Shown here: in pieces, positions 1 through 64,000 of the stretch
Layout of the letters: the number at the start of each line of letters is the position of its first letter
Numbering within the stretch: the stretch's first letter is position 1
From: an uncultured Gemmata sp.
Lineage (GTDB): Bacteria > Planctomycetota > Planctomycetia > Gemmatales > Gemmataceae
Assembly (NCBI GenBank): GCA_937924775.1
Contig: CALDUT010000001.1
Location: 558,001 to 622,000 of the forward strand
DNA: 64,000 nt
Direction of reading: 5' to 3'
Position numbers and translations under genes: made by a program
Notes under the pieces: generated by a model
Databases searched by the model: none
Seen by the model: only the letters and a program-made list of their open reading frames with translations
What the model was told of the DNA's origin: nothing

Positions 1-106
1 CTTTTTTGTAGGAGTCCGCCGCCGGTACGGTGTTCTCCGCCTGCGCGGTGGCCGCCAGGAACGCCGCGGCTACGCTGAATACCGACCAGAGTGCGACCAA
101 TCGCAT
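1..106 (-). CDS. Secreted protein, 5' end only (paralogue of the upstream cytochrome-like gene)
   Basis: Only the first 35 codons lie in the window; the gene continues beyond base 1. The ATG is preceded by GGAGGA about 8 bases upstream, a strong ribosome binding site. The visible part is a signal peptide (MRLVALWSVFSVAAAF, then an AxA-type site) followed by ENTVPAADSYKK. The DSYKK stretch matches the same position just after the signal peptide of the neighbouring cytochrome-like protein (LPKDSYKK), so this is probably a tandem paralogue. It lies 114 bases downstream of that gene on the same strand and may be co-transcribed. Function beyond export to the periplasm cannot be read from this fragment. 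Confidence 0.7.
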   Translation of the reverse strand, partial: MRLVALWSVFSVAAAFLAATAQAENTVPAADSYKK

Positions 107-220
107 AAGCTAATTCCTCCACGCTGGGGTTGATAAGGGAAAGTTGTGGGAACAAGCCTGTGGGAGCCCATCCCGGGGAGTGGCTGGCTCCCCGGGCCGT
201 GTGACGATTGTTCGGGGGGA

Positions 221-1012
221 TTATTCGTCGTCGCGGAAATCGTTGTGACACTCGGTGCAGCGGGCATTGAGGGTGGTGAGCAGGGATTTGATCTTCGCGG
301 TGTCGGCTTTAGCCCCTTTGCCCGCTTCGGTGGCAATTTGGTTGCTCAATTCGATCGAATCGCGGGAATACTTTTCCCACTTCTTGAGGTTCGCGGGATT
401 GATGCGGGCTTTCTCGTTGGGACTGTGGAAGCCGTAGGCGTTGATCACCGCGGTGCGTACCGCGAGAATTTCCACCATGGCGGGGTCGATTTTCGCCGGG
501 TTGGTCATCTTGGTCATGTCGCGGATGTCGCGTTCGATGTTCAAGCCACCAACGGTTCCGCCCCGGAACGGCGACATCACGGCCATCAGAATCAGGTCAT
601 CCTTGAAGGGTTTGGGTAATTTCCCCGCCGCGGCCGGCATACCAGGTTGCACGGCCAGTTTTTTGGCCCACTCGTCGGCTTTCGTAAAGTCTTTGGCATC
701 AATAGCTTCGGCCACTTTCATGGCATTGTCCTGGAGGGGGGCATCGCCCAGGGCGTCACCGTAAGCGATAACCAACAGCGCCACGCCCAAAGCGGGTTTG
801 ATCTGGCCATCGAGCAACCGATCACCGGCTTTTTGCTTTTTGGCCAAATCGGCCAGGCGGGTTTGCAGGAATTTGACGTCGGCTTCAGCAGCTTTTTTGT
901 AAGAATCTTTCGGCAAATTGAGCGATTCGGCCGTCGCCGACGAGGCCACGAAACCCACGCCGAGGGCGACGAGCGTGGCACAGCCGAGGAGGATACGAAG
1001 CGGGTGTGTCAC
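221..1012 (-). CDS. Secreted c-type cytochrome (class II-like), 263 aa
   Basis: The start is GTG with CAGGAG upstream. An N-terminal signal peptide (LLGCATLVALGVGFVASSATA) sends the product to the periplasm. The body is mostly alpha-helical and charged. A single heme-binding motif CTECH sits about ten residues from the C-terminus, followed by an acidic tail. A C-terminal CxxCH on a helical protein is the arrangement of cytochrome c'/class II cytochromes; this placement is by architecture, not by a database match. The likely role is electron transfer or heme-based ligand binding. It is upstream of a paralogue that runs off the window. Confident that it is a monoheme c-type protein; the subfamily is uncertain. 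Confidence 0.75.
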   Translation of the reverse strand: MTHPLRILLGCATLVALGVGFVASSATAESLNLPKDSYKKAAEADVKFLQTRLADLAKKQKAGDRLLDGQIKPALGVALLVIAYGDALGDAPLQDNAMKVAEAIDAKDFTKADEWAKKLAVQPGMPAAAGKLPKPFKDDLILMAVMSPFRGGTVGGLNIERDIRDMTKMTNPAKIDPAMVEILAVRTAVINAYGFHSPNEKARINPANLKKWEKYSRDSIELSNQIATEAGKGAKADTAKIKSLLTTLNARCTECHNDFRDDE

Positions 1013-1262
1013 GAAGGCATCTCCTGATGAAGGAAGGGGAACTACCGGTTGCGTTGGCGCAATGCGCGGGGCAAGCCGCGATCTCGCGTCCTATTATCGC
1101 AACCGGCTTTGCCGCAGGGGAGTCCCTGTCTGGAAAAGTTACCACTGCCCCGGCGTGATCGGCCGAAGTGTTCAAATGCTGTACACTCCCCCGAGGGCTG
1201 AAGCTCGCGAAGACCCCGTTCGCCCCTCACCATCTTCGCGTCGCCGCTGTAAGTTAATAGGT

Positions 1263-2417
1263 ATGGTAGCAACCACTGTCGAAATTCCGCCACCGCCGCG
1301 GCATTACCGGGAGCCGCTGCGCCTCGGGGCGGTCGCAACGACGTCGGCCGCAGCATCCCCCGGTGACGACCGCGGTAACGTGGTTATTGCGTCGCGATTC
1401 AACCTGGCCCCGCTGGCCGGTTACACCAATCTGCCGTTCCGGCTTTCGGTCCGCGAACTGGGCGGAGTCGGCCTTTGTACCACTGATTTGGTGAATGCCC
1501 GGGCCATTTTGGAACAAATTCCCAAAACTCTGGAACTTCTCGCGCATCATCCCGCCGAACGGCCGCTGTTTGTACAAATCTTCGGCTCCCGAGCCGACGA
1601 AATGGCGGCCGCAGCCCGCTGGCTGGTCGAACGGCAGATTGCCCAGGGTATCGATATCAACATGGGCTGCCCGGTGCGGAAAGTGGTGAAAACCGGGGGT
1701 GGATCATCCCTGTTGTGCGACACCACCGGAGCGACGGTCGAATTGGTCCGGAAAGTGGTGGAAGCGGTTCCCGTGCCGGTGACGGTGAAAATGCGCCTCG
1801 GCTGGGACGATTCCCAACTGACGGCACCGTATTTTGCTCGGGAATTCGAGAAGGTGGGGGTCGCCGCCGTCACCATCCACGGCCGCACCCGCGAACAGGG
1901 TTTCTCGGGCCGGGTGAATCACGACGGCATTCGTCGCGTCGTGGAGGCGGTGCAACGGATTCCGGTCTTTGGCAACGGCGACGTGCGAACCATTGCCGAC
2001 GCCGCCCGCATGATCGAACAAACCGGCTGCCACGGCATCGCCATCGGCCGCGGGGCCCTGGCCAACCCGTGGCTGTTCCGGCAACTCCATAACTGGGTGC
2101 AAACGGGCCACCCCGGCCCCCGGGCGACGTATGCCGAACGTATTGCCTTCATGCGCTTGCACTTACAGCGATTGATCGAATGGAAAGGCAGCGAAAAATA
2201 CGGCTGTATCCACTTCCGCAAAATCGCCACTTGGTACACCAAAGCCCTGCGATTGCCCAAAAAAGTGCAGCACAAGCTCGTCATGCTGGCCAATTGGGCC
2301 GAATTTGAAGACATCATCGCCCCCTTTGCCCACGGCCCAGAGCCCGACGGCTGGACCGAATACGATACCCAACAAGCCCACATCGCGGTTCCCGCCGGAC
2401 CGATCGCCCACTGGTGA
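1263..2417 (+). CDS. dusB: tRNA-dihydrouridine synthase (DusB/Dus family)
   Basis: FMN-dependent enzyme that reduces specific uridines in tRNA to dihydrouridine. The N-terminal TIM barrel is plain: APLAGYTNLPFR near residue 49, DINMGCPVRKVVK with the catalytic Cys at about residue 136, VKMRLGW with the FMN-contacting Lys, HGRTREQGFSG, and GNGDVRT with the later IGRGAL phosphate-binding segment. A helical C-terminal domain follows. The open frame extends 115 codons upstream, but that part overlaps the divergent cytochrome gene, so the ATG giving MVATTVEIPP is preferred (384 aa). About 45 N-terminal residues precede the barrel, longer than usual. Monocistronic. Which Dus subfamily it belongs to is not certain. 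Confidence 0.9.
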   Translation: MVATTVEIPPPPRHYREPLRLGAVATTSAAASPGDDRGNVVIASRFNLAPLAGYTNLPFRLSVRELGGVGLCTTDLVNARAILEQIPKTLELLAHHPAERPLFVQIFGSRADEMAAAARWLVERQIAQGIDINMGCPVRKVVKTGGGSSLLCDTTGATVELVRKVVEAVPVPVTVKMRLGWDDSQLTAPYFAREFEKVGVAAVTIHGRTREQGFSGRVNHDGIRRVVEAVQRIPVFGNGDVRTIADAARMIEQTGCHGIAIGRGALANPWLFRQLHNWVQTGHPGPRATYAERIAFMRLHLQRLIEWKGSEKYGCIHFRKIATWYTKALRLPKKVQHKLVMLANWAEFEDIIAPFAHGPEPDGWTEYDTQQAHIAVPAGPIAHW

Positions 2418-2504
2418 ACCAGCCCCCCGACGATTTCCTCTCTCTGGGCCTCCGAACAGTGAAGGCTAGATGCCGGTTCCTCGGTTTTTTGCTCACGGCT
2501 GGGT

Positions 2505-2518
2505 GGGCCAGCTGGCCC
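2505..2518. repeat. 14-bp perfect palindrome between convergent genes
   Basis: GGGCCAGCTGGCCC is an exact self-complement in the gap between the convergent dusB-like and GNAT genes. It could be part of a bidirectional terminator, but there is no T-run on either side, so the role is unproven. Confidence 0.25.
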
Positions 2519-2570
2519 GGCCCCAGCAGGTGAAAGCCCGTGGCTAAGTGAGGGCGGATATCGGTTGGGT

Positions 2571-3506
2571 TTACAAGGCCTTCTCCAGAACGGGAAATCG
2601 CCCCTGTTCCTTGAAGTAACGAGCGTAGAAGTTCACCAGATACGGCACGTCCGACGGGCACTGGGCCGCCAAGGCATTCACCGTTCCTTCGGTCATCTCC
2701 TGCGAAGCTTCTGAGAGCAACGCCAACCCGGCGGTCAGAGCTTCTGCCGGATCCGCGACCAAAAAGCTGAATAGCCCATTGACACGTTTGGTGTTCAGTC
2801 CTTCGGTTCCGAAGGCCCCCAACCGGAAGCAAGGAGCCCACGGATCAAGCATCCTCACGTCGGCGTAGCTGCTGCTTTCCAAGCCAATGGCGATGGCCTT
2901 GGGTGCGCCACTGGGGGTTCGCAGAAGAAGAAAGGCTTCCGCCGGGAAATAGGGATTGGCAAAGAAGTAGTTTTCGAGCTTGGCATCGGGCAAGCGGATA
3001 ATGCCGCGGCCCATCGCGGCGATCACGGGGAGGTCGTTGCGCTGCAGGCGGCTGATGGGCAATTTGCTCCGGTTCACCAGGGTGGGCAGATCGATTGGGT
3101 CGGCGCAGTAATTGATCATGTCGCGGGTATGGCTGAACCCGCGATCGGCGAAAAACTGTAACACCGGCTGCCAATCGTGGCGATAGGCCGCGAAAACGCT
3201 CGTCAGCCCGCGGGTCTGGGCCGATTGCAGCACTGCGTCGAACAGGGGTTCGGCCAGCGTTTCATAACCCTTTTTGCACCACGGGAAACTGACGCGGCCT
3301 TGCTCTGGTTCCAAAACGCAATAGCCCACAACTCCGTCGTTTGCTTCAGCATAGAAACGGCTGGTGGGGTCGAATTGGCGACTGCGAACGCGTCGCCGCA
3401 CATCTTCGGCCGTGGCCGGTTTGAAGCCGGGCAGCCCGTAGGCGGAGGCGTTGAACACCGCCGCTTGAGCCAGTTCGTCGCCGGGTTGGAACGTGCGAAT
3501 GGTCAC
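2571..3506 (-). CDS. GNAT-family N-acetyltransferase, 311 aa
   Basis: The protein starts with MTIRTFQPGDELAQAAVFN, the typical beta1-alpha1 opening of a GNAT fold. It continues with VVGYCVLEPEQGRVSFPW (beta4-like) and a segment ending in FFADRGFSHTRDM, which resembles the FYEKxGF signature near the C-terminus of GNAT domains. The first about 150 residues form one acetyltransferase domain; the second half may be a degenerate second domain or a substrate-binding extension. The substrate cannot be inferred. Stand-alone gene, convergent with dusB. Confidence 0.65.
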   Translation of the reverse strand: MTIRTFQPGDELAQAAVFNASAYGLPGFKPATAEDVRRRVRSRQFDPTSRFYAEANDGVVGYCVLEPEQGRVSFPWCKKGYETLAEPLFDAVLQSAQTRGLTSVFAAYRHDWQPVLQFFADRGFSHTRDMINYCADPIDLPTLVNRSKLPISRLQRNDLPVIAAMGRGIIRLPDAKLENYFFANPYFPAEAFLLLRTPSGAPKAIAIGLESSSYADVRMLDPWAPCFRLGAFGTEGLNTKRVNGLFSFLVADPAEALTAGLALLSEASQEMTEGTVNALAAQCPSDVPYLVNFYARYFKEQGRFPVLEKAL

Positions 3507-3801
3507 GGGACATCACCGGGGTTGGTGAATGGGGCCAATTGATACTACTTGCTCACCGCCACTCCGACAACCTCTCCCGCGACCGCTCCCAGGGGGGCCT
3601 TGATCCGCCCAGCGCAGGGGTTTCCGAATCACTTGTGGTTCCTCCCACCGTGGTCGGATTTCGCCCGGATCCGCTCATAATCAGGCTCCCGTTTTGCGAT
3701 GGAGCGACCTGCGTGCCAGTCCCACTCGATAACGCGAAGCTGGTATTGTTCCCCACGAGCTTCCTGTGGTAGGGTGGGCGGCTCTAGAGCGAGAACGACA
3801 C

Positions 3802-5376
3802 ATGACCGCGGTCCAACCCCCGAAGTCTCCTTCCCCACTTCCAGCCGCGATGCGTTCGACTCCGCGGCTGCGTAGCGTGGCGGTCATGGGCTACCGGTTT
3901 CATCCGGCTCAGCCGCGGCGCGAGATGATGCTTTTGATCGCGGGAGTTCTTCTGGGTCTCGGATTGCGTCTGGGGGCCTGGCACAGTGGCCGTTCGTTGT
4001 GGATCGACGAAGCCATGCTAGCCCTGAACATTATCGATCGCTCAGCTGCAGAATTGCTGCAACCGTTGGATTACAACCAAGGAGCCCCGATCGGATTTCT
4101 GTTCGCGGTGAAGGCGGCGGTCGTGGTGTTTGGTGCTTCGGAAGAGTCACTCCGTTTGGTACCGTTGGTCGCTTCGCTGGCGGGGTTGGTGGGTTTTGCC
4201 GTGTTGGCTTGGCGGCTGCTACCGCCGGCGGCCGCAGGGCTTGCCGTAGCTTTGTGCGCCGTCTCCCCGCATCTGATCAGCTACGCGGCGGAATGCAAGC
4301 AGTATGCGAGCGACGCAGCCGTGACGATCGGCCTCGGAGTGGTGGCGCAGGGTGTGTTGCAGGGTCGGGGAGGCTGGCGGTGGGGGCTGTTGGCCGCGGC
4401 GGGAGTGGTCGCGGTGTGGTGTTCGCACCCGGCGGTCTTCATTCTGGGGGGAATCGGCACCACGTTAATCTTTTCAGCGGCCATGGCCCGCGACCGGCCC
4501 CGCCTTCTGGCCGCGCTGGGGGCTATTGCCGCGTGGCTAGCGAGCTTCACCTTCTGTTATTTCCTCAGTTTGAAGGATTTGAGCCAGAATCGTTACTTGA
4601 CACAGTATTGGTCGGACCATTTCTGGCCTGTTCCGCCGCGATCGCTCCGGGACGTGACTTGGCTGGTGGAACACGCTTTGCAGTTTTTCACCCAACCGGG
4701 CGGCTTTGGTCATACATTCGTCCCACTGGGCGGCTTTGCTGCGGTTTTGGCGCTGCTCGGTTGGCGCGACTGGCTGCGGGAGAATCGCGTGGTGGCTTGC
4801 GCCCTGGTGCTGCCGGTGGTGTGGGTCGTCGTGGCTTCCGGGCTTCAGAAATATCCGGTGGGAGGCCGGCTGATGCTGTTTTGGGTTCCGGTGGCCCTTT
4901 TGCTGGTGGCCCGCGGCGCTGGGAGTGTGATGAGCCGGCTTCACACCACGCACCCGTTGGCCGCCTGGTTGCTCGGAACAGCGCTGTTGGCAGCTCCTGG
5001 GGGCGATACGGTGGGCGAACTGCGGCGACCGTCACGCTTGGAAGAGTTGGCCCCGGTGTTGCGTGAGGTGCGGAACCACTGGCAACCCGGGGATCGGGCG
5101 TATGTGTATTATGGGGCCATCCCGGCGTTCCGCTACTACACCCGCCACGAACCCTGGCCGGCGGCCGCCGTCGTTTATGGTCACGAACACCGCGGCAACC
5201 CCACCGGTTACCGCGACGAACTGGCTTGCCTGCGGGGGCGGGTCTGGCTGATTGTCAGCCATCGCCACGGGGATGAAGAAACCTTGCTCCGGACTTGGCT
5301 GTCTAGCCGGGGCCCGTGTGAACAGGTGGTGCAGTACCCGGGGGCCGCTGCCTACTACTACCGGTTGCCGGAATAA
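3802..5376 (+). CDS. GT-C fold membrane glycosyltransferase-like protein (PMT/GT39 family)
   Basis: Integral membrane protein with many hydrophobic segments and a basic cytoplasmic N-terminus. The first periplasmic loop has SLWIDEAMLALNI, the acidic (D/E) motif of lipid-linked sugar transferases of the GT-C class, followed by YNQGAPIGFLF. The C-terminal periplasmic part is soluble and contains YVYYGAIPAFRYYTRH. Proteins of this type transfer sugars from polyprenyl phosphate donors to lipids or proteins; the acceptor is unknown. The ATG giving MTAVQPPK is preferred over an in-frame upstream GTG. 524 aa. No obvious operon partner. A second GT39-like gene lies at about 32 kb. Confidence 0.75.
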   Translation: MTAVQPPKSPSPLPAAMRSTPRLRSVAVMGYRFHPAQPRREMMLLIAGVLLGLGLRLGAWHSGRSLWIDEAMLALNIIDRSAAELLQPLDYNQGAPIGFLFAVKAAVVVFGASEESLRLVPLVASLAGLVGFAVLAWRLLPPAAAGLAVALCAVSPHLISYAAECKQYASDAAVTIGLGVVAQGVLQGRGGWRWGLLAAAGVVAVWCSHPAVFILGGIGTTLIFSAAMARDRPRLLAALGAIAAWLASFTFCYFLSLKDLSQNRYLTQYWSDHFWPVPPRSLRDVTWLVEHALQFFTQPGGFGHTFVPLGGFAAVLALLGWRDWLRENRVVACALVLPVVWVVVASGLQKYPVGGRLMLFWVPVALLLVARGAGSVMSRLHTTHPLAAWLLGTALLAAPGGDTVGELRRPSRLEELAPVLREVRNHWQPGDRAYVYYGAIPAFRYYTRHEPWPAAAVVYGHEHRGNPTGYRDELACLRGRVWLIVSHRHGDEETLLRTWLSSRGPCEQVVQYPGAAAYYYRLPE

Positions 5377-5527
5377 ACGGAAACGTACTGTAGGAAAACG
5401 TTTTTCTGTTCCCAGTAGTGGTTTCCCCGCCGAGGACGGTTCTGAAACCGTTGTTCGGCTCCTCATTCCGAAACGGTAGGAACCCTGGGGATAGAGAACA
5501 GCCCTCGGGGATAGCCCCCGGACACGT

Positions 5528-6415
5528 TTAGTCGCGGCGGAGCCGTTTCATGGATTTGATCGTATGCAGCGGAAATAGCTTCCACCCCACGTCCACTTCC
5601 GCTACTAAACCCACCAAGGTTGCTCTCTGGCCATCTTTTTGAGTTGTGGGCAAAAGGACGATCACCCGCTCTTGGTCGCCCACTTGCACCTCGGCCGTAA
5701 CAATCCCCGACGCGGGATCAACGGCCAAGGTCGTATAACTCGCTAGCTTGGCATCGAACCGCAGCGGGTCACTTTTGTAGACCGCGACCGCATCGGTGCG
5801 AAACTCTGATCCATTACTTTGTTGATAAACAAACTGAACTTCGCCCACGGTAAGCGTGGGATTCATCGCTTTGGGCTGATCGATCTGGATGTGCCACGCG
5901 GCCAACGACTTCCGCGGCGGTACCGGTACCGGTTGCGGAAACGCCACCGATCGGATATTCCCCTTGGTGAACGCCCCCCCGCTGAAAGTTTGTGTGGTTC
6001 CATCCACTTGGCCAGAGAAACCCAACACATTCAGCCCTTTGTATTCGAGAGTACCGATGAGAGGGGCTTCGCGGCCTTTCACCGCGATCGTAGCGGTTTT
6101 TTTGTCGTAATCGTACTGAATGGATTCGACCGACGCGAGCGGGACGTAGGTGACAATCCCTTTGGTATAGGTGGTGGAATGCGGTTCGCGGACTTCTAAT
6201 ACCAAAGGGCCGCGGCGGGCGTCGTCCGTTTCGCCGTCGGGATCGGCCAGCCACGTCAGCCGGCGTGTTCCAAGGCCGAATTTCACCTCGCGGACGTGCT
6301 GTTGGTTATTGTCGGCGTCCACCACCGTCGCCGTTGTCGGGGGTTCCCCAGCGGCCGCCGCGATACCAACAAGAGTCATCGCCAGCACACCGCTAGCCAC
6401 CCACAGCCTCGTCAT
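5528..6415 (-). CDS. Secreted hypothetical protein, 295 aa
   Basis: The start chosen is the ATG that opens a clean signal peptide (MTRLWVASGVLAMTLVGIAAAAG); GAGGAT stands at the right distance upstream. The 49 codons upstream in the same frame lack these features. The mature protein is rich in beta-strand-like segments (VVDADNNQQHVREVKFGLG, YVPLASVESIQYDYDKK) and has no Cys or catalytic signature I recognise. It resembles the many uncharacterised exported proteins of planctomycetes. No function can be assigned. Confidence 0.65.
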   Translation of the reverse strand: MTRLWVASGVLAMTLVGIAAAAGEPPTTATVVDADNNQQHVREVKFGLGTRRLTWLADPDGETDDARRGPLVLEVREPHSTTYTKGIVTYVPLASVESIQYDYDKKTATIAVKGREAPLIGTLEYKGLNVLGFSGQVDGTTQTFSGGAFTKGNIRSVAFPQPVPVPPRKSLAAWHIQIDQPKAMNPTLTVGEVQFVYQQSNGSEFRTDAVAVYKSDPLRFDAKLASYTTLAVDPASGIVTAEVQVGDQERVIVLLPTTQKDGQRATLVGLVAEVDVGWKLFPLHTIKSMKRLRRD

Positions 6416-6821
6416 GGCATCCTCACAATTTTTTACAATTACGATTGCCTTAGTCATTTTTCCTAGCCGCGATAGGTCACGCATCTTCGAAAGACTGCCA
6501 GCGTGACGCTCGTGATCAATCCGCAACTGGGAGAATTTTACGGGCAACATAACCGGAGGCACCGTGAGATTATGGATGATTGTACAAACTTTGACCAGAG
6601 CAGAATGCCCCGGTAGGTTTGGGCCACGTCGGAATCATCGTTTATCAAAAGCGTCGAGTTAGCTAGGAAAAAGTGGGGGAAGTCGAAAAACGATGTCTTG
6701 CGGGTCGGGGGTTGGCGCGACATAATCACTGCAACTTCTGGGTGGTGCAACCACCTCGGTGGAGCGGGTAGGAATCGCCTGTTGCGTCATCCTCAGCCCC
6801 ACCGGCCGACTGGTATTCGCG

Positions 6822-7334
6822 ATGGAAACAGGTCCTGCCGTGGACGATATTTTCCTTCCCAGTGGCCGCCTTCGCCCCGACATTCTCGATGAGGCGACGG
6901 CGCGGGCCTTGCGTGAAGCCTTGGCATACACCCGCGCCACGAATTGGGACAGTGTGCGAACCCCGCATCTGTTTATGGGCTTGTTGGCCGCCCCCGATTC
7001 GGGCGTGTACAAATGGGCCAATCGTCTCGGAGCCAACCTCAGCGACCTGCTCGATCAATTCCGTGAACTGTTCCATCAACCCCACGCAGAGCCAGTGCGC
7101 CCCCTTCTGCTGAACCGCGAATTTTTGTCCGACAACGTCATTCGCCTGCTCCGCGATGCCCACAGCCGCGCCAACGACGGTGGTCGAGCCTGCATCACCC
7201 CGATGGATTTGCTCATCACTTTGTTCACCACCCCCAATAGCATTGTTGCGGAATGCTTCGAACGCATCGGCATGACCGCGGCGAAGCTGACCGAACTGGC
7301 CGTTCTCGCCGAACGGGACGCCCCGACGCAGTAA
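6822..7334 (+). CDS. Clp N-domain-only protein, 170 aa
   Basis: Two consecutive repeats of the Clp N-terminal (Clp_N) fold are visible: LREALAYTRATN...TPHLFMGLL...GVYKWANRLGANLSDLL, and LSDNVIRLLRDAHSRAN...ITPMDLLITLF...VAECFERIGMTAAKL. This is the substrate/adaptor-binding domain of ClpA/ClpB/ClpC, but there is no AAA+ ATPase domain. In other bacteria such proteins (ClpS-independent Clp_N proteins) may act as adaptors or chaperone-like factors; here this is inference. The ATG at METGPAVDD is preferred over a GTG 63 bases upstream; neither has a strong ribosome binding site. Confidence 0.7.
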   Translation: METGPAVDDIFLPSGRLRPDILDEATARALREALAYTRATNWDSVRTPHLFMGLLAAPDSGVYKWANRLGANLSDLLDQFRELFHQPHAEPVRPLLLNREFLSDNVIRLLRDAHSRANDGGRACITPMDLLITLFTTPNSIVAECFERIGMTAAKLTELAVLAERDAPTQ

Positions 7335-7370
7335 AACCCGCCGTCGGGCCCGCGGACAAGGCCACCGCCA

Positions 7371-7398
7371 GCCGTGGTCAAGAAATGTGGACCACGGC
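7371..7398. terminator. Inverted repeat downstream of Clp_N gene
   Basis: GCCGTGGTC and GACCACGGC form a perfect 9-bp stem with a 10-base loop, 37 bases after the stop codon. It is placed like a transcription terminator, but no T-run follows, so it may instead be an RNA-end-stabilising hairpin. Confidence 0.35.
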
Positions 7399-7453
7399 GG
7401 AGTTGGCCAGAAACTCCATTCCGCCATTTCCTCGTCGCTCCCCGAGAGTCGAA

Positions 7454-7533
7454 AAGCTTTCTAGCACTCGATCTGGTGGGGTGGGCTCCCACGCGAGAAG
7501 CTTCATCGACTCGACTTGGTGTGGTGGACTCCC
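7454..7533. repeat. Imperfect tandem repeat, about 44-bp period, two copies
   Basis: Copy one starts AAGCTTTCTAGCACTCGA and copy two AAGCTTCATCGACTCGA; both continue with a TGGTG-rich core and end in CTCCC. Similarity is clear but not perfect. No function is suggested by the context. Confidence 0.35.
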
Positions 7534-7886
7534 CAGCACGGCTTCGAGGCCCCGACGATGTCATCCACCCCGCGTATCAAGGCGCTTCCGAGTATCGTTC
7601 TGGATGTAGTCAGCGCGGTAGTTGCGGGAAATTGTCGCACGGCGCGTGAATGTTGGGAATACTCTTGCGCCGCGTGGGAATTGGCCCGTCCGTGGGGCCA
7701 CGGAAGGAGCACAAAATGCTGAAGAAAAAATTTTCGGACAATTGGCACGAAGTTTGCTTATCAACACTCTCTCACGCGGCGTTAGATAATCACTGGTTCG
7801 GCGAGCGGACCAGATTCAGTCCACAGCCTGACATGCCCCAGAAACGCGAGACAACGGCAGTTGACGAAGCCCCGGAAGGCGCAGCT

Positions 7887-8197
7887 ATGAGTGGCCATTT
7901 TCCCTCGAAGACTTTCAACCCCTCCTCCGACAAATCGAACCGCCTGCAGCTGCAACCGGCGTCTTCGAGCTGGATGACCCACTCGCCGCCTTTGAGCAGC
8001 GATGGCCTGGCACATTGTCGCAGATCGACCGCGTAGTAAGCGCGATGACACCGAAGGAACGTCATGCCCCAATTCAAATCGACTCGTCCCGGCGGCTCCA
8101 AATAGCACCACGCTGCGATAGGCAGCTGGAACAGTTCGACCGCTTGGTGGCCGAATTCTCCCGCGTGCAGAACTTAGCCCTTCAGTTCAGTTGGTGA
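7887..8197 (+). pseudogene. Standalone SRP54 M-domain-like protein, broken by one frameshift
   Basis: From an ATG with GGAAGG 8 bases upstream the frame reads MSGHF, and then the coding signal moves by one base at a T4 run (7898-7901). In the shifted frame it continues SLEDFQPLLRQIE ... LSQIDRVVSAMTPKERH ... IDSSRRLQIA ... EQFDRLVAEFSRVQNLALQF and stops at TGA. These blocks line up in order with the M domain of Ffh/SRP54 (FTxEDF, the SMTPxER motif, the GSRRxRIA RNA-binding motif, and the terminal VNxLLKQFxxM helix). The G and NG GTPase domains are absent, and the Gly/Met-rich hydrophobic groove segment is replaced by an Ala/Pro stretch. One added T would give a roughly 104-residue protein. 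It may be a real pseudogene, a sequencing error, or a frameshifted gene. Confidence 0.55.
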
Positions 8198-8199
8198 GC

Positions 8200-8720
8200 A
8201 TGAGTCAGTGGCAGCAAATTGAATTGGTCTTCAACCTGGACAAGCTGTTCAAGGTGGGATGAGCCGACGCCTTCCTTTCCGGAATGGAAGTGGACCATGC
8301 AAGTGTCGGGACGCGCGTCATCAGGTCGTCCAGGAACGTCGTGGCCGAGAAGGCCGACATCCAAACGACGCGGGATAACGGGACGCAGGCGGTCGCGACC
8401 ACCAGAGCCATCGAGATGCACGTCGGCGACGACCTCGTTGTCGAGGCGTTGGATCTCGGTGACGGAGGGCCAGACTCACCTCGCGCCAGCCGCGTGGCGC
8501 ACACTGAACGTCTTGGCGGATGGCCAAAGTCGGGCGGAAGGTCAGCGTGACGGTCTAGGACGAGGCGGGAGAACTGACCCTGAAACCCGACCAGTACTTA
8601 TCGAGGGCGCTGCAAACCTTCACCAGCGTCCAAGATGTGGAGGCCTACGTCACGCCGACGGTCCAGCAAACTCAGCAGGCCATGCGGCCGGCTGGTTGTG
8701 AGCGGGTGGCTCTGAACTCC
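8200..8720 (+). pseudogene. Possible decayed coding region, unidentified
   Basis: Coherent-looking peptides occur in different frames, interrupted by stops and shifts. One frame reads MSQWQQIELVFNLDKLF, a stop, then ADAFLSGMEVDH. Another begins MAKVGRKVSVTV, has a TAG, and goes on with DEAGELTLKPDQYL, ALQTFTSVQDVEAYV and TPTVQQTQQ. Such fragments would be expected from a gene under decay. I cannot name a family. Chance open frames in GC-rich DNA are the main alternative. Confidence 0.3.
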
Positions 8721-8853
8721 GCTGCAGGGCCAGCGGCCGGTTTTCCGTACACCCCTGGAAGGCCCGCTGAACCCTACAGGGTTTCGGATTCGGCCCATGG
8801 GTCGTGGTCGGTCATCGCCCTGTGGATGCGGGCTTCGCGGCTGTGCCTCGGGG

Positions 8854-9324
8854 TTACTTCGCGTCTTTGAGTTGCGGTAGAATTTTCGGGTTGGCGTAGC
8901 GTTCTGGGTCTTTCTCGAAGCGGGTTTTGGCGGTGGTGTTGTAGAAGTACACCTTGACCCCTTTGTAGATCGTGAAGGGGTCTTTCTGAGACACCTTCTT
9001 ATCGGTGTAAACGGGGCAGAACCGCTGTTCGATGCCACGGTCGGGCAGCTTCATACCGGCCAGAGCGGGGATGAACTCCGGGTCGAGATAGGCGGCCGGA
9101 TCGCGGTTGAACTTGTTCACGCAGGTATCACAACACAGGTAAATTTTGACGCCGTTGTACATCACCCACTTGGATTCCTTAGGGTCGATCTCGTCTTGCG
9201 TCATCACGGGGCAGAATTTTTGCTCCCGGGGAGGGGTGGGGGGAGCTTGAGCCAGCATGCGAAGCCCCATGGCCCCCAGCAGTACAACCACACTACCGCC
9301 CATCACAAGAACCAGACGCACCAT
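8854..9324 (-). CDS. Secreted protein with two YHS-like metal-binding repeats
   Basis: An N-terminal signal or anchor segment (LVLVMGGSVVVLLGAMGLRML) is followed by two repeats of about 50 residues. The first reads KFCPVMTQDEIDPKES ... YNGVKIYLCCDTCVNKF, the second RFCPVYTDKKVSQKDP ... YKGVKVYFYNTTAKTRF. These resemble YHS/TRASH-type small metal-binding domains found in exported metal-homeostasis proteins. The first repeat keeps the CCDTC cluster; in the second it is replaced by YNTTA, so only its CPV cysteine remains. 156 aa. A role in binding or sensing a soft metal such as copper is inferred from the family. Confidence 0.65.
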   Translation of the reverse strand: MVRLVLVMGGSVVVLLGAMGLRMLAQAPPTPPREQKFCPVMTQDEIDPKESKWVMYNGVKIYLCCDTCVNKFNRDPAAYLDPEFIPALAGMKLPDRGIEQRFCPVYTDKKVSQKDPFTIYKGVKVYFYNTTAKTRFEKDPERYANPKILPQLKDAK

Positions 9325-9447
9325 GAGACCGACTCCCAGAAACTGATACTCCTAGCGTTAACCCAAAGCGAGTTGCGCCGCGACCCAGAACCGGGCGACA
9401 TGCTCGGGCGGCTGTGGGGTGATTCCCGCGCCCCGGGCAGGGCGGAT

Positions 9448-9714
9448 TTATGCCTTCACATACGATAGGGCGATCAGCAGGTAAAACAGTATAACAACGG
9501 AGGCGAGGACAAAGAGGGCCGCAAACCGGCTCAGGTCCCAGAGAACCTGATAGCGTTTGGGTGTGGGCTCTGGCGTGGTTGGCGGTGACGGGGCCGCCCG
9601 AACGGGCCATGCGGGTTCACACCGCGAATAGGTGAACCGCTGACGCACCCGCGGGGGAAGATCGTCCCACCATTGCGGCGAACCGCTCCCTTCGTACCGG
9701 TTGCGCATCACCAT
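9448..9714 (-). CDS. Small tail-anchored membrane protein, hypothetical
   Basis: A short hydrophilic N-terminal part (RNRYEGSGSPQWWDDLPPRVRQRF) with a Pro-rich middle is followed by one C-terminal transmembrane segment (FAALFVLASVVILFYLLIAL). The ATG giving MVMRNRYEG is preferred over a GTG 18 bases upstream; the DNA before it has a weak GGATAGGGAT ribosome binding site. About 88 aa. No family is recognised and the neighbours do not suggest a job. Confidence 0.5.
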   Translation of the reverse strand: MVMRNRYEGSGSPQWWDDLPPRVRQRFTYSRCEPAWPVRAAPSPPTTPEPTPKRYQVLWDLSRFAALFVLASVVILFYLLIALSYVKA

Positions 9715-9981
9715 GACTCGATCCCTATCCACACCCTCGCCTATTTTACACCGGCGAGAGTACTGCTATTCAACCCATAGTACCAAAAGACCGCTCAAAA
9801 ACACCGAATCGGGCAGGGCGATTCTTTCTCCGCGACGCAGAAATTACCAACCGCCCCAAGTCTGAGGGGTAATGTGCGAATGGAGTGCCAAAACAAAAGA
9901 ATTTTCCATCCGCTCTTGTTTACCGGCCGCGGGCTGGCAAGAATGCGGATAACGGGAACCCGCGACCGCTAAGGTGATCCC

Positions 9982-10371
9982 ATGCGCGCTCGGCTGGTGT
10001 CTGCCGACAATTCCCCTCCTATTGAATTGACCAAAGACCTGACCCTGTTAGGTCGCGATGACATCTGTGATGTACGCCTGGAGCATAAAAGCGTCTCGAA
10101 GCTGCACTGTGTGATTGTGAAAACCGATGGTGTACTGCTCTTGCGGGATTTGGGCAGCACCAACGGTACGCGTGTCAACGGGCAGCGTGTGCGGCGAGCG
10201 GCCCTGTTGCCGAACGACGTTCTAGCGATTGCCAGTCTGAAGTATATTGTCCAGTTCGGGGCCGAATTGGAGAAGGCCGAAGCCAATCCGGTGGCCGAGG
10301 CGGCTACGCCGATCCGCCGCAACGTCCTTCCCGATGTTTACCCGGAGCCGAAAACGCCCAAAACCAGCTAA
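9982..10371 (+). CDS. FHA-domain protein, 129 aa
   Basis: The forkhead-associated domain fills residues 1 to about 95 and has the family's signatures: LLGRDDICDVRL, the S..H pair in VSKLHCVI, and LRDLGSTNGTRVNG. FHA domains bind phosphothreonine peptides, so this is a likely phospho-dependent partner in a Ser/Thr kinase pathway, which planctomycetes have in large numbers. The C-terminal about 35 residues are Pro/Ala/Lys-rich and probably disordered. No kinase gene is adjacent. Confidence 0.85.
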   Translation: MRARLVSADNSPPIELTKDLTLLGRDDICDVRLEHKSVSKLHCVIVKTDGVLLLRDLGSTNGTRVNGQRVRRAALLPNDVLAIASLKYIVQFGAELEKAEANPVAEAATPIRRNVLPDVYPEPKTPKTS

Positions 10372-10583
10372 CCGACTGCGGATTGGCCCCATCGGCTCCG
10401 CCCAGGGCCTCAGTTGTGTGACTCTGGTATGAAGTTTTCAGGAATTCTTCGCGACAACGCCCATTGCCTCAGAGCCCGTCCCACCACGTTGCCGACCGTG
10501 CGACAGCAACTAAGTTGATACACTGATGGCACTTTGGGCGCACGTCGGCATCATGCTGCCAGACCAACGGCGAGGAGGCGGCC

Positions 10584-11567
10584 GTGCTGGGCAATGGAAA
10601 TAACCATAAACTCAAAATCTTCAGCGGCCGGTCGAACCGGCCGTTGGCCGAGGCGATTGCCAAAGTGCTGGGAGTTCCCCTCGGGCGCATCACCATCGAC
10701 GATTTCCCGGACAAAGAAACCAGTGTTCGGATTGAAGAAGATGTCCGCGGCCGGGATGTCTTTGTGGTCCAATCCACCTGTACCCCGGTCAATCAGCATC
10801 TGATGGAACTGCTGATCATGCTGGATGCCTTCAAACGGGCCAGCCCGGCGCGGATCACCGCGGTGCTACCCTACTATGGCTATGCCCGCCAAGACCGCAA
10901 AGACAAAGGGCGGGTGCCCATTTCGGCGAAACTGGTTGCCAATCTCATCACCCGCGCCGGGGCCGACCGCGTGCTGGCTCTCGACCTCCACGCGGCGCAA
11001 ATCCAAGGCTTTTTTGATATTCCGGTCGATCATCTGTATGCGGTCAAAGAATTGGCCAAATATGTCCGCGGCTTGAATATTCCCCAGGAGGAATTGGTCG
11101 TCCTTAGCCCCGATGAAGGCAGTATCAAGAAAGCCCTGGACTTCCAAAAATATGTCGGCGGGAAGATCACCGTGATCAACAAACGGCGGACCAGTGCCAC
11201 CGAGATTGAACACGGGCACATGATCGGGGCCTCCGTCGAAGGCAAATCGGTCGTGATCTACGACGACATGATCTCCACCGCGGGCACGATTGTGGGGGCG
11301 GTTCAAGCGGCCCGGCAGCATCATGCCAAAGCGGTGTATGTCTGTGCTACACACGGCGTTCTGGCTGGGCCCGCGATCGACAAGCTCCGCTCGGTGGCCA
11401 TCGACCAACTCGCCATCACCGACAGCATTCCCCTGCCGCCGGAGAAGCAATTGCCTTTTATTAAGGTCATTTCCGTGGCCGCGTTGGTAGCCAACGCCAT
11501 TCACCGCATCCACGGCAATGAATCGATTAGCGCTCTTTTCAACGACGATCCACCGAGTGTAAGGTAA
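10584..11567 (+). CDS. prs: Ribose-phosphate pyrophosphokinase (PRPP synthetase)
   Basis: Makes phosphoribosyl pyrophosphate from ribose 5-phosphate and ATP for nucleotide, His and Trp synthesis. Conserved segments follow in order: KIFSGRSNRPLAEAIA, DFPDKETSVRI, the flexible-loop/ATP region LPYYGYARQDRK, LDLHAAQIQGFFDIPVDHL, SPDEGSIKKA, KRRTSATEIE, and the PRPP-binding loop VIYDDMISTAGTI. Length 327 aa is normal. The start is GTG, decided by AGGAGG five bases upstream; the nearby ATG is out of frame. Monocistronic as far as can be seen. Confidence 0.95.
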   Translation: MLGNGNNHKLKIFSGRSNRPLAEAIAKVLGVPLGRITIDDFPDKETSVRIEEDVRGRDVFVVQSTCTPVNQHLMELLIMLDAFKRASPARITAVLPYYGYARQDRKDKGRVPISAKLVANLITRAGADRVLALDLHAAQIQGFFDIPVDHLYAVKELAKYVRGLNIPQEELVVLSPDEGSIKKALDFQKYVGGKITVINKRRTSATEIEHGHMIGASVEGKSVVIYDDMISTAGTIVGAVQAARQHHAKAVYVCATHGVLAGPAIDKLRSVAIDQLAITDSIPLPPEKQLPFIKVISVAALVANAIHRIHGNESISALFNDDPPSVR

Positions 11568-11665
11568 GATGTAGCTTGCCGGCCGAATTTTCGCGGAAAG
11601 CCCTGTGGCTCAACAACGAATACTCCCATGATGGAAGATGGTGTCACCCTGTTCATGGTACAATT

Positions 11666-12166
11666 ATGGCCAACTTCCGCTTCAATTGTCCGTCGTGCCA
11701 GATGCCGTTAGAACTCGACGAACGCCACGCCGGTCAGGAAGTGGAGTGCGGGCATTGCTATCAGGTTTTCATCGCTCCCCGCGTTTTGGCCAGCGGGGAA
11801 TTGCCTTCCAGCGGCCGCCGCCAATCCCGCATTCCCTCCGGGTTGTGGGATACCGAACGACCCCGTCGCCGCTCCCGGTATACTTCTGACGACGACTTCG
11901 CCCCGCCGACACGCTCCGGCAGCCAAAGCGATGCTTGGGCGATCATCGCGTTGGTGTTGGGCGGAGTATCCCCGCTGTTGGCTTGCTGCTGTTGGCCGCT
12001 GGGGTTAGCCACAAGTACCGGGGCCATTATCACCGGCATCCTGGGGCTGAGAAGCTCCGCCAACCAAGTGATGGCCATTCTGGGGCTGATTTTCGGGGTT
12101 CTGTCGTTCGGATTGGGGGGGGTGGCTATTCTGATCGGCTTGGGTAACGCCGTCATCAATCGGTGA
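11666..12166 (+). CDS. Zinc-ribbon membrane protein (DUF4190-like), 166 aa
   Basis: The N-terminus FRFNCPSCQMPLELDER...VECGHCYQVF is a four-cysteine zinc ribbon of the MJ0042 type. A basic, Ser-rich linker follows, and then a hydrophobic C-terminal domain with about three membrane segments (AWAIIALVLGGVSPLLACCCWPLG, ATSTGAIITGILGL, MAILGLIFGVLSFGL) like DUF4190. Gly-Leu-rich segments of this sort are common in planctomycete proteins. The start at MANFRF places the ribbon at the very N-terminus; the open frame upstream looks non-coding. Function unknown. Confidence 0.7.
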   Translation: MANFRFNCPSCQMPLELDERHAGQEVECGHCYQVFIAPRVLASGELPSSGRRQSRIPSGLWDTERPRRRSRYTSDDDFAPPTRSGSQSDAWAIIALVLGGVSPLLACCCWPLGLATSTGAIITGILGLRSSANQVMAILGLIFGVLSFGLGGVAILIGLGNAVINR

Positions 12167-12382
12167 AGGATCTGGAGGTGGCACCCATCGTCCGGCCCAA
12201 TAGCCCCTGCGATAAGGCCCTGTGCTGATCCGTCCGTGTCTTCGCCATAACCGGTGCCGCCGTTACGGGCAATGGCCGACACCGCTCTTGGGTTCGCCGG
12301 AGTTTCGCCACGGTTTTTTTCTCTTCATACAACGACAGCACCTCTCCCAACATTCCTTGGGACCCTAACCGACGAATCCGCA

Positions 12383-14002
12383 ATGCCGCGTGTATTGATT
12401 GCCGACAAACTGGAAGCCACGGGAATTGACCTGTTGACCACCGCGGGTGTCGAGGTTGATAACCGTCCGGGCTTGCAAGGCGAGGAGTTGAAAGCCGCTC
12501 TCCGGGCCGCGGACGCCGTGATCGTCCGTTCCCAGCCGAAGCTGACAGCCGAGTATTTCGAGAACGTGGGCAAGCTGCGGGCCATCGCCCGGGCTGGGGT
12601 TGGGGTTGACAACATCGACGTACCCGCGGCCACCCGGCAGGGCGTGGTGGTGATGAACACCCCCGGCGGCAACACGATTTCCGCGGCGGAACATACCATC
12701 GCTCTGATGCTGGCTTTGGCGCGGCGGATTCCCGCAGCCGATGCCACGATGAAAGCCGGGGGGTGGGATCGCAACAAGTTTGTTGGCACAGAAGTTGCTG
12801 GAAAAATCCTCGGTGTTGTCGGATTGGGCCGGATCGGCCGCGAAGTGGCCCGCCGTGCTAAGGGGTTGGATATGCGGGTGATCGCGCTGGACCCCTTCGT
12901 GACCGCCGCTAAAGCGGCGGAATTGGGCCTGGAAACTGCGGCCCATCTCGATGAACTGCTCCCGCAAGTGGATTTCCTCACATTACACGTTCCGCTGGCG
13001 GAAAACACGAAAAGCCTCATCGGGGCCCGCGAACTGAGCCTGATGAAAAAGTCGGCCCGGATTCTCAATGTGGCCCGCGGCGGGATTGTGGATGAACACG
13101 CCTTGGCCGCGGCGCTGGCCGCCGGCACCATCGCCGGCGCCGGAATCGACGTGTTCAGTACCGAACCGGTGCCGCCCGACAATCCTCTGCTGAAAGCGCC
13201 CAATGTCGTTCTCACTCCGCATTTGGGGGCCTCGACGCTCGAAGCCCAGGAGAACGTCGCGCTGGAAGCCGCGCAACTGATCGTCAATTTCCTCCAGCGT
13301 GGCCAGATTGCCAACGCGGTGAATATGGCCGCGCTCCACCCGGTGGAATTGGCCGAAGTCCGGCCGTATGTCGATTTGGCCCGTCGGCTCGGCCTGCTGC
13401 AAGCGCAAATGGCGCAAGGAGTTATACGCAAAGCGATCCTGACTTACCGGGGCGAGCTGGCCGGGCAGAAAACTCGCCTGCTGACCGCCGCCTTCACCGC
13501 CGGTTTGCTCGAATACCGCCTCAGTGCCGGGGTGAATCTGGTCAACGCCGAATTGCTGGCCCGCGAACGCGGGATCGAGATTGTCGAATCGGCCAATCCC
13601 AAAAAAGGCGATTTCGCGTCGGTCTTCCATACCGAAGTGGAAACCGAAGAAGGAATCACCATCGCCGCGGGTACACTGTTTGGCGATCAGTATGTTCGCC
13701 TGGTGCAGTTGGGGCCGTATCGCATGGAGGGGTACCTCGACGGCGTACTCTTGGTTTTCACCCATCAGGATGTTCCCGGACTGATCGGGTTCGTGGGCAC
13801 CATCTTCGGAACCCACGGTGTCAACATCGCACAAATGACCGTCGGTCGGCGGACTCCTGGTGGTGATGCCATTGGCATTCTGAATCTCGATAGCCCTCCT
13901 CCGGAAGCCGCTTTGGCCGCGGTGAAAGGCCATCCGCACATCCGCTCACTGCAGGTGGTGAAACTCCCCCCGGCCGGCGAACTCCCCACTTGGTTGGGGT
14001 AA
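12383..14002 (+). CDS. serA: D-3-phosphoglycerate dehydrogenase
   Basis: First step of serine biosynthesis: NAD-dependent oxidation of 3-phosphoglycerate. The ATG at MPRVLIADKLEATG begins the catalytic domain directly. The NAD-binding motif GVVGLGRIGREVARRA, the ARGGIVDE segment and the catalytic Glu/His regions (AGIDVFSTEPVPPDNPLL, LTPHLGASTLEAQ) are all present. After the catalytic part come an allosteric substrate-binding domain and a C-terminal ACT domain (LVFTHQDVPGLIGFVGTIFGTHGVNIAQM), which is the serine-sensing arrangement. 539 aa is the size of long, type-1 SerA. No neighbouring ser genes. Confidence 0.95.
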   Translation: MPRVLIADKLEATGIDLLTTAGVEVDNRPGLQGEELKAALRAADAVIVRSQPKLTAEYFENVGKLRAIARAGVGVDNIDVPAATRQGVVVMNTPGGNTISAAEHTIALMLALARRIPAADATMKAGGWDRNKFVGTEVAGKILGVVGLGRIGREVARRAKGLDMRVIALDPFVTAAKAAELGLETAAHLDELLPQVDFLTLHVPLAENTKSLIGARELSLMKKSARILNVARGGIVDEHALAAALAAGTIAGAGIDVFSTEPVPPDNPLLKAPNVVLTPHLGASTLEAQENVALEAAQLIVNFLQRGQIANAVNMAALHPVELAEVRPYVDLARRLGLLQAQMAQGVIRKAILTYRGELAGQKTRLLTAAFTAGLLEYRLSAGVNLVNAELLARERGIEIVESANPKKGDFASVFHTEVETEEGITIAAGTLFGDQYVRLVQLGPYRMEGYLDGVLLVFTHQDVPGLIGFVGTIFGTHGVNIAQMTVGRRTPGGDAIGILNLDSPPPEAALAAVKGHPHIRSLQVVKLPPAGELPTWLG

Positions 14003-14346
14003 GAAATCAGAGTTTCTATGTGGTGAAATAGGAATATTTCTCAAAAAATAGTTAGATTGTATAAGGGCATTTTGTACAGTGAGGCACTGACACTCCATCT
14101 CTTCCCTGTGTATTTTCATCACCCTACAGCCTCCTCTGCGAGAGCGACTCAACCGCTGAACGCCGGAAGTCGATCATCCAATCCAAGTAGTCATTTCTGC
14201 GTCCTTCGCCACTGACCCACCCAAGCGTACAGTTGAAATCAACAACTCCAGCACAATTCCCCTGTTGTCACAGGACTTTCGTTAGGGGATAGACATTATT
14301 TATTTTGGTAATACCATGTAAAAAGCTGGATCTCGGGAGTTCGATC
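14003..14346. other. AT-richer intergenic region, no gene
   Basis: The gap is clearly more AT-rich than its surroundings, especially its first hundred bases. It contains small inverted repeats (for example GTTGA-aa-TCAAC) but no open frame I can support. It is the likely promoter region for the lipoprotein-DUF1559 pair; GGGAG near its end is the ribosome binding site of the lipoprotein gene. Confidence 0.45.
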
Positions 14347-14790
14347 ATGGCCTATTGTCGGATGGGCTGGATTGCCTTTGTCATGATCGGGGCGGTGGGG
14401 TGTCAGACGAACGGTCCGCGTCTGTACCCGGTCACAGGTCAAGTGACAGTAAATGGTCAACCGATTGCGTTGATCCGTGTTCAATTCCGCCATACCGATC
14501 AATCGCTCCCCGGCAATTTGAAGATGCCAGTGGGCATCACCGATGCCTCGGGAATGTTTGCTCTCTCCACTTTCGGGGATAACGACGGAGCGGTTGAAGG
14601 CGAATACGTCGTCACCTTCGAGTGGCTATCTAGCAACGACCTCGGGGCATGGGACAAATTCGGTGGTCGCTTCGCCAACCCCAATCGCAGTACTTTCAAG
14701 ATCCGCATTGAGCCGAAGAGAAATACTCTGGCACCTTTTGAACTGACTATTCCCGAAACCGACATTGTGAATCAACCCACACGAAAGTGA
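14347..14790 (+). CDS. Small lipoprotein with a carboxypeptidase-regulatory-like domain
   Basis: A lipobox (IGAVGC) at residues 13-18 marks a lipid-anchored exported protein. The mature part opens with YPVTGQVTVNGQPIALIRVQF, the usual start of a transthyretin-like/carboxypeptidase-regulatory beta-sandwich, and has GEYVVTFEW. In planctomycetes such lipoproteins are very often paired with DUF1559 genes, as here (56 bases upstream of one). GGGAG before the ATG supports this start over an in-frame TTG. 147 aa. Exact role unknown; probably a cell-envelope partner. Confidence 0.75.
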   Translation: MAYCRMGWIAFVMIGAVGCQTNGPRLYPVTGQVTVNGQPIALIRVQFRHTDQSLPGNLKMPVGITDASGMFALSTFGDNDGAVEGEYVVTFEWLSSNDLGAWDKFGGRFANPNRSTFKIRIEPKRNTLAPFELTIPETDIVNQPTRK

Positions 14791-14846
14791 TCGATAAAGA
14801 AATATACAAATGTTAACTAATCTCTAGTCTTGAGGAACAAAAAATC

Positions 14847-15809
14847 ATGAAAGAGATCAAGCGGTTATGCAGATTCAATGGTTTTACGCTGATTGAACTT
14901 CTGGTGGTAATTGCGATTATTGCCATCCTCATCGGTTTCCTTTTGCCTGCGGTACAAAAGGTTCGTGAGGCGGCTGCGCGGATGAAATGCAGCAATAACC
15001 TCAAGCAACTGGGCTTGGCATTGCACAATTTCCACGACACTTACAACGAGTTTCCGCGTAATAACCCGTTGGTGACTCGTCTTAGCGACGGTCGAGCTTT
15101 TGTTGAGAGACCATGGACGATCACGCTTTTGCCCTACCTGGAACAGAATAACCTGTTCCAACAGTGGAACCTCGGGCTTGGTTACGCGGAAGGCACGAAC
15201 CGGGCGTTGGTGGCCACCCCAATACCTGTGTACAAGTGCCCTTCGTCACCAGGACAGCCTATTGAGTCGTTTCTTCCGCCACCGCCTAGCTTCTCGGCCG
15301 ACCATGCCGCCCTTGGGGGTAGTCCGTTCAACGCATGTTTGGTCGAATATGCCCCGGTCCTGAGTGTGGGTCGCCCACCCATGGGTGTCAATGATCCGCG
15401 GGACGACGGTCTGTTGCAGCAAGTGCGGCGTGTCACTATAGCCAATGTGACTGATGGCTTGAGCAATACGCTGGCTTTTGGTGAGAACTCCGCATGGCGG
15501 CAAGGGATGATTCGCGGGGGGCGGCCTCATCCGACTTTCCCTAATAACGCGGCCGGTTTCGGCTTTCTTGGAGGCTGGGTGCGACTGCTACCAGTTCCCA
15601 CAGATAACTCCGGAGCGACATTACGTGGCGGTCTATGTCTTATCAATTGCACGAACTATGCTGGCTTGAACATGTACAGCTTCCACAGTGGTGGGGTGAA
15701 CATCGCCCTTGCGGATGGCAGTGTACGTTTCCTCCGTGAAACGGTCAGTATGGATGCGGTCTATCGATTGATGGCCGTAGCCGATGGACTGCCCAACATT
15801 GAGGAGTAA
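14847..15809 (+). CDS. DUF1559 pseudopilin-like protein
   Basis: The N-terminus [24 protein letters not shown] is a textbook type IV prepilin methylation/cleavage site (Gly at -1, Phe +1, Glu +5) followed by the pilin helix and [22 protein letters not shown]. The C-terminus carries the DUF1559 H-X9-DG motif in [20 protein letters not shown]1559 proteins are hugely expanded in planctomycetes; their function is not established, but they are processed like pilins and reach the cell surface. 320 aa, normal length. GAGGAA precedes the ATG. Likely co-transcribed with the lipoprotein before it. Confidence 0.9.
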
Positions 15810-15853
15810 ACAGACATCAGCGAGTCAACCGACTACCTTCCGGAGTTCAACAG

Positions 15854-16969
15854 ATGGTGCGGTGGTTCAAACCCGTGGTATTACTGTTCCTGGTCACCCC
15901 GGCGGTGGTGGCCGGGATGCCGGAGGATATTGCCCAACTCCGTCGCCCGGCGGCCGATCCGGCCGTGAATCGTGCAGCGTGGGATCGCCTGGTGGCGGCC
16001 GGCCCGGTTGCGCTAATGCCCATCCTCCGTGCATGGCCCGCGGATGATCCAGTGGCGATCCACTGGTTGCGGACCGCGTTCGACCGGATCGCCGCCCAAC
16101 ATTCCGCCCAGTTACCAGTCGATGATCTCCTCACCTTTGTGAAAGACCAAAAGTCGCCGGGCCAAGCGCGGCGTGTGGCTCTCGCGGCGCTAGAACAAGC
16201 GCGACCGGGAACCACTGCCCAGTTGCTGGCCAATTGGCTCAACGACCCGGAATTCGGTCCCGATGCGGTTGCCGAGCGGGTGGCCGCCGCTGAAGCGGCC
16301 ACCGATCCGCAACAGAGCCGCGATATCCTCCGCACCGCCTTTGCCGCGACCACCGATCCCCAGCTCGCCTTCAGGATCGCCCAAAAACTCCGGGCTTGGG
16401 ACGAAACCCTCGATCCTCTGCGTCACTTGGGGATTATCCGGCATTGGCAGGTGGTGGGCCCCTTTCCCGTGACGCTCGAAGAGGGGCTCCAGCAGACGTT
16501 CCCCCCGGAGACAAAACTCGATTTTGCCAGCCCATACGAGGGGAAAAACGGCCCCATGAAGTGGAAAGCCGTGGCGGTAAACCCCGCTGACGGCCGGCTC
16601 GACCTCATCCCCCACGGCGTTAACCCGGACGACGGCGCAGTGGCTTTTGCTGCCGCAACGGTCCTCTTGACCCATGCGAAAAAAGCTGAAGTCCGAGCCT
16701 CGGCCGTAGACAACATCACTCTTTGGGTCAATGGAAAGAAACTCGTCGAACGGGCCAGCGAATACCGCAGCATGTACCGCCCGGATCGCTACCGTTGCCC
16801 GCTGGAGCTTCCCGCGGGGCCATCCACCATTCTGGTGAAGCTGACGAAAACCCGACCCGAGGAAGTCCGCGGGAAACCCGGCGCGGCCCCGAAATGGGAC
16901 TTCCAAATTCGCCTGATCGACGAGACCGGCCGCGGTTTGACGTTCGACCAACCGGAGATGAAAAAATGA
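15854..16969 (+). CDS. Secreted helical-repeat protein with C-terminal beta domain, 371 aa
   Basis: After a signal peptide (FKPVVLLFLVTPAVVAG) comes an alpha-helical, HEAT-like region (about residues 25-190: AAWDRLVAAGPVALMPIL, RRVALAALEQARPG). The second half is beta-rich: GIIRHWQVVGPFPVTLEEG, and VDNITLWVNGKKLVERASEYRSM, a carbohydrate-binding-like beta-sandwich often seen in planctomycete secreted proteins. The stop overlaps the start of the PQQ beta-propeller gene (ATGA), so the two are translationally coupled and probably act together outside the cytoplasm. Function unknown. Confidence 0.6.
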   Translation: MVRWFKPVVLLFLVTPAVVAGMPEDIAQLRRPAADPAVNRAAWDRLVAAGPVALMPILRAWPADDPVAIHWLRTAFDRIAAQHSAQLPVDDLLTFVKDQKSPGQARRVALAALEQARPGTTAQLLANWLNDPEFGPDAVAERVAAAEAATDPQQSRDILRTAFAATTDPQLAFRIAQKLRAWDETLDPLRHLGIIRHWQVVGPFPVTLEEGLQQTFPPETKLDFASPYEGKNGPMKWKAVAVNPADGRLDLIPHGVNPDDGAVAFAAATVLLTHAKKAEVRASAVDNITLWVNGKKLVERASEYRSMYRPDRYRCPLELPAGPSTILVKLTKTRPEEVRGKPGAAPKWDFQIRLIDETGRGLTFDQPEMKK

Positions 16970-18180
16970 GAAACGTTCTCCTCATCCTCCTGCCCTGGGC
17001 GATCGCCGCCGATTGGCCGCAATGGCGTGGACCCAACGCCGACGGAACAACCGCCGAAACCGGCTTCCCCACCCGGTGGGATGGCCGCCAAGGCACCAAT
17101 ATCCGCTGGAAGGTGGCCCTACCGGGAGCCGGCAACAGCAGCCCGGTGATCCGCGGCGACGACGTGGTCGTCACCGCCAGTTCCGGCCGCGATCATGCTG
17201 AACTACATATCCTGTGTTTCGATCGCCGTAGCGGGAAACAGAAATGGCGGACCAACCTCACAGCGACCCCGGCCGATGCGCCCTTCAGCATGTTCCCGCC
17301 CGAACGCGGCCATGCCGCCTGTACCCCAGTCATCACCCAGACGGCCGTTTACGCCCTCTTTGGCACCGGCGACCTGGCCTGTGTCGATCGCGACGGCCAA
17401 CCGATCTGGTTCCGCTCCCTGACCCAAGACTATGGCATTATCCGCAACGACTACGGCATCGCCGCCTCACCCATCGTGGTCGATGACCGCGTGATTGTGC
17501 AGATCGACCATCTGGAAGGTTCCTACCTGTTGGCCGTCGAAGCCGCCACGGGGAAAACCCTGTGGAAAACCGCGCGGCCAGAGATTTTCGATAATTGGGC
17601 CACTCCCGTGGTTGCCGACGTGGCCGGTCAGAAACAGATCATCAGCCTGGGTACCAAGACCATCATCGGGTACGATCTGGCCACGGGTAAACCCCGCTGG
17701 CGTGTGGAGGGCCTCGAACGGCTCTGTTCCTGTACCCCCATCGTTCACGGCCCGAAACTGTACGCGGTCTCGGGTCCCGCCGGCGCGACCCTGGCCCTCG
17801 ATCTGGCTCAGCAACCGACGCCCAAAGTCCTGTGGCAATCGAAGAAGAACGGACCGTTCATCCCGTCGGCGATTGTCGTGGGGGATCTGTACTTCATGAC
17901 CGACGATCAGGGAACTGCGACCTGTCTGGCGCTCAAATCGGGCCAGGAAGTGTGGCGGGAACGGCTCCACAACGGGCGGATGCGGCCCTCGCCGGTCGCC
18001 GCCGATGGGCTCATCTACTTCACCGCCCTCGATGGCACCACCACTATCCTCCGGGCGGCGGCAGAGTTCGAGGAAGTCGCGAAAAACCCCCTCGGCGAAG
18101 ACGTCGCCGCGTCCCCGGCTCTGGCGGGCGGGCACCTCTTTCTCCGCGGCGACAAACACCTCTGGTGCATCGGCCGTTGA
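16966..18180 (+). CDS. Secreted PQQ-like beta-propeller protein (BamB/quinoprotein-like)
   Basis: The short signal peptide MRNVLLILLPWAIAADWPQWRGPNADG leads into repeating blades with W-containing PQQ-like motifs: GKQKWRTNL, DGQPIWFRS, TGKTLWKTARP, TGKPRWRVEG, GQEVWRERL. WPQWRGP is a hallmark of planctomycete PQQ-repeat proteins. The protein is probably a periplasmic propeller for protein binding rather than a dehydrogenase; no PQQ catalytic residues are clear. 404 aa. The start is fixed by the 4-base overlap with the preceding gene; the longer open frame upstream lies inside that gene. Confidence 0.8.
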   Translation: MRNVLLILLPWAIAADWPQWRGPNADGTTAETGFPTRWDGRQGTNIRWKVALPGAGNSSPVIRGDDVVVTASSGRDHAELHILCFDRRSGKQKWRTNLTATPADAPFSMFPPERGHAACTPVITQTAVYALFGTGDLACVDRDGQPIWFRSLTQDYGIIRNDYGIAASPIVVDDRVIVQIDHLEGSYLLAVEAATGKTLWKTARPEIFDNWATPVVADVAGQKQIISLGTKTIIGYDLATGKPRWRVEGLERLCSCTPIVHGPKLYAVSGPAGATLALDLAQQPTPKVLWQSKKNGPFIPSAIVVGDLYFMTDDQGTATCLALKSGQEVWRERLHNGRMRPSPVAADGLIYFTALDGTTTILRAAAEFEEVAKNPLGEDVAASPALAGGHLFLRGDKHLWCIGR

Positions 18181-18318
18181 GCCGCGGGTGGCTCCCCTAC
18201 CGCTACCGAGCACAAACGTTCTGGAAACTGTGATTCGTACACATGGCCGGGTGTGAAAACCCGGGGGGATGACCGACTCGGAGTGGACAGCGGCGGAGAA
18301 TGTAATAAGGTGAACAAT

Positions 18319-18499
18319 CGACAGGTTCGTTTCCCCCGCCGGGGGAAACGATGAAAAGGGAAGCCCGGTGAGAATCCGGCGCAGGGCCGCTGCTGTATTC
18401 GGCCAGATACTCGGGTGCATGACTGCCACTGCGCAAGCCTGCGTGGGAAGGTAACTCGAGACATCGCGACGAGCCGTAAGCCAGAAGACCTGCCTGTCG
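18319..18499 (+). promoter_or_regulatory. Cobalamin (B12) riboswitch aptamer
   Basis: The conserved cobalamin elements occur in order: an ACAGGTTCG start; a perfect 10-bp hairpin (CGTTTCCCCC/GGGGGAAACG); GATGAAAAGGGAAGCCCGG; GAGAATCCGGCGCAGGGCCG followed by CTGCTGT; TGCCACTG; GTGGGAAGGT; and the B12 box AGCCAGAAGACCTGCC. Paired ends CGACAGG (18319-18325) and CCTGTCG (18493-18499) close the P1 helix. It precedes a membrane protein, a BtuF-like protein and a PP-loop ATPase on the same strand, so adenosyl- or other cobalamin would switch this unit off. Confidence 0.9.
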
Positions 18500-18510
18500 C
18501 AACGTGTTCA

Positions 18511-18605
18511 GGTGCCTCGGCTCCGGGCGGCCGGAACGACAGTCTGGCTCCAACGACCGCGTCGCGATCGCTGTCCTTCCGCCGTTGGGGAGCCTCGGAG
18601 GCACC
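18511..18605 (+). promoter_or_regulatory. Putative riboswitch expression platform hairpin
   Basis: GGTGCCTC plus GGCTCC (18511-18524) pair with GGAGCC (18589-18594) and GAGGCACC (18598-18605), a 14-bp stem with a 3-base bulge, between the aptamer and the ATG at 18641. Inside it, CGACAG (18537-18542) can pair with CTGTCG of the aptamer P1 strand (18494-18499), which would make the two states exclusive. There is no long T-run, so translational or Rho-dependent control is as likely as intrinsic termination. Confidence 0.5.
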
Positions 18606-18640
18606 TTGTTCGCTCGTACCCAGCGAAAGAAGGTGTTCTC

Positions 18641-19192
18641 ATGGAAACCCCATCTCGTCCCTTTGCCCCCCAATGGCGTGTTCTTTGCCTGGGGGGGTTG
18701 ATTCTTGTGGCCGTGGTGGCACGATGGATTCCGCATCCGCCTAACTTCACCCCGATCGGGGCACTGGCGCTATTTGGCGGAGCCCGTTTTGCGGACCGGC
18801 GGCTGGGATTGCTGCTGCCGCTGGCGGCGCTTTTCATCAGCGATTGCTTACTCGGCCTGCATGTGCTGATTCCGGTGGTCTACGGCAGCTTTGCCATCAA
18901 TGTGCTTTTGGGCCGCTGGCTCCGCACACGACGAACGCTCCTTACAACGGCGGCCGTCACGTTGCTCGGATCAGTGCAATTTTTTCTCGTGACGAACTTT
19001 GCCTGCTGGCTGTTGTGGTATCCGCACACGTTGGAAGGATTGGTCGCCTGCTATGTGGCAGCCCTGCCGTTTTTCCACAACACACTCTTGGGCGATGCCG
19101 TTTTCGTCACGGTGCTGTTCGGTGGGCTGGCTTTGGCCGAGCGAATCATTCCGGCCATCCGTGAACCCCGCGCACAACCGGTACTCGCTTGA
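18641..19192 (+). CDS. Small integral membrane protein under B12 riboswitch (DUF6580-like)
   Basis: 183 aa with five or so transmembrane segments: VLCLGGLILVAVVARWI, FTPIGALALFGGARF, LLLPLAALFISDCLL, YGSFAINVLLG, FFLVTNFACWLLWYP and VFVTVLFGGLALAERI. The NFTPIGALALFGGA and TNFACW blocks resemble the DUF6580 family of small membrane proteins (from memory, moderate certainty). Size and topology are like the S-component of an ECF vitamin transporter. Because it is the first gene after a cobalamin riboswitch, a role in uptake of B12 or a precursor is the best inference. The ATG follows the riboswitch leader; an upstream in-frame start would lie inside the hairpin. Confidence 0.7.
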   Translation: METPSRPFAPQWRVLCLGGLILVAVVARWIPHPPNFTPIGALALFGGARFADRRLGLLLPLAALFISDCLLGLHVLIPVVYGSFAINVLLGRWLRTRRTLLTTAAVTLLGSVQFFLVTNFACWLLWYPHTLEGLVACYVAALPFFHNTLLGDAVFVTVLFGGLALAERIIPAIREPRAQPVLA

Positions 19193-19276
19193 AGCGGCAG
19201 AATGAGAAACGCCCGCCGGTTGTCGGGCGGACCAACCCCACGGGCTGCCGCCACACGCCTGAACCTGAGGTTCCCT

Positions 19277-20224
19277 ATGCGTATTGTTTCACTCCTGCCC
19301 AGTGCCACAGAGATTGTCTGCGAACTGGGGCTGGGCGGGCAGCTCGTGGGCGTGACCCACGAGTGCGATCATCCCCCGTGGGTCGCAACCCTGCCGAAAG
19401 TGACCCGCACCCTCATTCCGCACAACGCGACAAGCCAGCAGATCGACGCTCTGGTCCGGGAGCGGTTGAAGACGCAACGGGCCTTGTACACCCTCGATCA
19501 GCCCACCCTCGAACGCCTGCGGCCCGAGTTGATCGTGACACAAGCCCTCTGCGATGTGTGTGCCGTGGCCGAGGCGGAAGTGGCTGCAGTGATACAAACC
19601 TTGCCGGGTCGGCCCCGGGTGGTCAATTTGGAACCGGCCTCGCTGGACGACGTCTTTGACTGTCTGCGGTGGGTTGCGGACGCGGCGAACGTGCCTGCGC
19701 GGGCTGAACCGGTGATCACCCGGCTGCAGCAGCGTGTGGAAACGGTTCGCCGCCGCAGTTTTGGCCTCACCGCTCGGCCGCGGGTCGTCGTGTTGGAATG
19801 GATCGACCCACCGTTCAACTGCGGCCATTGGTCGCCGGAGTTGGTCCAACTGGCCGGCGGCAGCGAAGGTATCGGCCGGGCTGGGCAACCCTCACGCACC
19901 CTCTGTTGGCAAGAGGTGGTCGATTTCGACCCCGAAATTCTCGTCTTGGCCTGCTGCGGCTTCACCGTCGAGCGAACGCTGCACGACCTCCCGATCCTGG
20001 CGGCCTACCCTGGGTTTGCCGAATTGGCCTGTGTGCGGCGGGAGCAGGTGTTCGTGATCGACGGAAACGCCTATTTCAGCCGTCCCGGGCCGCGACTGGT
20101 GGACAGTCTGGAAATCCTTGCCCACGCCTTGCATCCCGAGGTTCACCCCCTGCCCCCCGGGCGGCCCGCGGCTCGGCGCCTGACTTCGACGGAACTTTTG
20201 GCCGGTAGCGCGGTACCCGCGTGA
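19277..20224 (+). CDS. BtuF-like cobalamin-binding protein (periplasmic-binding fold)
   Basis: The sequence starts directly with MRIVSLLPSATEIVCELGLGGQLVGVTHECDHP, the strand-helix opening of BtuF/FecB-type ABC binding proteins, and has PELIVTQALCDVCAV, FDPEILVLACCGF and FVIDGNAYFSRPGPR. Unlike BtuF it has no clear signal peptide with this start, so it may be cytoplasmic; a longer in-frame start 75 bases upstream adds a non-hydrophobic Arg-rich stretch. Cobalamin-binding proteins of this shorter, leaderless type are known next to B12 genes. It is the second gene of the riboswitch unit, 84 bases after the membrane protein. 315 aa. Confidence 0.8.
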   Translation: MRIVSLLPSATEIVCELGLGGQLVGVTHECDHPPWVATLPKVTRTLIPHNATSQQIDALVRERLKTQRALYTLDQPTLERLRPELIVTQALCDVCAVAEAEVAAVIQTLPGRPRVVNLEPASLDDVFDCLRWVADAANVPARAEPVITRLQQRVETVRRRSFGLTARPRVVVLEWIDPPFNCGHWSPELVQLAGGSEGIGRAGQPSRTLCWQEVVDFDPEILVLACCGFTVERTLHDLPILAAYPGFAELACVRREQVFVIDGNAYFSRPGPRLVDSLEILAHALHPEVHPLPPGRPAARRLTSTELLAGSAVPA

Positions 20225-20330
20225 TCGCGCAACAGTTCTCGGGGTAGCGACGACGAATACCGGAAAAGTCTTCTTCGCGGGGCAGTGTTACCAGGAAAGC
20301 GGGACAGTTCTTCACTCGCAGGGGGCCGGC

Positions 20331-21038
20331 ATGAAAGCCCAAGCGTTGCTGTCGTGGAGTTCGGGCAAAGACTCCGCGTGGGCCTTGCATGTTCTCCGCC
20401 AGCGGGCCGAAGTCGAGATCGTAGGGCTCCTCACCACCTTCAATGAAGTTTTCGACCGGGTGGCCATGCACGGGGTCCGACGCGACATTGTTGAAGCCCA
20501 AGCCGCGGCGGCCGGCCTGGCCCTGTGGCCGGTCCCCCTGCCATCGCCCTGTTCCAACGAAGCCTATGAAGAGCGGATGCGGGCCGTGATCCACCGGGCC
20601 CGGACCCAGGGAATTACCGCGATCGCGTTTGGGGATTTGTTCCTCAGCGACATTCGCGCCTATCGCGAACGGCAACTGGCCGGTACGGGCCTGACGCCCC
20701 TATTTCCTCTTTGGGATACCCCGGCGGCAACGCGTTCTCTGGCCCAACAGATGCTCGCCGGAGGGCTGAAAGCCATTCTCACCTGCGTCGATTCCCGGCA
20801 GTTGTCGCCGGGGCCGTTCGTGGGTCGCACATTCGATCATCAGTTCTTGCAGGAATTGCCGGAAGGAGTGGACCCCTGTGGCGAAAAGGGAGAGTTTCAT
20901 ACCGTCTGCTACGCCGGGCCCATGTTCGCCCACCCCCTGACGCTAACGCGTGGCGAAGTCGTCGAACGGGATGGCTTCTGGTTTTGTGATTTTCGGCTGA
21001 CAGATACGGCCAGGAGCCAGACGGTGATTTTCGGCTGA
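20331..21038 (+). CDS. PP-loop ATPase of the DUF71/COG2102 family (B12-linked subgroup)
   Basis: LSWSSGKDSAWALHVLR is the SGKDS PP-loop of ATP pyrophosphatases. TTFNEVFDRVAMHGVRRDI, AFGDLFLSDIRAYRE, FVGRTFDHQFLQELP and CGEKGEFHTVCYAGP are the DUF71/Dph6 signatures. Eukaryotic and archaeal members amidate diphthine; in bacteria, comparative genomics has predicted a subgroup that acts in B12 salvage. Its place directly after the BtuF-like gene in a riboswitch unit fits that subgroup. Bacteria do not make diphthamide. 235 aa. GGGGGCCGGC lies just before the ATG. Confidence 0.85.
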   Translation: MKAQALLSWSSGKDSAWALHVLRQRAEVEIVGLLTTFNEVFDRVAMHGVRRDIVEAQAAAAGLALWPVPLPSPCSNEAYEERMRAVIHRARTQGITAIAFGDLFLSDIRAYRERQLAGTGLTPLFPLWDTPAATRSLAQQMLAGGLKAILTCVDSRQLSPGPFVGRTFDHQFLQELPEGVDPCGEKGEFHTVCYAGPMFAHPLTLTRGEVVERDGFWFCDFRLTDTARSQTVIFG

Positions 21039-21143
21039 GAGGCTGAAGACGGTCCGGGGAAGGGGGACGGTCGGCCGAAGCCGGAGAAGCCCCGGTTCTG
21101 GTTCGATTGCCAGTTTGAGAGTGGAAAGGAGTTGGGAGCAGTG

Positions 21144-21581
21144 TCAGGTGTTGGTATCGAAGCGGTGAGCGAGACGGCGGCTGTTGATGTCGAGAGCTTC
21201 GAGGATTTCGTTGACGGCATCCATGGGCAGGTTGTTCGCTAAGGCCCAGTTGATCACGTCGAGGTTTTCTTTGCCGCTGGCGAGTTGGTCGAGGATGAGA
21301 TCCAGCAGTTCGCGTTGGGATTGGAATTCGCGTTGCAGAAGGCCGAAGTCACCGCGATCGAGTTCAATCCAGAAACATTTCCCTTGCAGATGTTCAACCC
21401 ACCTTGCCCGCAGATAGCCGCGCCAATGTTCTTTCACCCATTGGCGGACGGAGGATTCGCCCAGATCATATCCCGCTTTCTCACTGGCGATCCATTTATG
21501 CTTATTTTCTTCCTCAATACATTCGCGATGGACACTTTTTTTGAGTGTCGGTTGCGGGATCGACGAAGGGAGAGCGTTCAT
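21144..21581 (-). CDS. Hypothetical protein, about 145 aa
   Basis: The sequence has a distinctive core, HKWIASEKAGYDLGESSVRQW, then HWRGYLRARWVEHLQGKCFW and IELDRGDFGLL, and a helical C-terminus (ENLDVINWALANNLPMDAVNEIL). Aromatic and charged residues dominate; there is no signal peptide or membrane segment. Such HKW..SEKAG.D.G sequences look like a planctomycete-restricted family, but I cannot name it. The start is uncertain: the open frame continues another 22 codons upstream. Cytoplasmic; function unknown. Confidence 0.5.
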   Translation of the reverse strand: MNALPSSIPQPTLKKSVHRECIEEENKHKWIASEKAGYDLGESSVRQWVKEHWRGYLRARWVEHLQGKCFWIELDRGDFGLLQREFQSQRELLDLILDQLASGKENLDVINWALANNLPMDAVNEILEALDINSRRLAHRFDTNT

Positions 21582-21776
21582 GACCGAATACCTATCAATT
21601 CCTTCCAATGCGGGCCACGCCGGCAGGGGGTTCGGCATGAATCGCATGGTTGCTCAAATAAAATTCTAGATCATTCCCAAGAAGCAAATCAAGCCGACCC
21701 GCGGCCGGCGCGGCCCCCCCGCGCTGCGGATTTCTGCCGGATAAAAGCCGGTGGATTGAAGCTTTTCAGGAGTTTC

Positions 21777-22541
21777 TCACCGGGCCAAATAGCCCCCGTC
21801 GACGACGAGTACTTGTCCGGTGATATAGCTGCCGGCGTCGCTGCACAAAAGCAGCGCCGGACCGACCAATTCACGCGGTTGGGCCCACCGGCCCAGAGCC
21901 GTGCGTTCGGCAAAGGCTTGCTTTTCCGCCTCCGACAACACCGACATCGGCATATCGGTTAAAAACGGCCCGGGAGCAAGGCAATTGACCGTGATTCCAT
22001 ACGGCCCCAGATCGAGGGCACTTGCCCGCGCCAGGCCGATCAGGGCGGCTTTGGTCGCGGAGTAAACATTGCGTTTTTCTTTGGACACCTGGGCCATAAT
22101 CGAGGAAATATGCACCACTCGGCCCCAACGGCGTTCTTTCATCTGGGGCACCAACTCCCGGGTCAGCAGCATGGCCGACGTGAGGTTCACCTCGACCACT
22201 CGATCCCAGGTTTCCTCAGTAATGGCGTCAATCGCTTGAGGAGCATTCATTCCCGCATTGTTGATGAGAATGTCGACTTGCCCCATCTTTTCTAACGCAA
22301 ACCGGGCCAGATTTTTGACACTGTCGCGAACCGCAACATCCGTGACGCAATAGGCTCCGCGTCGTCCGGTGCCGGTGAGGATTTCATCCAAAGCCGCTTG
22401 CAGTTCGTCTTCGTGGCGGCTGGCAATGACGATGTCCGCACCGGCTTCGGCCAGGCCGCGGGCCATCGCTTTACCCAAGCCTTTGTTACCACCGGTCACT
22501 AACGCGACCCGGCCTGTCAAATCGAATAGAGGAGCGGGCAT
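21777..22541 (-). CDS. Short-chain dehydrogenase/reductase (SDR), 254 aa
   Basis: Classical SDR: the NAD(P)-binding TGGNKGLGKAMA, the NNAG segment, the catalytic Ser in HISSIMAQ and the YSATKAA Tyr-Lys pair are all in place, and the C-terminal ITGQVLVVDGG is typical. It is closest in style to gluconate 5-dehydrogenase/KduD-type sugar-acid oxidoreductases, though the substrate cannot be fixed from sequence alone. Start ATG with GGGGGAA upstream. The neighbour Sua5 gene is on the same strand about 95 bases away but unrelated in function. Confidence 0.85.
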   Translation of the reverse strand: MPAPLFDLTGRVALVTGGNKGLGKAMARGLAEAGADIVIASRHEDELQAALDEILTGTGRRGAYCVTDVAVRDSVKNLARFALEKMGQVDILINNAGMNAPQAIDAITEETWDRVVEVNLTSAMLLTRELVPQMKERRWGRVVHISSIMAQVSKEKRNVYSATKAALIGLARASALDLGPYGITVNCLAPGPFLTDMPMSVLSEAEKQAFAERTALGRWAQPRELVGPALLLCSDAGSYITGQVLVVDGGYLAR

Positions 22542-22635
22542 GACAGTTCCCCCGCTATATAGAGGTTAGCGTATCGAACAATTAACCAAATCCCGATGGT
22601 CCTAGCAAGTGAAAAGCTTCACAAACTCTGGCATT

Positions 22636-23604
22636 CTAATTTTTTGCGGCCGCACGAAACAACCGGTCACGCACTGCGGCCCATGCGGGCGTGTCGGGTG
22701 GTAGTTCGACGATGATGCAATCGAAGCGGCCATCGTCAAGTTCATGGAGAGTCGCGTACAAGTCTCGGGCATAGAGGCGAGGATCGTTCGGCATCGCACG
22801 CGTCGCGAACCGTGGATCGAAACCGACGACGGCGGCCCGCGTGCTGGCGTGTTGGAAGTGTTGGTACAATCGTTTGGCTTCGGCCGCGGTTGGAGCCAGT
22901 ACCACCGGCGTTTGGGGGCTGTAGTGTTTGGCCATCAAACCGGGGGAACGGGCCACTCCAGGTGTCGTGCCGGCAACGTCCACCGCTCCACAGACCGCTT
23001 CTAGCATGGGCGCGGTGATAAGACCGGGGCGAAGAATCCGCGGGCGGTCCCCTGTGACATCCACCACTGTCGATTCGATTCCTCCGGAGCAAGGGCCGCC
23101 ATCGAGGATCATTGCAATTCGGCCATTGAGGCTTTTGAGAACATGCTCAGCCCGAGTGGGCGATAACTCGGTGCTGCGATTGGCACTGGGGGCAGCCAGG
23201 GGAACCCCCGCGGCTCGAATCAACGCGCGGGCCACCGCATGATCCGGGCAACGAATAGCGACAGTAGGCCCCGCTGCGGTTACAATATCTGGAACTGCCG
23301 CGCTTTTGGGAACGACCACAGTCAACGGACCTGGCCAGAAGCGTTCGGCCAACCGGGCGGCGGCCTCTGGCCATTGGGCTGCCACCTGGGTGACATCGCC
23401 CCGGTCAGCCACATGAACAATGACCGGGTTGGTCGCTGGACGACCTTTGGCGGCAAAAATGTGAGCGACTGCGGCAGCATCAAGCGCATTAGCCCCCAGA
23501 CCGTAGACAGTTTCGGTTGGAAAGGCCACCAAACCGCCGGCGCGAATCACCTCCGCGGCCTGGTGGAGCGATTCTTCATCAACCGTTTGAACAATGGTTT
23601 CCAC
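22636..23604 (-). CDS. L-threonylcarbamoyladenylate synthase, Sua5 type
   Basis: Makes threonylcarbamoyl-AMP for the universal t6A37 modification of ANN-decoding tRNAs. The YrdC domain (residues 1 to about 205) has GGLVAFPTETVYGLG, the KGRP motif, FWPGPLTVV, and PSANRS; substrate loops look intact. A C-terminal Sua5 domain follows (about residues 240-322), so this is the long form rather than the short TsaC. GTG start with GGAGGAAAT upstream. 322 aa is usual for Sua5. Confidence 0.9.
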   Translation of the reverse strand: METIVQTVDEESLHQAAEVIRAGGLVAFPTETVYGLGANALDAAAVAHIFAAKGRPATNPVIVHVADRGDVTQVAAQWPEAAARLAERFWPGPLTVVVPKSAAVPDIVTAAGPTVAIRCPDHAVARALIRAAGVPLAAPSANRSTELSPTRAEHVLKSLNGRIAMILDGGPCSGGIESTVVDVTGDRPRILRPGLITAPMLEAVCGAVDVAGTTPGVARSPGLMAKHYSPQTPVVLAPTAAEAKRLYQHFQHASTRAAVVGFDPRFATRAMPNDPRLYARDLYATLHELDDGRFDCIIVELPPDTPAWAAVRDRLFRAAAKN

Positions 23605-23715
23605 CGCGCGGATTTCCTCCTCCTTCTGTGGTACAACAGTATGATACGTCGCAGCCCGACTCCCGGTTGGGACCCCCCGGCTCCCCCACGAACCTCACCC
23701 ACAAACAGCAGCGCT

Positions 23716-25188
23716 ATGTCGGAACAACCTACTCGCAATCCGGTACCCCCACCCACTGCCGAACAACGCCGGATCGCGCAAGAGAATTTCAACAAAGCCA
23801 AGCAACTGATTGCCGAAGGCGGCTACGACTACGCCATCGAACTGCTCTTGACCTGCTGCCGTCTGTATCCGGCCAATCTGGAATATCGCCGAACCTTGCG
23901 CAAAACTCAAAAAGACAAATACGGCAACAATCTCCGCGGCAGCCGTTTCGCGTTTCTGACCACGCCGCGCTGGAAGGCCAAACTCAAAGTGGCCAAGCGT
24001 AACCGCGACTACCTCAAAGCCCTCGAATACGCCGAACAGGTGCTATGCCGCAACCCTTGGGACCTTGGCACGCAAATGGACATGGCTGAAATCTTCGATG
24101 CCCTGGGGCTAAGCGATCTGGCGGTGTTCACCCTCGACCAAGCCCGGCAGAAATACCCCAAAGACCCGACGCTCAACCGCGCGCTGGCCCGGCAATTCGA
24201 GAAACGTGGCGACTTCCAAGGGGCGATGGTCCTCTGGCAGTTGGTTCGGGAAGCCATTCCCACCGATGTGGAGGCGGCCCACAAAGCCAAAGACCTCGCC
24301 GCCAGTGCAACGATTCAAAAAGGGCAATACGAAGAAGCCGCGGCCGGCACGAAGGAATCTCCCGTGTTGGGTCGTATTGAAGCCCGGGCCGTAGATAAAC
24401 AGGACAAACTGGCCCGCGAAGCCGAACCGTTGCTCAAACGCATCGAGGCTGATCCCACCGAACCCGCTCTCTATCTGCAACTGGCCAACGTGTACCGCCG
24501 GCACGGCCAGCCCGAACGCGCCCGCGACGTGCTACAACGGGGGCTGGGCCCCACCGGCCATGCCTTCCCCATTCAACTTGAACTTCTCGAACTCGATCTA
24601 GCCCCAGTGCGAAAAAACCTCGAACACACCGAAGCCCGCATCCGTAAACTTCAAGAACGCGCCGCCACGGCCGAAACCGGCCCAACCGCCCCACCCGACC
24701 CCGACGAAATGTCTCTTGACGAACTCACAGCCCTGCGGGACCGACTGATCAAAGAGATCAACGCCCGCGAGATCGAACTGTACCGGATGAAAGCCGACCG
24801 CTTCCCCAACGAACTGAGCCATCGTGTTGAACTGGGTGTCCGGCTCTATCAGGCCGAGCGGATCGACGAAGCGATTGCCGAATTGCAACAAGCCCGCCGC
24901 GACGAACGCCTCAAGTGGCGGGCCGCACTGTGGTTGGGGCTCTGCTTCAAAAAACGGAACAACTGGCGGCTGGCCCAGCGCAACTTCGAAGAAGGTCTGG
25001 CCGCGGTGCCTGAGACCGAAGAGGCCACCAAAAAAGAACTGCTCTTCCAACTGGCCAGCGGCGCAGCCGACAACGGAGATTTGCCCCGCGCCATCGATCT
25101 GGGGCACGAACTGGCCAACCTCGACTTCAACTTCAAAAACATCGGGAAACTGCTCGACGAATGGAACGACCGGCTCCAATCGGCCTAA
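23716..25188 (+). CDS. TPR-repeat protein, 490 aa
   Basis: Several tetratricopeptide-type helical pairs are visible: AKQLIAEGGYDYAIELLLTCCRLYPAN, DYLKALEYAEQVLCRNPWD, LYLQLANVYRRHGQPERARDVLQ, and RIDEAIAELQQARRDERLKW. A charged coiled-coil-like section with RNKL-rich helices lies near residue 300-350. No signal peptide, so cytoplasmic; TPR arrays usually scaffold protein complexes. The ATG at MSEQPTRNP is chosen because the upstream part overlaps the divergent Sua5 gene; an ATG 75 bases earlier is possible. The stop is followed by the parS-like gap. Confidence 0.75.
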   Translation: MSEQPTRNPVPPPTAEQRRIAQENFNKAKQLIAEGGYDYAIELLLTCCRLYPANLEYRRTLRKTQKDKYGNNLRGSRFAFLTTPRWKAKLKVAKRNRDYLKALEYAEQVLCRNPWDLGTQMDMAEIFDALGLSDLAVFTLDQARQKYPKDPTLNRALARQFEKRGDFQGAMVLWQLVREAIPTDVEAAHKAKDLAASATIQKGQYEEAAAGTKESPVLGRIEARAVDKQDKLAREAEPLLKRIEADPTEPALYLQLANVYRRHGQPERARDVLQRGLGPTGHAFPIQLELLELDLAPVRKNLEHTEARIRKLQERAATAETGPTAPPDPDEMSLDELTALRDRLIKEINAREIELYRMKADRFPNELSHRVELGVRLYQAERIDEAIAELQQARRDERLKWRAALWLGLCFKKRNNWRLAQRNFEEGLAAVPETEEATKKELLFQLASGAADNGDLPRAIDLGHELANLDFNFKNIGKLLDEWNDRLQSA

Positions 25189-25261
25189 ACTGACCGCCCG
25201 CGACCCGACACGACCACAGAGTCTTCCCGCGGCGAGGGGCAGATGTCGAGTTTTGGCGAAG

Positions 25262-25277
25262 TGTTCCACGTGGAACG
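25262..25277. promoter_or_regulatory. parS-like ParB-binding palindrome
   Basis: TGTTCCACGTGGAACG matches the bacterial parS consensus TGTTNCACGTGNAACA at 15 of 16 positions, the last base being the mismatch. The central GTTCCACGTGGAAC is a perfect 14-bp palindrome. parS sites load ParB near chromosomal origins. No parA/parB gene is in the window, so the assignment is by sequence alone. Confidence 0.55.
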
Positions 25278-25390
25278 TCGGCGATAGTTAGAACGTCGCG
25301 CCGAAAGGCTTACTGTATTGGAATTTATGAAAAATTAACTTATATTAGCAATTTTCAGGCTTCACAGGAATTGGCCAGAATTGACCACAA

Positions 25391-25430
25391 TAACTATACA
25401 AAAATATACAAAAGTAGACAAAAGTAGACA
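25391..25430 (+). repeat. Four 10-bp AT-rich direct repeats, helically phased
   Basis: Four back-to-back 10-mers: TAACTATACA, AAAATATACA, AAAGTAGACA, AAAGTAGACA. The 10-bp period keeps A-tracts on one face of the helix, as in bent DNA or iterons. It lies about 120 bases from the parS-like site in an otherwise AT-rich block. Confidence 0.5.
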
Positions 25431-25733
25431 TACAAGCTCAGTCGGTTCTTGAATCGCGAACCTTGTTAGCAACATGCGTCTGGTGCGGTTTATCCTAGGA
25501 AACACCTCGACGGAGCAATGCCCGCTGACGGCTGTTCTCATCTTCATCGGTAACCATACGCCCAGTATGGTTCTGCACCCTCAGCTACTCTCTGCGGTCG
25601 TGGTTCTTTCACCGGGTGAAGACCGTGGTCGGGATCGTTCGCTTAGTCGGTTGGCGTTGCGGTCTAGGTCATCACGGCTTCATCGGTGAAGCCTAGTCGG
25701 GGGAAGTATTCACCGCGTTCAGGGAGTGGGAGC

Positions 25734-26042
25734 ATGCACACGATTCGTTTAGGTCCGCCGTGGCAACGGAGTGTTACGGCCAATGGTACCCGGCATGCCC
25801 GCAAGTTCGGCTCTCCGCGCACGCTCGACGCCAACGAACAACTCTGGCTGGTTTGCGATCAGATCCCTGCGGCGGCCATCATTCGTCTCAATGGGGAAAC
25901 GGTCGCCACTGTGGAATCCCCCGGGCCGATCGCTCTCGACATGACCTGCCGGCAGCAACCCCGCAATGAAGTGGTGATCGAGGTTCAATCCGATGCTCCG
26001 CTCGGTGAGGTCCGGCTCGAAGTGCGAACCGCCGGACCGTAA
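25734..26042 (+). CDS. Small hypothetical protein with beta-sandwich features, 102 aa
   Basis: The ATG has AGGGAGTGG just upstream. The sequence reads like a small all-beta protein: RHARKFGSPRTLDANEQLWLVC, AAIIRLNGETVATVESPGP, RNEVVIEVQSDAPLGEVRLEV. The pattern resembles the galactose-binding-like domains that add small loop-and-strand modules to glycosidases (I...LNG..V), here alone and without a signal peptide. Function unknown; possibly a binding module. A hairpin lies after the stop. Confidence 0.55.
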   Translation: MHTIRLGPPWQRSVTANGTRHARKFGSPRTLDANEQLWLVCDQIPAAAIIRLNGETVATVESPGPIALDMTCRQQPRNEVVIEVQSDAPLGEVRLEVRTAGP

Positions 26043-26150
26043 CCGCACAGTCGTCAGTTTCTCCCCATCTTCACACGCTCGCGGAAGCTGTGCCGGGTGT
26101 AACAATGGTTGGGGTTGCAAGCACAAGCGGTGTTTTCGGATTAGCCGTTT

Positions 26151-26175
26151 CGGCCTGGAGTCATCGTCCAGGCCG
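26151..26175. terminator. Strong inverted repeat between two genes
   Basis: CGGCCTGGA and TCCAGGCCG form a perfect 9-bp GC-rich stem with a 7-base loop, followed by GTTCTTTCGG. It is well placed as a terminator for the small gene before it; the T-run is weak. Confidence 0.45.
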
Positions 26176-26265
26176 GTTCTTTCGGCCGATTCCTTCCAAC
26201 ACGTTCTCTCAGTGCATTGCGCATCGGGGGATTGAGGTAGTGAAGTTGTGTGGGAAGGCACGACG

Positions 26266-28119
26266 ATGAGAAGGTTAATCCATTCCGCGGTGGTGGCGGC
26301 GTGTGTCGGCTCATCGGTTTCGGTCGCGGGGGCCCAAGCCGATGCCCCGCCGCCGATGAGGCTCCCCGTACAGCCCCAATGGGAGGACGAACGACCGGCC
26401 ACCGGGATCACCGCTGGCTTAGTAGTGGTTCCGATCGCCCAACGACCCGCAGGCGAGCCATTCGCGGGGGATCGCGTTTCGCCCACATCCGGGCCAAAAC
26501 TGCCGCCGTCGGTGGGCGTTCCGGCGGCGGTTCCCCCCCCGTCGGCGACGTCGGAACCGTTGGGGTCTCCGGTGGTTCCATCGCTCCCGCCGGCGGGTGA
26601 GCCGCTGCCACGGCCATCGGCTTTCGCCAACGCGAATCGACCACCGATTTCCACGACACCGGCGCACCGGCCGGAGATGCCTCCCGCCCCACGGACCGAC
26701 AAAGACACCCTCAGCAATGCCCCCCCACCGCCACCGGCTGAAGGTGCCGGGGAGAATTCCCCCGCAAAAACGCCGAGCAGCGCAGCGGTAAAGCTAGCTT
26801 TCCCTCCTCTCCCCACCGCCGCAGCCGCGGAGGCATCACTGCCCACCATCCCGACGACGGAAGCCGCCCATGAGGTGCTGCCAAACGTCCTCACGGCAGA
26901 ACCCCTGCGAGAATCCATGCCTGCCGGTGCCGGGATGGCCCCCCCCGAAGCGGGCTTCGCCGCCCCGGTTCATCTGGGGGAGGTCCTGTGCGACCCTGTT
27001 CGGCGTTTGTTCCCACAGCAGGGCCCGGCGCGGCTACGCGGCTGGATCAATTCCGGGGGGGTCTACAATTCGTCGGTTCCTGATAGCAAGTTCAATGGCC
27101 CCTATGCGATTGTCGATCGCAGTGCCGAGCCGATGTTGAATCAGCTGTATGTGATCCTGGATCGCCCGTTGCCGACCAGCGGCCGCTTCGGTGCAGGTTT
27201 CCGGGTTGATACGCTATTCGGCTCCGACTTTTATCTGGGGCAATCCCGGGGATTTGAAGTCGATCGCGATTTCGGCCTTCGCTGGAATGGTCAATACTAC
27301 GGGCTGGCCATCCCGCAAGCGTATGGCGAATTTGGCGACGACGTGATCAGCCTCAAACTCGGTCGTTTCTACACCACGGTGGGCTACGAAATGCTGCCCT
27401 CGGTAGGGAATTTCTTCTATTCACGGGCCTACAGCTTCCAATTCGGTCAACCGATCACCCACTGGGGCGGTTTGCTCACCACACAACTGACACGGCATTG
27501 GAATGTGCATGTCGGGTTGGTCAATGGCTGGGATACGCTCGTGGGGCGAGCGAATAACATCAATTTCCTCGGCGGGTTGAAGTATCAAGCCACGGACTGG
27601 TGGTGGACCTCGTTCGCGCTGGTCAGTGGGCAGGAACAGAATAATGTGGCGAATTTGCCGAATATCCCCGGAACCGACGGCAACCGGACACGGTATAGCT
27701 TCCTCTTCGGCCTGTTGCCCGGCGGAGCCTGTGGCAAGTGGGAATACGTCTTCCACCACTATTATGGCTTCCAGGAGAACGGGACACCGCAGGGGAACTT
27801 TGCCCGCTGGTACGGCATTGACCAATATTTGTACTACCGGGTCTCGCAATCGCTGCGTGCGGGTCTGCGTTTCGAGTGGTTCCGCGACGAAGACGGCAGC
27901 CGTGTGGGCTTGAATCGCCCGGCCAACCCGAACAAACCGCCCCTGCCGGGGAACTTCTTCTCGCTCACCACCGGGGTGAACTATACGCCCACAGCCAACT
28001 TTATGGTTCGCCCAGAGATTCGCTGGGACTTCACCACCGATTCGGTCCGCCCCGCTTTCCATGACGGCCAGAAGAATTACCAATTGCTGCTCGGTGGCGA
28101 TATGATTTGGCAGTTTTAA
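26266..28119 (+). CDS. Outer-membrane beta-barrel porin (BBP2-like) with long Pro/Ala linker
   Basis: A signal peptide (SAVVAACVGSSVSVAGA) is followed by about 210 residues of Pro/Ala/Thr-rich, probably unstructured linker. Then a barrel domain runs to the end: LRGWINSGGVYNSS, FGAGFRVDTLFGSDFY, LKLGRFYTTVGYEMLPS, THWGGLLTTQLTRHWNVHVGL, and TPTANFMVRPEIRWDF. Alternating aromatic strands and a C-terminal Phe (MIWQF) are outer-membrane signals. It looks like the BBP2 (putative beta-barrel porin 2) family common in planctomycetes; substrate unknown. GGAAGG before the ATG. 617 aa. The stop overlaps that of the convergent methyltransferase by 4 bases. Confidence 0.8.
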   Translation: MRRLIHSAVVAACVGSSVSVAGAQADAPPPMRLPVQPQWEDERPATGITAGLVVVPIAQRPAGEPFAGDRVSPTSGPKLPPSVGVPAAVPPPSATSEPLGSPVVPSLPPAGEPLPRPSAFANANRPPISTTPAHRPEMPPAPRTDKDTLSNAPPPPPAEGAGENSPAKTPSSAAVKLAFPPLPTAAAAEASLPTIPTTEAAHEVLPNVLTAEPLRESMPAGAGMAPPEAGFAAPVHLGEVLCDPVRRLFPQQGPARLRGWINSGGVYNSSVPDSKFNGPYAIVDRSAEPMLNQLYVILDRPLPTSGRFGAGFRVDTLFGSDFYLGQSRGFEVDRDFGLRWNGQYYGLAIPQAYGEFGDDVISLKLGRFYTTVGYEMLPSVGNFFYSRAYSFQFGQPITHWGGLLTTQLTRHWNVHVGLVNGWDTLVGRANNINFLGGLKYQATDWWWTSFALVSGQEQNNVANLPNIPGTDGNRTRYSFLFGLLPGGACGKWEYVFHHYYGFQENGTPQGNFARWYGIDQYLYYRVSQSLRAGLRFEWFRDEDGSRVGLNRPANPNKPPLPGNFFSLTTGVNYTPTANFMVRPEIRWDFTTDSVRPAFHDGQKNYQLLLGGDMIWQF

Positions 28120-29351
28120 TGACTTGGCGAGATAGGAGTCGCTTTCCGCAACACGATCGCGTGTTCGTAGCGTGGCCGGTTGCGGAAGGCGGCCATCGTC
28201 GGGCCGTGGAAGTGTGGCCGGGCTTGTGACGCGCGCGCACAAAGTCGGAATCCGCTGCTGCGGCCGACTTCCGCTATCAGTTCATCTGCTCGCAAGGCCA
28301 CCGTTCCCACGGCGGAATCGGCCATCACCAGCACCAGCGGGGCGTCGGTCTTCATCACTGGCCCGGCGGCCTGAAAGAAGCGTTCGAGTTCCTTCTGCCA
28401 ACGCTGGCGGGCCGCGGCCGGAGTCAGGCGGGCATACGCGGTCCGCGAGCCGATCTCCCCGCGAGCCAACAGAGCCGGATCCAGCCCCAGCCAGCGCAGG
28501 CGGAGTTCGTGATGCGCCAGGTAGTCGTAAGTCGCGACATACGGGGGTGAGGTGATGATCGCGGCGACTGGCGTCGGGGGGAGGCGTTCCAACTTCGTCG
28601 CGTCGTCCAGCAGGACCGTGACCGGGGCCCGCCGCGGCGGCAAGAGCCGGTTCAACACTGTGAAGCGTGCGGCGAGTTCGCGGGTCTTCTCCACGAAGAG
28701 CCGCGTTGCGAATCCCCCGGGCAGCCGCCGGGGTCTGGTCCGCCGAGTTGTGTCGCCGGCTTTCCGCGACAGTTTCACGAGAATCGCCGAGAGTACCAGT
28801 TCCAGATCGCTGCGGACAGGTGGCTCGCACGCGGCCAAGCCAAGCCGCAGCGAATCGAGTTCGAGCAACACATGCGGTTCGAAGAGGGCGACATCCGCGG
28901 GGGAGAATCGGCGGCTGGCCCCGGCTTTAGCATACCGGCGTTCGTCAGCCTGTATAGCACAGACTGAGGCCCAAGCGATCAACTGTTCCAGTTCTGTCGC
29001 GGTGCGCACCCGGGTTTTGCAGGCTGCCAACCGTATGGCCAGCGGGTTCAAATCGGTACCGATGCTGGGAACACCGGCGATGAGGGCTTCAACCAGAACC
29101 GTACCAGAACCGCAGAATGGGTCGAGAATGGGGCCCTCTTCGCCGAAGGCTTTCACCAGGCGGGCCGCGGTGAGCGGATGAAGCCGCGCCGGGTAGGTAT
29201 GGAAGCCGTGGACGTGGGAACGGGCCGGGTCGTTGTCGGCATCGGTTGCTGGAGCGACGGCGAGAGCCTGCGCGAGCAAATCCGCGTCGTGGTGCTGGCC
29301 CGTGGATTCGATAAGTCCGCCCACATGGGTGAGGGAACGCCGCCGTTTCAC
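28116..29351 (-). CDS. Orphan DNA methyltransferase (N4/N6 amino-MTase type)
   Basis: SAM-binding motif I is PILDPFCGSGTVLVEAL, with DLNPLAI as the ribose-binding acidic strand. The catalytic motif IV is ITSPPY, as in N4-cytosine/N6-adenine DNA methyltransferases; HGFHTYPARLHP near the N-terminus is another family feature. tRNA guanosine methyltransferases share the fold but normally have (D/N)PPY, so a DNA target is favoured but not proven. No restriction endonuclease or specificity gene is nearby: an orphan, possibly regulatory. The GTG start is decided by GAGGATA just upstream. 411 aa. Confidence 0.75.
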   Translation of the reverse strand: MKRRRSLTHVGGLIESTGQHHDADLLAQALAVAPATDADNDPARSHVHGFHTYPARLHPLTAARLVKAFGEEGPILDPFCGSGTVLVEALIAGVPSIGTDLNPLAIRLAACKTRVRTATELEQLIAWASVCAIQADERRYAKAGASRRFSPADVALFEPHVLLELDSLRLGLAACEPPVRSDLELVLSAILVKLSRKAGDTTRRTRPRRLPGGFATRLFVEKTRELAARFTVLNRLLPPRRAPVTVLLDDATKLERLPPTPVAAIITSPPYVATYDYLAHHELRLRWLGLDPALLARGEIGSRTAYARLTPAAARQRWQKELERFFQAAGPVMKTDAPLVLVMADSAVGTVALRADELIAEVGRSSGFRLCARASQARPHFHGPTMAAFRNRPRYEHAIVLRKATPISPSH

Positions 29352-29442
29352 ACTCTATCCTCGGGTGGGCGAGCTCATCGCAGTTCGCGACGGACACACA
29401 ATTCTGGCCGATGCGAAGGAATGATCTCAGAGCCGTGGGGCA

Positions 29443-31593
29443 TCAGCCGGCCAAAGGCAAAGCCCGCGAAACCGGAGCCGCGGGAAGGTCGATTTCAAAC
29501 TCCGTACCACGCCCTACCTCAGAGCGGAAGCGAATCTGCCCGCCGAGCCGGGTCACTACGTCTTTGACGGTGGCCAGTCCCAAGCCGGTGCCTTTCGCTT
29601 CCCCTTTGGTGGTGAAGCCGCGTTCAAAGATGCGGGCTTTCACCTCGTCGCTCATGCCAACGCCGGTATCCGCGGCGATCAGCCGCACCACGCCCGGTTC
29701 AGGAGAACAGGTGGTGAGGGTGAAGGTTCCGCCGTGCGGCATGGCATCGCGGGCATTGACGGCCAGATTCAGGAGGATCTGCAACAATAGCGCGGTATCG
29801 GCCAGAATCGGGGGCAAATTCGGATCCGTAACGACCCGCACACTCACCTTCTCGCTCATCACCCGGGCCAGCAGGGCGGCGGTATCGCTCACCACGGAAT
29901 TGAGGTTCACCGGGTGCGGTTCGATGTGTTTTTGTCGCGACACATTCATCAGCAGGCGGATGAGGGAACTGGCATGCTGAACCGTGCGGGTGATTTCGTG
30001 GGCCAGACTGGCCGCGCGGCGGGGATCGTCGGTCATCACTTCGCTCATCATTTGGGAACAGCCGTTGATAATGGTCAGCAGGTTGTTGAAGTCGTGGGCG
30101 ACACCGCTGGCCACTTGGCCCACTTCGCCGAGGCGAGCCGCTTGTTGTAATTGGCTTTCGAGAATCAAATTCTCAGCGCTGCGGCGTTCGGCCAAGGCCG
30201 CGGCCCGGCGGGCTTGAATCCGCAACACGGTGGCCGAAGCCCCCGCTAACAGCAATAGCCCTAGCAATCCCGCGGTCAGATACGCCACTCGTTGCTCGGT
30301 CCACCAAGTTGGAATGGCAGCTGGCTGCGGTGGCCCAGAGAGGACCTGCAAATCGTTGGGCCGGGTGAACACGGCAAAGGGATAGCGTGGAAAGTTCGGA
30401 AACGGCTGGCGGGTCACCGCGCCGACCACTTCCACCGTGCTACCGACTTTCACTTCTTCCGCATCGCCTAACAAAATGACCGTACAAGTGAGATCATCGA
30501 CCAACAGCGTATAGGTTTGCCACTTGTCGCGGCGTACCGACGAATGAACCACACCCGTGAGGCGAACGACGCGGCCATCGAGTTTGCCAGTGGCCGCGTC
30601 GTTCGCGGTCGCGGGAATCGGCTCAGGCAGAGGCAATTCCCCGCTCGGGTGGTTGGGTTGGCAATCCAGCAGGATGCAGTTTTCAACGCGCGGGGGGTCG
30701 CTGGTACCCGCAGCCCGGGGGAAACCCAACACGGTAATCATCTGCCCGGTGGCGATCTGCCGGAGCGGCTCTGCGAAATATAGATGCGCAACTCCTGTGG
30801 CATCTTGAACATACAGCATCGAGTGGATCTGATTCATGGTGACGACGCCCCTAACCCGCACCGGCAGGCGGCAGCGAATCGGGTCGGAACAGAAGCGATT
30901 CAACTCGGCCGCGTTGACCAGGGGCCGGTCCTCGGTCGGATCCGGTTCGCGCACGACCTCAAAGGCTTCAACCGAGTTAACCAACAAGCGCGAGGGGTCA
31001 CGCGGGTCGTTCGTGCGCTGCCATACGCCACGGACACGCACCACCGCCCCGGGCAACGCCATCGCCCGTTTGACCGCAACTCCTAGCGGCTTCGGTACAT
31101 ACGCCACGATCTGCCCATGGCCACGGGCCAGATCAAATTTCAACCACGGCTCATGCACCCACACCCGTTGGACCACCGCTTCCGCTTCCACATATTGCGA
31201 ATCCAGATAATACGCCTCTTCGCGGGTCAGATTGAAGGGGAGCGGCTGGGCAATGAGCATCTGTTTATCCAGCTCGACGCCCTTGGGAAGGGCAACCACT
31301 TCCGGCTGGAATGCCCCGGCGGTCGTCACGCCGCGGACCCGCACCGTCATTCCGGGGCGTAGGACACGGTTGCTGTCCTTCCACACCACCCGGATTCCCC
31401 CGCTAGCATCGTGCAAGTAGAAGGCATCGGGCGGGTTGGGGGTGAAGGTGACCACCCCGCAGAGCTGAACCCGATGGCCGGCACCGGCTTCGGTCAGCGT
31501 CAGTTCGCGGACCGCACGGATGGTCGTCAGCTTGGTCGCTGTGCGTTCTCCTTCAACGCAAAGGAAAGCCAGCGAAAGAATTACGCCGATCAT
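29443..31593 (-). CDS. Membrane sensor histidine kinase with OB-like sensor repeats
   Basis: The N-terminal about 400 residues are exported (short hydrophobic start MIGVILSLAFLCVEG) and contain repeated OB-fold-like units: HRVQLCGVVTFTPNPPDAFYLHDASGGIRV, LPVRVRGVVTMNQIHSMLYVQDATGVAHL, KLDGRVVRLTGVVHSS. One transmembrane segment (AYLTAGLLGLLLLAGASA) leads to the kinase. The H-box is VAHDFNNLLTIING with the phospho-acceptor His at about residue 500; N-box LAVNARDAMPHGG, G1 DTGVGMS and G2 KGTGLGLATV are intact. There is no receiver domain and no response regulator beside it, so its partner is elsewhere. 716 aa. Confidence 0.85.
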   Translation of the reverse strand: MIGVILSLAFLCVEGERTATKLTTIRAVRELTLTEAGAGHRVQLCGVVTFTPNPPDAFYLHDASGGIRVVWKDSNRVLRPGMTVRVRGVTTAGAFQPEVVALPKGVELDKQMLIAQPLPFNLTREEAYYLDSQYVEAEAVVQRVWVHEPWLKFDLARGHGQIVAYVPKPLGVAVKRAMALPGAVVRVRGVWQRTNDPRDPSRLLVNSVEAFEVVREPDPTEDRPLVNAAELNRFCSDPIRCRLPVRVRGVVTMNQIHSMLYVQDATGVAHLYFAEPLRQIATGQMITVLGFPRAAGTSDPPRVENCILLDCQPNHPSGELPLPEPIPATANDAATGKLDGRVVRLTGVVHSSVRRDKWQTYTLLVDDLTCTVILLGDAEEVKVGSTVEVVGAVTRQPFPNFPRYPFAVFTRPNDLQVLSGPPQPAAIPTWWTEQRVAYLTAGLLGLLLLAGASATVLRIQARRAAALAERRSAENLILESQLQQAARLGEVGQVASGVAHDFNNLLTIINGCSQMMSEVMTDDPRRAASLAHEITRTVQHASSLIRLLMNVSRQKHIEPHPVNLNSVVSDTAALLARVMSEKVSVRVVTDPNLPPILADTALLLQILLNLAVNARDAMPHGGTFTLTTCSPEPGVVRLIAADTGVGMSDEVKARIFERGFTTKGEAKGTGLGLATVKDVVTRLGGQIRFRSEVGRGTEFEIDLPAAPVSRALPLAG

Positions 31594-31909
31594 GGCTGAG
31601 CTATGGCTCTGTTGCGGGAGAATGAGAGAGGCCCTCGGAGAAACCTATACACGCGATCGGATCGTTTGGGAACAGAGAATCCACAGAAACGCGAGAATCG
31701 CAAAAACCAGCACACAACGGACGTTCGCGGTATTCCTCCCCCTACCGTATGAGCCGATGGCGAAGCGGATCACCGGCGCGGGATCCTTCCACCCTTTCTT
31801 CCTACAAGCGATCATTCCCGGCTATCGGAAGGGACACCGGCAACTGACATTCCCGCGAGAATTCTGATTGGGTTACACTAGTATCCACCACATGAGGGAG
31901 AGACTTTTC

Positions 31910-33589
31910 ATGGGTCAGCGGCTGTGTGACTACGCAATTCTTTTGGCTGTCGCCGCGATTCTCACCTTGCCCAATCTCGGGGCCACTCGCCTTTGGGATG
32001 TGGATGAAGGCGTGAACGCCCAAGCCGCTCGGGAAATGCACGAGAACGAAACGTGGATCATTCCCACCTTCAACTATCAACTCCGCACGGCTAAACCCGT
32101 GATGCTTTATTGGTTGCAGCGGACGAATTATAGCCTCTTTGGCCTCAGTGAGTGGTCGGCACGGTTACCGTCGGCTGTGGCCGCCTGGCTGACGGTGTTA
32201 CTGGTGTACGAACTGGCCCGGAGGATGTTCAACCGCGCCACCGGGTTACTCGCCGGGATCGTGTTGGCCTCCGCCTTTGAATTCTGTCTGCTCGCTCACG
32301 CCGCGACCCCCGACGCGACCCTCCTGCTCTTCACGGTGCTGACATATTACCTGTTCTGGATCGGTCACGAAAACGGCGCCCGCGGATGGTGGATACCGAC
32401 CGCCGCAGCCTGCGGCTTGGCAATGCTCACAAAAGGACCGGTGGGCGTCGCGTTGCCGGGGTTGGTAGTGTTGCTGTACTTCGCCTGGCATCGCGAACTG
32501 GAGCGGTTGCTCGATCGCCGGATTTTCGCCGCGCTATTGGTCTTTGTGCTGGTCGCCGGGCCGTGGTACACGCTGGTGGCGGTAGAAACCCGGGGGGAAT
32601 GGGTCCGGGTGTTCTTTGGCCGCGAAAACCTCCAACGCTTCGCCACACCGATGGAGAACCACCAGGGCCCCCTCTTCTATCATGCCGCGGCCCTGTTGGT
32701 GCTCTTCACACCCTGGAGCGTGTTTTTACCCGCCGCGGTGTGGTATGGCGTGAAGGGCAGCCGAACCGCTGCGGACACACCATCGGAAACCCTAACAGCC
32801 GTTCGCCCGTACCGTTTTCTGATCGTGTGGTTCGCGGCGTACTTGGTTTTCTTCTCACTGGCGGCCACGAAGCTACCGAACTATATGCTCCCGGCCTATC
32901 CCGCGATCGCGATTCTGACGGCCCGGTTCCTCGTTGTCTGGCGAGACAGCGCATGCACAGTGCCCCGTTGGCTGATGCCGGCAGCGATCGGCGGACTGGT
33001 ACTCACAGCCGTAGCGGTGGTGGTCGGATTATTGATCGCTGGGGCCGTTCTGCCGGTACTGCCCCCCACCGCGCGGGTTTTCCCCGGAGTCGAACGATGG
33101 GCCATTCTGGGGCTGATTCCCCTTGCAGCAGCCGGAGGGATGCTCCAGGCTCTCCGACGCGACAACCGCCTGCGGTTTCTGACGATGGCCACCGTGGGTG
33201 CCATCATGTTCACCGCCACGGTGGCGGCCTTCCCGCCGCTGGTGATCGATGAATACAAAGCCGCCTACGAATTGGTGGCCGCTAGCGGGGTCGCAGATCC
33301 CTCACGCGACCTGCGGCTAGCGCACCATGATTGGTTCCAACCGAGTATCGTCTTTTACGCGGGGCGGGAAGTGAAGGAAATGCCCTCCGCGGACGCCGTC
33401 GCGACCTTCTTGGCTATCCCCACACCGGGGTATTTATTCGTGCCCGAACCAACGTGGCGGCAATTGGAACCGCAAGTGAGTGTACCCACGGCCATCGTCG
33501 CCCGGGATTACGACTTCTACAAGAATTGCGAAGTTCTGGTGGTCACAAACGTTGTGGCAGCCTCACCAACGCCCAGCCCCCACCCGTGA
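31910..33589 (+). CDS. GT39-family membrane glycosyltransferase (ArnT/PMT-like)
   Basis: Integral membrane enzyme of the GT-C class that uses polyprenyl-phosphate sugars. The first periplasmic loop is LWDVDEGVNAQAAREM (acidic D-E motif), then LRTAKPVMLYWLQ, GLSEWSARLPSAVAA, and LTKGPVGVALPG, all typical of ArnT-like proteins. About 11 membrane segments and a soluble C-terminal tail. The start at MGQRLCDYA is preferred because GGGAGAG precedes it; in-frame starts 18 and 42 bases upstream exist. 559 aa. Acceptor (lipid A-like, protein or glycan) unknown. Confidence 0.8.
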   Translation: MGQRLCDYAILLAVAAILTLPNLGATRLWDVDEGVNAQAAREMHENETWIIPTFNYQLRTAKPVMLYWLQRTNYSLFGLSEWSARLPSAVAAWLTVLLVYELARRMFNRATGLLAGIVLASAFEFCLLAHAATPDATLLLFTVLTYYLFWIGHENGARGWWIPTAAACGLAMLTKGPVGVALPGLVVLLYFAWHRELERLLDRRIFAALLVFVLVAGPWYTLVAVETRGEWVRVFFGRENLQRFATPMENHQGPLFYHAAALLVLFTPWSVFLPAAVWYGVKGSRTAADTPSETLTAVRPYRFLIVWFAAYLVFFSLAATKLPNYMLPAYPAIAILTARFLVVWRDSACTVPRWLMPAAIGGLVLTAVAVVVGLLIAGAVLPVLPPTARVFPGVERWAILGLIPLAAAGGMLQALRRDNRLRFLTMATVGAIMFTATVAAFPPLVIDEYKAAYELVAASGVADPSRDLRLAHHDWFQPSIVFYAGREVKEMPSADAVATFLAIPTPGYLFVPEPTWRQLEPQVSVPTAIVARDYDFYKNCEVLVVTNVVAASPTPSPHP

Positions 33590-33667
33590 AGGATCCGCCA
33601 CCGGCGGCCGCTGTGACAATCAAACTTGAACGCAACTCCATACTGGACAAGGTCTTGGAGCGACAAG

Positions 33668-35962
33668 CTATGGCGACGCGGAGAAGTCCTCCGCGGACGC
33701 AGGGCGCGGAGCCGCGGGGCAAGCGGCCGGAGGGCTCCGGGAGGGGTCCACAACGGCACTGAGGGTGGCCAAGACGGTTCGCAACCGGGAGTGAACTTCT
33801 GGCGGAATCACACCGGTAGCGGCCGACTGGGCTACAATCGCACAGGCCCCCTCGACAATTTGAATGATCCCGGCCCACACCCCGGTTCCCGCGGGAGCTG
33901 TGGCGGACACCGGTTCGGCCCCGTGGCAGGCGACCGCCACAGCTACACGAGCCGATTCAGGTATCGTTGGCGGAGCGTCAGCCTCCTGGCCGACCAATTC
34001 CCGCATGGTGGCCAGAAAGCCTGCTGTGTTCACCGCTTCAAAGGGGATTTCATCGGCGTCGCCATCAAAAAACCCGGTGAAAAGATCGTGCTTGGCTTCA
34101 ATCGTCCGCAGCACCTTCTCCTCGATCGTGCCACGCGTTACAAAGTTGATCACCTGTACCGGGCGGGATTGCCCCATGCGGTGAACCCGGGCGATCCGCT
34201 GGTTCAGCACCGCGGGGTTCCACGGCAACTCCAGATTGACGACAGTATCGGCCACTTGCAGGTTCAACCCCGTGCCCCCGGCATCAGTACTCAGAAAGAC
34301 CCGGCACTGCGGATCGTCGCAGAATTGTTTCAAAATCGCTTGGCGTTCCTTGCCCGAAAGCCCACCGTGGAGAATGGCATAACCAATACCGCCGGCATCG
34401 AGGACTTTCGCGGTTTCGTGAATCATCGTTTCCCATTGGGAAAAGACCACGAGTTTGTGATCAGCGACCAATCCAGGGATCAGTTCTGCAAATTCTTCCA
34501 GTTTTGGCGAGACGCGAGAATTTTGATCATATAGGAACAGGCTATCACAGATCATCCGCAGGTTGGCCACGCACGCGAGTATGCGTTTGCGGTCGAGATC
34601 GGTCAGGTAGTTTTTCTGTAGCAAACGGGCCAAGGTGATACGTTGTTGTTCGTAGCAGTGGCGTTGTTCGTCGGCCAGTTCGACATAGACGGTATTGTCG
34701 GTACGTTCGGGTAATTGGGTGAGGACTTCGCTGCGGGTACGGCGAAGGAAGATGGGGGCGAGTTTTTCGCGAATCTGCTCGAGATTGCGGTAGCCTTTAA
34801 GATTCCCGTTTTCATCCAACACCCGGTGATCGTGCAGGAATTGGAACGCCGGGCCGAAGCGGCGTTCGTCCACAAATTGCACAATGCTGTACAGCTCTTC
34901 GAGCCGGTTTTCGAGGGGTGTGCCGGTCAGGACCATCGCGTAGCGGCTTTTGAGTTTCTTGACGGCGCGCGAGGTCTTGGCTTCCCAGTTTTTAATCCGT
35001 TGGGCTTCATCGAGAATGATGACATCGGGTTTCCAGGCATTGAGGGCTTCGCCATCGCGTACAACCTGCTCGTAATTGACCAGGCGGTAGAAGGTGGGTT
35101 GGGCGTACTGCGCGAGGCGGGCTTCGGGGCTGCCGTCGATCACCTGAACCGGGCGGGTGGTGAATTTGCGAATTTCGGTTTCCCACTGGTACTTCACCGA
35201 GGCCGGAGCCACGACCAACACCTTATGCACGTTGCGTTCACGGGCCAGAAGTTCCACCGCCGCCAGTGTTTGGACGGTTTTGCCCAGCCCCATATCGTCG
35301 CCCAGAATACTGCGACCCCGGCAGGCCAGAAACAGGGCTCCGCGAATCTGATAATCGTAGAGCGGAACGGAAAACCAATTCTGGTCGAAGGTTCCGTCGG
35401 CGAGCTGTTGCAGCCACTGGTGTTCGCGGACCAGCATTTCGGCCCGTTCGATTTCGCGGTCGATGAACTCCATCGCATCCGAACTGACGGTCACCGCCTC
35501 CGGAACGTCTTCGATGGCGCGAATCAGATCGGGGTATCGGCCCCGCCCAGACCAGAAGCCTTTCTCATCAAAATACGTTTGCGCGAGCTTGGCGAGCTTG
35601 GCGGAGTGCCGCGCGGGAAGAAGTAATGCCAGTTGGAGTTTTTCCCCATACGACAGGAGGATTTCAGGGCGTTTGATTTCCGCTTTTTTGCTTTGAAACT
35701 GGGGAGGAACCTCTTCTTTGAGCGAATCGAGAACGGCTTCGATGTGTTTGCAGGTGCCCAGGGTGTTGGATTTATAATCGGGGCAGTTGCAGGTATTGTC
35801 GCCCACGTCGAATCCGCGTATGGTAACCGTATATTGCCCACCCGATTGCGGATTGGTGACGCGATAATCGCCAAAGACGCGATGTTTGCCTTGCCGTTCG
35901 ATGCGGAATTGGCCAGTTCTGGCCCGCTGGCGGCGGATATCAATTTGTTCTTCGCGCAGCAT
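33668..35962 (-). CDS. SNF2-family helicase with N-terminal SWIM zinc finger
   Basis: A SWIM finger (CNCPDYK...GTCKHIEA, CxCx(n)CxH) near residues 55-75 precedes a Swi2/Snf2 ATPase. Motif I is DDMGLGKTVQT, motif II DEAQRIKN, motif III LTGTPLENRLEEL, and the C-lobe has FLSTDAGGTGLNLQ and RIARVHRMGQSRPVQV. Such bacterial proteins are thought to translocate on DNA or RNA, perhaps with RNA polymerase as HepA/RapA does. The last about 100 residues are Ala/Ser/Pro-rich. The second ATG is chosen because GGAGAGGGGAAGGG lies just before it. About 764 aa. Stop is 79 bases from the convergent GT39 gene. Confidence 0.9.
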   Translation of the reverse strand: MLREEQIDIRRQRARTGQFRIERQGKHRVFGDYRVTNPQSGGQYTVTIRGFDVGDNTCNCPDYKSNTLGTCKHIEAVLDSLKEEVPPQFQSKKAEIKRPEILLSYGEKLQLALLLPARHSAKLAKLAQTYFDEKGFWSGRGRYPDLIRAIEDVPEAVTVSSDAMEFIDREIERAEMLVREHQWLQQLADGTFDQNWFSVPLYDYQIRGALFLACRGRSILGDDMGLGKTVQTLAAVELLARERNVHKVLVVAPASVKYQWETEIRKFTTRPVQVIDGSPEARLAQYAQPTFYRLVNYEQVVRDGEALNAWKPDVIILDEAQRIKNWEAKTSRAVKKLKSRYAMVLTGTPLENRLEELYSIVQFVDERRFGPAFQFLHDHRVLDENGNLKGYRNLEQIREKLAPIFLRRTRSEVLTQLPERTDNTVYVELADEQRHCYEQQRITLARLLQKNYLTDLDRKRILACVANLRMICDSLFLYDQNSRVSPKLEEFAELIPGLVADHKLVVFSQWETMIHETAKVLDAGGIGYAILHGGLSGKERQAILKQFCDDPQCRVFLSTDAGGTGLNLQVADTVVNLELPWNPAVLNQRIARVHRMGQSRPVQVINFVTRGTIEEKVLRTIEAKHDLFTGFFDGDADEIPFEAVNTAGFLATMRELVGQEADAPPTIPESARVAVAVACHGAEPVSATAPAGTGVWAGIIQIVEGACAIVAQSAATGVIPPEVHSRLRTVLATLSAVVDPSRSPPAACPAAPRPASAEDFSASP

Positions 35963-36346
35963 GGGTTCCCTTCCCCTCTCCGGCATCTCATGACGATCTG
36001 TCCAGTTATTATACAGGTGTGCGGAGAGACCTGAAATCCATCAATCGATTCATTTCCTGCCCGAGTTGTCAAGAAAAAGTTGGAAACTTTGGGAACAAAC
36101 TCTCGGTGTTTGAACTCCAACCATTAGATTCTCGTCGGGCGAGAAGCCCGACACGGTAACGGCCTCGCCATCGCCGGTGCCGGCACAACCTATCCTGATG
36201 GCTATCGCCCGGCCTTCGCTGACCGATCGCCCGTGGCAGACGCTGCCGGCCTAGCGTCAGGCGGTAGCGGGAACAACCTCAGTACCGTCGCAACCCCCAC
36301 AGTGGGGCGTGTGGGATATTTTTTCCCTTTCTGAGAGTTTTGCACC
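35963..36346. other. Intergenic region with inverted repeats, no gene
   Basis: No gene is seen between the divergent helicase and the surface-protein gene. GTCGGGC and GCCCGAC (36134-36152) form a perfect 7-bp stem with a 5-base loop. The rest is GC-rich with several imperfect inverted repeats. Promoters for both genes should lie here, but no clear -10/-35 pair was recognised. Confidence 0.4.
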
Positions 36347-39300
36347 ATGCGTCGACTTCCATCCTCCGTTCGTTCGCAGCTGAATCGCTGCCGGCTGAAT
36401 GCGGAACTGCTCGAAGATCGTGCCGTTCCTGCCCAAATGATGACCTATGTGAATGACAACTGGCACCTGTTCTTGGATGCCGATGCCAGCGGCGGATTAT
36501 CGGTGGGGGACATTGTCATCAACCCCGACGCGCAAGGACCGCTGACCGGCTACATCTACGGCGTTCAAGCATTCGGGACCGTCACCAGTGGTCATGGGAT
36601 CACCAGCCCCACCGCGTTGAGTGGTTTTGCCACCATTAGCGATGCTATCGCCAATACGCAAAGTGGCGGCACTGTTACCGTGTTCGCAGGAACCTACGCG
36701 GAAAATGTCCATGTGAACAAATCCGTCACACTCCGCGGGGCCCAAGCCGGGGTTCTCACCGAGAACCGCTCCACCGGTGGCAGCGACGAAACCATCCTCG
36801 TCGCCACCGGTGGCACGGGTTTCCGACTCACGGCCTCCAACATCGTGATCGACGGCTTCACCATCAACGCCGGTACCGGGGCCGTTCACGGCATCGCCGA
36901 ATGGACCTCCGTAACCGGTACGACCATTCGCAATAACTTCATCTCCGGCTTTACCGGTTCGTTGGGTGTCGCCATTGCCGCCGGATCTTCGAACTTCCAG
37001 ATCGTCGGCAACGACGTTTCCAATAATTACGGTGGGATCTATTTGTCCGTCAACGCCCACAGCGGCACCGTCAGACAAAATATCGTTCACAACCACACCG
37101 GTGACACGGGACCGGACGAAGGTTCTGGTGTGCTGCTCGAAGGCAATAATACCAACGTTTCGATCACCCAAAACATCCTTCGCGACAATCGCCACGGCGT
37201 CTACGTTTGGACCGGCTTCGGCGATAACTTCACCAACACCACGATTTTCAACAATTCCATCACCGACAACACCGCCGGGATCACCAACACCGGACCCACC
37301 GTGCTGGATGCTTGGGGCAACTGGTGGGGGACCAACGATGCGGCGCAAGTGGCCGCGTTGGCCGGGGCGAACGTGGACTTCTCACCATGGTTGAGTTCCG
37401 GAATCGATACTGGCAGCGCGGCGGGCTTCCAGGGGGATTTCTCCGCGTTGCATGTCGGCCTGGGCGGTGCCCAGATCGGCACCATCGGTCGCATCCAGGA
37501 AGGGATCAATCGCGTCAATACCGGTGGGACCGTGAGCGTCACTGCGGGTACCTATGCCGAAAACATCACGATCAATAAGAACCTGACGCTCATCTCCACC
37601 GATGGACGCCAAGCGACCATTATCGACGGCATTTCCGGCGTTGGGGCTTTGAGTACGGTACTTATCACCAACAACACCACAGGCGTCACACTGGGCGACA
37701 TCGGCCGCGGTTTCACAATCCTGGGAATCGATAATAACAATCCTGCGGTCGAGAATGCCGCGGTGTACTTCCAAGGGCCCCACAGCAATGCCCGCGTGGT
37801 GGGCAATGAAATTGTCGCTCGGGGGGATAGTGCCCTAATAACGGAATTCGGTGTCACGACCAGCGGCTTTGTGATCGACACCAACATCTTCTCAGGCCAA
37901 ACGTTCGTCGGCAGCACACCGGCCACAGGCAATCAATTCCAAGTGGAGAACGTCGCCCGGCAACTGGTGGTGATGGGCAACGGCGGTGGCAACTTGGCCA
38001 CGGCCCGTGCCACCAACATCACCTTCACCAATAACCAGATCATCGGCATCACAGGAGCCAACGGCACCGGCAATACCCTGGTGACGCTCGATGTGGCCAA
38101 TTCCACGATCCGCGGCAACACCTTCGCCGGCACGATGGACGGATTCGGAGCCGCCTTGCGGGTCCGCCGGCCAGATACGGTGATCGACGACAATACCTTC
38201 GTCAGCACCAACATGGCCGACAGCACGCTGCTATTATTCGTGCAGAACAACACCCTGCCGCTTCAGGATATCATTACCGCCAACACCATCGACCGAGGGG
38301 CTTATGTGGACAACGGCAGTGAACTGAGTGTGTCGCTGACCGGTGGGGCCTTACGAGCCGCGAGTGGCTCAACGTTGAACATCCTCCCGGGTACTTACGA
38401 CGAAAGCCTCGACCTCACCACTGGCCCGCTAGATAAGGCCCTGACGCTGGCTCCTGTGGCGGGAGGACTGGTGACTATCCTCGGCAGCCTGACTCTCAAT
38501 GCCGACGATGCGTTGACGCTCAGCATTGCCAATCCTCTGAATATCGGCGGAACGCTAACTCTCGGCAACGCCGGCCTGAACCTCATCAGTCCGGTGACAG
38601 TGCCGGCCGGTTCCACCGTGGTGCTGATCAATAACCTTGGCAACGACCCGGTGGGCGGAACGTTTGCCGGCTTGCCGCAGGGTGCGAACGTGACTGCATC
38701 GAACGGTCAGTCGTTTGTCATCAGCTATGTGGGCGGTACCGGCAACGATGTAACCGTCACAGTTCCAGTGCCCCCGGTGGTGGTGCCGCCGGTGCCACCG
38801 CCGCCAACCGTGGTGCCAACCCGGTTGTTCGCCGTGGGTGCGGGGCCTGGTGCCAATTCCCATGTGAAGGTTTACAACGCCGACAGCTCGCTGCGGTTCA
38901 GCTTCTTCGCCTTCGAGGGCTTCAACGGGGGCGTGACGGTGGCCACCGGCGATGTGACCGGCGACGGCATCGAGGACATTGTCGTGGGAGCCGCGACTGG
39001 GGCGTCCAACGGGCATGTGAAAGTGTTCAGCGGTGCCACCGGGGAGCTGATCGCCAGCTTCTTCGCCTTCAGCGGGTACGCCGGCGGGGTGTCGGTCGCG
39101 GTCGGTGATGTGAACAATGATGGCCGCGGCGACATCATCGTGGGAGCCCTCAATAACGCCAGCCATGTCAAGGTCTTCGACTTCGCCACCGGCGGCGAGT
39201 TGATGAGCTTCTTCGCCTACGAAGGCTTCCATGGCGGTGTCACCGTGGCGGCGGGCAATGTCGACGGTGTCGCGGGGGATGAGGTCATCACCGGTGTGGC

Positions 39301-39709
39301 GTCCAATGGCCCAGCCCACATCAAGGCCTTCAACTTCTCAGGCGATACTGTGGCCAGCTTCATCGCCAATAACTCCAACACCGGAGTGACGGTGGCCGCA
39401 GGGCCGCTTCTGAACAACGACACCATCGCCGAGATTCTCGTGGGCCCGGCGATCGGTGGCGGTCCGGTGTTGATCTTCAGCAACGGTTCGACCACGCCCA
39501 CCGCGACGCTCGATCCCGGCTTTGCCGGCAACACCAGCGGTCTGCGGGTCGCCGTGGCCGACGTCAACAACGACACTGCCGCGGAAATCCTCGTGGCCGC
39601 CGGCCCGGGGCAAAATGCCGTAGTGAAAGCCTTCAACCCGGTGACGCTCGAGCCAGTGGGTAGCCTGGTCGCCTTCGACGACTTCCTCGGCGGCGTCTTC
39701 CTCGGCTAA
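36347..39709 (+). CDS. Large surface protein: beta-helix domain plus FG-GAP repeats, 1120 aa
   Basis: The N-terminus has the LNAELLEDRAVPA motif that marks many planctomycete surface or secreted proteins, then LFLDADASGGLSVGDIVIN, an EF-hand/dockerin-like calcium loop. From about residue 95 to 700 a right-handed parallel beta-helix is read from repeated Asn/Gly/Thr turns (GGTVTVFAGTYAENVHVNKSV, GGTVSVTAGTYAENITINKN, HSGTVRQNIVHNHT). A Pro-rich linker (PVPPVVVPPVPPPPTVVP) leads to at least five FG-GAP-like blades (NGGVTVATGDVTGDGIEDIVVGA, DVNNDGRGDIIVGA). Likely an adhesin or polysaccharide-interacting protein; Gly/Asn content is high. No lipobox or anchor was found. Confidence 0.75.
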   Translation: MRRLPSSVRSQLNRCRLNAELLEDRAVPAQMMTYVNDNWHLFLDADASGGLSVGDIVINPDAQGPLTGYIYGVQAFGTVTSGHGITSPTALSGFATISDAIANTQSGGTVTVFAGTYAENVHVNKSVTLRGAQAGVLTENRSTGGSDETILVATGGTGFRLTASNIVIDGFTINAGTGAVHGIAEWTSVTGTTIRNNFISGFTGSLGVAIAAGSSNFQIVGNDVSNNYGGIYLSVNAHSGTVRQNIVHNHTGDTGPDEGSGVLLEGNNTNVSITQNILRDNRHGVYVWTGFGDNFTNTTIFNNSITDNTAGITNTGPTVLDAWGNWWGTNDAAQVAALAGANVDFSPWLSSGIDTGSAAGFQGDFSALHVGLGGAQIGTIGRIQEGINRVNTGGTVSVTAGTYAENITINKNLTLISTDGRQATIIDGISGVGALSTVLITNNTTGVTLGDIGRGFTILGIDNNNPAVENAAVYFQGPHSNARVVGNEIVARGDSALITEFGVTTSGFVIDTNIFSGQTFVGSTPATGNQFQVENVARQLVVMGNGGGNLATARATNITFTNNQIIGITGANGTGNTLVTLDVANSTIRGNTFAGTMDGFGAALRVRRPDTVIDDNTFVSTNMADSTLLLFVQNNTLPLQDIITANTIDRGAYVDNGSELSVSLTGGALRAASGSTLNILPGTYDESLDLTTGPLDKALTLAPVAGGLVTILGSLTLNADDALTLSIANPLNIGGTLTLGNAGLNLISPVTVPAGSTVVLINNLGNDPVGGTFAGLPQGANVTASNGQSFVISYVGGTGNDVTVTVPVPPVVVPPVPPPPTVVPTRLFAVGAGPGANSHVKVYNADSSLRFSFFAFEGFNGGVTVATGDVTGDGIEDIVVGAATGASNGHVKVFSGATGELIASFFAFSGYAGGVSVAVGDVNNDGRGDIIVGALNNASHVKVFDFATGGELMSFFAYEGFHGGVTVAAGNVDGVAGDEVITGVASNGPAHIKAFNFSGDTVASFIANNSNTGVTVAAGPLLNNDTIAEILVGPAIGGGPVLIFSNGSTTPTATLDPGFAGNTSGLRVAVADVNNDTAAEILVAAGPGQNAVVKAFNPVTLEPVGSLVAFDDFLGGVFLG

Positions 39710-39731
39710 TCCGCAGTCAACCCCCGCTTCT

Positions 39732-39760
39732 GGAAGCCCCCTTGAGACAGGTGGGCTTCC
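39732..39760. terminator. Inverted repeat after the surface-protein gene
   Basis: GGAAGCCC and GGGCTTCC form a perfect 8-bp stem with a 13-base loop, 22 bases after the stop. No T-run follows; it may serve both convergent genes. Confidence 0.4.
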
Positions 39761-39821
39761 TCATTGGCGGATGTACTGACGACTGGTTTGCACGCGGTTT
39801 GCCCGTCACACGCTAACCGTG

Positions 39822-40592
39822 TTATTTTTTCAACTCCTTGACGCGGATATTGCGGTAGCGGACAAAGTGCTTGGTCCAATCGCCGCCGCCGTGAACTTGC
39901 AGGCCGATGTGGCCTTTGTCGTCGAGCCGTTTTTCGCTGTCCTGGTATTCCATAAACTTCACGCCTTTGATCCAGGTGGTGATCTTGGGTGGATTGCCTT
40001 GGATGCGGGCACGCAGCTCGTTCCATTGTCCGTGTTTCCAGAAGGTTTTCCAGTCTTGTGGCTGAATAGGGCATTTGAAGCCGCCGTCGGGTTGTTTGCT
40101 GGGAACGATGATTTCGGTAACGTCGTTGCCGAAGTCGAAGTTGCGGAGGTGAGGTTTCCCGCCCATGCGTTCACCGTAAATGCCCATCAGATTGCCGCCT
40201 TTGTGGTAGTCGATCATCGCTTGGTAGCATTGGCCGTCGTCGGTGCTGCGGAGGAAAAGACCGCTGTCGGGGCCGTCGTCGTTGTTCATCTCCAGGGCAA
40301 TTTCGAAATCGCCGTAAAGTTTTTCTGTAATCAGGATGCCGCCGTTGCCTGGCACATCCTGCGAGCCGACAATTGCTCCGTCGATAACTTCCCATTTCCC
40401 CCCGCTTTTATTACCGCTGGTGCGGCTGTGGCCGCTTTTGGCAGAAACTTTCCAACCTTTGAGGGTTTTGCCATCAAAAATGGCGACAAACCCGGTCTCG
40501 TCGAATTGTTCGGGTTTGGGTAGCTCGGCATGTAAGCTGGCGATCCCGGTGGTGGCCACCACGCCGGTGAAGATGATCCAACAGTACCTCAT
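39822..40592 (-). CDS. Secreted DUF1080 (3-keto-disaccharide hydrolase-like) protein
   Basis: A signal peptide (MRYCWIIFTGVVATTGIASLHA) precedes one DUF1080 beta-sandwich: GFVAIFDGKTLKGWKV, KWEVIDGAIVGSQD, YGDFEIALEMN, DSGLFLRST, GIYGERMG, HIGLQVHGGGDWT and VRYRNIRVKEL. The family, greatly expanded in planctomycetes, is linked to concanavalin-like folds and to 3-keto-glycoside hydrolysis; the substrate here is unknown. GAGGAG precedes the ATG. 256 aa. Stand-alone. Confidence 0.9.
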   Translation of the reverse strand: MRYCWIIFTGVVATTGIASLHAELPKPEQFDETGFVAIFDGKTLKGWKVSAKSGHSRTSGNKSGGKWEVIDGAIVGSQDVPGNGGILITEKLYGDFEIALEMNNDDGPDSGLFLRSTDDGQCYQAMIDYHKGGNLMGIYGERMGGKPHLRNFDFGNDVTEIIVPSKQPDGGFKCPIQPQDWKTFWKHGQWNELRARIQGNPPKITTWIKGVKFMEYQDSEKRLDDKGHIGLQVHGGGDWTKHFVRYRNIRVKELKK

Positions 40593-40865
40593 TCCAACTC
40601 CTCCACGGGGTATTTCGCCTCAGTATGACAGATGCGGTCGGAAAATCCAGAACCTGCAACGGCACCCCACCATGGCCAAACGCTGAAAGATTCACCGGCC
40701 GGTGGTCATTGATTTAGGAGAAGGGGAACGGAAATGCCGTTCGGGCTGTACGCTGGCTGGCAGCTGGGAATCGTGAGGAACTGCTACGAGTTCGGTTGAT
40801 CCGGAAGCGGCTGGCGGCTATGGTCAAACAAGTGGGTTTCATCCGATGGTCAGGGGGGGCACACA

Positions 40866-41654
40866 ATGCGGTGTCAGGAACAGCTCGACCGACGAGGGTT
40901 TTTGGGTGCGGTCGTGGCCACGGCAGTAGCGGGGGGTTGCCCTGCCCCGATCTTGGCCCAGAGGAACATCGGTGAGCGAAAGATCGACCCGTTGGAGCTG
41001 CCATTGGATAAACCCGGCGTTTGGACGTTACATTTCCGTTACAAGCCGATTCGTATCGTCACCCTTGATGGGTTTGGCAAAGACGGTAAGCCGCAAAAGC
41101 AGTTGGTCTGGTACTTGTGGTATCAGGTGTACAACCTGCCACCCGAAGGACAGACGCCTGAACCGGTGACCTGCTTCCCAGAATTTGAACTGGTGACGAA
41201 AGATACTATCACGCAACCACTTCTGGATGAACCGCAACCGTTTATCGTCAGCCAATTGAACAAAATCGAAAACCCGCAAGACCATCCGAGTTTACGACTC
41301 CTGACGACGATCGAGATTTCCAAACGGCCCATTCCGCCCAGCCAGCGCGATGCCATTCCGCGGGTGGTCACTGGTGTTGCTGTTTGGACCGATATGACCG
41401 AGAAAGCCCCCAAAACCAATAAATTCAGCGTCTACATCAGCGGATTGTCGAATGGGCAGGCCACGGAAGAACTCCGCGCCGGGGAAAAGATTATCAAACG
41501 CAAAACCCTGCAAATCAACTTCATCCGCCCCACCGACGACAACGCTCCTCAAGCCACCGACATTCGCCCAGACGACAGCAACGCCCCCGCGGAGCAATGG
41601 ATTTACCGGACCAGTTCCATCGCCAAAGCGATTGGCCGTCCTAAGCTGCCGTAA
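40866..41654 (+). CDS. Tat-exported hypothetical protein, 262 aa
   Basis: The N-terminus DRRGFLGAVVATAVAGG is a twin-arginine signal (RRGFL), so the protein is exported folded. The mature part is beta-rich and contains LHFRYKPIRIVTLD, LVWYLWYQVYNLP and GVAVWTDMTEKAP; it has Pro-rich and Asp-rich stretches near the end. It does not look like any enzyme I know. Similar secreted proteins are frequent in planctomycetes. Confidence 0.65.
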   Translation: MRCQEQLDRRGFLGAVVATAVAGGCPAPILAQRNIGERKIDPLELPLDKPGVWTLHFRYKPIRIVTLDGFGKDGKPQKQLVWYLWYQVYNLPPEGQTPEPVTCFPEFELVTKDTITQPLLDEPQPFIVSQLNKIENPQDHPSLRLLTTIEISKRPIPPSQRDAIPRVVTGVAVWTDMTEKAPKTNKFSVYISGLSNGQATEELRAGEKIIKRKTLQINFIRPTDDNAPQATDIRPDDSNAPAEQWIYRTSSIAKAIGRPKLP

Positions 41655-41878
41655 ACGCAAACCTTTCCAGGGCAGGATGTTACGAAATACCTGCGGCCGG
41701 TGGACGGAAAACTTGGTCGTAGGTCCGTCCGTGGGCCTCCGCGGCGTCATCGCGGAGATGGTACGGCCCGATCCTGTTGGCGTATCCGTGGGCGCGAAGT
41801 GAGACGCGTGGCCTCATTTCGGATCCACTGTTTCCATATCCTGTCTGGGGTTTGCGTGTCTTTGTTATCGAAGCGACA

Positions 41879-43114
41879 ATGTTGCTGGCCGCTGGTGTTC
41901 CGCTGGTCGTGGCGTATTTGATCGGGGCGTTACCGTTTGGCTATCTGGCTGGGCGGTTGCGGGGTGTGAATCTGTTCGCAGCCGGGAGTGGCAACATTGG
42001 AGCGACCAACGCGGCCCGGGTTCTCGGTTGGCGTTGGGGCTTAGTCGTATTTGTTTTGGACTTTCTTAAAGGTGTAGTGCCGGTGGTTGTGGCGGTGCCG
42101 CTGGCCGAGAGTTTCGCTGCTGGGGGCTTCACTGCCATCGGATCGGTAGAACTTTTGTGGGTGGGCAGTGCAGCCCTGGCCTTTCTGGGGCATTTGTTCC
42201 CGGTCTATTTGGGTTTTCGCGGGGGCAAGGGGATTGCGACCGGGGCCGGTACGATCCTGGTGCTGGTTCCGCTGCCAGCACTTGTGGCGATTTCGATATG
42301 GGGGGTGGTGCTTGTCGTCACGCGGATAGTTTCTTTGGCGTCGCTGACCGCGGTCAGCGCTCTGGTACTGGTTCATCTGATAATCACGGACGACCCGTTC
42401 GCGGCCGGTCATTTCCCGGTCACGCTCTATCTCATAGTGGGAACCGGCTTAGTGTTTGTGAAACACCGGGCGAATCTCCGGCGGTTGCTGGCCGGAACGG
42501 AAAACCGGATAGGAGAATTCTCGATGCGTGAGACGATCGTTCGCGGATTGCATTTGCTGGCCTTGGGTTTGTGGTTTGGCGGGGCGGCGTTTTTCAACTT
42601 TGGCACCGCGGTGCCGATTTTTGACTCGTTCAAGCAGGTGGTTTATGCCGGACCGTCGGACCGAACGGCCTACGAGACGATCATCGCCCTGGAGGCCCCC
42701 GCGGAACGCAAAGATGCCCTGGCCAGTGCCCTGGCGGGTTCAGCCGTCGGGCCGGTCTTTCCCCGCTACTTTGGGATGCAAGCGGTCTGCGGTGTCATCG
42801 CCTGGCTGACCGCGCTGAATTGGTGGAAATATGCGGGAATTCACCGCTGGCGGGTAATCGTTATTACAATCGGGTTGGCGACCGTCGCCGCGGGCTGGCC
42901 AATTTCTGAACAAGTGACCCGGTTGCGATTGGAGCGTTTCCACCCAGAAGCTGGTATTGCCACCGCGGCGCAAGCGGCGTTCGCCCAATGGCATTTACTG
43001 AGCCTAGGCCTGAGCATGGTCACGATTCTCCTGGCTGGAATCGCGTTAGCACTCGCGGCCAAACTGCCCTATCCGGAGATGGCCGACCACGAACCCCAAA
43101 AACGGGAAAAATGA
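41879..43114 (+). CDS. plsY: PlsY acyltransferase fused to a DUF4149-like membrane domain
   Basis: Residues 1 to about 205 are glycerol-3-phosphate acyltransferase PlsY: YLIGALPFGYLAGRL, AAGSGNIGATNAARVLG, GHLFPVYLGFRGGKG and KHRANLRRLLAGTENRIG, so it moves acyl from acyl-phosphate to glycerol 3-phosphate in membrane lipid synthesis. From about residue 213 a second membrane domain starts (MRETIVRGLHLLALGLWFGGAAFFNF ... FPRYFGMQAV ... QWHLLSLGLSM), which resembles DUF4149/TMEM205-like proteins. The frame is continuous and no stop lies between. PlsY alone is about 200 aa, so this 411-aa product is a fusion. The ATG is chosen over a TTG start 102 bases upstream. Confidence 0.8.
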   Translation: MLLAAGVPLVVAYLIGALPFGYLAGRLRGVNLFAAGSGNIGATNAARVLGWRWGLVVFVLDFLKGVVPVVVAVPLAESFAAGGFTAIGSVELLWVGSAALAFLGHLFPVYLGFRGGKGIATGAGTILVLVPLPALVAISIWGVVLVVTRIVSLASLTAVSALVLVHLIITDDPFAAGHFPVTLYLIVGTGLVFVKHRANLRRLLAGTENRIGEFSMRETIVRGLHLLALGLWFGGAAFFNFGTAVPIFDSFKQVVYAGPSDRTAYETIIALEAPAERKDALASALAGSAVGPVFPRYFGMQAVCGVIAWLTALNWWKYAGIHRWRVIVITIGLATVAAGWPISEQVTRLRLERFHPEAGIATAAQAAFAQWHLLSLGLSMVTILLAGIALALAAKLPYPEMADHEPQKREK

Positions 43115-43115
43115 C

Positions 43116-43143
43116 TTGACAGGCTCCCGCGGCACGCTATCAC
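43116..43143 (+). promoter_or_regulatory. Possible sigma-70-type promoter
   Basis: TTGACA (43116-43121) and TATCAC (43138-43143) are separated by 16 bases, directly after the plsY stop and about 80 bases before the next gene's ATG. Only a motif match. Confidence 0.35.
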
Positions 43144-43224
43144 CGCACACTTTGTAACGGAGGAGGGAGATTCTCGCTTCCAAAGTCAAGCGCGGCACCA
43201 GCCGCCGCTGTGGGGGAAACGGCC

Positions 43225-43587
43225 ATGAAAGGCATTTTCGTAGCCAGCGTCGCGTGGGTGGGAGTGATGATGCTTCCGGGGGCGGTTCAGGCCGTGGATT
43301 ATGAATTCATACCGATTGATACAAACAAACTCGTGGTGCAACCGAGCAAAACGGTCGCCAATTTGGCCGCTGGCACAATCAATCTGATTGGGCAAAGCAC
43401 GGCGGAGTCCCTCGCCAACAACGGCTATATTAAAACGATCAATAATCTGTTCAGTTTCAAGCGGTCGGAGCCGAAGTTTCAAGCCGGCCCCAGTGCCCTG
43501 CCCTCGCCCAACTTGTTCAAGTCCACGCATTATCCGAATTACAACACCCCGGTGATGCCGCGGATGCAAACGCTGCCTCGGCGCTAG
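43225..43587 (+). CDS. Small secreted hypothetical protein, 120 aa
   Basis: The signal peptide MKGIFVASVAWVGVMMLPGAVQA ends in a plausible AxA site, and GGGGGAAA precedes the ATG. The mature protein starts VDYEFIPIDTNKLVVQPSKTVANL and ends in a Pro/Arg-rich tail (PMPRMQTLPRR). No domain is recognised. The promoter-like TTGACA/TATCAC lies upstream. Another small secreted gene follows on the same strand. Confidence 0.6.
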   Translation: MKGIFVASVAWVGVMMLPGAVQAVDYEFIPIDTNKLVVQPSKTVANLAAGTINLIGQSTAESLANNGYIKTINNLFSFKRSEPKFQAGPSALPSPNLFKSTHYPNYNTPVMPRMQTLPRR

Positions 43588-43729
43588 CGGCGACGACCGC
43601 GTGAGCTGGCCAACTTTTGGACAGCTCCACGTTTCAGATCGTCTGCATTCGTGTTTTTGGGAACTTGTTCTCCCTCCAGCACTACTCAGTTATTATAAGA
43701 GTAGTACGTTCGCCTCAGGGAGATGACCG

Positions 43730-44395
43730 ATGCTCGCGCTGCTGTCTCGCATTTTGGCCGCTGCGGTTTTGGGTTCCACCCTCCTGACTTATCCGGTATG
43801 GGCGGACGACAAGAAACCAACTACCGATACACCGCAGAAAGCCCCGACTTTCCCGGGTTATGTCTTCGTGGCGGACGTTGTCGGCGAGGTGGTCAAGGCC
43901 GACGAAGACAGCATCACTCTCCGGGTGACGTGGTACGAACCTCAGATTCGCGGGGGTAACAATCCCAACCGGATTCGTCCGAATTTGAACCGCAATAATC
44001 GCAATTTCCGCAATCCCTTCGCCCCCAACATGAACCGGCCCAACCAGCCCCAAGTCCAATGGAAGGAGCGGCGTGAAGACTATGTGTTGAAGTATCTACC
44101 GGAGTCGTTGGTTCGCTTGAAGTCGCCGCCGCCGAAGTACGACGAAAACGGTAAGAAAATCCCTTACACCCCCAAAGAACTGAACGAACTGCGGCAGCCC
44201 CCGGGTGTAACGGGCTATGCGGCGAGCCGTTCTGATGTCACGACCGGCAGCATTGTTGAACTGATTCTCATTCGCGACAAAAACATCCCCGTCGAGAAGG
44301 CTACCGAAGGCGATCTACGGATCAAGCATGCCATTATCTTAAGCCACAACGCGAACAACCTTCCTCAGGAGGAACCACCGAAAAAGAAAAACTGA
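43730..44395 (+). CDS. Secreted hypothetical protein with Asn/Arg/Pro-rich tract
   Basis: CAGGGAGATG precedes the ATG. A signal peptide (LLSRILAAAVLGSTLLTYPVWA) is followed by a beta-strand-like section (FPGYVFVADVVGEVVKADEDSITL), a low-complexity tract (NRIRPNLNRNNRNFRNPF) and a soluble end that closes with Pro/Lys residues (PPKKKN). I recognise no family. 221 aa. The gene upstream is also a small secreted protein, but the gap of about 140 bases leaves co-transcription open. Confidence 0.6.
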   Translation: MLALLSRILAAAVLGSTLLTYPVWADDKKPTTDTPQKAPTFPGYVFVADVVGEVVKADEDSITLRVTWYEPQIRGGNNPNRIRPNLNRNNRNFRNPFAPNMNRPNQPQVQWKERREDYVLKYLPESLVRLKSPPPKYDENGKKIPYTPKELNELRQPPGVTGYAASRSDVTTGSIVELILIRDKNIPVEKATEGDLRIKHAIILSHNANNLPQEEPPKKKN

Positions 44396-44428
44396 CATCA
44401 GCCACCGGCGAACTGCCGCCCCCTGCGG

Positions 44429-45325
44429 CTAAGGTTTCAGCTCCGCGTGGGCCTGTTGGGCCGCCGCAATGATCTTCGCTTCCCAAGCGGGATCGTCGGG
44501 GCGAAAGGGCAATGTCACTCCGCGGGAACTGTTCACGATCGCTCCCAACCCATCGGATCGGTACGCGGCTCGAACGTCGCGGGCGGTCCCTCCTTGGGCC
44601 CCATAACCGGGTACCAGGAACCACACCGCTGGCATCACCGCCCGCAGCTCGGCCAACTCCCGCGGATGGGTGGCCCCCACCACCGCCCCCACGTCACCGA
44701 GGCCGTAATCGCCCACGGTGGGAGCATTCCACTTCACCACCTCGGCCGCAACATGCCGGTAGAGCGGCTGGCCTTCACAGCGTAAGTCTTGAAAGAGCCC
44801 GGCCCCCGGATTGCTGGTGCGTACCAGCACAAACACACCGCGTCCGGCCTTTTGGGCTTCCGTCAGGAAGGGTTCGACCGCATCGCGACCCAGATACGGA
44901 TTGATGGTCAGGGCATCCGCATTCCAGACGGGAAAACTCTGGCCATTGATGACGCAGCCACCAAAGGCGGCCTCCGCATAGGCGGTGGCGGTGGAGGCGA
45001 TGTCGCCCCGTTTGGCGTCGAGAATGGTCACAAAGCCCAGCTCATGAGCGGTGCGGAGAATGTCCGCCATCGCCGCCAGACCCGGCGGCCCACAGTATTC
45101 GAAGAACGCCGCCTGGGGCTTCACTACGCCAGCCCACGGTCGCACCAATTCCAACACCTTCTGGCAGAAGTGGCGATACACCCCGGCCACCGCGGCCAAA
45201 TCGAGTGGAGAGCCGGCCTGTGCCCGCACAGCGTGCGGCAGCGAGTCCCACCGCGGGTCCAGCCCTACACACAAAGGCCCCTTGGCACGAACCACGTCCG
45301 CCAGACGATCCGCAAACGACGGCAT
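44429..45325 (-). CDS. pyrF: Orotidine 5'-phosphate decarboxylase
   Basis: Last step of UMP synthesis. The type-2 (COG0284) PyrF pattern is seen: LCVGLDPRWDSLP, VVKPQAAFFEYCGPPGL, the catalytic LDAKRGDIASTA with the Lys of the D-K-x-x-D array, LTINPYLGRDAVEPF, FVLVRTSNPGA, VGATHPRELAELR and the phosphate gripper FLVPGYGAQGGTARD plus NSSRGV. The start at MPSFADRLADV is preferred, giving 298 aa; an in-frame start 36 bases upstream adds a non-conserved stretch. GGTGGG precedes it. Confidence 0.95.
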   Translation of the reverse strand: MPSFADRLADVVRAKGPLCVGLDPRWDSLPHAVRAQAGSPLDLAAVAGVYRHFCQKVLELVRPWAGVVKPQAAFFEYCGPPGLAAMADILRTAHELGFVTILDAKRGDIASTATAYAEAAFGGCVINGQSFPVWNADALTINPYLGRDAVEPFLTEAQKAGRGVFVLVRTSNPGAGLFQDLRCEGQPLYRHVAAEVVKWNAPTVGDYGLGDVGAVVGATHPRELAELRAVMPAVWFLVPGYGAQGGTARDVRAAYRSDGLGAIVNSSRGVTLPFRPDDPAWEAKIIAAAQQAHAELKP

Positions 45326-45561
45326 AAATCCCACCCCACCGATCAAAAGAAGGACCATCAATCCTCAGAGCGTCGCGGGTCCTCTCATCCCGATTGCAAC
45401 GAGAGTCTTGCCGTCCTGACGGCGTGGATCGACATACCCGCGGCCCCCCTCTATTCCTCTGAGCGAGTGACTGCCACATTCGGGGTTGCCGCAAGCCAAG
45501 CAGGGCGGACCTGTCGTGGGCGCGTACCGGGTGCCCGAACCCCGTTGCTCTTATTCGTTGG

Positions 45562-46356
45562 CTACAACTTCAGTTCTTTGAGGAAACTACGGATCGCGGC
45601 GTTGAAGGCGTCGGGATTCTCCCAGTTGGACAGGTGCCCGGCCCTGGGAATGTGAACCAGGCGACTGTTGCGGATGGGGGCCGCGAGATGGGCGGCGGTC
45701 AGCGGTGGTGTGATGGCATCGTGTTCGCCTACAACGACCAAGGTAGGTACCGCGATGGCGGCCAGAGCCGGGGTAGCATCCGGGCGATCCCGCAAGGCGG
45801 CGAGGGCCGCGGCAACCGCTGCCGGCCTTTGTTGGGCGGCGATAGCTTTGAGTTGCTCCACGCACTGTGGTTTCTCCGTGCGGGTTTGATCGCTGAGGAT
45901 TTTCGGCAACAGGCCCTCGAACAGGGCCGCAGTGCCCTTCTCGGTCACCAGGGCGATCGACTTTGTGCGATTCTCTTTGGTGGGCGGATCATCCGCCGCG
46001 GCGCGGGTGTCGGCCAGAATCAACGCCCGGAGCTGGTCGGGATGGCGGCGGGCCAGCGCCAACGCCACATAGCCGCCCATGGATAAGCCGGCCACAATTG
46101 CGGGGCTGATCTTCAATTCCGTCAAGAATGCCGCCACGGTATCGGCCACCCCATCGATGGTGAAGGGAGCCACCGGGGGGGATTCGCCAAAGCCCGGCAG
46201 ATCGATCGTCACAACCCGGCCGACGTCGCGGAGGACGTGTTGCGGCTGCCACAGGGTGCGATCGAAGGGGAACGCATGGAGAAAAACCAGGGGGCAACCG
46301 CTTCCGCCATCGTCGTAGGCGAGGGTCACTCCCGAGGGCAGCGTGAGCGCAGGCAT
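45562..46356 (-). CDS. Alpha/beta hydrolase (PcaD-like)
   Basis: Nucleophile elbow GLSMGGYVAL, acid residue in VPTLVVVGEHDAITP, and His in IPRAGHLSNWENPDAF give a full catalytic triad; the oxyanion segment FLHAFPFDRTLW is typical of the 3-oxoadipate enol-lactonase-like group. Substrate is unknown. Two starts are possible: this ATG (MPALTLPSG, natural for the family) and a GTG 27 bases upstream whose codon overlaps the RNase R stop (GTGA). The genes are thus back to back and may be translationally coupled. Confidence 0.8.
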   Translation of the reverse strand: MPALTLPSGVTLAYDDGGSGCPLVFLHAFPFDRTLWQPQHVLRDVGRVVTIDLPGFGESPPVAPFTIDGVADTVAAFLTELKISPAIVAGLSMGGYVALALARRHPDQLRALILADTRAAADDPPTKENRTKSIALVTEKGTAALFEGLLPKILSDQTRTEKPQCVEQLKAIAAQQRPAAVAAALAALRDRPDATPALAAIAVPTLVVVGEHDAITPPLTAAHLAAPIRNSRLVHIPRAGHLSNWENPDAFNAAIRSFLKELKL

Positions 46357-46379
46357 GGGTGGTTTGGCTCCCCGGACAA

Positions 46380-48584
46380 TCACTTCGGGTGTCGGCCACG
46401 CCGGGGTGAGCGGCCCGCGCGTGGTCTTTCAGTGTCTTTATCTTCCGGTTGAGCCGGACTGGTGGCCAGTCGCAGATCGAGCATGCGTCGCTGCAGATCG
46501 ACGTGGGCCACCTCCACACGCACGCGATCGCCCAGCCGGAAGCGGCGTTTCGTGCGATAGCCTTCGAGGGTGTGGGAGCCTTCATCAAAGCCGTAGTAAT
46601 CGTCGATGAGGGAGGAGATGTGAACCAATCCTTCGGCGGGGAACTGTTCGGCTTGGGCGAAGAAGCCGTAATCGGCCACGCCCGTGATCACCGCGTCGAG
46701 TTGTTGGCCCAGCCGGGTACTCAGGTAGGTGAGAATTTTCAGTTTCACCAGTTCGCGTTCGGCGGTTTCGGCCCGTCGTTCCATTTTCGAGCAGTGGTCG
46801 CCGAGGGCCACCAATTCTTCGATGTTGGCTTTGGCCGAACGATGCTTCAGCCAGCGGTCGAGGAGGCGGTGAACTTGCAAATCGGGATAACGGCGGATGG
46901 GGGAGGTGAAGTGGCAGTAATGGAGGCTGGCCAGGGCGTAGTGTTCATCCTGGATCGGCGAATAGGCGGCTTGTTTGAGGCTGCGCAGAAGGGCGAAATG
47001 CACCGCGGCGCGTTCGGGCTTATCCTGCGTGGCGTGCAGAATCCGTTGCAGTTCGAAGCGGTCCTGCGGCCGTTGCAGGGGGTAGCCCAGAAGATCGGCG
47101 AATTGGGCGAAGGCTTCGAGTTTTTCCTCATTGGGGGCGGGGTGAACGCGTCGCAAAAACGGGATGTCGTGCTCGTTGAGGTGTTCGGCCACGGCTTCAT
47201 TGGCCGCCAGCATGAATTCCTCGATGATCTGGTGTGCCAGATCATGCCGGGCGAAGTGGGCTCCGCACACGCGGCCCTCGGCATCGTATTCCAGCACCGC
47301 TTCGGGCATGGTGAGTTCCAAAGCCCCGCGTTTGAAGCGTTTTTTCCGCAACAGCAACGCCAGATCCCGCATCCGGCGCAGCATCGTCAACAATTCGGGA
47401 GCATGCGTGGTGGCCTCCGGGTGTTCGTCGCGTTCCATCTGGTCGAGAAGCGCTTGCACTTCGTCGTAGGTGAAGCGTTTCTTGTTGATGATGGCGCCAT
47501 TGAAAAATTCGACGTGGGCTTTCTGCAAATGCGGTGTGAACTCGATGCGCACCGTTTTGACGTAGCGGACCTTGCCTTCCTGGAGTGACGCCAGCCCGTT
47601 GGAAATCAGCTCTGGGAACATCGGCAGGACTTTTTGGGGCAAGTACACACTGGTGGCCCGCTTGCGGGCTTCGGTGTCCAAGGCCCCCCCGGGTTTGACA
47701 AACGCCCCGACATCCGCGATGTGAACCGTCAGGATCCAGTGTTTGCTTTTCGGATCGATGGTGACACTGACCGCGTCGTCGAAATCTTTGGCGTCCGCGG
47801 GGTCGATCGTGATGACCAGTTCGCGGGTGAAGTCGTGGCGGCCGTGCAGATCGGTTTCCGAGAACTGGCTGGCCACCTGCCGGGCTTCGGCCAAGGCGGC
47901 TTCGGGGAAGGTTTCGGGCAGCCCGAAGGCCCGGATCACCGACAGCGTATCAACACCGGGTTGGCTGTGCGGCCCCAGAACCTCGGTGATGACGCCTTCC
48001 CCCCGTTCGTCGGGGGTGGGGAACCGGAGCATTTCAATCACGACTTTGTCGTGGGGTTTTGCCCCTTTGGCGCCCGGATCGCCCACACTGACACTGTGGG
48101 CGAAAAGGTTGCCATCCACGCGAACGAAGGCTTCGCCGTCGCGTTCGAAGTAAGTGCCCACGAAGGTTCGGGTGGCTCGTTCGAGGACCCGGAGAATTTC
48201 CCCGGCCGCGTCTTTGGTCTTACTCGCTTCGCGGGTGATGCGAACCAGCACTTCATCCCCGGTGGCGGCATCGCGGGCTTTGTCTTGGCGAATGAAGATT
48301 TCGGGATGGGAAACGCCATCGACGGTGTGGGGGCGGACAAAACCATGACCCGACGCCAGCCGCCGATAAATCCCCGTGAGGGTGGCGTGGCTTTCCCCCA
48401 AGCGGAGTGTGTTGTTGCGATTGCGGGCCAGCCGTCCGCTGCGGATCAGTTCGCGCACCGTCCGCCGGAACTCCGGGTACGCACTCTCTGGCAAATTCAG
48501 CCGCTTGAAGAGCGGTTTCGCCTTCAACGGGTGATAACTTTGGGCGCTGACCGCGTGCAAAATTTTCGTCAGAATGTCAGACAT
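46380..48584 (-). CDS. rnr: Ribonuclease R
   Basis: 3'-5' exoribonuclease that degrades structured RNA. The N-terminal winged-helix segment (YPEFRRTVRELIRSGRLARN), cold-shock domains, the RNB catalytic core (ITIDPADAKDFDDAV, with the metal-binding aspartates, and LPMFPELISNGLASLQ, AANEAVAEHL, TSPIRRYPDLQVHRLL) and a C-terminal S1 domain (QLDAVITGVADYGFFAQ) are all present, then a basic tail. 734 aa is the usual size. The ATG at MSDILTKIL is chosen; a TTG 42 bases upstream is unlikely. It sits head-to-tail with a hydrolase (GTGA overlap) and a YhaM-like gene lies 248 bases upstream. Confidence 0.95.
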   Translation of the reverse strand: MSDILTKILHAVSAQSYHPLKAKPLFKRLNLPESAYPEFRRTVRELIRSGRLARNRNNTLRLGESHATLTGIYRRLASGHGFVRPHTVDGVSHPEIFIRQDKARDAATGDEVLVRITREASKTKDAAGEILRVLERATRTFVGTYFERDGEAFVRVDGNLFAHSVSVGDPGAKGAKPHDKVVIEMLRFPTPDERGEGVITEVLGPHSQPGVDTLSVIRAFGLPETFPEAALAEARQVASQFSETDLHGRHDFTRELVITIDPADAKDFDDAVSVTIDPKSKHWILTVHIADVGAFVKPGGALDTEARKRATSVYLPQKVLPMFPELISNGLASLQEGKVRYVKTVRIEFTPHLQKAHVEFFNGAIINKKRFTYDEVQALLDQMERDEHPEATTHAPELLTMLRRMRDLALLLRKKRFKRGALELTMPEAVLEYDAEGRVCGAHFARHDLAHQIIEEFMLAANEAVAEHLNEHDIPFLRRVHPAPNEEKLEAFAQFADLLGYPLQRPQDRFELQRILHATQDKPERAAVHFALLRSLKQAAYSPIQDEHYALASLHYCHFTSPIRRYPDLQVHRLLDRWLKHRSAKANIEELVALGDHCSKMERRAETAERELVKLKILTYLSTRLGQQLDAVITGVADYGFFAQAEQFPAEGLVHISSLIDDYYGFDEGSHTLEGYRTKRRFRLGDRVRVEVAHVDLQRRMLDLRLATSPAQPEDKDTERPRAGRSPRRGRHPK

Positions 48585-48831
48585 GATGGAATCGGGTAGA
48601 ACTTCTCCGAAACGCTCATTTTTCAACTAGCTCACCATCATGCTCCACCCCGCGTCATGCCCCGATGGAGTCGAGTTCCTGCGCCGTTCGTGTGGCTCTC
48701 TCGGGTTTTGGAAGCGTGGGAGCGATGCCTCGCGTTATGTTTTCGCAATTGTACGAATCTTATTATATGCATCTTGGTGCGTTTGTGGGGTTGCTGGGGT
48801 AGCGGTTCGTTTCCCCTCCGTGGGTCTCTGT

Positions 48832-49836
48832 TCAATCGTAGCCGCCACCGGTTTCGCCATACAAATCGCCGAGGTAGCCGCCTTTGTAGATGCGGCGGCC
48901 GAGGGTGGCGTTGTAGGGAGTCCAGGCGGTCGGGTTGTTGCGGTCGTCGCGGATTTCGCGCAGGATCATGTGCATGCGCGTATCCAGGGCATCGATCAGG
49001 TGCAGCAGCATGGCTTCGGGGGTCATCGGCACTTTCGGGCTGCCGTACTGAAGTTCGCCGTGGTGGCTGAGGATCATGTGTTGCAGCCGGAGCGTCAATT
49101 CGCGGGGGAACGGTTCGCCCGTCAGTTCCGGGACTTTCGCCGTGGTTTCGGCAAGCATGGCCACGGCGATGGGAATGTGCCCGACGAGCTGCCCCTCATC
49201 GGAATAACCGAAGGCGCGGTGGTAGGTCAGTTCACGGGTTTTCCCAGCATCGTGGAGAAAGACACCCATCAATAACAGATCCCGATCGACCCCCGGATAC
49301 AGCGGCAGCAGCCGGTCGGCGGCCTCCATCATGGAAACGACATGCTCGAGCAAGCCGCCGACGTAGGCATGGTGCAGTTTCACCCCCGCCGGGCAGCTTA
49401 CGAAAGCCCGCATGAAGGCCTCGTCCATCAGAAAACACTCGGCCAAAGCCCGCAGGTGCATATTGTCGAGCCGCAGGAGGTAATTCCTTAGTCGGTCGAT
49501 CAATTTAGTGATGTTTTGTTCGGTTTGGGGCAGGAAATCGGTGAAGTCGATTTTCTGAGTCGCGGCTTTTTCGAGATTGGTGAGAATGACTTGTAATGCC
49601 CCTTGAAAGAGCTGCACTTTGCCCGAAGCATGGACGAAATCGCCAGGATCGAAGCCGCGGGCGATGCTTTCCCCAGCGTTCCACATCCGTCCCTGAATGC
49701 TCCCGGTGCGATCCCGCAATTCGACCAATAAATAGGGATTGCCGTTGCGGTTGGCCCGCAATTGCTTATCGGTGACGAGGTAAACTTCGTCGAGATCATG
49801 CCCGTCGCGCAGTTGGTCAACAAATTGTCGGGACAT
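48832..49836 (-). CDS. 3'-5' exoribonuclease YhaM-like (OB-fold + HD domain)
   Basis: The N-terminus VYLVTDKQLRANRNGNPYLLVELRDRTGSIQGRMW is an OB-fold nucleic-acid-binding domain, followed by an HD phosphohydrolase (LHHAYVGGLLEHVV, GVFLHDAGKTRELTY, MILSHHGELQYGSP). This is the architecture of YhaM, a 3'-5' exoribonuclease of Firmicutes and others. AAGGAACG precedes the ATG. The DCC-type gene starts 9 bases upstream on the same strand, so the two form an operon; RNase R lies downstream. 334 aa. Confidence 0.85.
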   Translation of the reverse strand: MSRQFVDQLRDGHDLDEVYLVTDKQLRANRNGNPYLLVELRDRTGSIQGRMWNAGESIARGFDPGDFVHASGKVQLFQGALQVILTNLEKAATQKIDFTDFLPQTEQNITKLIDRLRNYLLRLDNMHLRALAECFLMDEAFMRAFVSCPAGVKLHHAYVGGLLEHVVSMMEAADRLLPLYPGVDRDLLLMGVFLHDAGKTRELTYHRAFGYSDEGQLVGHIPIAVAMLAETTAKVPELTGEPFPRELTLRLQHMILSHHGELQYGSPKVPMTPEAMLLHLIDALDTRMHMILREIRDDRNNPTAWTPYNATLGRRIYKGGYLGDLYGETGGGYD

Positions 49837-49844
49837 CGCGTTCC

Positions 49845-50282
49845 TTACTTCCTATCCACTGGTGGGCTTGACGATCGCTGACACACCCCGTCGGCCGGGC
49901 AGGATACCCCGTGAAAGCGGCGGCGAGCCAGCCACCCATAGACCCGGTTGCCCAACCACAGCATCCCGGGAATGTACAGCAGCGGGGCCAGCAGCCGAGT
50001 TAACGGCAAACGCCACGCGATCCACCGAAGCGCCCGATACCCGGACACGGCCCGCGAACGATCCGGCACGACAACATGCATCTGTTCCAGCAATTTCTCC
50101 GGAACCAGTGGTTCGTCGCAGGGGGGCAGATGAGCTATGTCGCGGCAGTTGTGGTAGGCGAAGCGCTGGCACCAATCCAGCCTTTGCAACAGCCGCATGC
50201 TGCGTTGGCACAATGGACAGTCGCCATCGTACAGGACGATCGCCCGACCATGGGCCGGATCAGGTGCCGGGATACGGCTCAT
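49845..50282 (-). CDS. DCC family thiol-disulfide oxidoreductase-like protein (DUF393)
   Basis: The N-terminal AIVLYDGDCPLCQRSM is the DxDCPxC signature of the DCC family (thioredoxin-like proteins of unclear role). A second conserved part is ERVSGYRALRWIAWRLP-like, here SGYRALRWIAWRLP, and a hydrophobic end (LAPLLYIPGMLWLGNRVYGWLARRR). About 145 aa with this ATG, which has GGGGGAA upstream; longer starts (15-60 bases) are possible. Transcribed just before the YhaM-like gene. Confidence 0.75.
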   Translation of the reverse strand: MSRIPAPDPAHGRAIVLYDGDCPLCQRSMRLLQRLDWCQRFAYHNCRDIAHLPPCDEPLVPEKLLEQMHVVVPDRSRAVSGYRALRWIAWRLPLTRLLAPLLYIPGMLWLGNRVYGWLARRRFHGVSCPADGVCQRSSSPPVDRK

Positions 50283-50401
50283 CGGTCGTTCCCCCATCGG
50301 AGCCATTCTATCGAAGGAACCGGCGTGGAGAGTGAATTCCAACTTGTAGAATGACCATAATTCGGGGAGCTGCCCCGGGGAAGGTCGCGTGAGTACGGTT
50401 T

Positions 50402-51208
50402 ATGAGCGCCGTTGTTCCGCTGAAGCAGGTCACGGTACCTGAATTTCGAGCCACAAAGGGAAAAGGGCCGAAATTGGCCGTGGTTACCGCGTATGACTAC
50501 ACCTCGGCGCGGCTGTGTGACGAAGCCGGGGTCGACGCGATCCTGGTCGGCGATTCGCTCGGCATGGTCATTCAAGGGCATGCCACCTCGCTGCCGGTCA
50601 CGCTGGAGCAGATGATTTACCACACCCAATGTGTGATGCGGGGAGTTCGGCGGGCTTTAGTCATCGTGGATTTACCGTTTTTAACGTACCAGGTCAGCCC
50701 GCGGCAAGCCGTGCGCAACGCGGGGCGGCTGCTGAAAGAAGGCGGCGCGCACGCGGTGAAAATCGAAGGTGGCGTGCGAATGCAAGCGGCCCTGCGAGCC
50801 TGTGTGGAGGCGGGCATCCCGGTCATGGGGCACATTGGGCTCACCCCCCAAGCGGTCCACCAACTCGGCGGCTTCAAAGTCCAGCGTGATGCCGAGAACC
50901 TGCTGGCCGACGCCGCGGCGGTCGAGCACGCCGGGGCATTTGCCCTGGTCATTGAGAGCGTACCAGCCGAACTGGGCGCAAAGATTACTACAACAATTAC
51001 TATTCCGACAATTGGCATCGGTGCCGGAGCCGGCTGCGATGGACAGGTCCTCGTCTTGCATGATCTGCTCGGATTGTTCCCAGACTTCAAGCCGAAGTTC
51101 GCTAAACGCTATGCCGACCTTGGCACCGCGGTGAAAACGGCGGTCGAAGACTATTGTCGGGAAGTCCGCGAGGGAATTTTTCCTGCAGCCGAACATACTT
51201 TCCGCTAG
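50402..51208 (+). CDS. panB: 3-methyl-2-oxobutanoate hydroxymethyltransferase
   Basis: First committed step of pantothenate (coenzyme A) synthesis: hydroxymethyl transfer from 5,10-methylene-THF to 2-ketoisovalerate. The (beta/alpha)8 barrel signatures are AVVTAYDYTSARLCDEAG, ILVGDSLGMVIQGH (Mg ligand Asp), VIVDLPFLTYQ, GAHAVKIEGG and MGHIGLTPQAVHQLGGFKVQ, then IGIGAGAGCDGQVLVLHD. 268 aa is normal. The ATG is about 60 bases after the divergent DCC gene's region, with GGGGAAGG farther upstream than ideal. No other pan genes in the window. Confidence 0.95.
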   Translation: MSAVVPLKQVTVPEFRATKGKGPKLAVVTAYDYTSARLCDEAGVDAILVGDSLGMVIQGHATSLPVTLEQMIYHTQCVMRGVRRALVIVDLPFLTYQVSPRQAVRNAGRLLKEGGAHAVKIEGGVRMQAALRACVEAGIPVMGHIGLTPQAVHQLGGFKVQRDAENLLADAAAVEHAGAFALVIESVPAELGAKITTTITIPTIGIGAGAGCDGQVLVLHDLLGLFPDFKPKFAKRYADLGTAVKTAVEDYCREVREGIFPAAEHTFR

Positions 51209-51426
51209 TATCCGGGACTGTCTGTTCAGATATTGGACAGCCGCGTGTTCTAATCCTCCCTTCGGGTATCCCCGAACCGGTCGGCTCCTGAGCGTTTCTA
51301 TCCTCGGGCACATGGGCTTGGGTGGAATAGGTAGATTTCCCATCGAGTTGGAATCAGATGGCGGACCCCGATTCCCTTGACCCACTCATATCATGAACGC
51401 ATATTTCAATTTCGCGGTATCCACGG

Positions 51427-52296
51427 ATGCTGATTTGGAAAGCCCACTCACGGAAGATCGATGCCTTGGCGTTCAGCCCCTGTGGCCACAGGCTCGCTCT
51501 GGGTGGGCCCAACCTCGCCTGCCGGCTGATCGACCCGTTGACCGGTCAGCGGTTGTGGTCGGTACGAACACGCTGTGATTTCGCCCTGTCGGTGGGGTTT
51601 ACGCCCGAGGGGGCGATCCTGTGTCGTAGCAATGGGTTATCCGTTCGTTCCGCCCGCGATGGCCACGAACTACGCAAATGCGGCCAGTGGTGCCGGGCCT
51701 TCGCCTGTAGCCGCGATGGCCGCTCTGCGTTTCTGGCCGATATGAAAGCGCAAGATATCATCCGTTGTTACGAGCTAAAATCGGGTAAATGCCGCGGCGA
51801 AATGGCACTGAATACCGGTCCGATCAATCGGATCGCGGTTTCCCCGGATCACAAATGGTTGGCCGCTGTGGGCTGCCGGCGTTTCAACCTCGTCCGCATC
51901 CGGGGGGATCGGCTCGAAGTCGCGGAAAGTGTCCCCCAGCGGAGCCTCTCCAGCGGCGTATACGCCTTGGCCTTCAGCCCCTGTGGGCATCGTGTGGTCT
52001 TCAGTGCTGGCCGCGTGTTGTGGGTGTGGGATACCCGCCGCGGTCGGGAACTGAAACGGCTCTCTCTCGACGCGAAACCTTTTTACGATGCGGCGTTCAC
52101 ACCCGATGGAGAGCGTTTGATCACAGTGAGCAAAGATGGCATCGCCCGCATTTGGAACACACGCAGTTGGCAATGCGAGCAATGCTATGCGTGGAAAGTC
52201 GGGCCACTGTGTGCCGTAGCGGTGGCTCCCAACGGCCCTCATGCGGCCGTAGCCGGAGACAGTGGTTGTATCGTTATTTGGGATTTCGACGGCTGA
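51427..52296 (+). CDS. WD40-repeat protein, 289 aa
   Basis: Five or more WD40-like blades are visible, each with an ALAFSPCGHR or similar strand: KIDALAFSPCGHRLALGG, RIAVSPDHKWLAAVG, VYALAFSPCGHRVVFSAG, DAAFTPDGERLITVS ending in GIARIWNTRSW, and AVAVAPNGPHAAVAGD ending in GCIVIWDFDG. A seven-blade propeller would be nearly filled, so the whole protein may be one beta-propeller used as a binding scaffold. It starts at the ATG of MLIWKAHSRK; an out-of-frame ATG 34 bases upstream leads to a different short peptide. Cytoplasmic, partner unknown. Confidence 0.75.
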   Translation: MLIWKAHSRKIDALAFSPCGHRLALGGPNLACRLIDPLTGQRLWSVRTRCDFALSVGFTPEGAILCRSNGLSVRSARDGHELRKCGQWCRAFACSRDGRSAFLADMKAQDIIRCYELKSGKCRGEMALNTGPINRIAVSPDHKWLAAVGCRRFNLVRIRGDRLEVAESVPQRSLSSGVYALAFSPCGHRVVFSAGRVLWVWDTRRGRELKRLSLDAKPFYDAAFTPDGERLITVSKDGIARIWNTRSWQCEQCYAWKVGPLCAVAVAPNGPHAAVAGDSGCIVIWDFDG

Positions 52297-52563
52297 CCGC
52301 CCCGCTCAACCTCGCAGTTCGGTCGCCCAGACCAGAAAAGTCGGGAAATCTCAATAACTTCGCTCTGTTTTCACTTGAATTGTTGGCTCGGGGCGTGTCA
52401 CATTAAATCCATACATACGCCGTTTCTTCTGTGCGCGCACCATCTTTCGAAACCCAATGCCGGACCCGGTCCACAGTCATTCGCACCTGATCTATTGGCA
52501 GTTGACCAACGGATACACCACAACCCGTTTGAACAACCCCTCGACCTCCAAGGAGCGTCCCTT

Positions 52564-54288
52564 ATGACCAAAGCTCGTGGCGACTTTGGTGACATTCTGC
52601 TGAAAAAGAAACTGCTCAGCCCCGAACAACTCGCAGAAGCCGAAAACTATGCCAGCAGTACCGGCATTAAGCTGCAAGATGCAATTGTCAAGCAGCAGTA
52701 TTTGTCGGCCGCGGAAGTGATGTCGGCCATTGCTGAACACTTCGGCATGCAGTTTGTCGATTTGAATACCATCACCATTCCCAAGTCGGTGATCGAACTG
52801 GTGCCCGAATCAGTGGCTCGGGAAAACGTCGTTATACCACTGGAATTGGAAGGCAACGCCCTCAAGATCGTCACCGCCGACCCCACCAATTTCGATACGG
52901 TTCAGAAACTGCAATTTATTCTGAACAAAGACATTGTGCCAGTTCTGGCGATCGAAGAGCAAATTCAAGAGGCCATCAACAAGAATTACGGGCAATCAGA
53001 AACCGAATCGGTGGACTCGATGCTGGTAGAATTCACCGATACGGCCATTGAGTTCACCCAAGTCGAATCCGGGGCCCAGATGGCCGCCGCGGAGGATTCG
53101 GACGCCCCCGTGGTGCGGTTGTGCAATCTGCTCATTCAAGAAGCGATCAATCTGCGGGCCTCCGACATTCACATCGAACCATTCGCCGACCGGGTCCGCA
53201 TCCGCTACCGCATCGACGGTGTTTTGGTCGAGCGTGATGCGGCGCCGCGGCGGTTACTGGCACCGTTGCTGTCGCGTTTGAAAATCATGGGTCAGATCGA
53301 CATCAGTGAGAAACGACGGCCGCAAGACGGTCGGATCAAAATGACCGTCCACGGTCGGCACTTCGACCTTCGCGTTAGCCTGTTGCCCTCGGTCCACGGT
53401 CAGTCCGCGGTGATGCGGATTCTGGACCGCAACAACATTCAAGTCAGCATCAAAGAGTTGGGCTTCGCGGAAGACGACTACATGCGCTTCCAGCAGATCA
53501 TCAAACGCCCCAACGGGATTTTTCTGGTCACCGGCCCCACCGGCTCCGGGAAAACCACAACACTCTATTCCGCTTTAAATGAACTCAACCGCCCCGACCG
53601 CAAAATCATCACCGCTGAAGACCCAGTCGAATACTACCTGCCGGGCATCAACCAAGTCGAGGTCAAGCACAGCATCGGTCTGGACTTTGCCCGGATCATC
53701 CGGGCGATGCTCCGACAAGCGCCCAACATTATCCTAGTCGGCGAAATCCGCGACAAAGAAACGGCAGAAATCGCCGTACAGGCGTCTTTGACTGGACACT
53801 TGGTTTTTTCGACACTTCATACGAACGACGCGCCCAGCGCTATCACCCGGCTGGCCGACATCGGCGTACCCCCCTTCCTGATCGCCAGTTCGGTCATCGC
53901 CATCATGGCGCAGCGGCTGGTCCGGGTGAACTGCCCCAAATGCAAAGAGCCGTACCAACCCCACAGTGCCGAACTGAAAGCCGCCGGGATCACGTCCGAG
54001 CAGTTGGAAAAGGCCAACTTCATGAAAGGGCGCGGCTGTAACCATTGCCGGCAAACGGGTTACCGCGGACGACAAGGCATCTTCGAGCTGATGCGGATGA
54101 CGTCTGTCATTCGGGAATTGACCTTCGCCCAGGCTCCCACACAAGAATTGCGACGGAAAGCCCGCAGTGTTGGCGGGATGCGCACACTGCTAGAAGACGG
54201 CGTTCTCAAAATCCTCAAAGGCATCACCACCTTCGATGAGGTTCTGAGCATCTGCCATGCCGAAGTGCTGGTGGCCCGGGAGAATTAA
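52564..54288 (+). CDS. pilB: Type IV pilus/T2SS assembly ATPase (PilB/GspE)
   Basis: Hexameric ATPase that powers pilus or pseudopilus assembly from the cytoplasmic face. AAGGAG precedes the ATG (MTKARGDFG). An N-terminal MshEN-type domain (about residues 1-145) is followed by a GspE core: Walker A GPTGSGKTTT at about 324-333, Asp box EDPVEYYL, Walker B IILVGEIRD, His box TLHTNDAP. A zinc-binding set CPKC and CNHC in the C-terminal part (KCKEPYQP, GRGCNHCRQTGYRGR) is typical of PilB/GspE. 574 aa. First gene of the pilus/secretion cluster; PilT follows 307 bases later. Confidence 0.95.
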   Translation: MTKARGDFGDILLKKKLLSPEQLAEAENYASSTGIKLQDAIVKQQYLSAAEVMSAIAEHFGMQFVDLNTITIPKSVIELVPESVARENVVIPLELEGNALKIVTADPTNFDTVQKLQFILNKDIVPVLAIEEQIQEAINKNYGQSETESVDSMLVEFTDTAIEFTQVESGAQMAAAEDSDAPVVRLCNLLIQEAINLRASDIHIEPFADRVRIRYRIDGVLVERDAAPRRLLAPLLSRLKIMGQIDISEKRRPQDGRIKMTVHGRHFDLRVSLLPSVHGQSAVMRILDRNNIQVSIKELGFAEDDYMRFQQIIKRPNGIFLVTGPTGSGKTTTLYSALNELNRPDRKIITAEDPVEYYLPGINQVEVKHSIGLDFARIIRAMLRQAPNIILVGEIRDKETAEIAVQASLTGHLVFSTLHTNDAPSAITRLADIGVPPFLIASSVIAIMAQRLVRVNCPKCKEPYQPHSAELKAAGITSEQLEKANFMKGRGCNHCRQTGYRGRQGIFELMRMTSVIRELTFAQAPTQELRRKARSVGGMRTLLEDGVLKILKGITTFDEVLSICHAEVLVAREN

Positions 54289-54595
54289 TCTTCATAAAGT
54301 TCATCAGCTATGTGCTTTATTTAATCCAAGCATCATAGCGGATTGTACTTAGGTAATATCAGGATGAATCTGACGGCCAGGACAAGCCGACGACCGAGAG
54401 ATCACCCCAACGGGGAGGACCCACAACCACCGTTTTTGGCAATAACACCGCGATCCGCGATAATGCATTACCGGGAATCGACGGTTCCCCAACCACCGCC
54501 ATCCCCGGAGCATTCGCGATTCTACAACTCGGGTACCGAGGGTACGGTACCTATGGTCGCGGTGTTTCCATACCTGTTAGTAGAGGAAAACGACC
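54289..54595. other. Intergenic gap between pilB and pilT
   Basis: Open frames here are short and have no recognisable protein or good start. GAGGAAAA near its end is the ribosome binding site for the PilT gene. No terminator or promoter was recognised with confidence. Confidence 0.4.
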
Positions 54596-55777
<1,182 letters not shown>

Positions 55778-55964
55778 AGCCTTTCGCCCAACGTGCTATG
55801 CCTGAAGAACTTATGTCAAAACTCGGGTCGTGGGGCGAGCGGTTTTGTCCCCCATCCCACGGCCGCCTCGCCAAACCCGTGAGTGAGGCGAATCCCCAAC
55901 CGCTGGGGAGTGAACGCCATCAGATTAGAATATCTTTCGAGCAATCCCAACGAATGGACAACTC

Positions 55965-57977
55965 ATGGCTATGAACAATCCCAATCCGCCGAAGAAATCA
56001 GAAACCACGGGTAAGGCGAACACGGCCAGTAACGGTCCGACCGGGGGTGCGAAACCGGCGACCGCGGCACGACCAGGCAACCCGGGCGTCAATAAACCCG
56101 GGGTCAAACCGTCGGCCCCCGGTGCCGCGACACCCACCAAGCCGTCAAGCGCAACATCTTCTGCGACTGTAACTTCGGCGGCCAAACCGGCGGCAGCCCC
56201 GGCGGCCAGCGCCACGTTCCGCAAGCCTCAACCGGCCCGCAACCGCTTCTCCCACATCGACTCGAACACTCTCCAGTTGGCCAAAAAGCTCGAAGACCTG
56301 GGCTTTCTCGATGGTCCGCAAATCGAGACACTCTATGACGAAATGCGGACCACCAACGCCACGCTGGGCGAACTGGCTCTGCAACGGGGGCTTCTCAATG
56401 AAGAGCAACTGCTGCAGGCGATGGCCGAAATCCATGGCATGCGGGTGGCCAACCTAGAGGATGCCAAACCCACCGCGGAAGCCGTCAAACTTGTGCAAAA
56501 GCAGATGGCCGAGTTGTACAAACTCGTGCCGCTCTCTTATGAAAACGATGTGCTGACCGTTGCCATGGCCGACCCGAATAACCTTCAGGCCATGGACGAT
56601 TTGCGCAACTTGTTGGGTATTAAGCAAGTCAACCCGGTTCTGGCCCCGCCAAAACAGATCGAAACGCTCTTAGTACGGGCCTATTCCAACGAGAAAGAAG
56701 AGTCGATCGGGGGGTTGATCAAGGAATTGGAAGCCTCGGGGATTGGCACCGCGTCTTATGGCCGGGAAAACTCCATCGACCTCAGCGGCGAGGAAATGTT
56801 CAATGCCGCTCCGGTGCGCAAGCTCATCAACATGGTGTTGTTGATGGCCATTCGCGACCACGCCTCCGACATTCACTTCGAACCGTTTGAAGACGAATAC
56901 AAAATGCGGTACCGCTGCGACGGCGTGCTGTACGAAATGGTCCCGCCGCCGCGACACCTCGCCGGGGCTATTGCCAGCCGGATCAAGGTGATGGCCAACC
57001 TCGACATCGCCGAACGCCGCCTGCCCCAAGACGGCCGCATCGAGTTGAACGTCGGTGGGAACCCAGTCGATATGCGCGTCAGTGTGCTACCCACGCTGTT
57101 TGGCGAAAGTATCGTCATTCGCGTCCTCGACCGCACCAACGTCGGCCTGTCGCTCGACCGGATCGGCATGCCGCCGGACCTGTTGGCCGCTTTCCGGGCC
57201 ATTATCCGCAAGCCCAATGGCATCGTGTTGGTCACTGGCCCCACCGGCTCGGGCAAAACCACCACGCTCTACTCGGCCCTTTCAGAACTCAATGAAATCG
57301 ACGTCAAAATCATCACCACCGAAGACCCGGTGGAGTACGAAATCGACGGGATCGTGCAGTGCCCAATCAACCCGGAAATCGACGTCACCTTCGCTAGTTG
57401 CTTGCGGGCCATTCTGCGGCAAGACCCCGACATCATCCTCGTCGGGGAGATTCGCGACCTGGAAACCGCCCAAATCGCTATTCAGGCCTCTCTCACCGGG
57501 CACTTGGTCTTCAGCACCCTGCACACCAACGATGCTCCCAGCTCCGTGACCCGGCTGCGGGATATGGGCGTGGAGCCGTTCTTGATCACCGCTACCGTGG
57601 AAGCCATTCAGGCCCAGCGACTGGTGCGCCGCATTTGCCAACACTGCCGCACCGCCTACGAACCGACCCGCGAGCAGCTCATGGAACTGAACATGACCCC
57701 CGAGCAACTCAAAGGCCGGCCCTTCTTCTACGGAGAAGGTTGTGAAAAGTGTAACAATCTCGGCTTCAAGGGCCGGACCGGTCTTTTTGAACTGATGATC
57801 ATGAACGACGACCTCCGCGACATGGTCAGCCGCGGGGCCAGTACCGATGCGCTGCGGAACTACACCCGCAAATTGGGCATGCAAAGCCTTCGCGACGCGG
57901 GCTTGCAAGCCCTCTTCAATGGTCTGACCACTCTCGATGAAGTCGTTCGCGAAACGGTTCTCGAAGATGATGCCTGA
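55965..57977 (+). CDS. Second GspE/PilB-type ATPase with low-complexity N-terminus, 670 aa
   Basis: After about 90 residues of Ala/Pro/Lys/Thr-rich sequence (PKKSETTGKANTASNG, KPSAPGAATPTKP) comes an MshEN-like domain (LAKKLEDLGFLDGPQIETLY) and a full GspE core: Walker A GPTGSGKTTT at about 425-434, EDPVEYEIDG, Walker B IILVGEIRDLET, HTNDAPSSVTRL, and the zinc-binding pair CQHC and CEKC. It is homologous to, but distinct from, the pilB product 3 kb upstream. The PilC platform gene follows, so this ATPase is the likelier partner of the pseudopilin row. Confidence 0.95.
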   Translation: MAMNNPNPPKKSETTGKANTASNGPTGGAKPATAARPGNPGVNKPGVKPSAPGAATPTKPSSATSSATVTSAAKPAAAPAASATFRKPQPARNRFSHIDSNTLQLAKKLEDLGFLDGPQIETLYDEMRTTNATLGELALQRGLLNEEQLLQAMAEIHGMRVANLEDAKPTAEAVKLVQKQMAELYKLVPLSYENDVLTVAMADPNNLQAMDDLRNLLGIKQVNPVLAPPKQIETLLVRAYSNEKEESIGGLIKELEASGIGTASYGRENSIDLSGEEMFNAAPVRKLINMVLLMAIRDHASDIHFEPFEDEYKMRYRCDGVLYEMVPPPRHLAGAIASRIKVMANLDIAERRLPQDGRIELNVGGNPVDMRVSVLPTLFGESIVIRVLDRTNVGLSLDRIGMPPDLLAAFRAIIRKPNGIVLVTGPTGSGKTTTLYSALSELNEIDVKIITTEDPVEYEIDGIVQCPINPEIDVTFASCLRAILRQDPDIILVGEIRDLETAQIAIQASLTGHLVFSTLHTNDAPSSVTRLRDMGVEPFLITATVEAIQAQRLVRRICQHCRTAYEPTREQLMELNMTPEQLKGRPFFYGEGCEKCNNLGFKGRTGLFELMIMNDDLRDMVSRGASTDALRNYTRKLGMQSLRDAGLQALFNGLTTLDEVVRETVLEDDA

Positions 57978-58248
57978 CCCTTAGGAACCTGGATTTGCCA
58001 GGGTTCGAAAAAAAAGGGGTCAAAATTTGGAGTTCTGCTTCCGCGTGCAACAATACCGCCGAGGGACGACGCGGAGAAACCCACCCACCGGTTGAGGTGA
58101 TACCAAAAAATTCGGCGTAGCCTGAAAACGGTGGTGAAATCCCCGCTCACCCGGCAGCGTCTTGTGGAGGAACCGCGACCTTCTCAGATACCCGGGTGTG
58201 GGGTGAGAGGCAAACCCGCGGCGCAGTCCTTCCGCAGTGGAGAAAGTG

Positions 58249-59493
58249 ATGCCAACGTTCAAGTATGAGGCCCTCGATACCTCCGGCGCGGAGGTCAAGG
58301 ATTCGATCGAGGCTTCCAACGAAGAAGAAGCCCAACAGAAAGTAAAGGCGATGGGTTACTTCGTCACGAAGCTGACCGCAGTCGCCGGCGCCAAAGGAGG
58401 CAAGGGGGCCAAGAAGAAGAAAGTCGGGAAAAGCCGCAAGACCTTCGTCATCGGCGGGGTCAAAGGCAAACAATTGGTGACTTTTACCCGGCAGTTCTCC
58501 ACGCTGCAAGACGCCGGCCTGCCGGTGTTGCGTTCGCTGAAGATTCTCGAACGCCAAATGAAGCCCAGTGCTCTGAAAAACGCCCTCATCGATGTGGTCG
58601 ACGATGTCGAAAGCGGCTCGTCGCTCTCGGAGGCGCTGGGCAAACACCCCAAAGCCTTCAGCAAGCTTTATGTGAACATGGTGCGGGCGGGTGAGGCCGG
58701 GGGGGCCCTGGAAGTGATTCTCCAGCGCCTCGCCGACTTCCTCGAAAAGGCTGCCAGCCTCAAGGCCAAAATCATCGGGGCGATGGTCTATCCGTCGGTG
58801 GTCATCTTCGTCGCCGTCGCCATCCTGACGTTCATCATGGTGGCTATCATCCCGAAGTTTAAGAAGATTTTCGACGAATTCGGCATGACCTTGCCGTGGG
58901 CCACTCAAACGCTCATCAAAATCTCTAACTGGATGAGCGAATACTGGTGGACGATCCCGCTATTTCCGATTTCGCTCTACTTCCTTGCTAAACTGGTGCG
59001 GCTGACGCGGGCCGGCAACTTCGCCCTCGACCGGGCCACGCTGTGGATACCCATTATCGGCCAACTTGTCGAAAAAACGATTGTCGCAAGGACCATGCGG
59101 ACGCTCGGAACCCTCGTCAGCTCCGGGGTCCCGATTCTGGAAGCCATCAACATTGTCAAAGAAACAGCCAACAATGCCGTTTTCGAACGGATGTTCCAGC
59201 GGGTTCTCGAATCCATCCGCGAAGGCGATACGATTGCCGATCCTTTGAAGCAATCCCGCCTGGTGGATGATATGGTGGTGAATATGGTGGAGGTGGGCGA
59301 AGAAACCGGCGACCTCGATACCATGCTCTACAAAATCGCCGATTTTTACGACGAACAAGTGGATACGCTCGTCAAATCGCTCATCTCACTATTGGAACCT
59401 CTCATGATCGTGTTCCTCGGCTTTACGATCGGGGCCATTGTGATCTCGCTGTTCTTGCCGCTGATCAAATTGCTCGAAGGGCTTTCCAAATAA
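58249..59493 (+). CDS. pilC: Type IV pilus/T2SS inner-membrane platform protein (PilC/GspF)
   Basis: The polytopic platform that the ATPase turns. MPTFKYEALDTSGAEVKDSIEA is the usual GspF opening, a Lys/Gly-rich stretch (KGGKGAKKKKVGKS) follows, then two T2SSF domains (residues about 75-195 and 280-410: FTRQFSTLQDAGLPVLRSL, RTMRTLGTLVSSGVPILEAI, GEETGDLDTMLYKIADFYDEQV) with three membrane segments. GGAGAAAG before the ATG fixes the start. 414 aa. The pseudopilin genes begin 70 bases later. Confidence 0.95.
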   Translation: MPTFKYEALDTSGAEVKDSIEASNEEEAQQKVKAMGYFVTKLTAVAGAKGGKGAKKKKVGKSRKTFVIGGVKGKQLVTFTRQFSTLQDAGLPVLRSLKILERQMKPSALKNALIDVVDDVESGSSLSEALGKHPKAFSKLYVNMVRAGEAGGALEVILQRLADFLEKAASLKAKIIGAMVYPSVVIFVAVAILTFIMVAIIPKFKKIFDEFGMTLPWATQTLIKISNWMSEYWWTIPLFPISLYFLAKLVRLTRAGNFALDRATLWIPIIGQLVEKTIVARTMRTLGTLVSSGVPILEAINIVKETANNAVFERMFQRVLESIREGDTIADPLKQSRLVDDMVVNMVEVGEETGDLDTMLYKIADFYDEQVDTLVKSLISLLEPLMIVFLGFTIGAIVISLFLPLIKLLEGLSK

Positions 59494-59562
59494 AGGATGC
59501 ATCCGCGTACCGCTCGCGGACTGGGCGGTGCGGCATCAACCTTCCATTCGGTAGGGGGAACT

Positions 59563-60471
59563 ATGATACGGCCAAGCCAACCTCAACGCCCCGCGATGAC
59601 GCTGATTGAATTGTTGGTGGTCATCACCATTATCGCGGCGGTGGCAGGGCTGATGATCGGTGGCGTAATGCGTGTCATGGGTCAGCGCCGGGTCACCGAG
59701 ACCGCGGCCCGCATGGCAGCCATCACCAACGCCATCAACACCTTCAAAAGCAGCCCATCCTTCGGCCAGGTCCGTTACATCCCCGCGGGCCGGCCTCTGC
59801 CTGGAGGCGGCTGGGGCCCCTTCCGCTTACGCAACGAATACCCTGCGCCGCAAAGCAACGATCCCAATGAGCTGAACTACAACTGCTTCGAAGCCCAATA
59901 TCTACAGCAGGTTTTTGGCGGCGGCAGCCGCTTGAACTTCGCTAACCTCGGTTACCCCGGTCTGAGCGGCGATCTTGACGCCAACCAAACGCTGACGTTC
60001 TTCCTCACCGGGATTCTGGAAACCGATGGCCAAGGCAACGCGAATTTCACGGGTTTCTCAACGCATCCGCAGCAACCGTTCAAACCCCGCGCCACACCTT
60101 CAGAAACCCGCCGGGGGCCCCTGCTCGATATGGGCGGCTCCCGGAAATACCGGATCGATAATGGTTTTGCCCGCCTCATCGACGGCTACAACGTCTTCGC
60201 CGATGGGTTCGGTACCCCCTTCGCCTACTTCACCGCGGTCGATGGGAAGCCCAACCGGAATTACGGGGGCTACAACCTGCCAGCCATCTATGGAGCAGTG
60301 CAGCCGTATGGTTCGGGAGGGCAGTTTGAGAATCCCAGTGGCTTCCAACTGATTTCGGCTGGAAAAGATGGCCTCTTTGGAAGCACCGGCAATTGGCGTG
60401 CCGTAGACCCCGCTGGCCAAGACGATCAAGCCAATTTCTCTACCGCCTTACTCGGCCGAGGCCCGCAATAG
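59563..60471 (+). CDS. Pseudopilin-like protein 1 (non-canonical cleavage site)
   Basis: A basic leader MIRPSQPQRP is followed by [24 protein letters not shown]: the pilin core TLIELLVV with Glu at +5 is intact, but -1 is Ala, not the Gly expected by prepilin peptidase, and +1 is Met. The rest is soluble (SSPSFGQVRYIPAGRPL, FADGFGTPFAYF) and may be a minor pilin or pseudopilin domain. GGGGGAA precedes the ATG. 302 aa. First of five pilin-like genes. Confidence 0.8.
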   Translation: MIRPSQPQRPAMTLIELLVVITIIAAVAGLMIGGVMRVMGQRRVTETAARMAAITNAINTFKSSPSFGQVRYIPAGRPLPGGGWGPFRLRNEYPAPQSNDPNELNYNCFEAQYLQQVFGGGSRLNFANLGYPGLSGDLDANQTLTFFLTGILETDGQGNANFTGFSTHPQQPFKPRATPSETRRGPLLDMGGSRKYRIDNGFARLIDGYNVFADGFGTPFAYFTAVDGKPNRNYGGYNLPAIYGAVQPYGSGGQFENPSGFQLISAGKDGLFGSTGNWRAVDPAGQDDQANFSTALLGRGPQ

Positions 60472-60497
60472 AGCAATCAGAACCAGGAGTTCTCTCG

Positions 60498-61349
60498 ATG
60501 AAACTCACGACGCGACGAACGGGCCGCACCCGGGCCGCGGTGACGCTGATAGAATTGTTGGTGGTGTTAGCGATCATTGCCACCCTGGTGGCTCTGACGG
60601 GAGCAGCCGTCTACAAAACCGCGGAAATCCAAAAGGCCCGCAGCACTAAAAATCAACTGTTCAAGCTTCAACAAAGCCTCGATACCGAGTACGAGCGGAT
60701 TGTCAAACAGTGCGAAACCGATCAACTCCAGGGCCGCATCCCCAAGGAAGTGATCGCGTTCTGCGACAATGACCGCGAACGCATCCGGGCCGTCTGGACC
60801 GCGATGAAACTACGACAGCACTTCCCCGATTCGTTCGCGGAAGCCACCAGTGGGTTCGGTATCCCCGGCTATAACCTGCAACCGCTCGCCACATTCGCCA
60901 ATCTGCAAGGGGCTCCAACCCTCGATCCGGCGACCCAAAGCGCGGTGCTGCTCTACATCATTTTGGCGGAGAAAAGCGTCAGCGGCGGCGGGGCCATGGC
61001 CGCCTCCGCGGATGAACTGGGGCTTACACGCGAAATTCCCGTGGGCAATCGGGGGTTCCGCGTCTTTCTCGACCCCTACGAAAACCCGATCGGCTTCCAA
61101 CGCTGGCGGCAAAGCGATGATGTGCAAACCCCGGATTATATGGACATCAAAGCGGTTTTTCATGACCCGCTCGACCCCACCGGGAAAATCGTCAACTGGC
61201 CGGATACAACGAAGCGCGACGCCACCCGATCAGCTTTGCAGTTCAACAACCGCAATCGGCTGGCGACGGTCTATTCGCTGGGCAAAGATCGCCAACTCGG
61301 CACCGAGGACGACCTATACGGTTACGTCCTGCGGCGACATGGCAAATAA
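60498..61349 (+). CDS. Pseudopilin-like protein 2 (non-canonical cleavage site)
   Basis: Leader MKLTTRRTGRTRAA is followed by [26 protein letters not shown], with Glu at +5 but Ala at -1 and Val at +1. The helix then runs into a coiled segment (KARSTKNQLFKLQQSLDTEYERIV), as in minor pilins, and an extracellular domain. CAGGAG before the ATG supports this start. 283 aa. Follows pseudopilin 1 by 26 bases, so same operon. Confidence 0.8.
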   Translation: MKLTTRRTGRTRAAVTLIELLVVLAIIATLVALTGAAVYKTAEIQKARSTKNQLFKLQQSLDTEYERIVKQCETDQLQGRIPKEVIAFCDNDRERIRAVWTAMKLRQHFPDSFAEATSGFGIPGYNLQPLATFANLQGAPTLDPATQSAVLLYIILAEKSVSGGGAMAASADELGLTREIPVGNRGFRVFLDPYENPIGFQRWRQSDDVQTPDYMDIKAVFHDPLDPTGKIVNWPDTTKRDATRSALQFNNRNRLATVYSLGKDRQLGTEDDLYGYVLRRHGK

Positions 61350-61364
61350 CGAGGGCTGGCAGCG

Positions 61365-62492
61365 ATGAAACGGCGTATCTCACCCCCACCCCATCGTGTC
61401 GGCATGCGACCCAGCCTGCGCCGCGGTGGTGCCAATCGAGCCGCACCGGGCTCTCGTCTAGCCTGGAGCGGCTTCACCCTCGTGGAATTGCTCGTGGTCA
61501 TGTCGATTCTGGTCGGCCTGACCGCGCTGGCTCTGATGCTTTTGCCGCAAGTCACCAACCAAGACCGCACCCTCAAAGCCACGGCGGAAGTGCAAGCGGT
61601 TCTCCGCAATGCCCAGGCCATGGCCGCCACCGCCCGGCTGCCCCGGGGGGTTCGCTTCATCCTGCGGCCTGGCAGTGCCATCGCCACCGAAATGCAGTAT
61701 CTCGAAGCGCCTCCGGTGATCATCGCGGATCCCAACGTTCTGGCCGATCCGAATGGACCCAACGGTCCGCATGTGGAATTGGTCTACGAACTTTATAACG
61801 GCAGCGAACCTAGCATCGACCCCAACATACCGGGCAATCCACCGGTGGGAACCGTCAAACGCCGCCACTGCTACATCGTGGGATTGAACCCCGACCAACG
61901 CGCTCAAGTGGTCCCCACCGCCACGCTGGTGATGCCCGTTTTGGGGGCCTGGTCGCGGATCGAAGACGTCGGACCCGGGCGCAACAACAACCCGGCCGAA
62001 ATCGAAGTTCTCCTCCATGTCTACCCAGACACCCTGCTGGGCGTGGAGACCATCTATCGCACTTATCACTTTGGTATCTACGCGCCGCCGATTCCACTGA
62101 TCGGCGAACCGCTCGTGCAACTACCCGATAACATTGGCGTCGATCTGCAAGTCAGCTACCCGCCGGGGCAACCGAATAAAAACTACGATATTCTGTTTGC
62201 CCCCAGCGGCCAAACGGTTTTCACCGCCACAACTGCGACCAGCACTGGTACCCCCGCGAACACCCCCATCTTCCTGTGGGTCCGCGACTACACCAAAGTG
62301 CCGGATATGTTACCGGCTTCCGTCTCGCCATTGGTCTACGATCCGCTGAAATTCCGCTTGGGCGGCGAGCAGCAGATTGTCGGTATCCGCAATGGCTATG
62401 TCGGCACCGCTCCGGTGTTGTGGCCCAACGACGATGGAACCTATCCCCCGAATCAGAACCCGTTCTCACTGGCGTTGGGCCGCTTGAAGTGA
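61365..62492 (+). CDS. Pseudopilin-like protein 3 (GspH-like)
   Basis: After an unusually long, basic leader of about 36 residues (MKRRISPPPHRVGMRPSLRR) comes SGFTLVELLVVMSILVGLTALALMLLP, a canonical prepilin site with Gly at -1, Phe +1 and Glu +5. The first soluble residues KATAEVQAVLRNAQAMAATARLPRGVRF resemble GspH/FimT-type pseudopilins. GAGGG is upstream of the ATG; a shorter start is possible. 375 aa. 15 bases after pseudopilin 2. Confidence 0.85.
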   Translation: MKRRISPPPHRVGMRPSLRRGGANRAAPGSRLAWSGFTLVELLVVMSILVGLTALALMLLPQVTNQDRTLKATAEVQAVLRNAQAMAATARLPRGVRFILRPGSAIATEMQYLEAPPVIIADPNVLADPNGPNGPHVELVYELYNGSEPSIDPNIPGNPPVGTVKRRHCYIVGLNPDQRAQVVPTATLVMPVLGAWSRIEDVGPGRNNNPAEIEVLLHVYPDTLLGVETIYRTYHFGIYAPPIPLIGEPLVQLPDNIGVDLQVSYPPGQPNKNYDILFAPSGQTVFTATTATSTGTPANTPIFLWVRDYTKVPDMLPASVSPLVYDPLKFRLGGEQQIVGIRNGYVGTAPVLWPNDDGTYPPNQNPFSLALGRLK

Positions 62493-62586
62493 TGGCGGGC
62501 GTATTGGGGGGACTTCGCATATCCGACCATATGATTGATGGACGCTGCACCGCATAACAGTGCGTGGACAGCCTGAGGGGGAACTG

Positions 62587-63567
62587 ATGATCCGCACCGC
62601 TCTGTTGCGCCGCTCCGGCTCATCCTTGATGGAAGTGCTGGTCGCGTTTGGGATCTTGGGAATCGCTGTGACGAGCGTCATCACGCTCTTCCCGTTCTCA
62701 GCCCTGACGATCGGTCAGGCCCTCCGCGACGACCGCACGACCACCTGCGCTCTCATCGCCGATGGTCAGATTCGCGATATTCACCGCCGGTATGTTGTAG
62801 AGTTGGGTGATCAGACAACGGAAGCGTACTACCATTTCATGGATAATCCGTGGTATCCACAGATTCCTCTGGATACCGAACCCCTCCGGCCGCTGCCGCG
62901 CGATACCACGGAACCCAGCTACCCGGTTTACGTCGATCCGATGGGTATCTTCGCCGGCCGTCAGGCCGTGGGCGATAACGGCGAAACCCGCATTCCGCGG
63001 GTCAACCTCAACTTCCTCCAGAACGACCGGATGGCCCTGCGTTACTGTAGCTTGCTCGATAGCCTGTCGTTCGACGACGACGGGATGGTGCAACCCAACT
63101 TCGATATGCGCGAACTGCGCTACAACTGGGCGTGGATGCTTCAACGCCCGGTGAACCGCGACCGCCACACGGTCCGCGTTCAGGTGGTGGTATACAACAA
63201 CCGCGCCCATCAGTACCGGCCACCAGGTAGCGAAGCGGTGGTGCCGGCGTTTTTCACACCCGGCCAGACCGCGATTGTCAACGTGCCGCGGGGGGCGGAT
63301 GTCCGCAAGGGCAATTGGGTTCTCGATGGCACGCTAGTGGGTACCGAGCAAACTCCCAATGGCCCAGCACCCCGTCTTATTCGCAATGCCGAATTCTACC
63401 GGGTGCTGAGCGTGACGGAAGTGGGGAACAGCTTGGCTTTGGAAGTTCACAGGCCGATCACCCGGGCCGATGGCGGATCGTTGCCCTACACAGGTGTTTT
63501 GGTCAGCATTCCCGGAATCGCGGATGTGTTCGAAATTCCATCCCTGGTGGGACGCGTCGAGCGGTAG
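62587..63567 (+). CDS. Pseudopilin-like protein 4 (PilV/GspI-like)
   Basis: The leader MIRTALLRRSG ends in Gly and is followed by SSLMEVLVAFGILGIAVTSVITLF, with Glu at +5, so the prepilin motif is intact though +1 is Ser. ALIADGQIRDIHRRY continues the helix. The soluble part has a PILV-like feel but is not assignable further. GAGGGGGAACTG before the ATG sets the start. 326 aa. 94 bases after pseudopilin 3. Confidence 0.85.
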   Translation: MIRTALLRRSGSSLMEVLVAFGILGIAVTSVITLFPFSALTIGQALRDDRTTTCALIADGQIRDIHRRYVVELGDQTTEAYYHFMDNPWYPQIPLDTEPLRPLPRDTTEPSYPVYVDPMGIFAGRQAVGDNGETRIPRVNLNFLQNDRMALRYCSLLDSLSFDDDGMVQPNFDMRELRYNWAWMLQRPVNRDRHTVRVQVVVYNNRAHQYRPPGSEAVVPAFFTPGQTAIVNVPRGADVRKGNWVLDGTLVGTEQTPNGPAPRLIRNAEFYRVLSVTEVGNSLALEVHRPITRADGGSLPYTGVLVSIPGIADVFEIPSLVGRVER

Positions 63568-63631
63568 CTGTTGCGATAGCGTAAATTCTTGCAAAATAAT
63601 CACTTATGGCTTGCCAACAACGAGGTGAGCG

Positions 63632-64000
63632 ATGCGATATCCCCATCCCCCCCGCCGCGGGGTGACCCTAGTTGAACTGATGGTCGCCTCCGCCATGTGC
63701 ATCATGGGCATGTGGCTTTTGACCTGGCTGTATCAGCAAGGCTTAGAAAGCTTCCGGCAAGCCCGCGCCCAATCGGAACTGATGGCCGGCGAGCGGACCG
63801 TCGTCACCTTGCTGACGCGTGACTTGAAACAGAGTATGTTCCGCGATGAAGACAACAAGCCCAACCGCGGACGGCGACTGAGTGACCAAACCAAAGGCCT
63901 TCTGGACGGCACTTTCACCCCGCCGCGTGGTGGCTACTTCCACGCCCGCAGCCATCCCAATCAGTGGGAAGGCCAAGACCCCGAAGGTTTTGATTCCTGG
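63632..64000 (+). CDS. Pseudopilin-like protein 5 (PilW/GspJ-like), cut by window end
   Basis: The ATG has GAGGTGAGC upstream. The leader MRYPHPPRRG is followed by VTLVELMVASAMCIMGMWLL, with Gly at -1, Val +1 and Glu +5. After the hydrophobic helix comes QGLESFRQARAQSELMAGERTVVTLLTRDLKQSM, which looks like PilW/GspJ minor pilins. 123 codons are in the window with no stop; the 3' part is missing. 64 bases after the previous gene, same operon. Confidence 0.8.
   Translation, partial: MRYPHPPRRGVTLVELMVASAMCIMGMWLLTWLYQQGLESFRQARAQSELMAGERTVVTLLTRDLKQSMFRDEDNKPNRGRRLSDQTKGLLDGTFTPPRGGYFHARSHPNQWEGQDPEGFDSW

Follow-up and report, generated by a model that had tools for sequence, protein, structure and literature searches.

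A cobalamin riboswitch-led gene cluster in an uncultured Gemmata and the DUF6580 family as a probable vitamin B12 importer of bacteria

How might bacteria that depend on vitamin B12 take it up if they have no BtuCDF? Many such bacteria have been reported, and their importer is unidentified (PMC6072759). We consider that the membrane protein DUF6580 is probably a missing bacterial B12 importer, judging from its predicted vitamin-uptake fold and from its place in a riboswitch-controlled gene cluster. With at least 583 confirmed members in many phyla, recurrent B12 riboswitches and a BtuM-like predicted fold, the family is a concrete candidate. The cluster lies in a 64-kb stretch of DNA from an uncultured Gemmata sp. 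(GCA_937924775.1, contig CALDUT010000001.1, positions 558,001-622,000 of the forward strand), which was analyzed as a whole and is referred to here as the window; the genome to which it belongs consists of 27 contigs and is 97.04% complete.

The gene cluster and its recurrence

The riboswitch is followed on the same strand by the genes for DUF6580, a BtuF-like protein and a DUF71 protein, in that order (Table 1). A reading made from the sequence only had proposed that a cobalamin aptamer heads a same-strand, three-gene B12 unit, and the Rfam match to the aptamer (RF00174, 99.4 bits), together with Pfam matches to all three genes, bears this out. The aptamer match spans the full model (1-189) and its score far exceeds the gathering score of 31.5 bits; it is the single match at that score within the window, and one of two cobalamin riboswitches in the genome. 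The span given in the sequence-only reading, 18319-21038, begins 13 bases within the aptamer and stops exactly at the DUF71 stop codon.

Table 1. Features of the riboswitch-led cluster, in window coordinates
Feature	Position	Strand	Evidence
Cobalamin riboswitch aptamer (RF00174)	18306..18511	+	Rfam, 99.4 bits, E 1.2e-23
Long hairpin, likely expression platform, intrinsic-terminator-like	18509..18608	+	Folding z -2.24
DUF6580 (PF20221) membrane protein, 183 aa, ATG 18641	18641..19192	+	Pfam, 189.7 bits
Leaderless BtuF-like protein (Peripla_BP_2, PF01497), 315 aa, ATG 19277	19277..20224	+	Pfam, 33.2 bits
DUF71/COG2102 PP-loop ATPase (PF01902, Diphthami_syn_2), DUF71-B12 kind, 235 aa, ATG 20331	20331..21038	+	Pfam, 88.1 bits

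The hairpin that lies 3′ of the aptamer is likely the expression platform. Its folding z is -2.24 in the window, -2.88 in the relative's locus L028 and -2.76 in L029; the T tract, which reads TTTTT in both of these relatives, is interrupted as TTGTT in the window, and the outer stem, GGTGCC/GGCACC in the window and GGCGCC/GGCGCC in L029, differs by a two-sided change. Locus L191 gave no useful alignment in this region. A scan for consensus promoters and terminators returned zero promoters and did not list the hairpin at 18509-18608.

At least 593 pattern matches to DUF6580 were obtained, of which at least 583 were confirmed as relatives; they are spread over many phyla, including the Candidate Phyla Radiation, and plasmids yielded zero matches. 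The locus counts that follow refer to the best 80 of these at least 583 relatives and are not a census, because the 80 were chosen by likeness to the window protein via one conserved peptide pattern. A riboswitch model (threshold E ≤ 0.01) matched 36 of the 80 loci, six of which (L028, L032, L044, L067, L069 and L089) match by construction because they are among the 13 sequences of its training set. All 46 matches lie on the DUF6580 strand, and in 33 loci they lie upstream. When 23 loci were submitted to Rfam, 13 of the 16 model-positive ones were confirmed at the gathering score, the exceptions being L045, L082 and L085; with the model-negative L077, 14 of the 23 carry a cobalamin or AdoCbl-II riboswitch. 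A DUF71 gene within 3 kb of the DUF6580 gene was found in 25 of the 80 loci, on the same strand in every case (25/25), and a BtuF-like gene (E < 1e-40) within the same distance in 17. The gene order, whose recurrence across planctomycetes had been suggested as a check, is identical in L028, L029, L032 and L069; in more distant phyla, the same genes are arranged in other orders. Among 80 riboswitch loci of Planctomycetia, 17 have DUF6580 within about 7 kb, and 11 of these 17 have the BtuF-like and DUF71 genes as well.

Relatives that have the membrane protein without B12 genes or a riboswitch, which the sequence-only reading had named as the finding that would speak against it, do occur in part: the riboswitch-model match, DUF71 and the BtuF-like gene are all absent from the fetched DNA of 38 of the 80 loci. 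Some of these 38 nonetheless lie next to genes related to B12 or to a B12 riboswitch of a different class. In the 53 loci without an adjoining DUF71 or BtuF-like gene, the 122 neighboring proteins include ten TonB receptors, eight DUF4430 proteins, six RNR barrels, four PduO-type and three BtuR-type adenosyltransferases and one MetH, and DUF6580 is paired with DUF4430 in seven contigs of Candidate Phyla. Linkage of DUF6580 to B12 genes and B12 riboswitches recurs outside the planctomycetes. The 89 neighbors in the 27 loci linked to DUF71 or BtuF-like genes include 13 Plug domains and three FecCD permeases; the linked loci with FecCD permeases count to some degree against the reading of DUF6580 as an importer. 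In the window's genome itself, a second DUF6580 gene has no riboswitch in the 10 kb around it, and therefore not every member of the family need be a B12 protein.

Properties of the three proteins

The membrane protein had been described as uncharacterized. It is not unclassified, since it belongs to Pfam family DUF6580 (189.7 bits against a cut-off of 27 bits); the other part of the description stands, in that the literature searched mentions 'DUF6580' nowhere. An AlphaFold2 model (pLDDT 95.7) predicts an S-component fold, and its best match is BtuM with cyanocobalamin (8c7p; Z 13.8, rmsd 3.1 Å, 158 residues, 13% identity), although BtuM ranks first in the realignment only and lies outside the 50 Foldseek rows shown. 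The next matches are ECF S-components, among them ThiT, RibU, FolT and BioY, mostly at Z 9.4-12.1 (5edl, 7.9), and CbiM (8.7), whereas the first row outside this group scores 6.0; CbrT is absent from the rows shown. The plain Foldseek E-values of the S-components are 0.04 and worse, none being below 0.001. At the level of sequence, a profile built from 80 DUF6580 rows found zero matches among PDB sequences at E ≤ 10, so that a relation to BtuM is undetectable in that search, and phmmer with two single members found neither B12 nor S-component proteins.

BtuM of Thiobacillus denitrificans is a solitary B12 transporter with the S-component fold, whose pocket includes H28, D67 and Y85 and whose invariant loop-3 cysteine ligates cobalt (PMC6072759). 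DUF6580 shares with it this predicted fold over nearly the full length and the linkage to B12 genes. Residues H32 (77/80), D68 (79/80) and Y81 (79/80) of DUF6580 are conserved and resemble the three pocket residues by order and helix, not by residue-level alignment. In contrast to BtuM, a cysteine between helices 3 and 4 occurs in none of the 80 rows at positions 71-79 and in three at 69-80; position 74 is instead a histidine in 54 and a tyrosine in 15. DUF6580 was therefore not accepted as a member of BtuM, from which it differs also in its presence in many phyla including the Candidate Phyla Radiation, BtuM being reported mostly in Proteobacteria (PMC6072759).

The BtuF-like protein was modeled with a pLDDT of 90.8, and the model matches tetrapyrrole-binding SBP folds, including E. 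coli BtuF (1n2z, Z 23.1). The earlier claim that it is leaderless agrees with two observations: its residue 1 aligns with residue 24 of BtuF in 1n2z numbering, and an alternative start at 19202 would add 25 residues that are rich in Arg and Pro and form no hydrophobic leader. It thus has the SBP fold of BtuF and of periplasmic heme-binding proteins, but unlike these it has no signal peptide and carries C30, C92, C95 and C227, invariant in all 14 aligned rows, in an HECD motif, a CxxC motif and a further cysteine. Without a leader, and in a genome where BtuC was not detected, it does not qualify as a BtuF in the sense of a secreted ligand-binding partner of BtuCD; we regard it as a candidate cytosolic corrinoid acceptor.

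The DUF71 protein, the single match to this family in the genome, has the PP-loop SWSSGKDS. In the DUF71-B12 subgroup, as characterized in de Crecy-Lagard et al. 2012 (PMC3541065), a histidine replaces glutamate E188 of Dph6 within an ENGEF/YH motif. The window protein has this histidine (PCGEKGEFHT), as do 27 of the 29 DUF71 ORF pieces in the linked loci; the remaining two together make up one split gene of L061. Together with the linkage, this signature supports the earlier assignment of the protein to a B12-salvage kind of DUF71, as far as can be judged from residues and gene context. Like that subgroup, it is bacterial and adjoins a BtuF-like gene and a candidate transport gene; its partner, however, is DUF6580 rather than BtuCD. 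The role proposed for the subgroup in the same paper, CbiZ-like (bCbiZ-like) and feeding CbiB, does not fit the window's genome, because CbiB was not found there. The question of what DUF71-B12 proteins do is constrained for the same reason.

Proposed uptake route and its alternatives

The evidence makes it likely, in our judgment, that the cluster is a B12-repressed operon for corrinoid import and processing, in which DUF6580 would act as the inner-membrane importer and pass its substrate to the cytosolic BtuF-like protein and then to DUF71. When cobalamin is scarce, the riboswitch would allow RNA polymerase past the terminator-like hairpin. DUF6580 would bind a corrinoid on the periplasmic side, in a pocket formed by the conserved His32, Asp68, His/Tyr74, Tyr81, Asn119 and Trp123, and would move it inward by facilitated toppling, the mechanism suggested for BtuM, probably with no need of an ATP-driven ECF module. 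The leaderless, cysteine-rich BtuF-like protein may then accept the corrinoid and keep it trapped, possibly reduced or base-off, and DUF71-B12 may modify it in an ATP-dependent manner to a usable cobamide without CbiB. Among the families searched, MetH is the cobamide consumer found in the window's genome. The earlier suggestion that the membrane protein could be the transporter is strengthened by its predicted fold, nearest to BtuM and the S-components, and by the recurrent B12 linkage beyond planctomycetes.

Could DUF6580 be a true corrinoid S-component that needs an ECF module? CbrT is a B12 S-component of this kind, and E. coli has no ECF module (PMC6072759). Because ECF modules are able to serve several S-components, as described in PMC7755397, the module might here be the genome's CbiQ (105.5 bits, G000:C20:45388-45912) with the adjoining CbiO-like ATPase (ABC_tran, 99 bits). 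This pair already has a partner in CbiM (158.7 bits, G000:C26), however, and the helix-1 AXXXA motif, tied to docking on the module in the account of PMC11109136, is not conserved in DUF6580: 12 of 80 rows have it at any position of that helix, and six have it in the commonest register. The loci seen also have a B12 context rather than that of ECF operons, and we consider dependence on an ECF module improbable. The S-component fold is used by MreD and 5TMR kinases as well (PMC11109136), and the fold alone is therefore insufficient for a claim of transport. DUF6580 might thus be a scaffold or sensor like these proteins, or might move cobalt, a lower-ligand base or another corrinoid precursor; the CbiM match would suit such a substrate. 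Cobalt and precursor genes, too, are under the control of cobalamin riboswitches. Nevertheless, the best fold match is BtuM, the failure to find CbiB argues against de novo synthesis or precursor use in this genome, and the neighbors in other phyla include proteins that use or handle complete cobamides (RNR, adenosyltransferases, TonB receptors and BtuF-like proteins), so that another substrate or a scaffold role also seems unlikely.

We give very little credence to a last alternative, in which a BtuCD importer has escaped detection, with the BtuF-like protein as its normal periplasmic binding protein and DUF6580 in an accessory role. The SBP fold of the BtuF-like protein, for which BtuF is one of the top matches, and the FecCD permeases near linked loci (3 of 89 neighbors) would fit it, but the leader is absent, the four cysteines are invariant, and no convincing FecCD permease was found in this nearly complete genome. 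The two FecCD matches there are weak (29.9 and 28.5 bits, within a range of 28-30), and one of them, when rescanned, proved to be an ABC-3 permease (192.5 bits); BtuCD was accordingly rejected as the importer in the window's genome. DUF6580 as a corrinoid importer remains the reading that we prefer.

A pilin-like gene at planctomycete riboswitches

A gene for a pilin-like, DUF1559-type protein follows the riboswitch in 49 of the 80 Planctomycetia riboswitches examined. In a tree of these proteins, 12 of the 50 rows linked to a riboswitch lie with the controls instead of in the main group. There are only eight controls, several of them on very long branches, and the locus of one 'control', L051, is itself positive with the riboswitch model. 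Row C_L022_5, at first placed with the controls, was counted as riboswitch-linked, since L022 carries a cobalamin riboswitch. Where TonB receptors are missing, the pilin-like protein perhaps serves B12 uptake as a component of the envelope, and the TonB Plug domain was not found in the window's genome; this lead bears on how B12 passes the outer envelope of bacteria without TonB receptors. Much more tentatively, we speculate on a planctomycete route across two membranes, in which the DUF1559 protein would capture corrinoids at the outer envelope as a substitute for TonB-dependent BtuB; DUF6580, similar to BtuM in fold but lacking its cobalt-binding cysteine, would take them across the inner membrane with no energy module, and the thiol-rich cytosolic BtuF-like protein and DUF71 would convert them independently of CbiB; DUF6580 might then be a main missing importer down to the Candidate Phyla Radiation, with RNR as the B12 user. 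The riboswitch-linked pilin-like gene is often accompanied by a small lipoprotein-like ORF.

The riboswitch-led unit

The sequence-only reading had placed three same-strand genes under a cobalamin riboswitch, and this unit was borne out by the Rfam match and by Pfam matches for all three genes (see table). The riboswitch was the sole RNA family at gathering score in the whole 64-kb window. The membrane protein, proposed earlier as a possible transporter, stands as a candidate for that role, and its identity is sharpened to DUF6580, a 'family of unknown function' in Pfam, with a predicted S-component fold. Gaps of 84 and 106 bases separate the three genes; several relatives (e.g., stretches L032 and L069) have ORFs that, as called, abut or overlap in an operon-like manner. 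A long hairpin follows the aptamer, and it folds more stably than shuffled sequences, with z-scores of -2.24 in the window and of -2.88 and -2.76 in the close relatives L028 and L029, respectively. On its 3′ side lies TTTTT in both relatives and TTGTT in the window, and one pair of the outer stem is changed on both sides in L029. A consensus terminator scan of the window did not list this hairpin. From these three sequences, we infer that it is probably a terminator-type expression platform. A pilin-like gene, recognised by motif only, lies upstream of the riboswitch, outside its control.

Features of the window, of other stretches of its genome (G000; L016, L017, L113) and of related loci
Feature	Coordinates	Strand	Basis or remark
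Cobalamin riboswitch	18306-18511	+	Rfam, 99.4 bits, full model
Long hairpin after aptamer	18509-18608		folding vs shuffles
DUF6580 membrane protein, 183 residues	18641-19192	+	Pfam DUF6580, 189.7 bits
BtuF-like protein (Peripla_BP_2)	19277-20224	+	Pfam
DUF71 PP-loop ATPase	20331-21038	+	Pfam
Pilin-like gene upstream	14847-15809		motif only
Second, diverged DUF6580	G000:C1:727898-728377; L016:4854-5450	- (L016)	112.7 bits
Pilin-like DUF1559-type gene after the genome's other riboswitch	L017:5675-6769 (G000:C19:108622 onward)
cbiQ-cbiO pair	L113:3538-5399	-
Split DUF71	L061:3068-3998		two reading frames
Partial DUF6580	L083:6206-6547
Small ORF	L022:8658-9017	-

Predicted fold and pocket of DUF6580

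How might the DUF6580 protein act? At least 583 relatives were confirmed, taking one genome per species, and the best 80 of 583 were kept; most are from metagenome-assembled genomes, and their lineages include Planctomycetota, Acidobacteria, Verrucomicrobia, Bacteroidetes, Proteobacteria, Rhodothermales, Ignavibacteria, the Candidate Phyla Radiation and others. The AlphaFold2 model, built from 79 relatives and the window protein (L083 was omitted as partial), had a pLDDT of 95.7 and a pTM of 0.89. Its top VIA-align match was cyanocobalamin-bound BtuM, the solitary B12 transporter of Thiobacillus denitrificans (Z 13.8, 3.1 Å, 158 residues, 13% identity), followed by hydroxycobalamin-bound BtuM (Z 13.7) and by ECF S-components for other vitamins, and rows outside this group start at Z 6.0. 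Plain Foldseek also ranks S-components first, yet with E-values of 0.04 and worse; BtuM was absent among the 50 Foldseek rows shown, and sequence searches from DUF6580 gave no connection to it.

The BtuM pocket residues named in an extract of PMC6072759 are H28, D67, C80, Y85 and R153. Matched by order and secondary structure rather than by residue alignment, DUF6580 has His32 (77/80), Asp68 (79/80) and Tyr81 (79/80) in the same order. At position 74, which lies in the stretch linking helices 3 and 4 where BtuM carries Cys80, 54 of the 80 rows have His and 15 have Tyr; no row has Cys at positions 71-79, and no counterpart of R153 was found. If this correspondence is right, the cobalt ligand would be a histidine or none, and BtuM-like decyanation would not occur. 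DUF6580 thus resembles BtuM in predicted fold but lacks its defining cysteine, and membership in BtuM was rejected for this reason. ECF-dependent S-components use a helix-1 AXXXA motif (extract of PMC11109136), which is poorly kept in DUF6580 (12 of 80 rows, anywhere in helix 1). Because the motif is unconserved, the alignment favours action without an ECF module.

On the best reading, DUF6580 is predicted to work like BtuM, and we consider it a candidate B12 importer of S-component fold under a B12 riboswitch, with DUF71-B12 (the DUF71 subgroup with a published B12-salvage prediction) and a cytosolic BtuF-like protein as partners. NCBI product names for the family include 'putative transport protein', which would agree with the importer reading. 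In the open-licence PMC papers searched, 'DUF6580' is absent, and 'Cobalamin riboswitch', 'planctomycet' and 'transporter' do not occur jointly. The S-component survey PMC11109136 states that many unannotated hits resemble S-components; its main text holds no 'DUF'-initial word and no 'PF20221'. The portion available of a 2009 comparative study (PMC2667541) holds nothing bearing on the three genes.

Partners, genome context and linkage

The model of the BtuF-like protein (pLDDT 90.8) shows an SBP fold shared with proteins that bind heme or B12; its matches include a P. aeruginosa heme protein (Z 24.2) and E. coli BtuF (Z 23.1). Unlike E. coli BtuF, it is leaderless, its model starting at residue 24 in BtuF precursor numbering, and thiol-rich: all 14 aligned relatives share HECD, CxxC and one more Cys without exception, and HECD with CxxC[AS] occurs in 16/16 strong matches (E<1e-100) from riboswitch loci. 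Because these features suit the reducing cytosol, we propose a cytosolic corrinoid acceptor; instead of being a receptor for transport, the protein may handle metal or cobalt in the cytosol.

A single match to the B12-binding domain occurs in the window's genome (97.04% complete, 27 contigs); it is MetH, with its five expected domains. Neither a TonB plug domain nor CbiB was found in this genome. FecCD has two matches (28 to 30 bits), and the one rescanned was rejected as a B12 permease, being an ABC-3 permease (192.5 bits). CbiM is present on contig C26; a cbiQ-cbiO pair elsewhere has no adjoining cbiM. The organism thus uses B12, and neither CbiB nor, among the families searched, any known B12 importer of the outer or inner membrane was detected. 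The published DUF71 proposal, in an extract of PMC3541065, is CbiZ-like cleavage to cobyric acid, after which CbiB is needed for cofactor rebuilding. In contrast, this DUF71 belongs to a genome in which CbiB was not found, so that, judging from gene content, its role must be other than CbiZ-like, unless the assembly misses CbiB.

ORFs called up to 7 kb on either side of the 80 loci (less at contig ends) were compared with the window's three genes. DUF71 lies within 3 kb of DUF6580 in 25/80 loci, on the same strand in all 25, a BtuF-like gene (E<1e-40) does so in 17/80, and both together in 15/80. The order is DUF6580-BtuF-DUF71 in planctomycetes near the window, DUF71-DUF6580-BtuF in others and DUF71-BtuF-DUF6580 in L052. 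Our riboswitch model, trained on 13 sequences of which six came from these loci, gave 46 matches at E<=0.01 in 36/80 loci, all on the DUF6580 strand, upstream in 33 loci and within 1 kb in 14. An Rfam check on 23 of the 80 confirmed 13 of 16 model-called loci at gathering score, leaving L045, L082 and L085 unconfirmed, and found an AdoCbl-II riboswitch in the model-negative L077. TonB plug domains (13) lead the neighbours of the 27 loci linked to at least one of the other two genes (89 proteins; FecCD, 3). Around the 53 loci with neither (122 proteins scanned) were TonB receptors (10), DUF4430 (8), ribonucleotide reductase (6), YceI (5) and cobalamin adenosyltransferases (PduO-type, 4; BtuR-type, 3). 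The DUF71 of L061 is split and the DUF6580 of L083 partial; both are on MAG contigs, where assembly error is possible.

Does a B12 role extend to all DUF6580 proteins? In Candidate Phyla Radiation contigs, DUF4430 adjoins DUF6580 (L077, L078, L082, L085, L090, L092 and L104, of which L082 and L104 are the same assembly), a ribonucleotide reductase with a TSCPD domain is close by in L082 and L090, and L077, L078 and L090 have a cobalamin or AdoCbl-II riboswitch; this pair is a candidate minimal B12 uptake set. DUF4430 is also mentioned in work on B12 binders of vertebrates (extract of PMC4350170). Cobalamin, riboswitch, Candidate Phyla Radiation, transporter and ribonucleotide reductase had no joint occurrence in open-licence PMC papers. 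Against a general role, 38/80 loci lack a riboswitch-model, DUF71 or BtuF-like match, and B12-related families are sparse around them (ribonucleotide reductase, adenosyltransferase, TonB and DUF4430, 3 each, counted in 110 of the 147 proteins picked). In the phylum sample, DUF6580 occurs in 11/199 genomes, the window's counted, and a cobalamin riboswitch in 5/11 fetched loci, the window's own locus excluded. The second DUF6580 of the window's genome has neither riboswitch nor the three-gene unit within the 10 kb fetched. The marker-less loci and this solitary copy therefore suggest that some members may have another role or be transcribed alone.

Pilin-like genes after riboswitches in Planctomycetia

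Cobalamin riboswitches were found in 106/118 sampled genomes of the window's class. For 80 riboswitches from 67 genomes, taken non-randomly from a ranked list, up to 7 kb downstream was fetched. A protein with the pilin-like N-methylation motif starts within ~1.2 kb of the riboswitch start in 49/80 and farther out (to 7.4 kb of stretch) in 3/80; the two scanned in Pfam (L017, L022) are DUF1559. DUF6580 follows in 17/80 loci, and 11 of these 17 also have a pilin-like gene; BtuF-like and DUF71 genes accompany DUF6580 in 11/17; 24/80 loci lack all four. Of 50 riboswitch-linked pilin-like proteins placed in a tree, 38, including that of G000:C19, form one supported group (96/97) with none of the 8 controls inside, and the remaining 12 fall among this small control set. 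We put the pilin-like protein forward as a possible part of the envelope machinery for taking up B12; 'DUF1559' and 'cobalamin' do not occur jointly in the open-licence PMC papers searched. A small ORF of ~90-120 aa with a lipoprotein-like look, whose L022 copy gave zero Pfam matches, follows the pilin-like gene in L022, L122, L126, L129, L132, L134 and L145.
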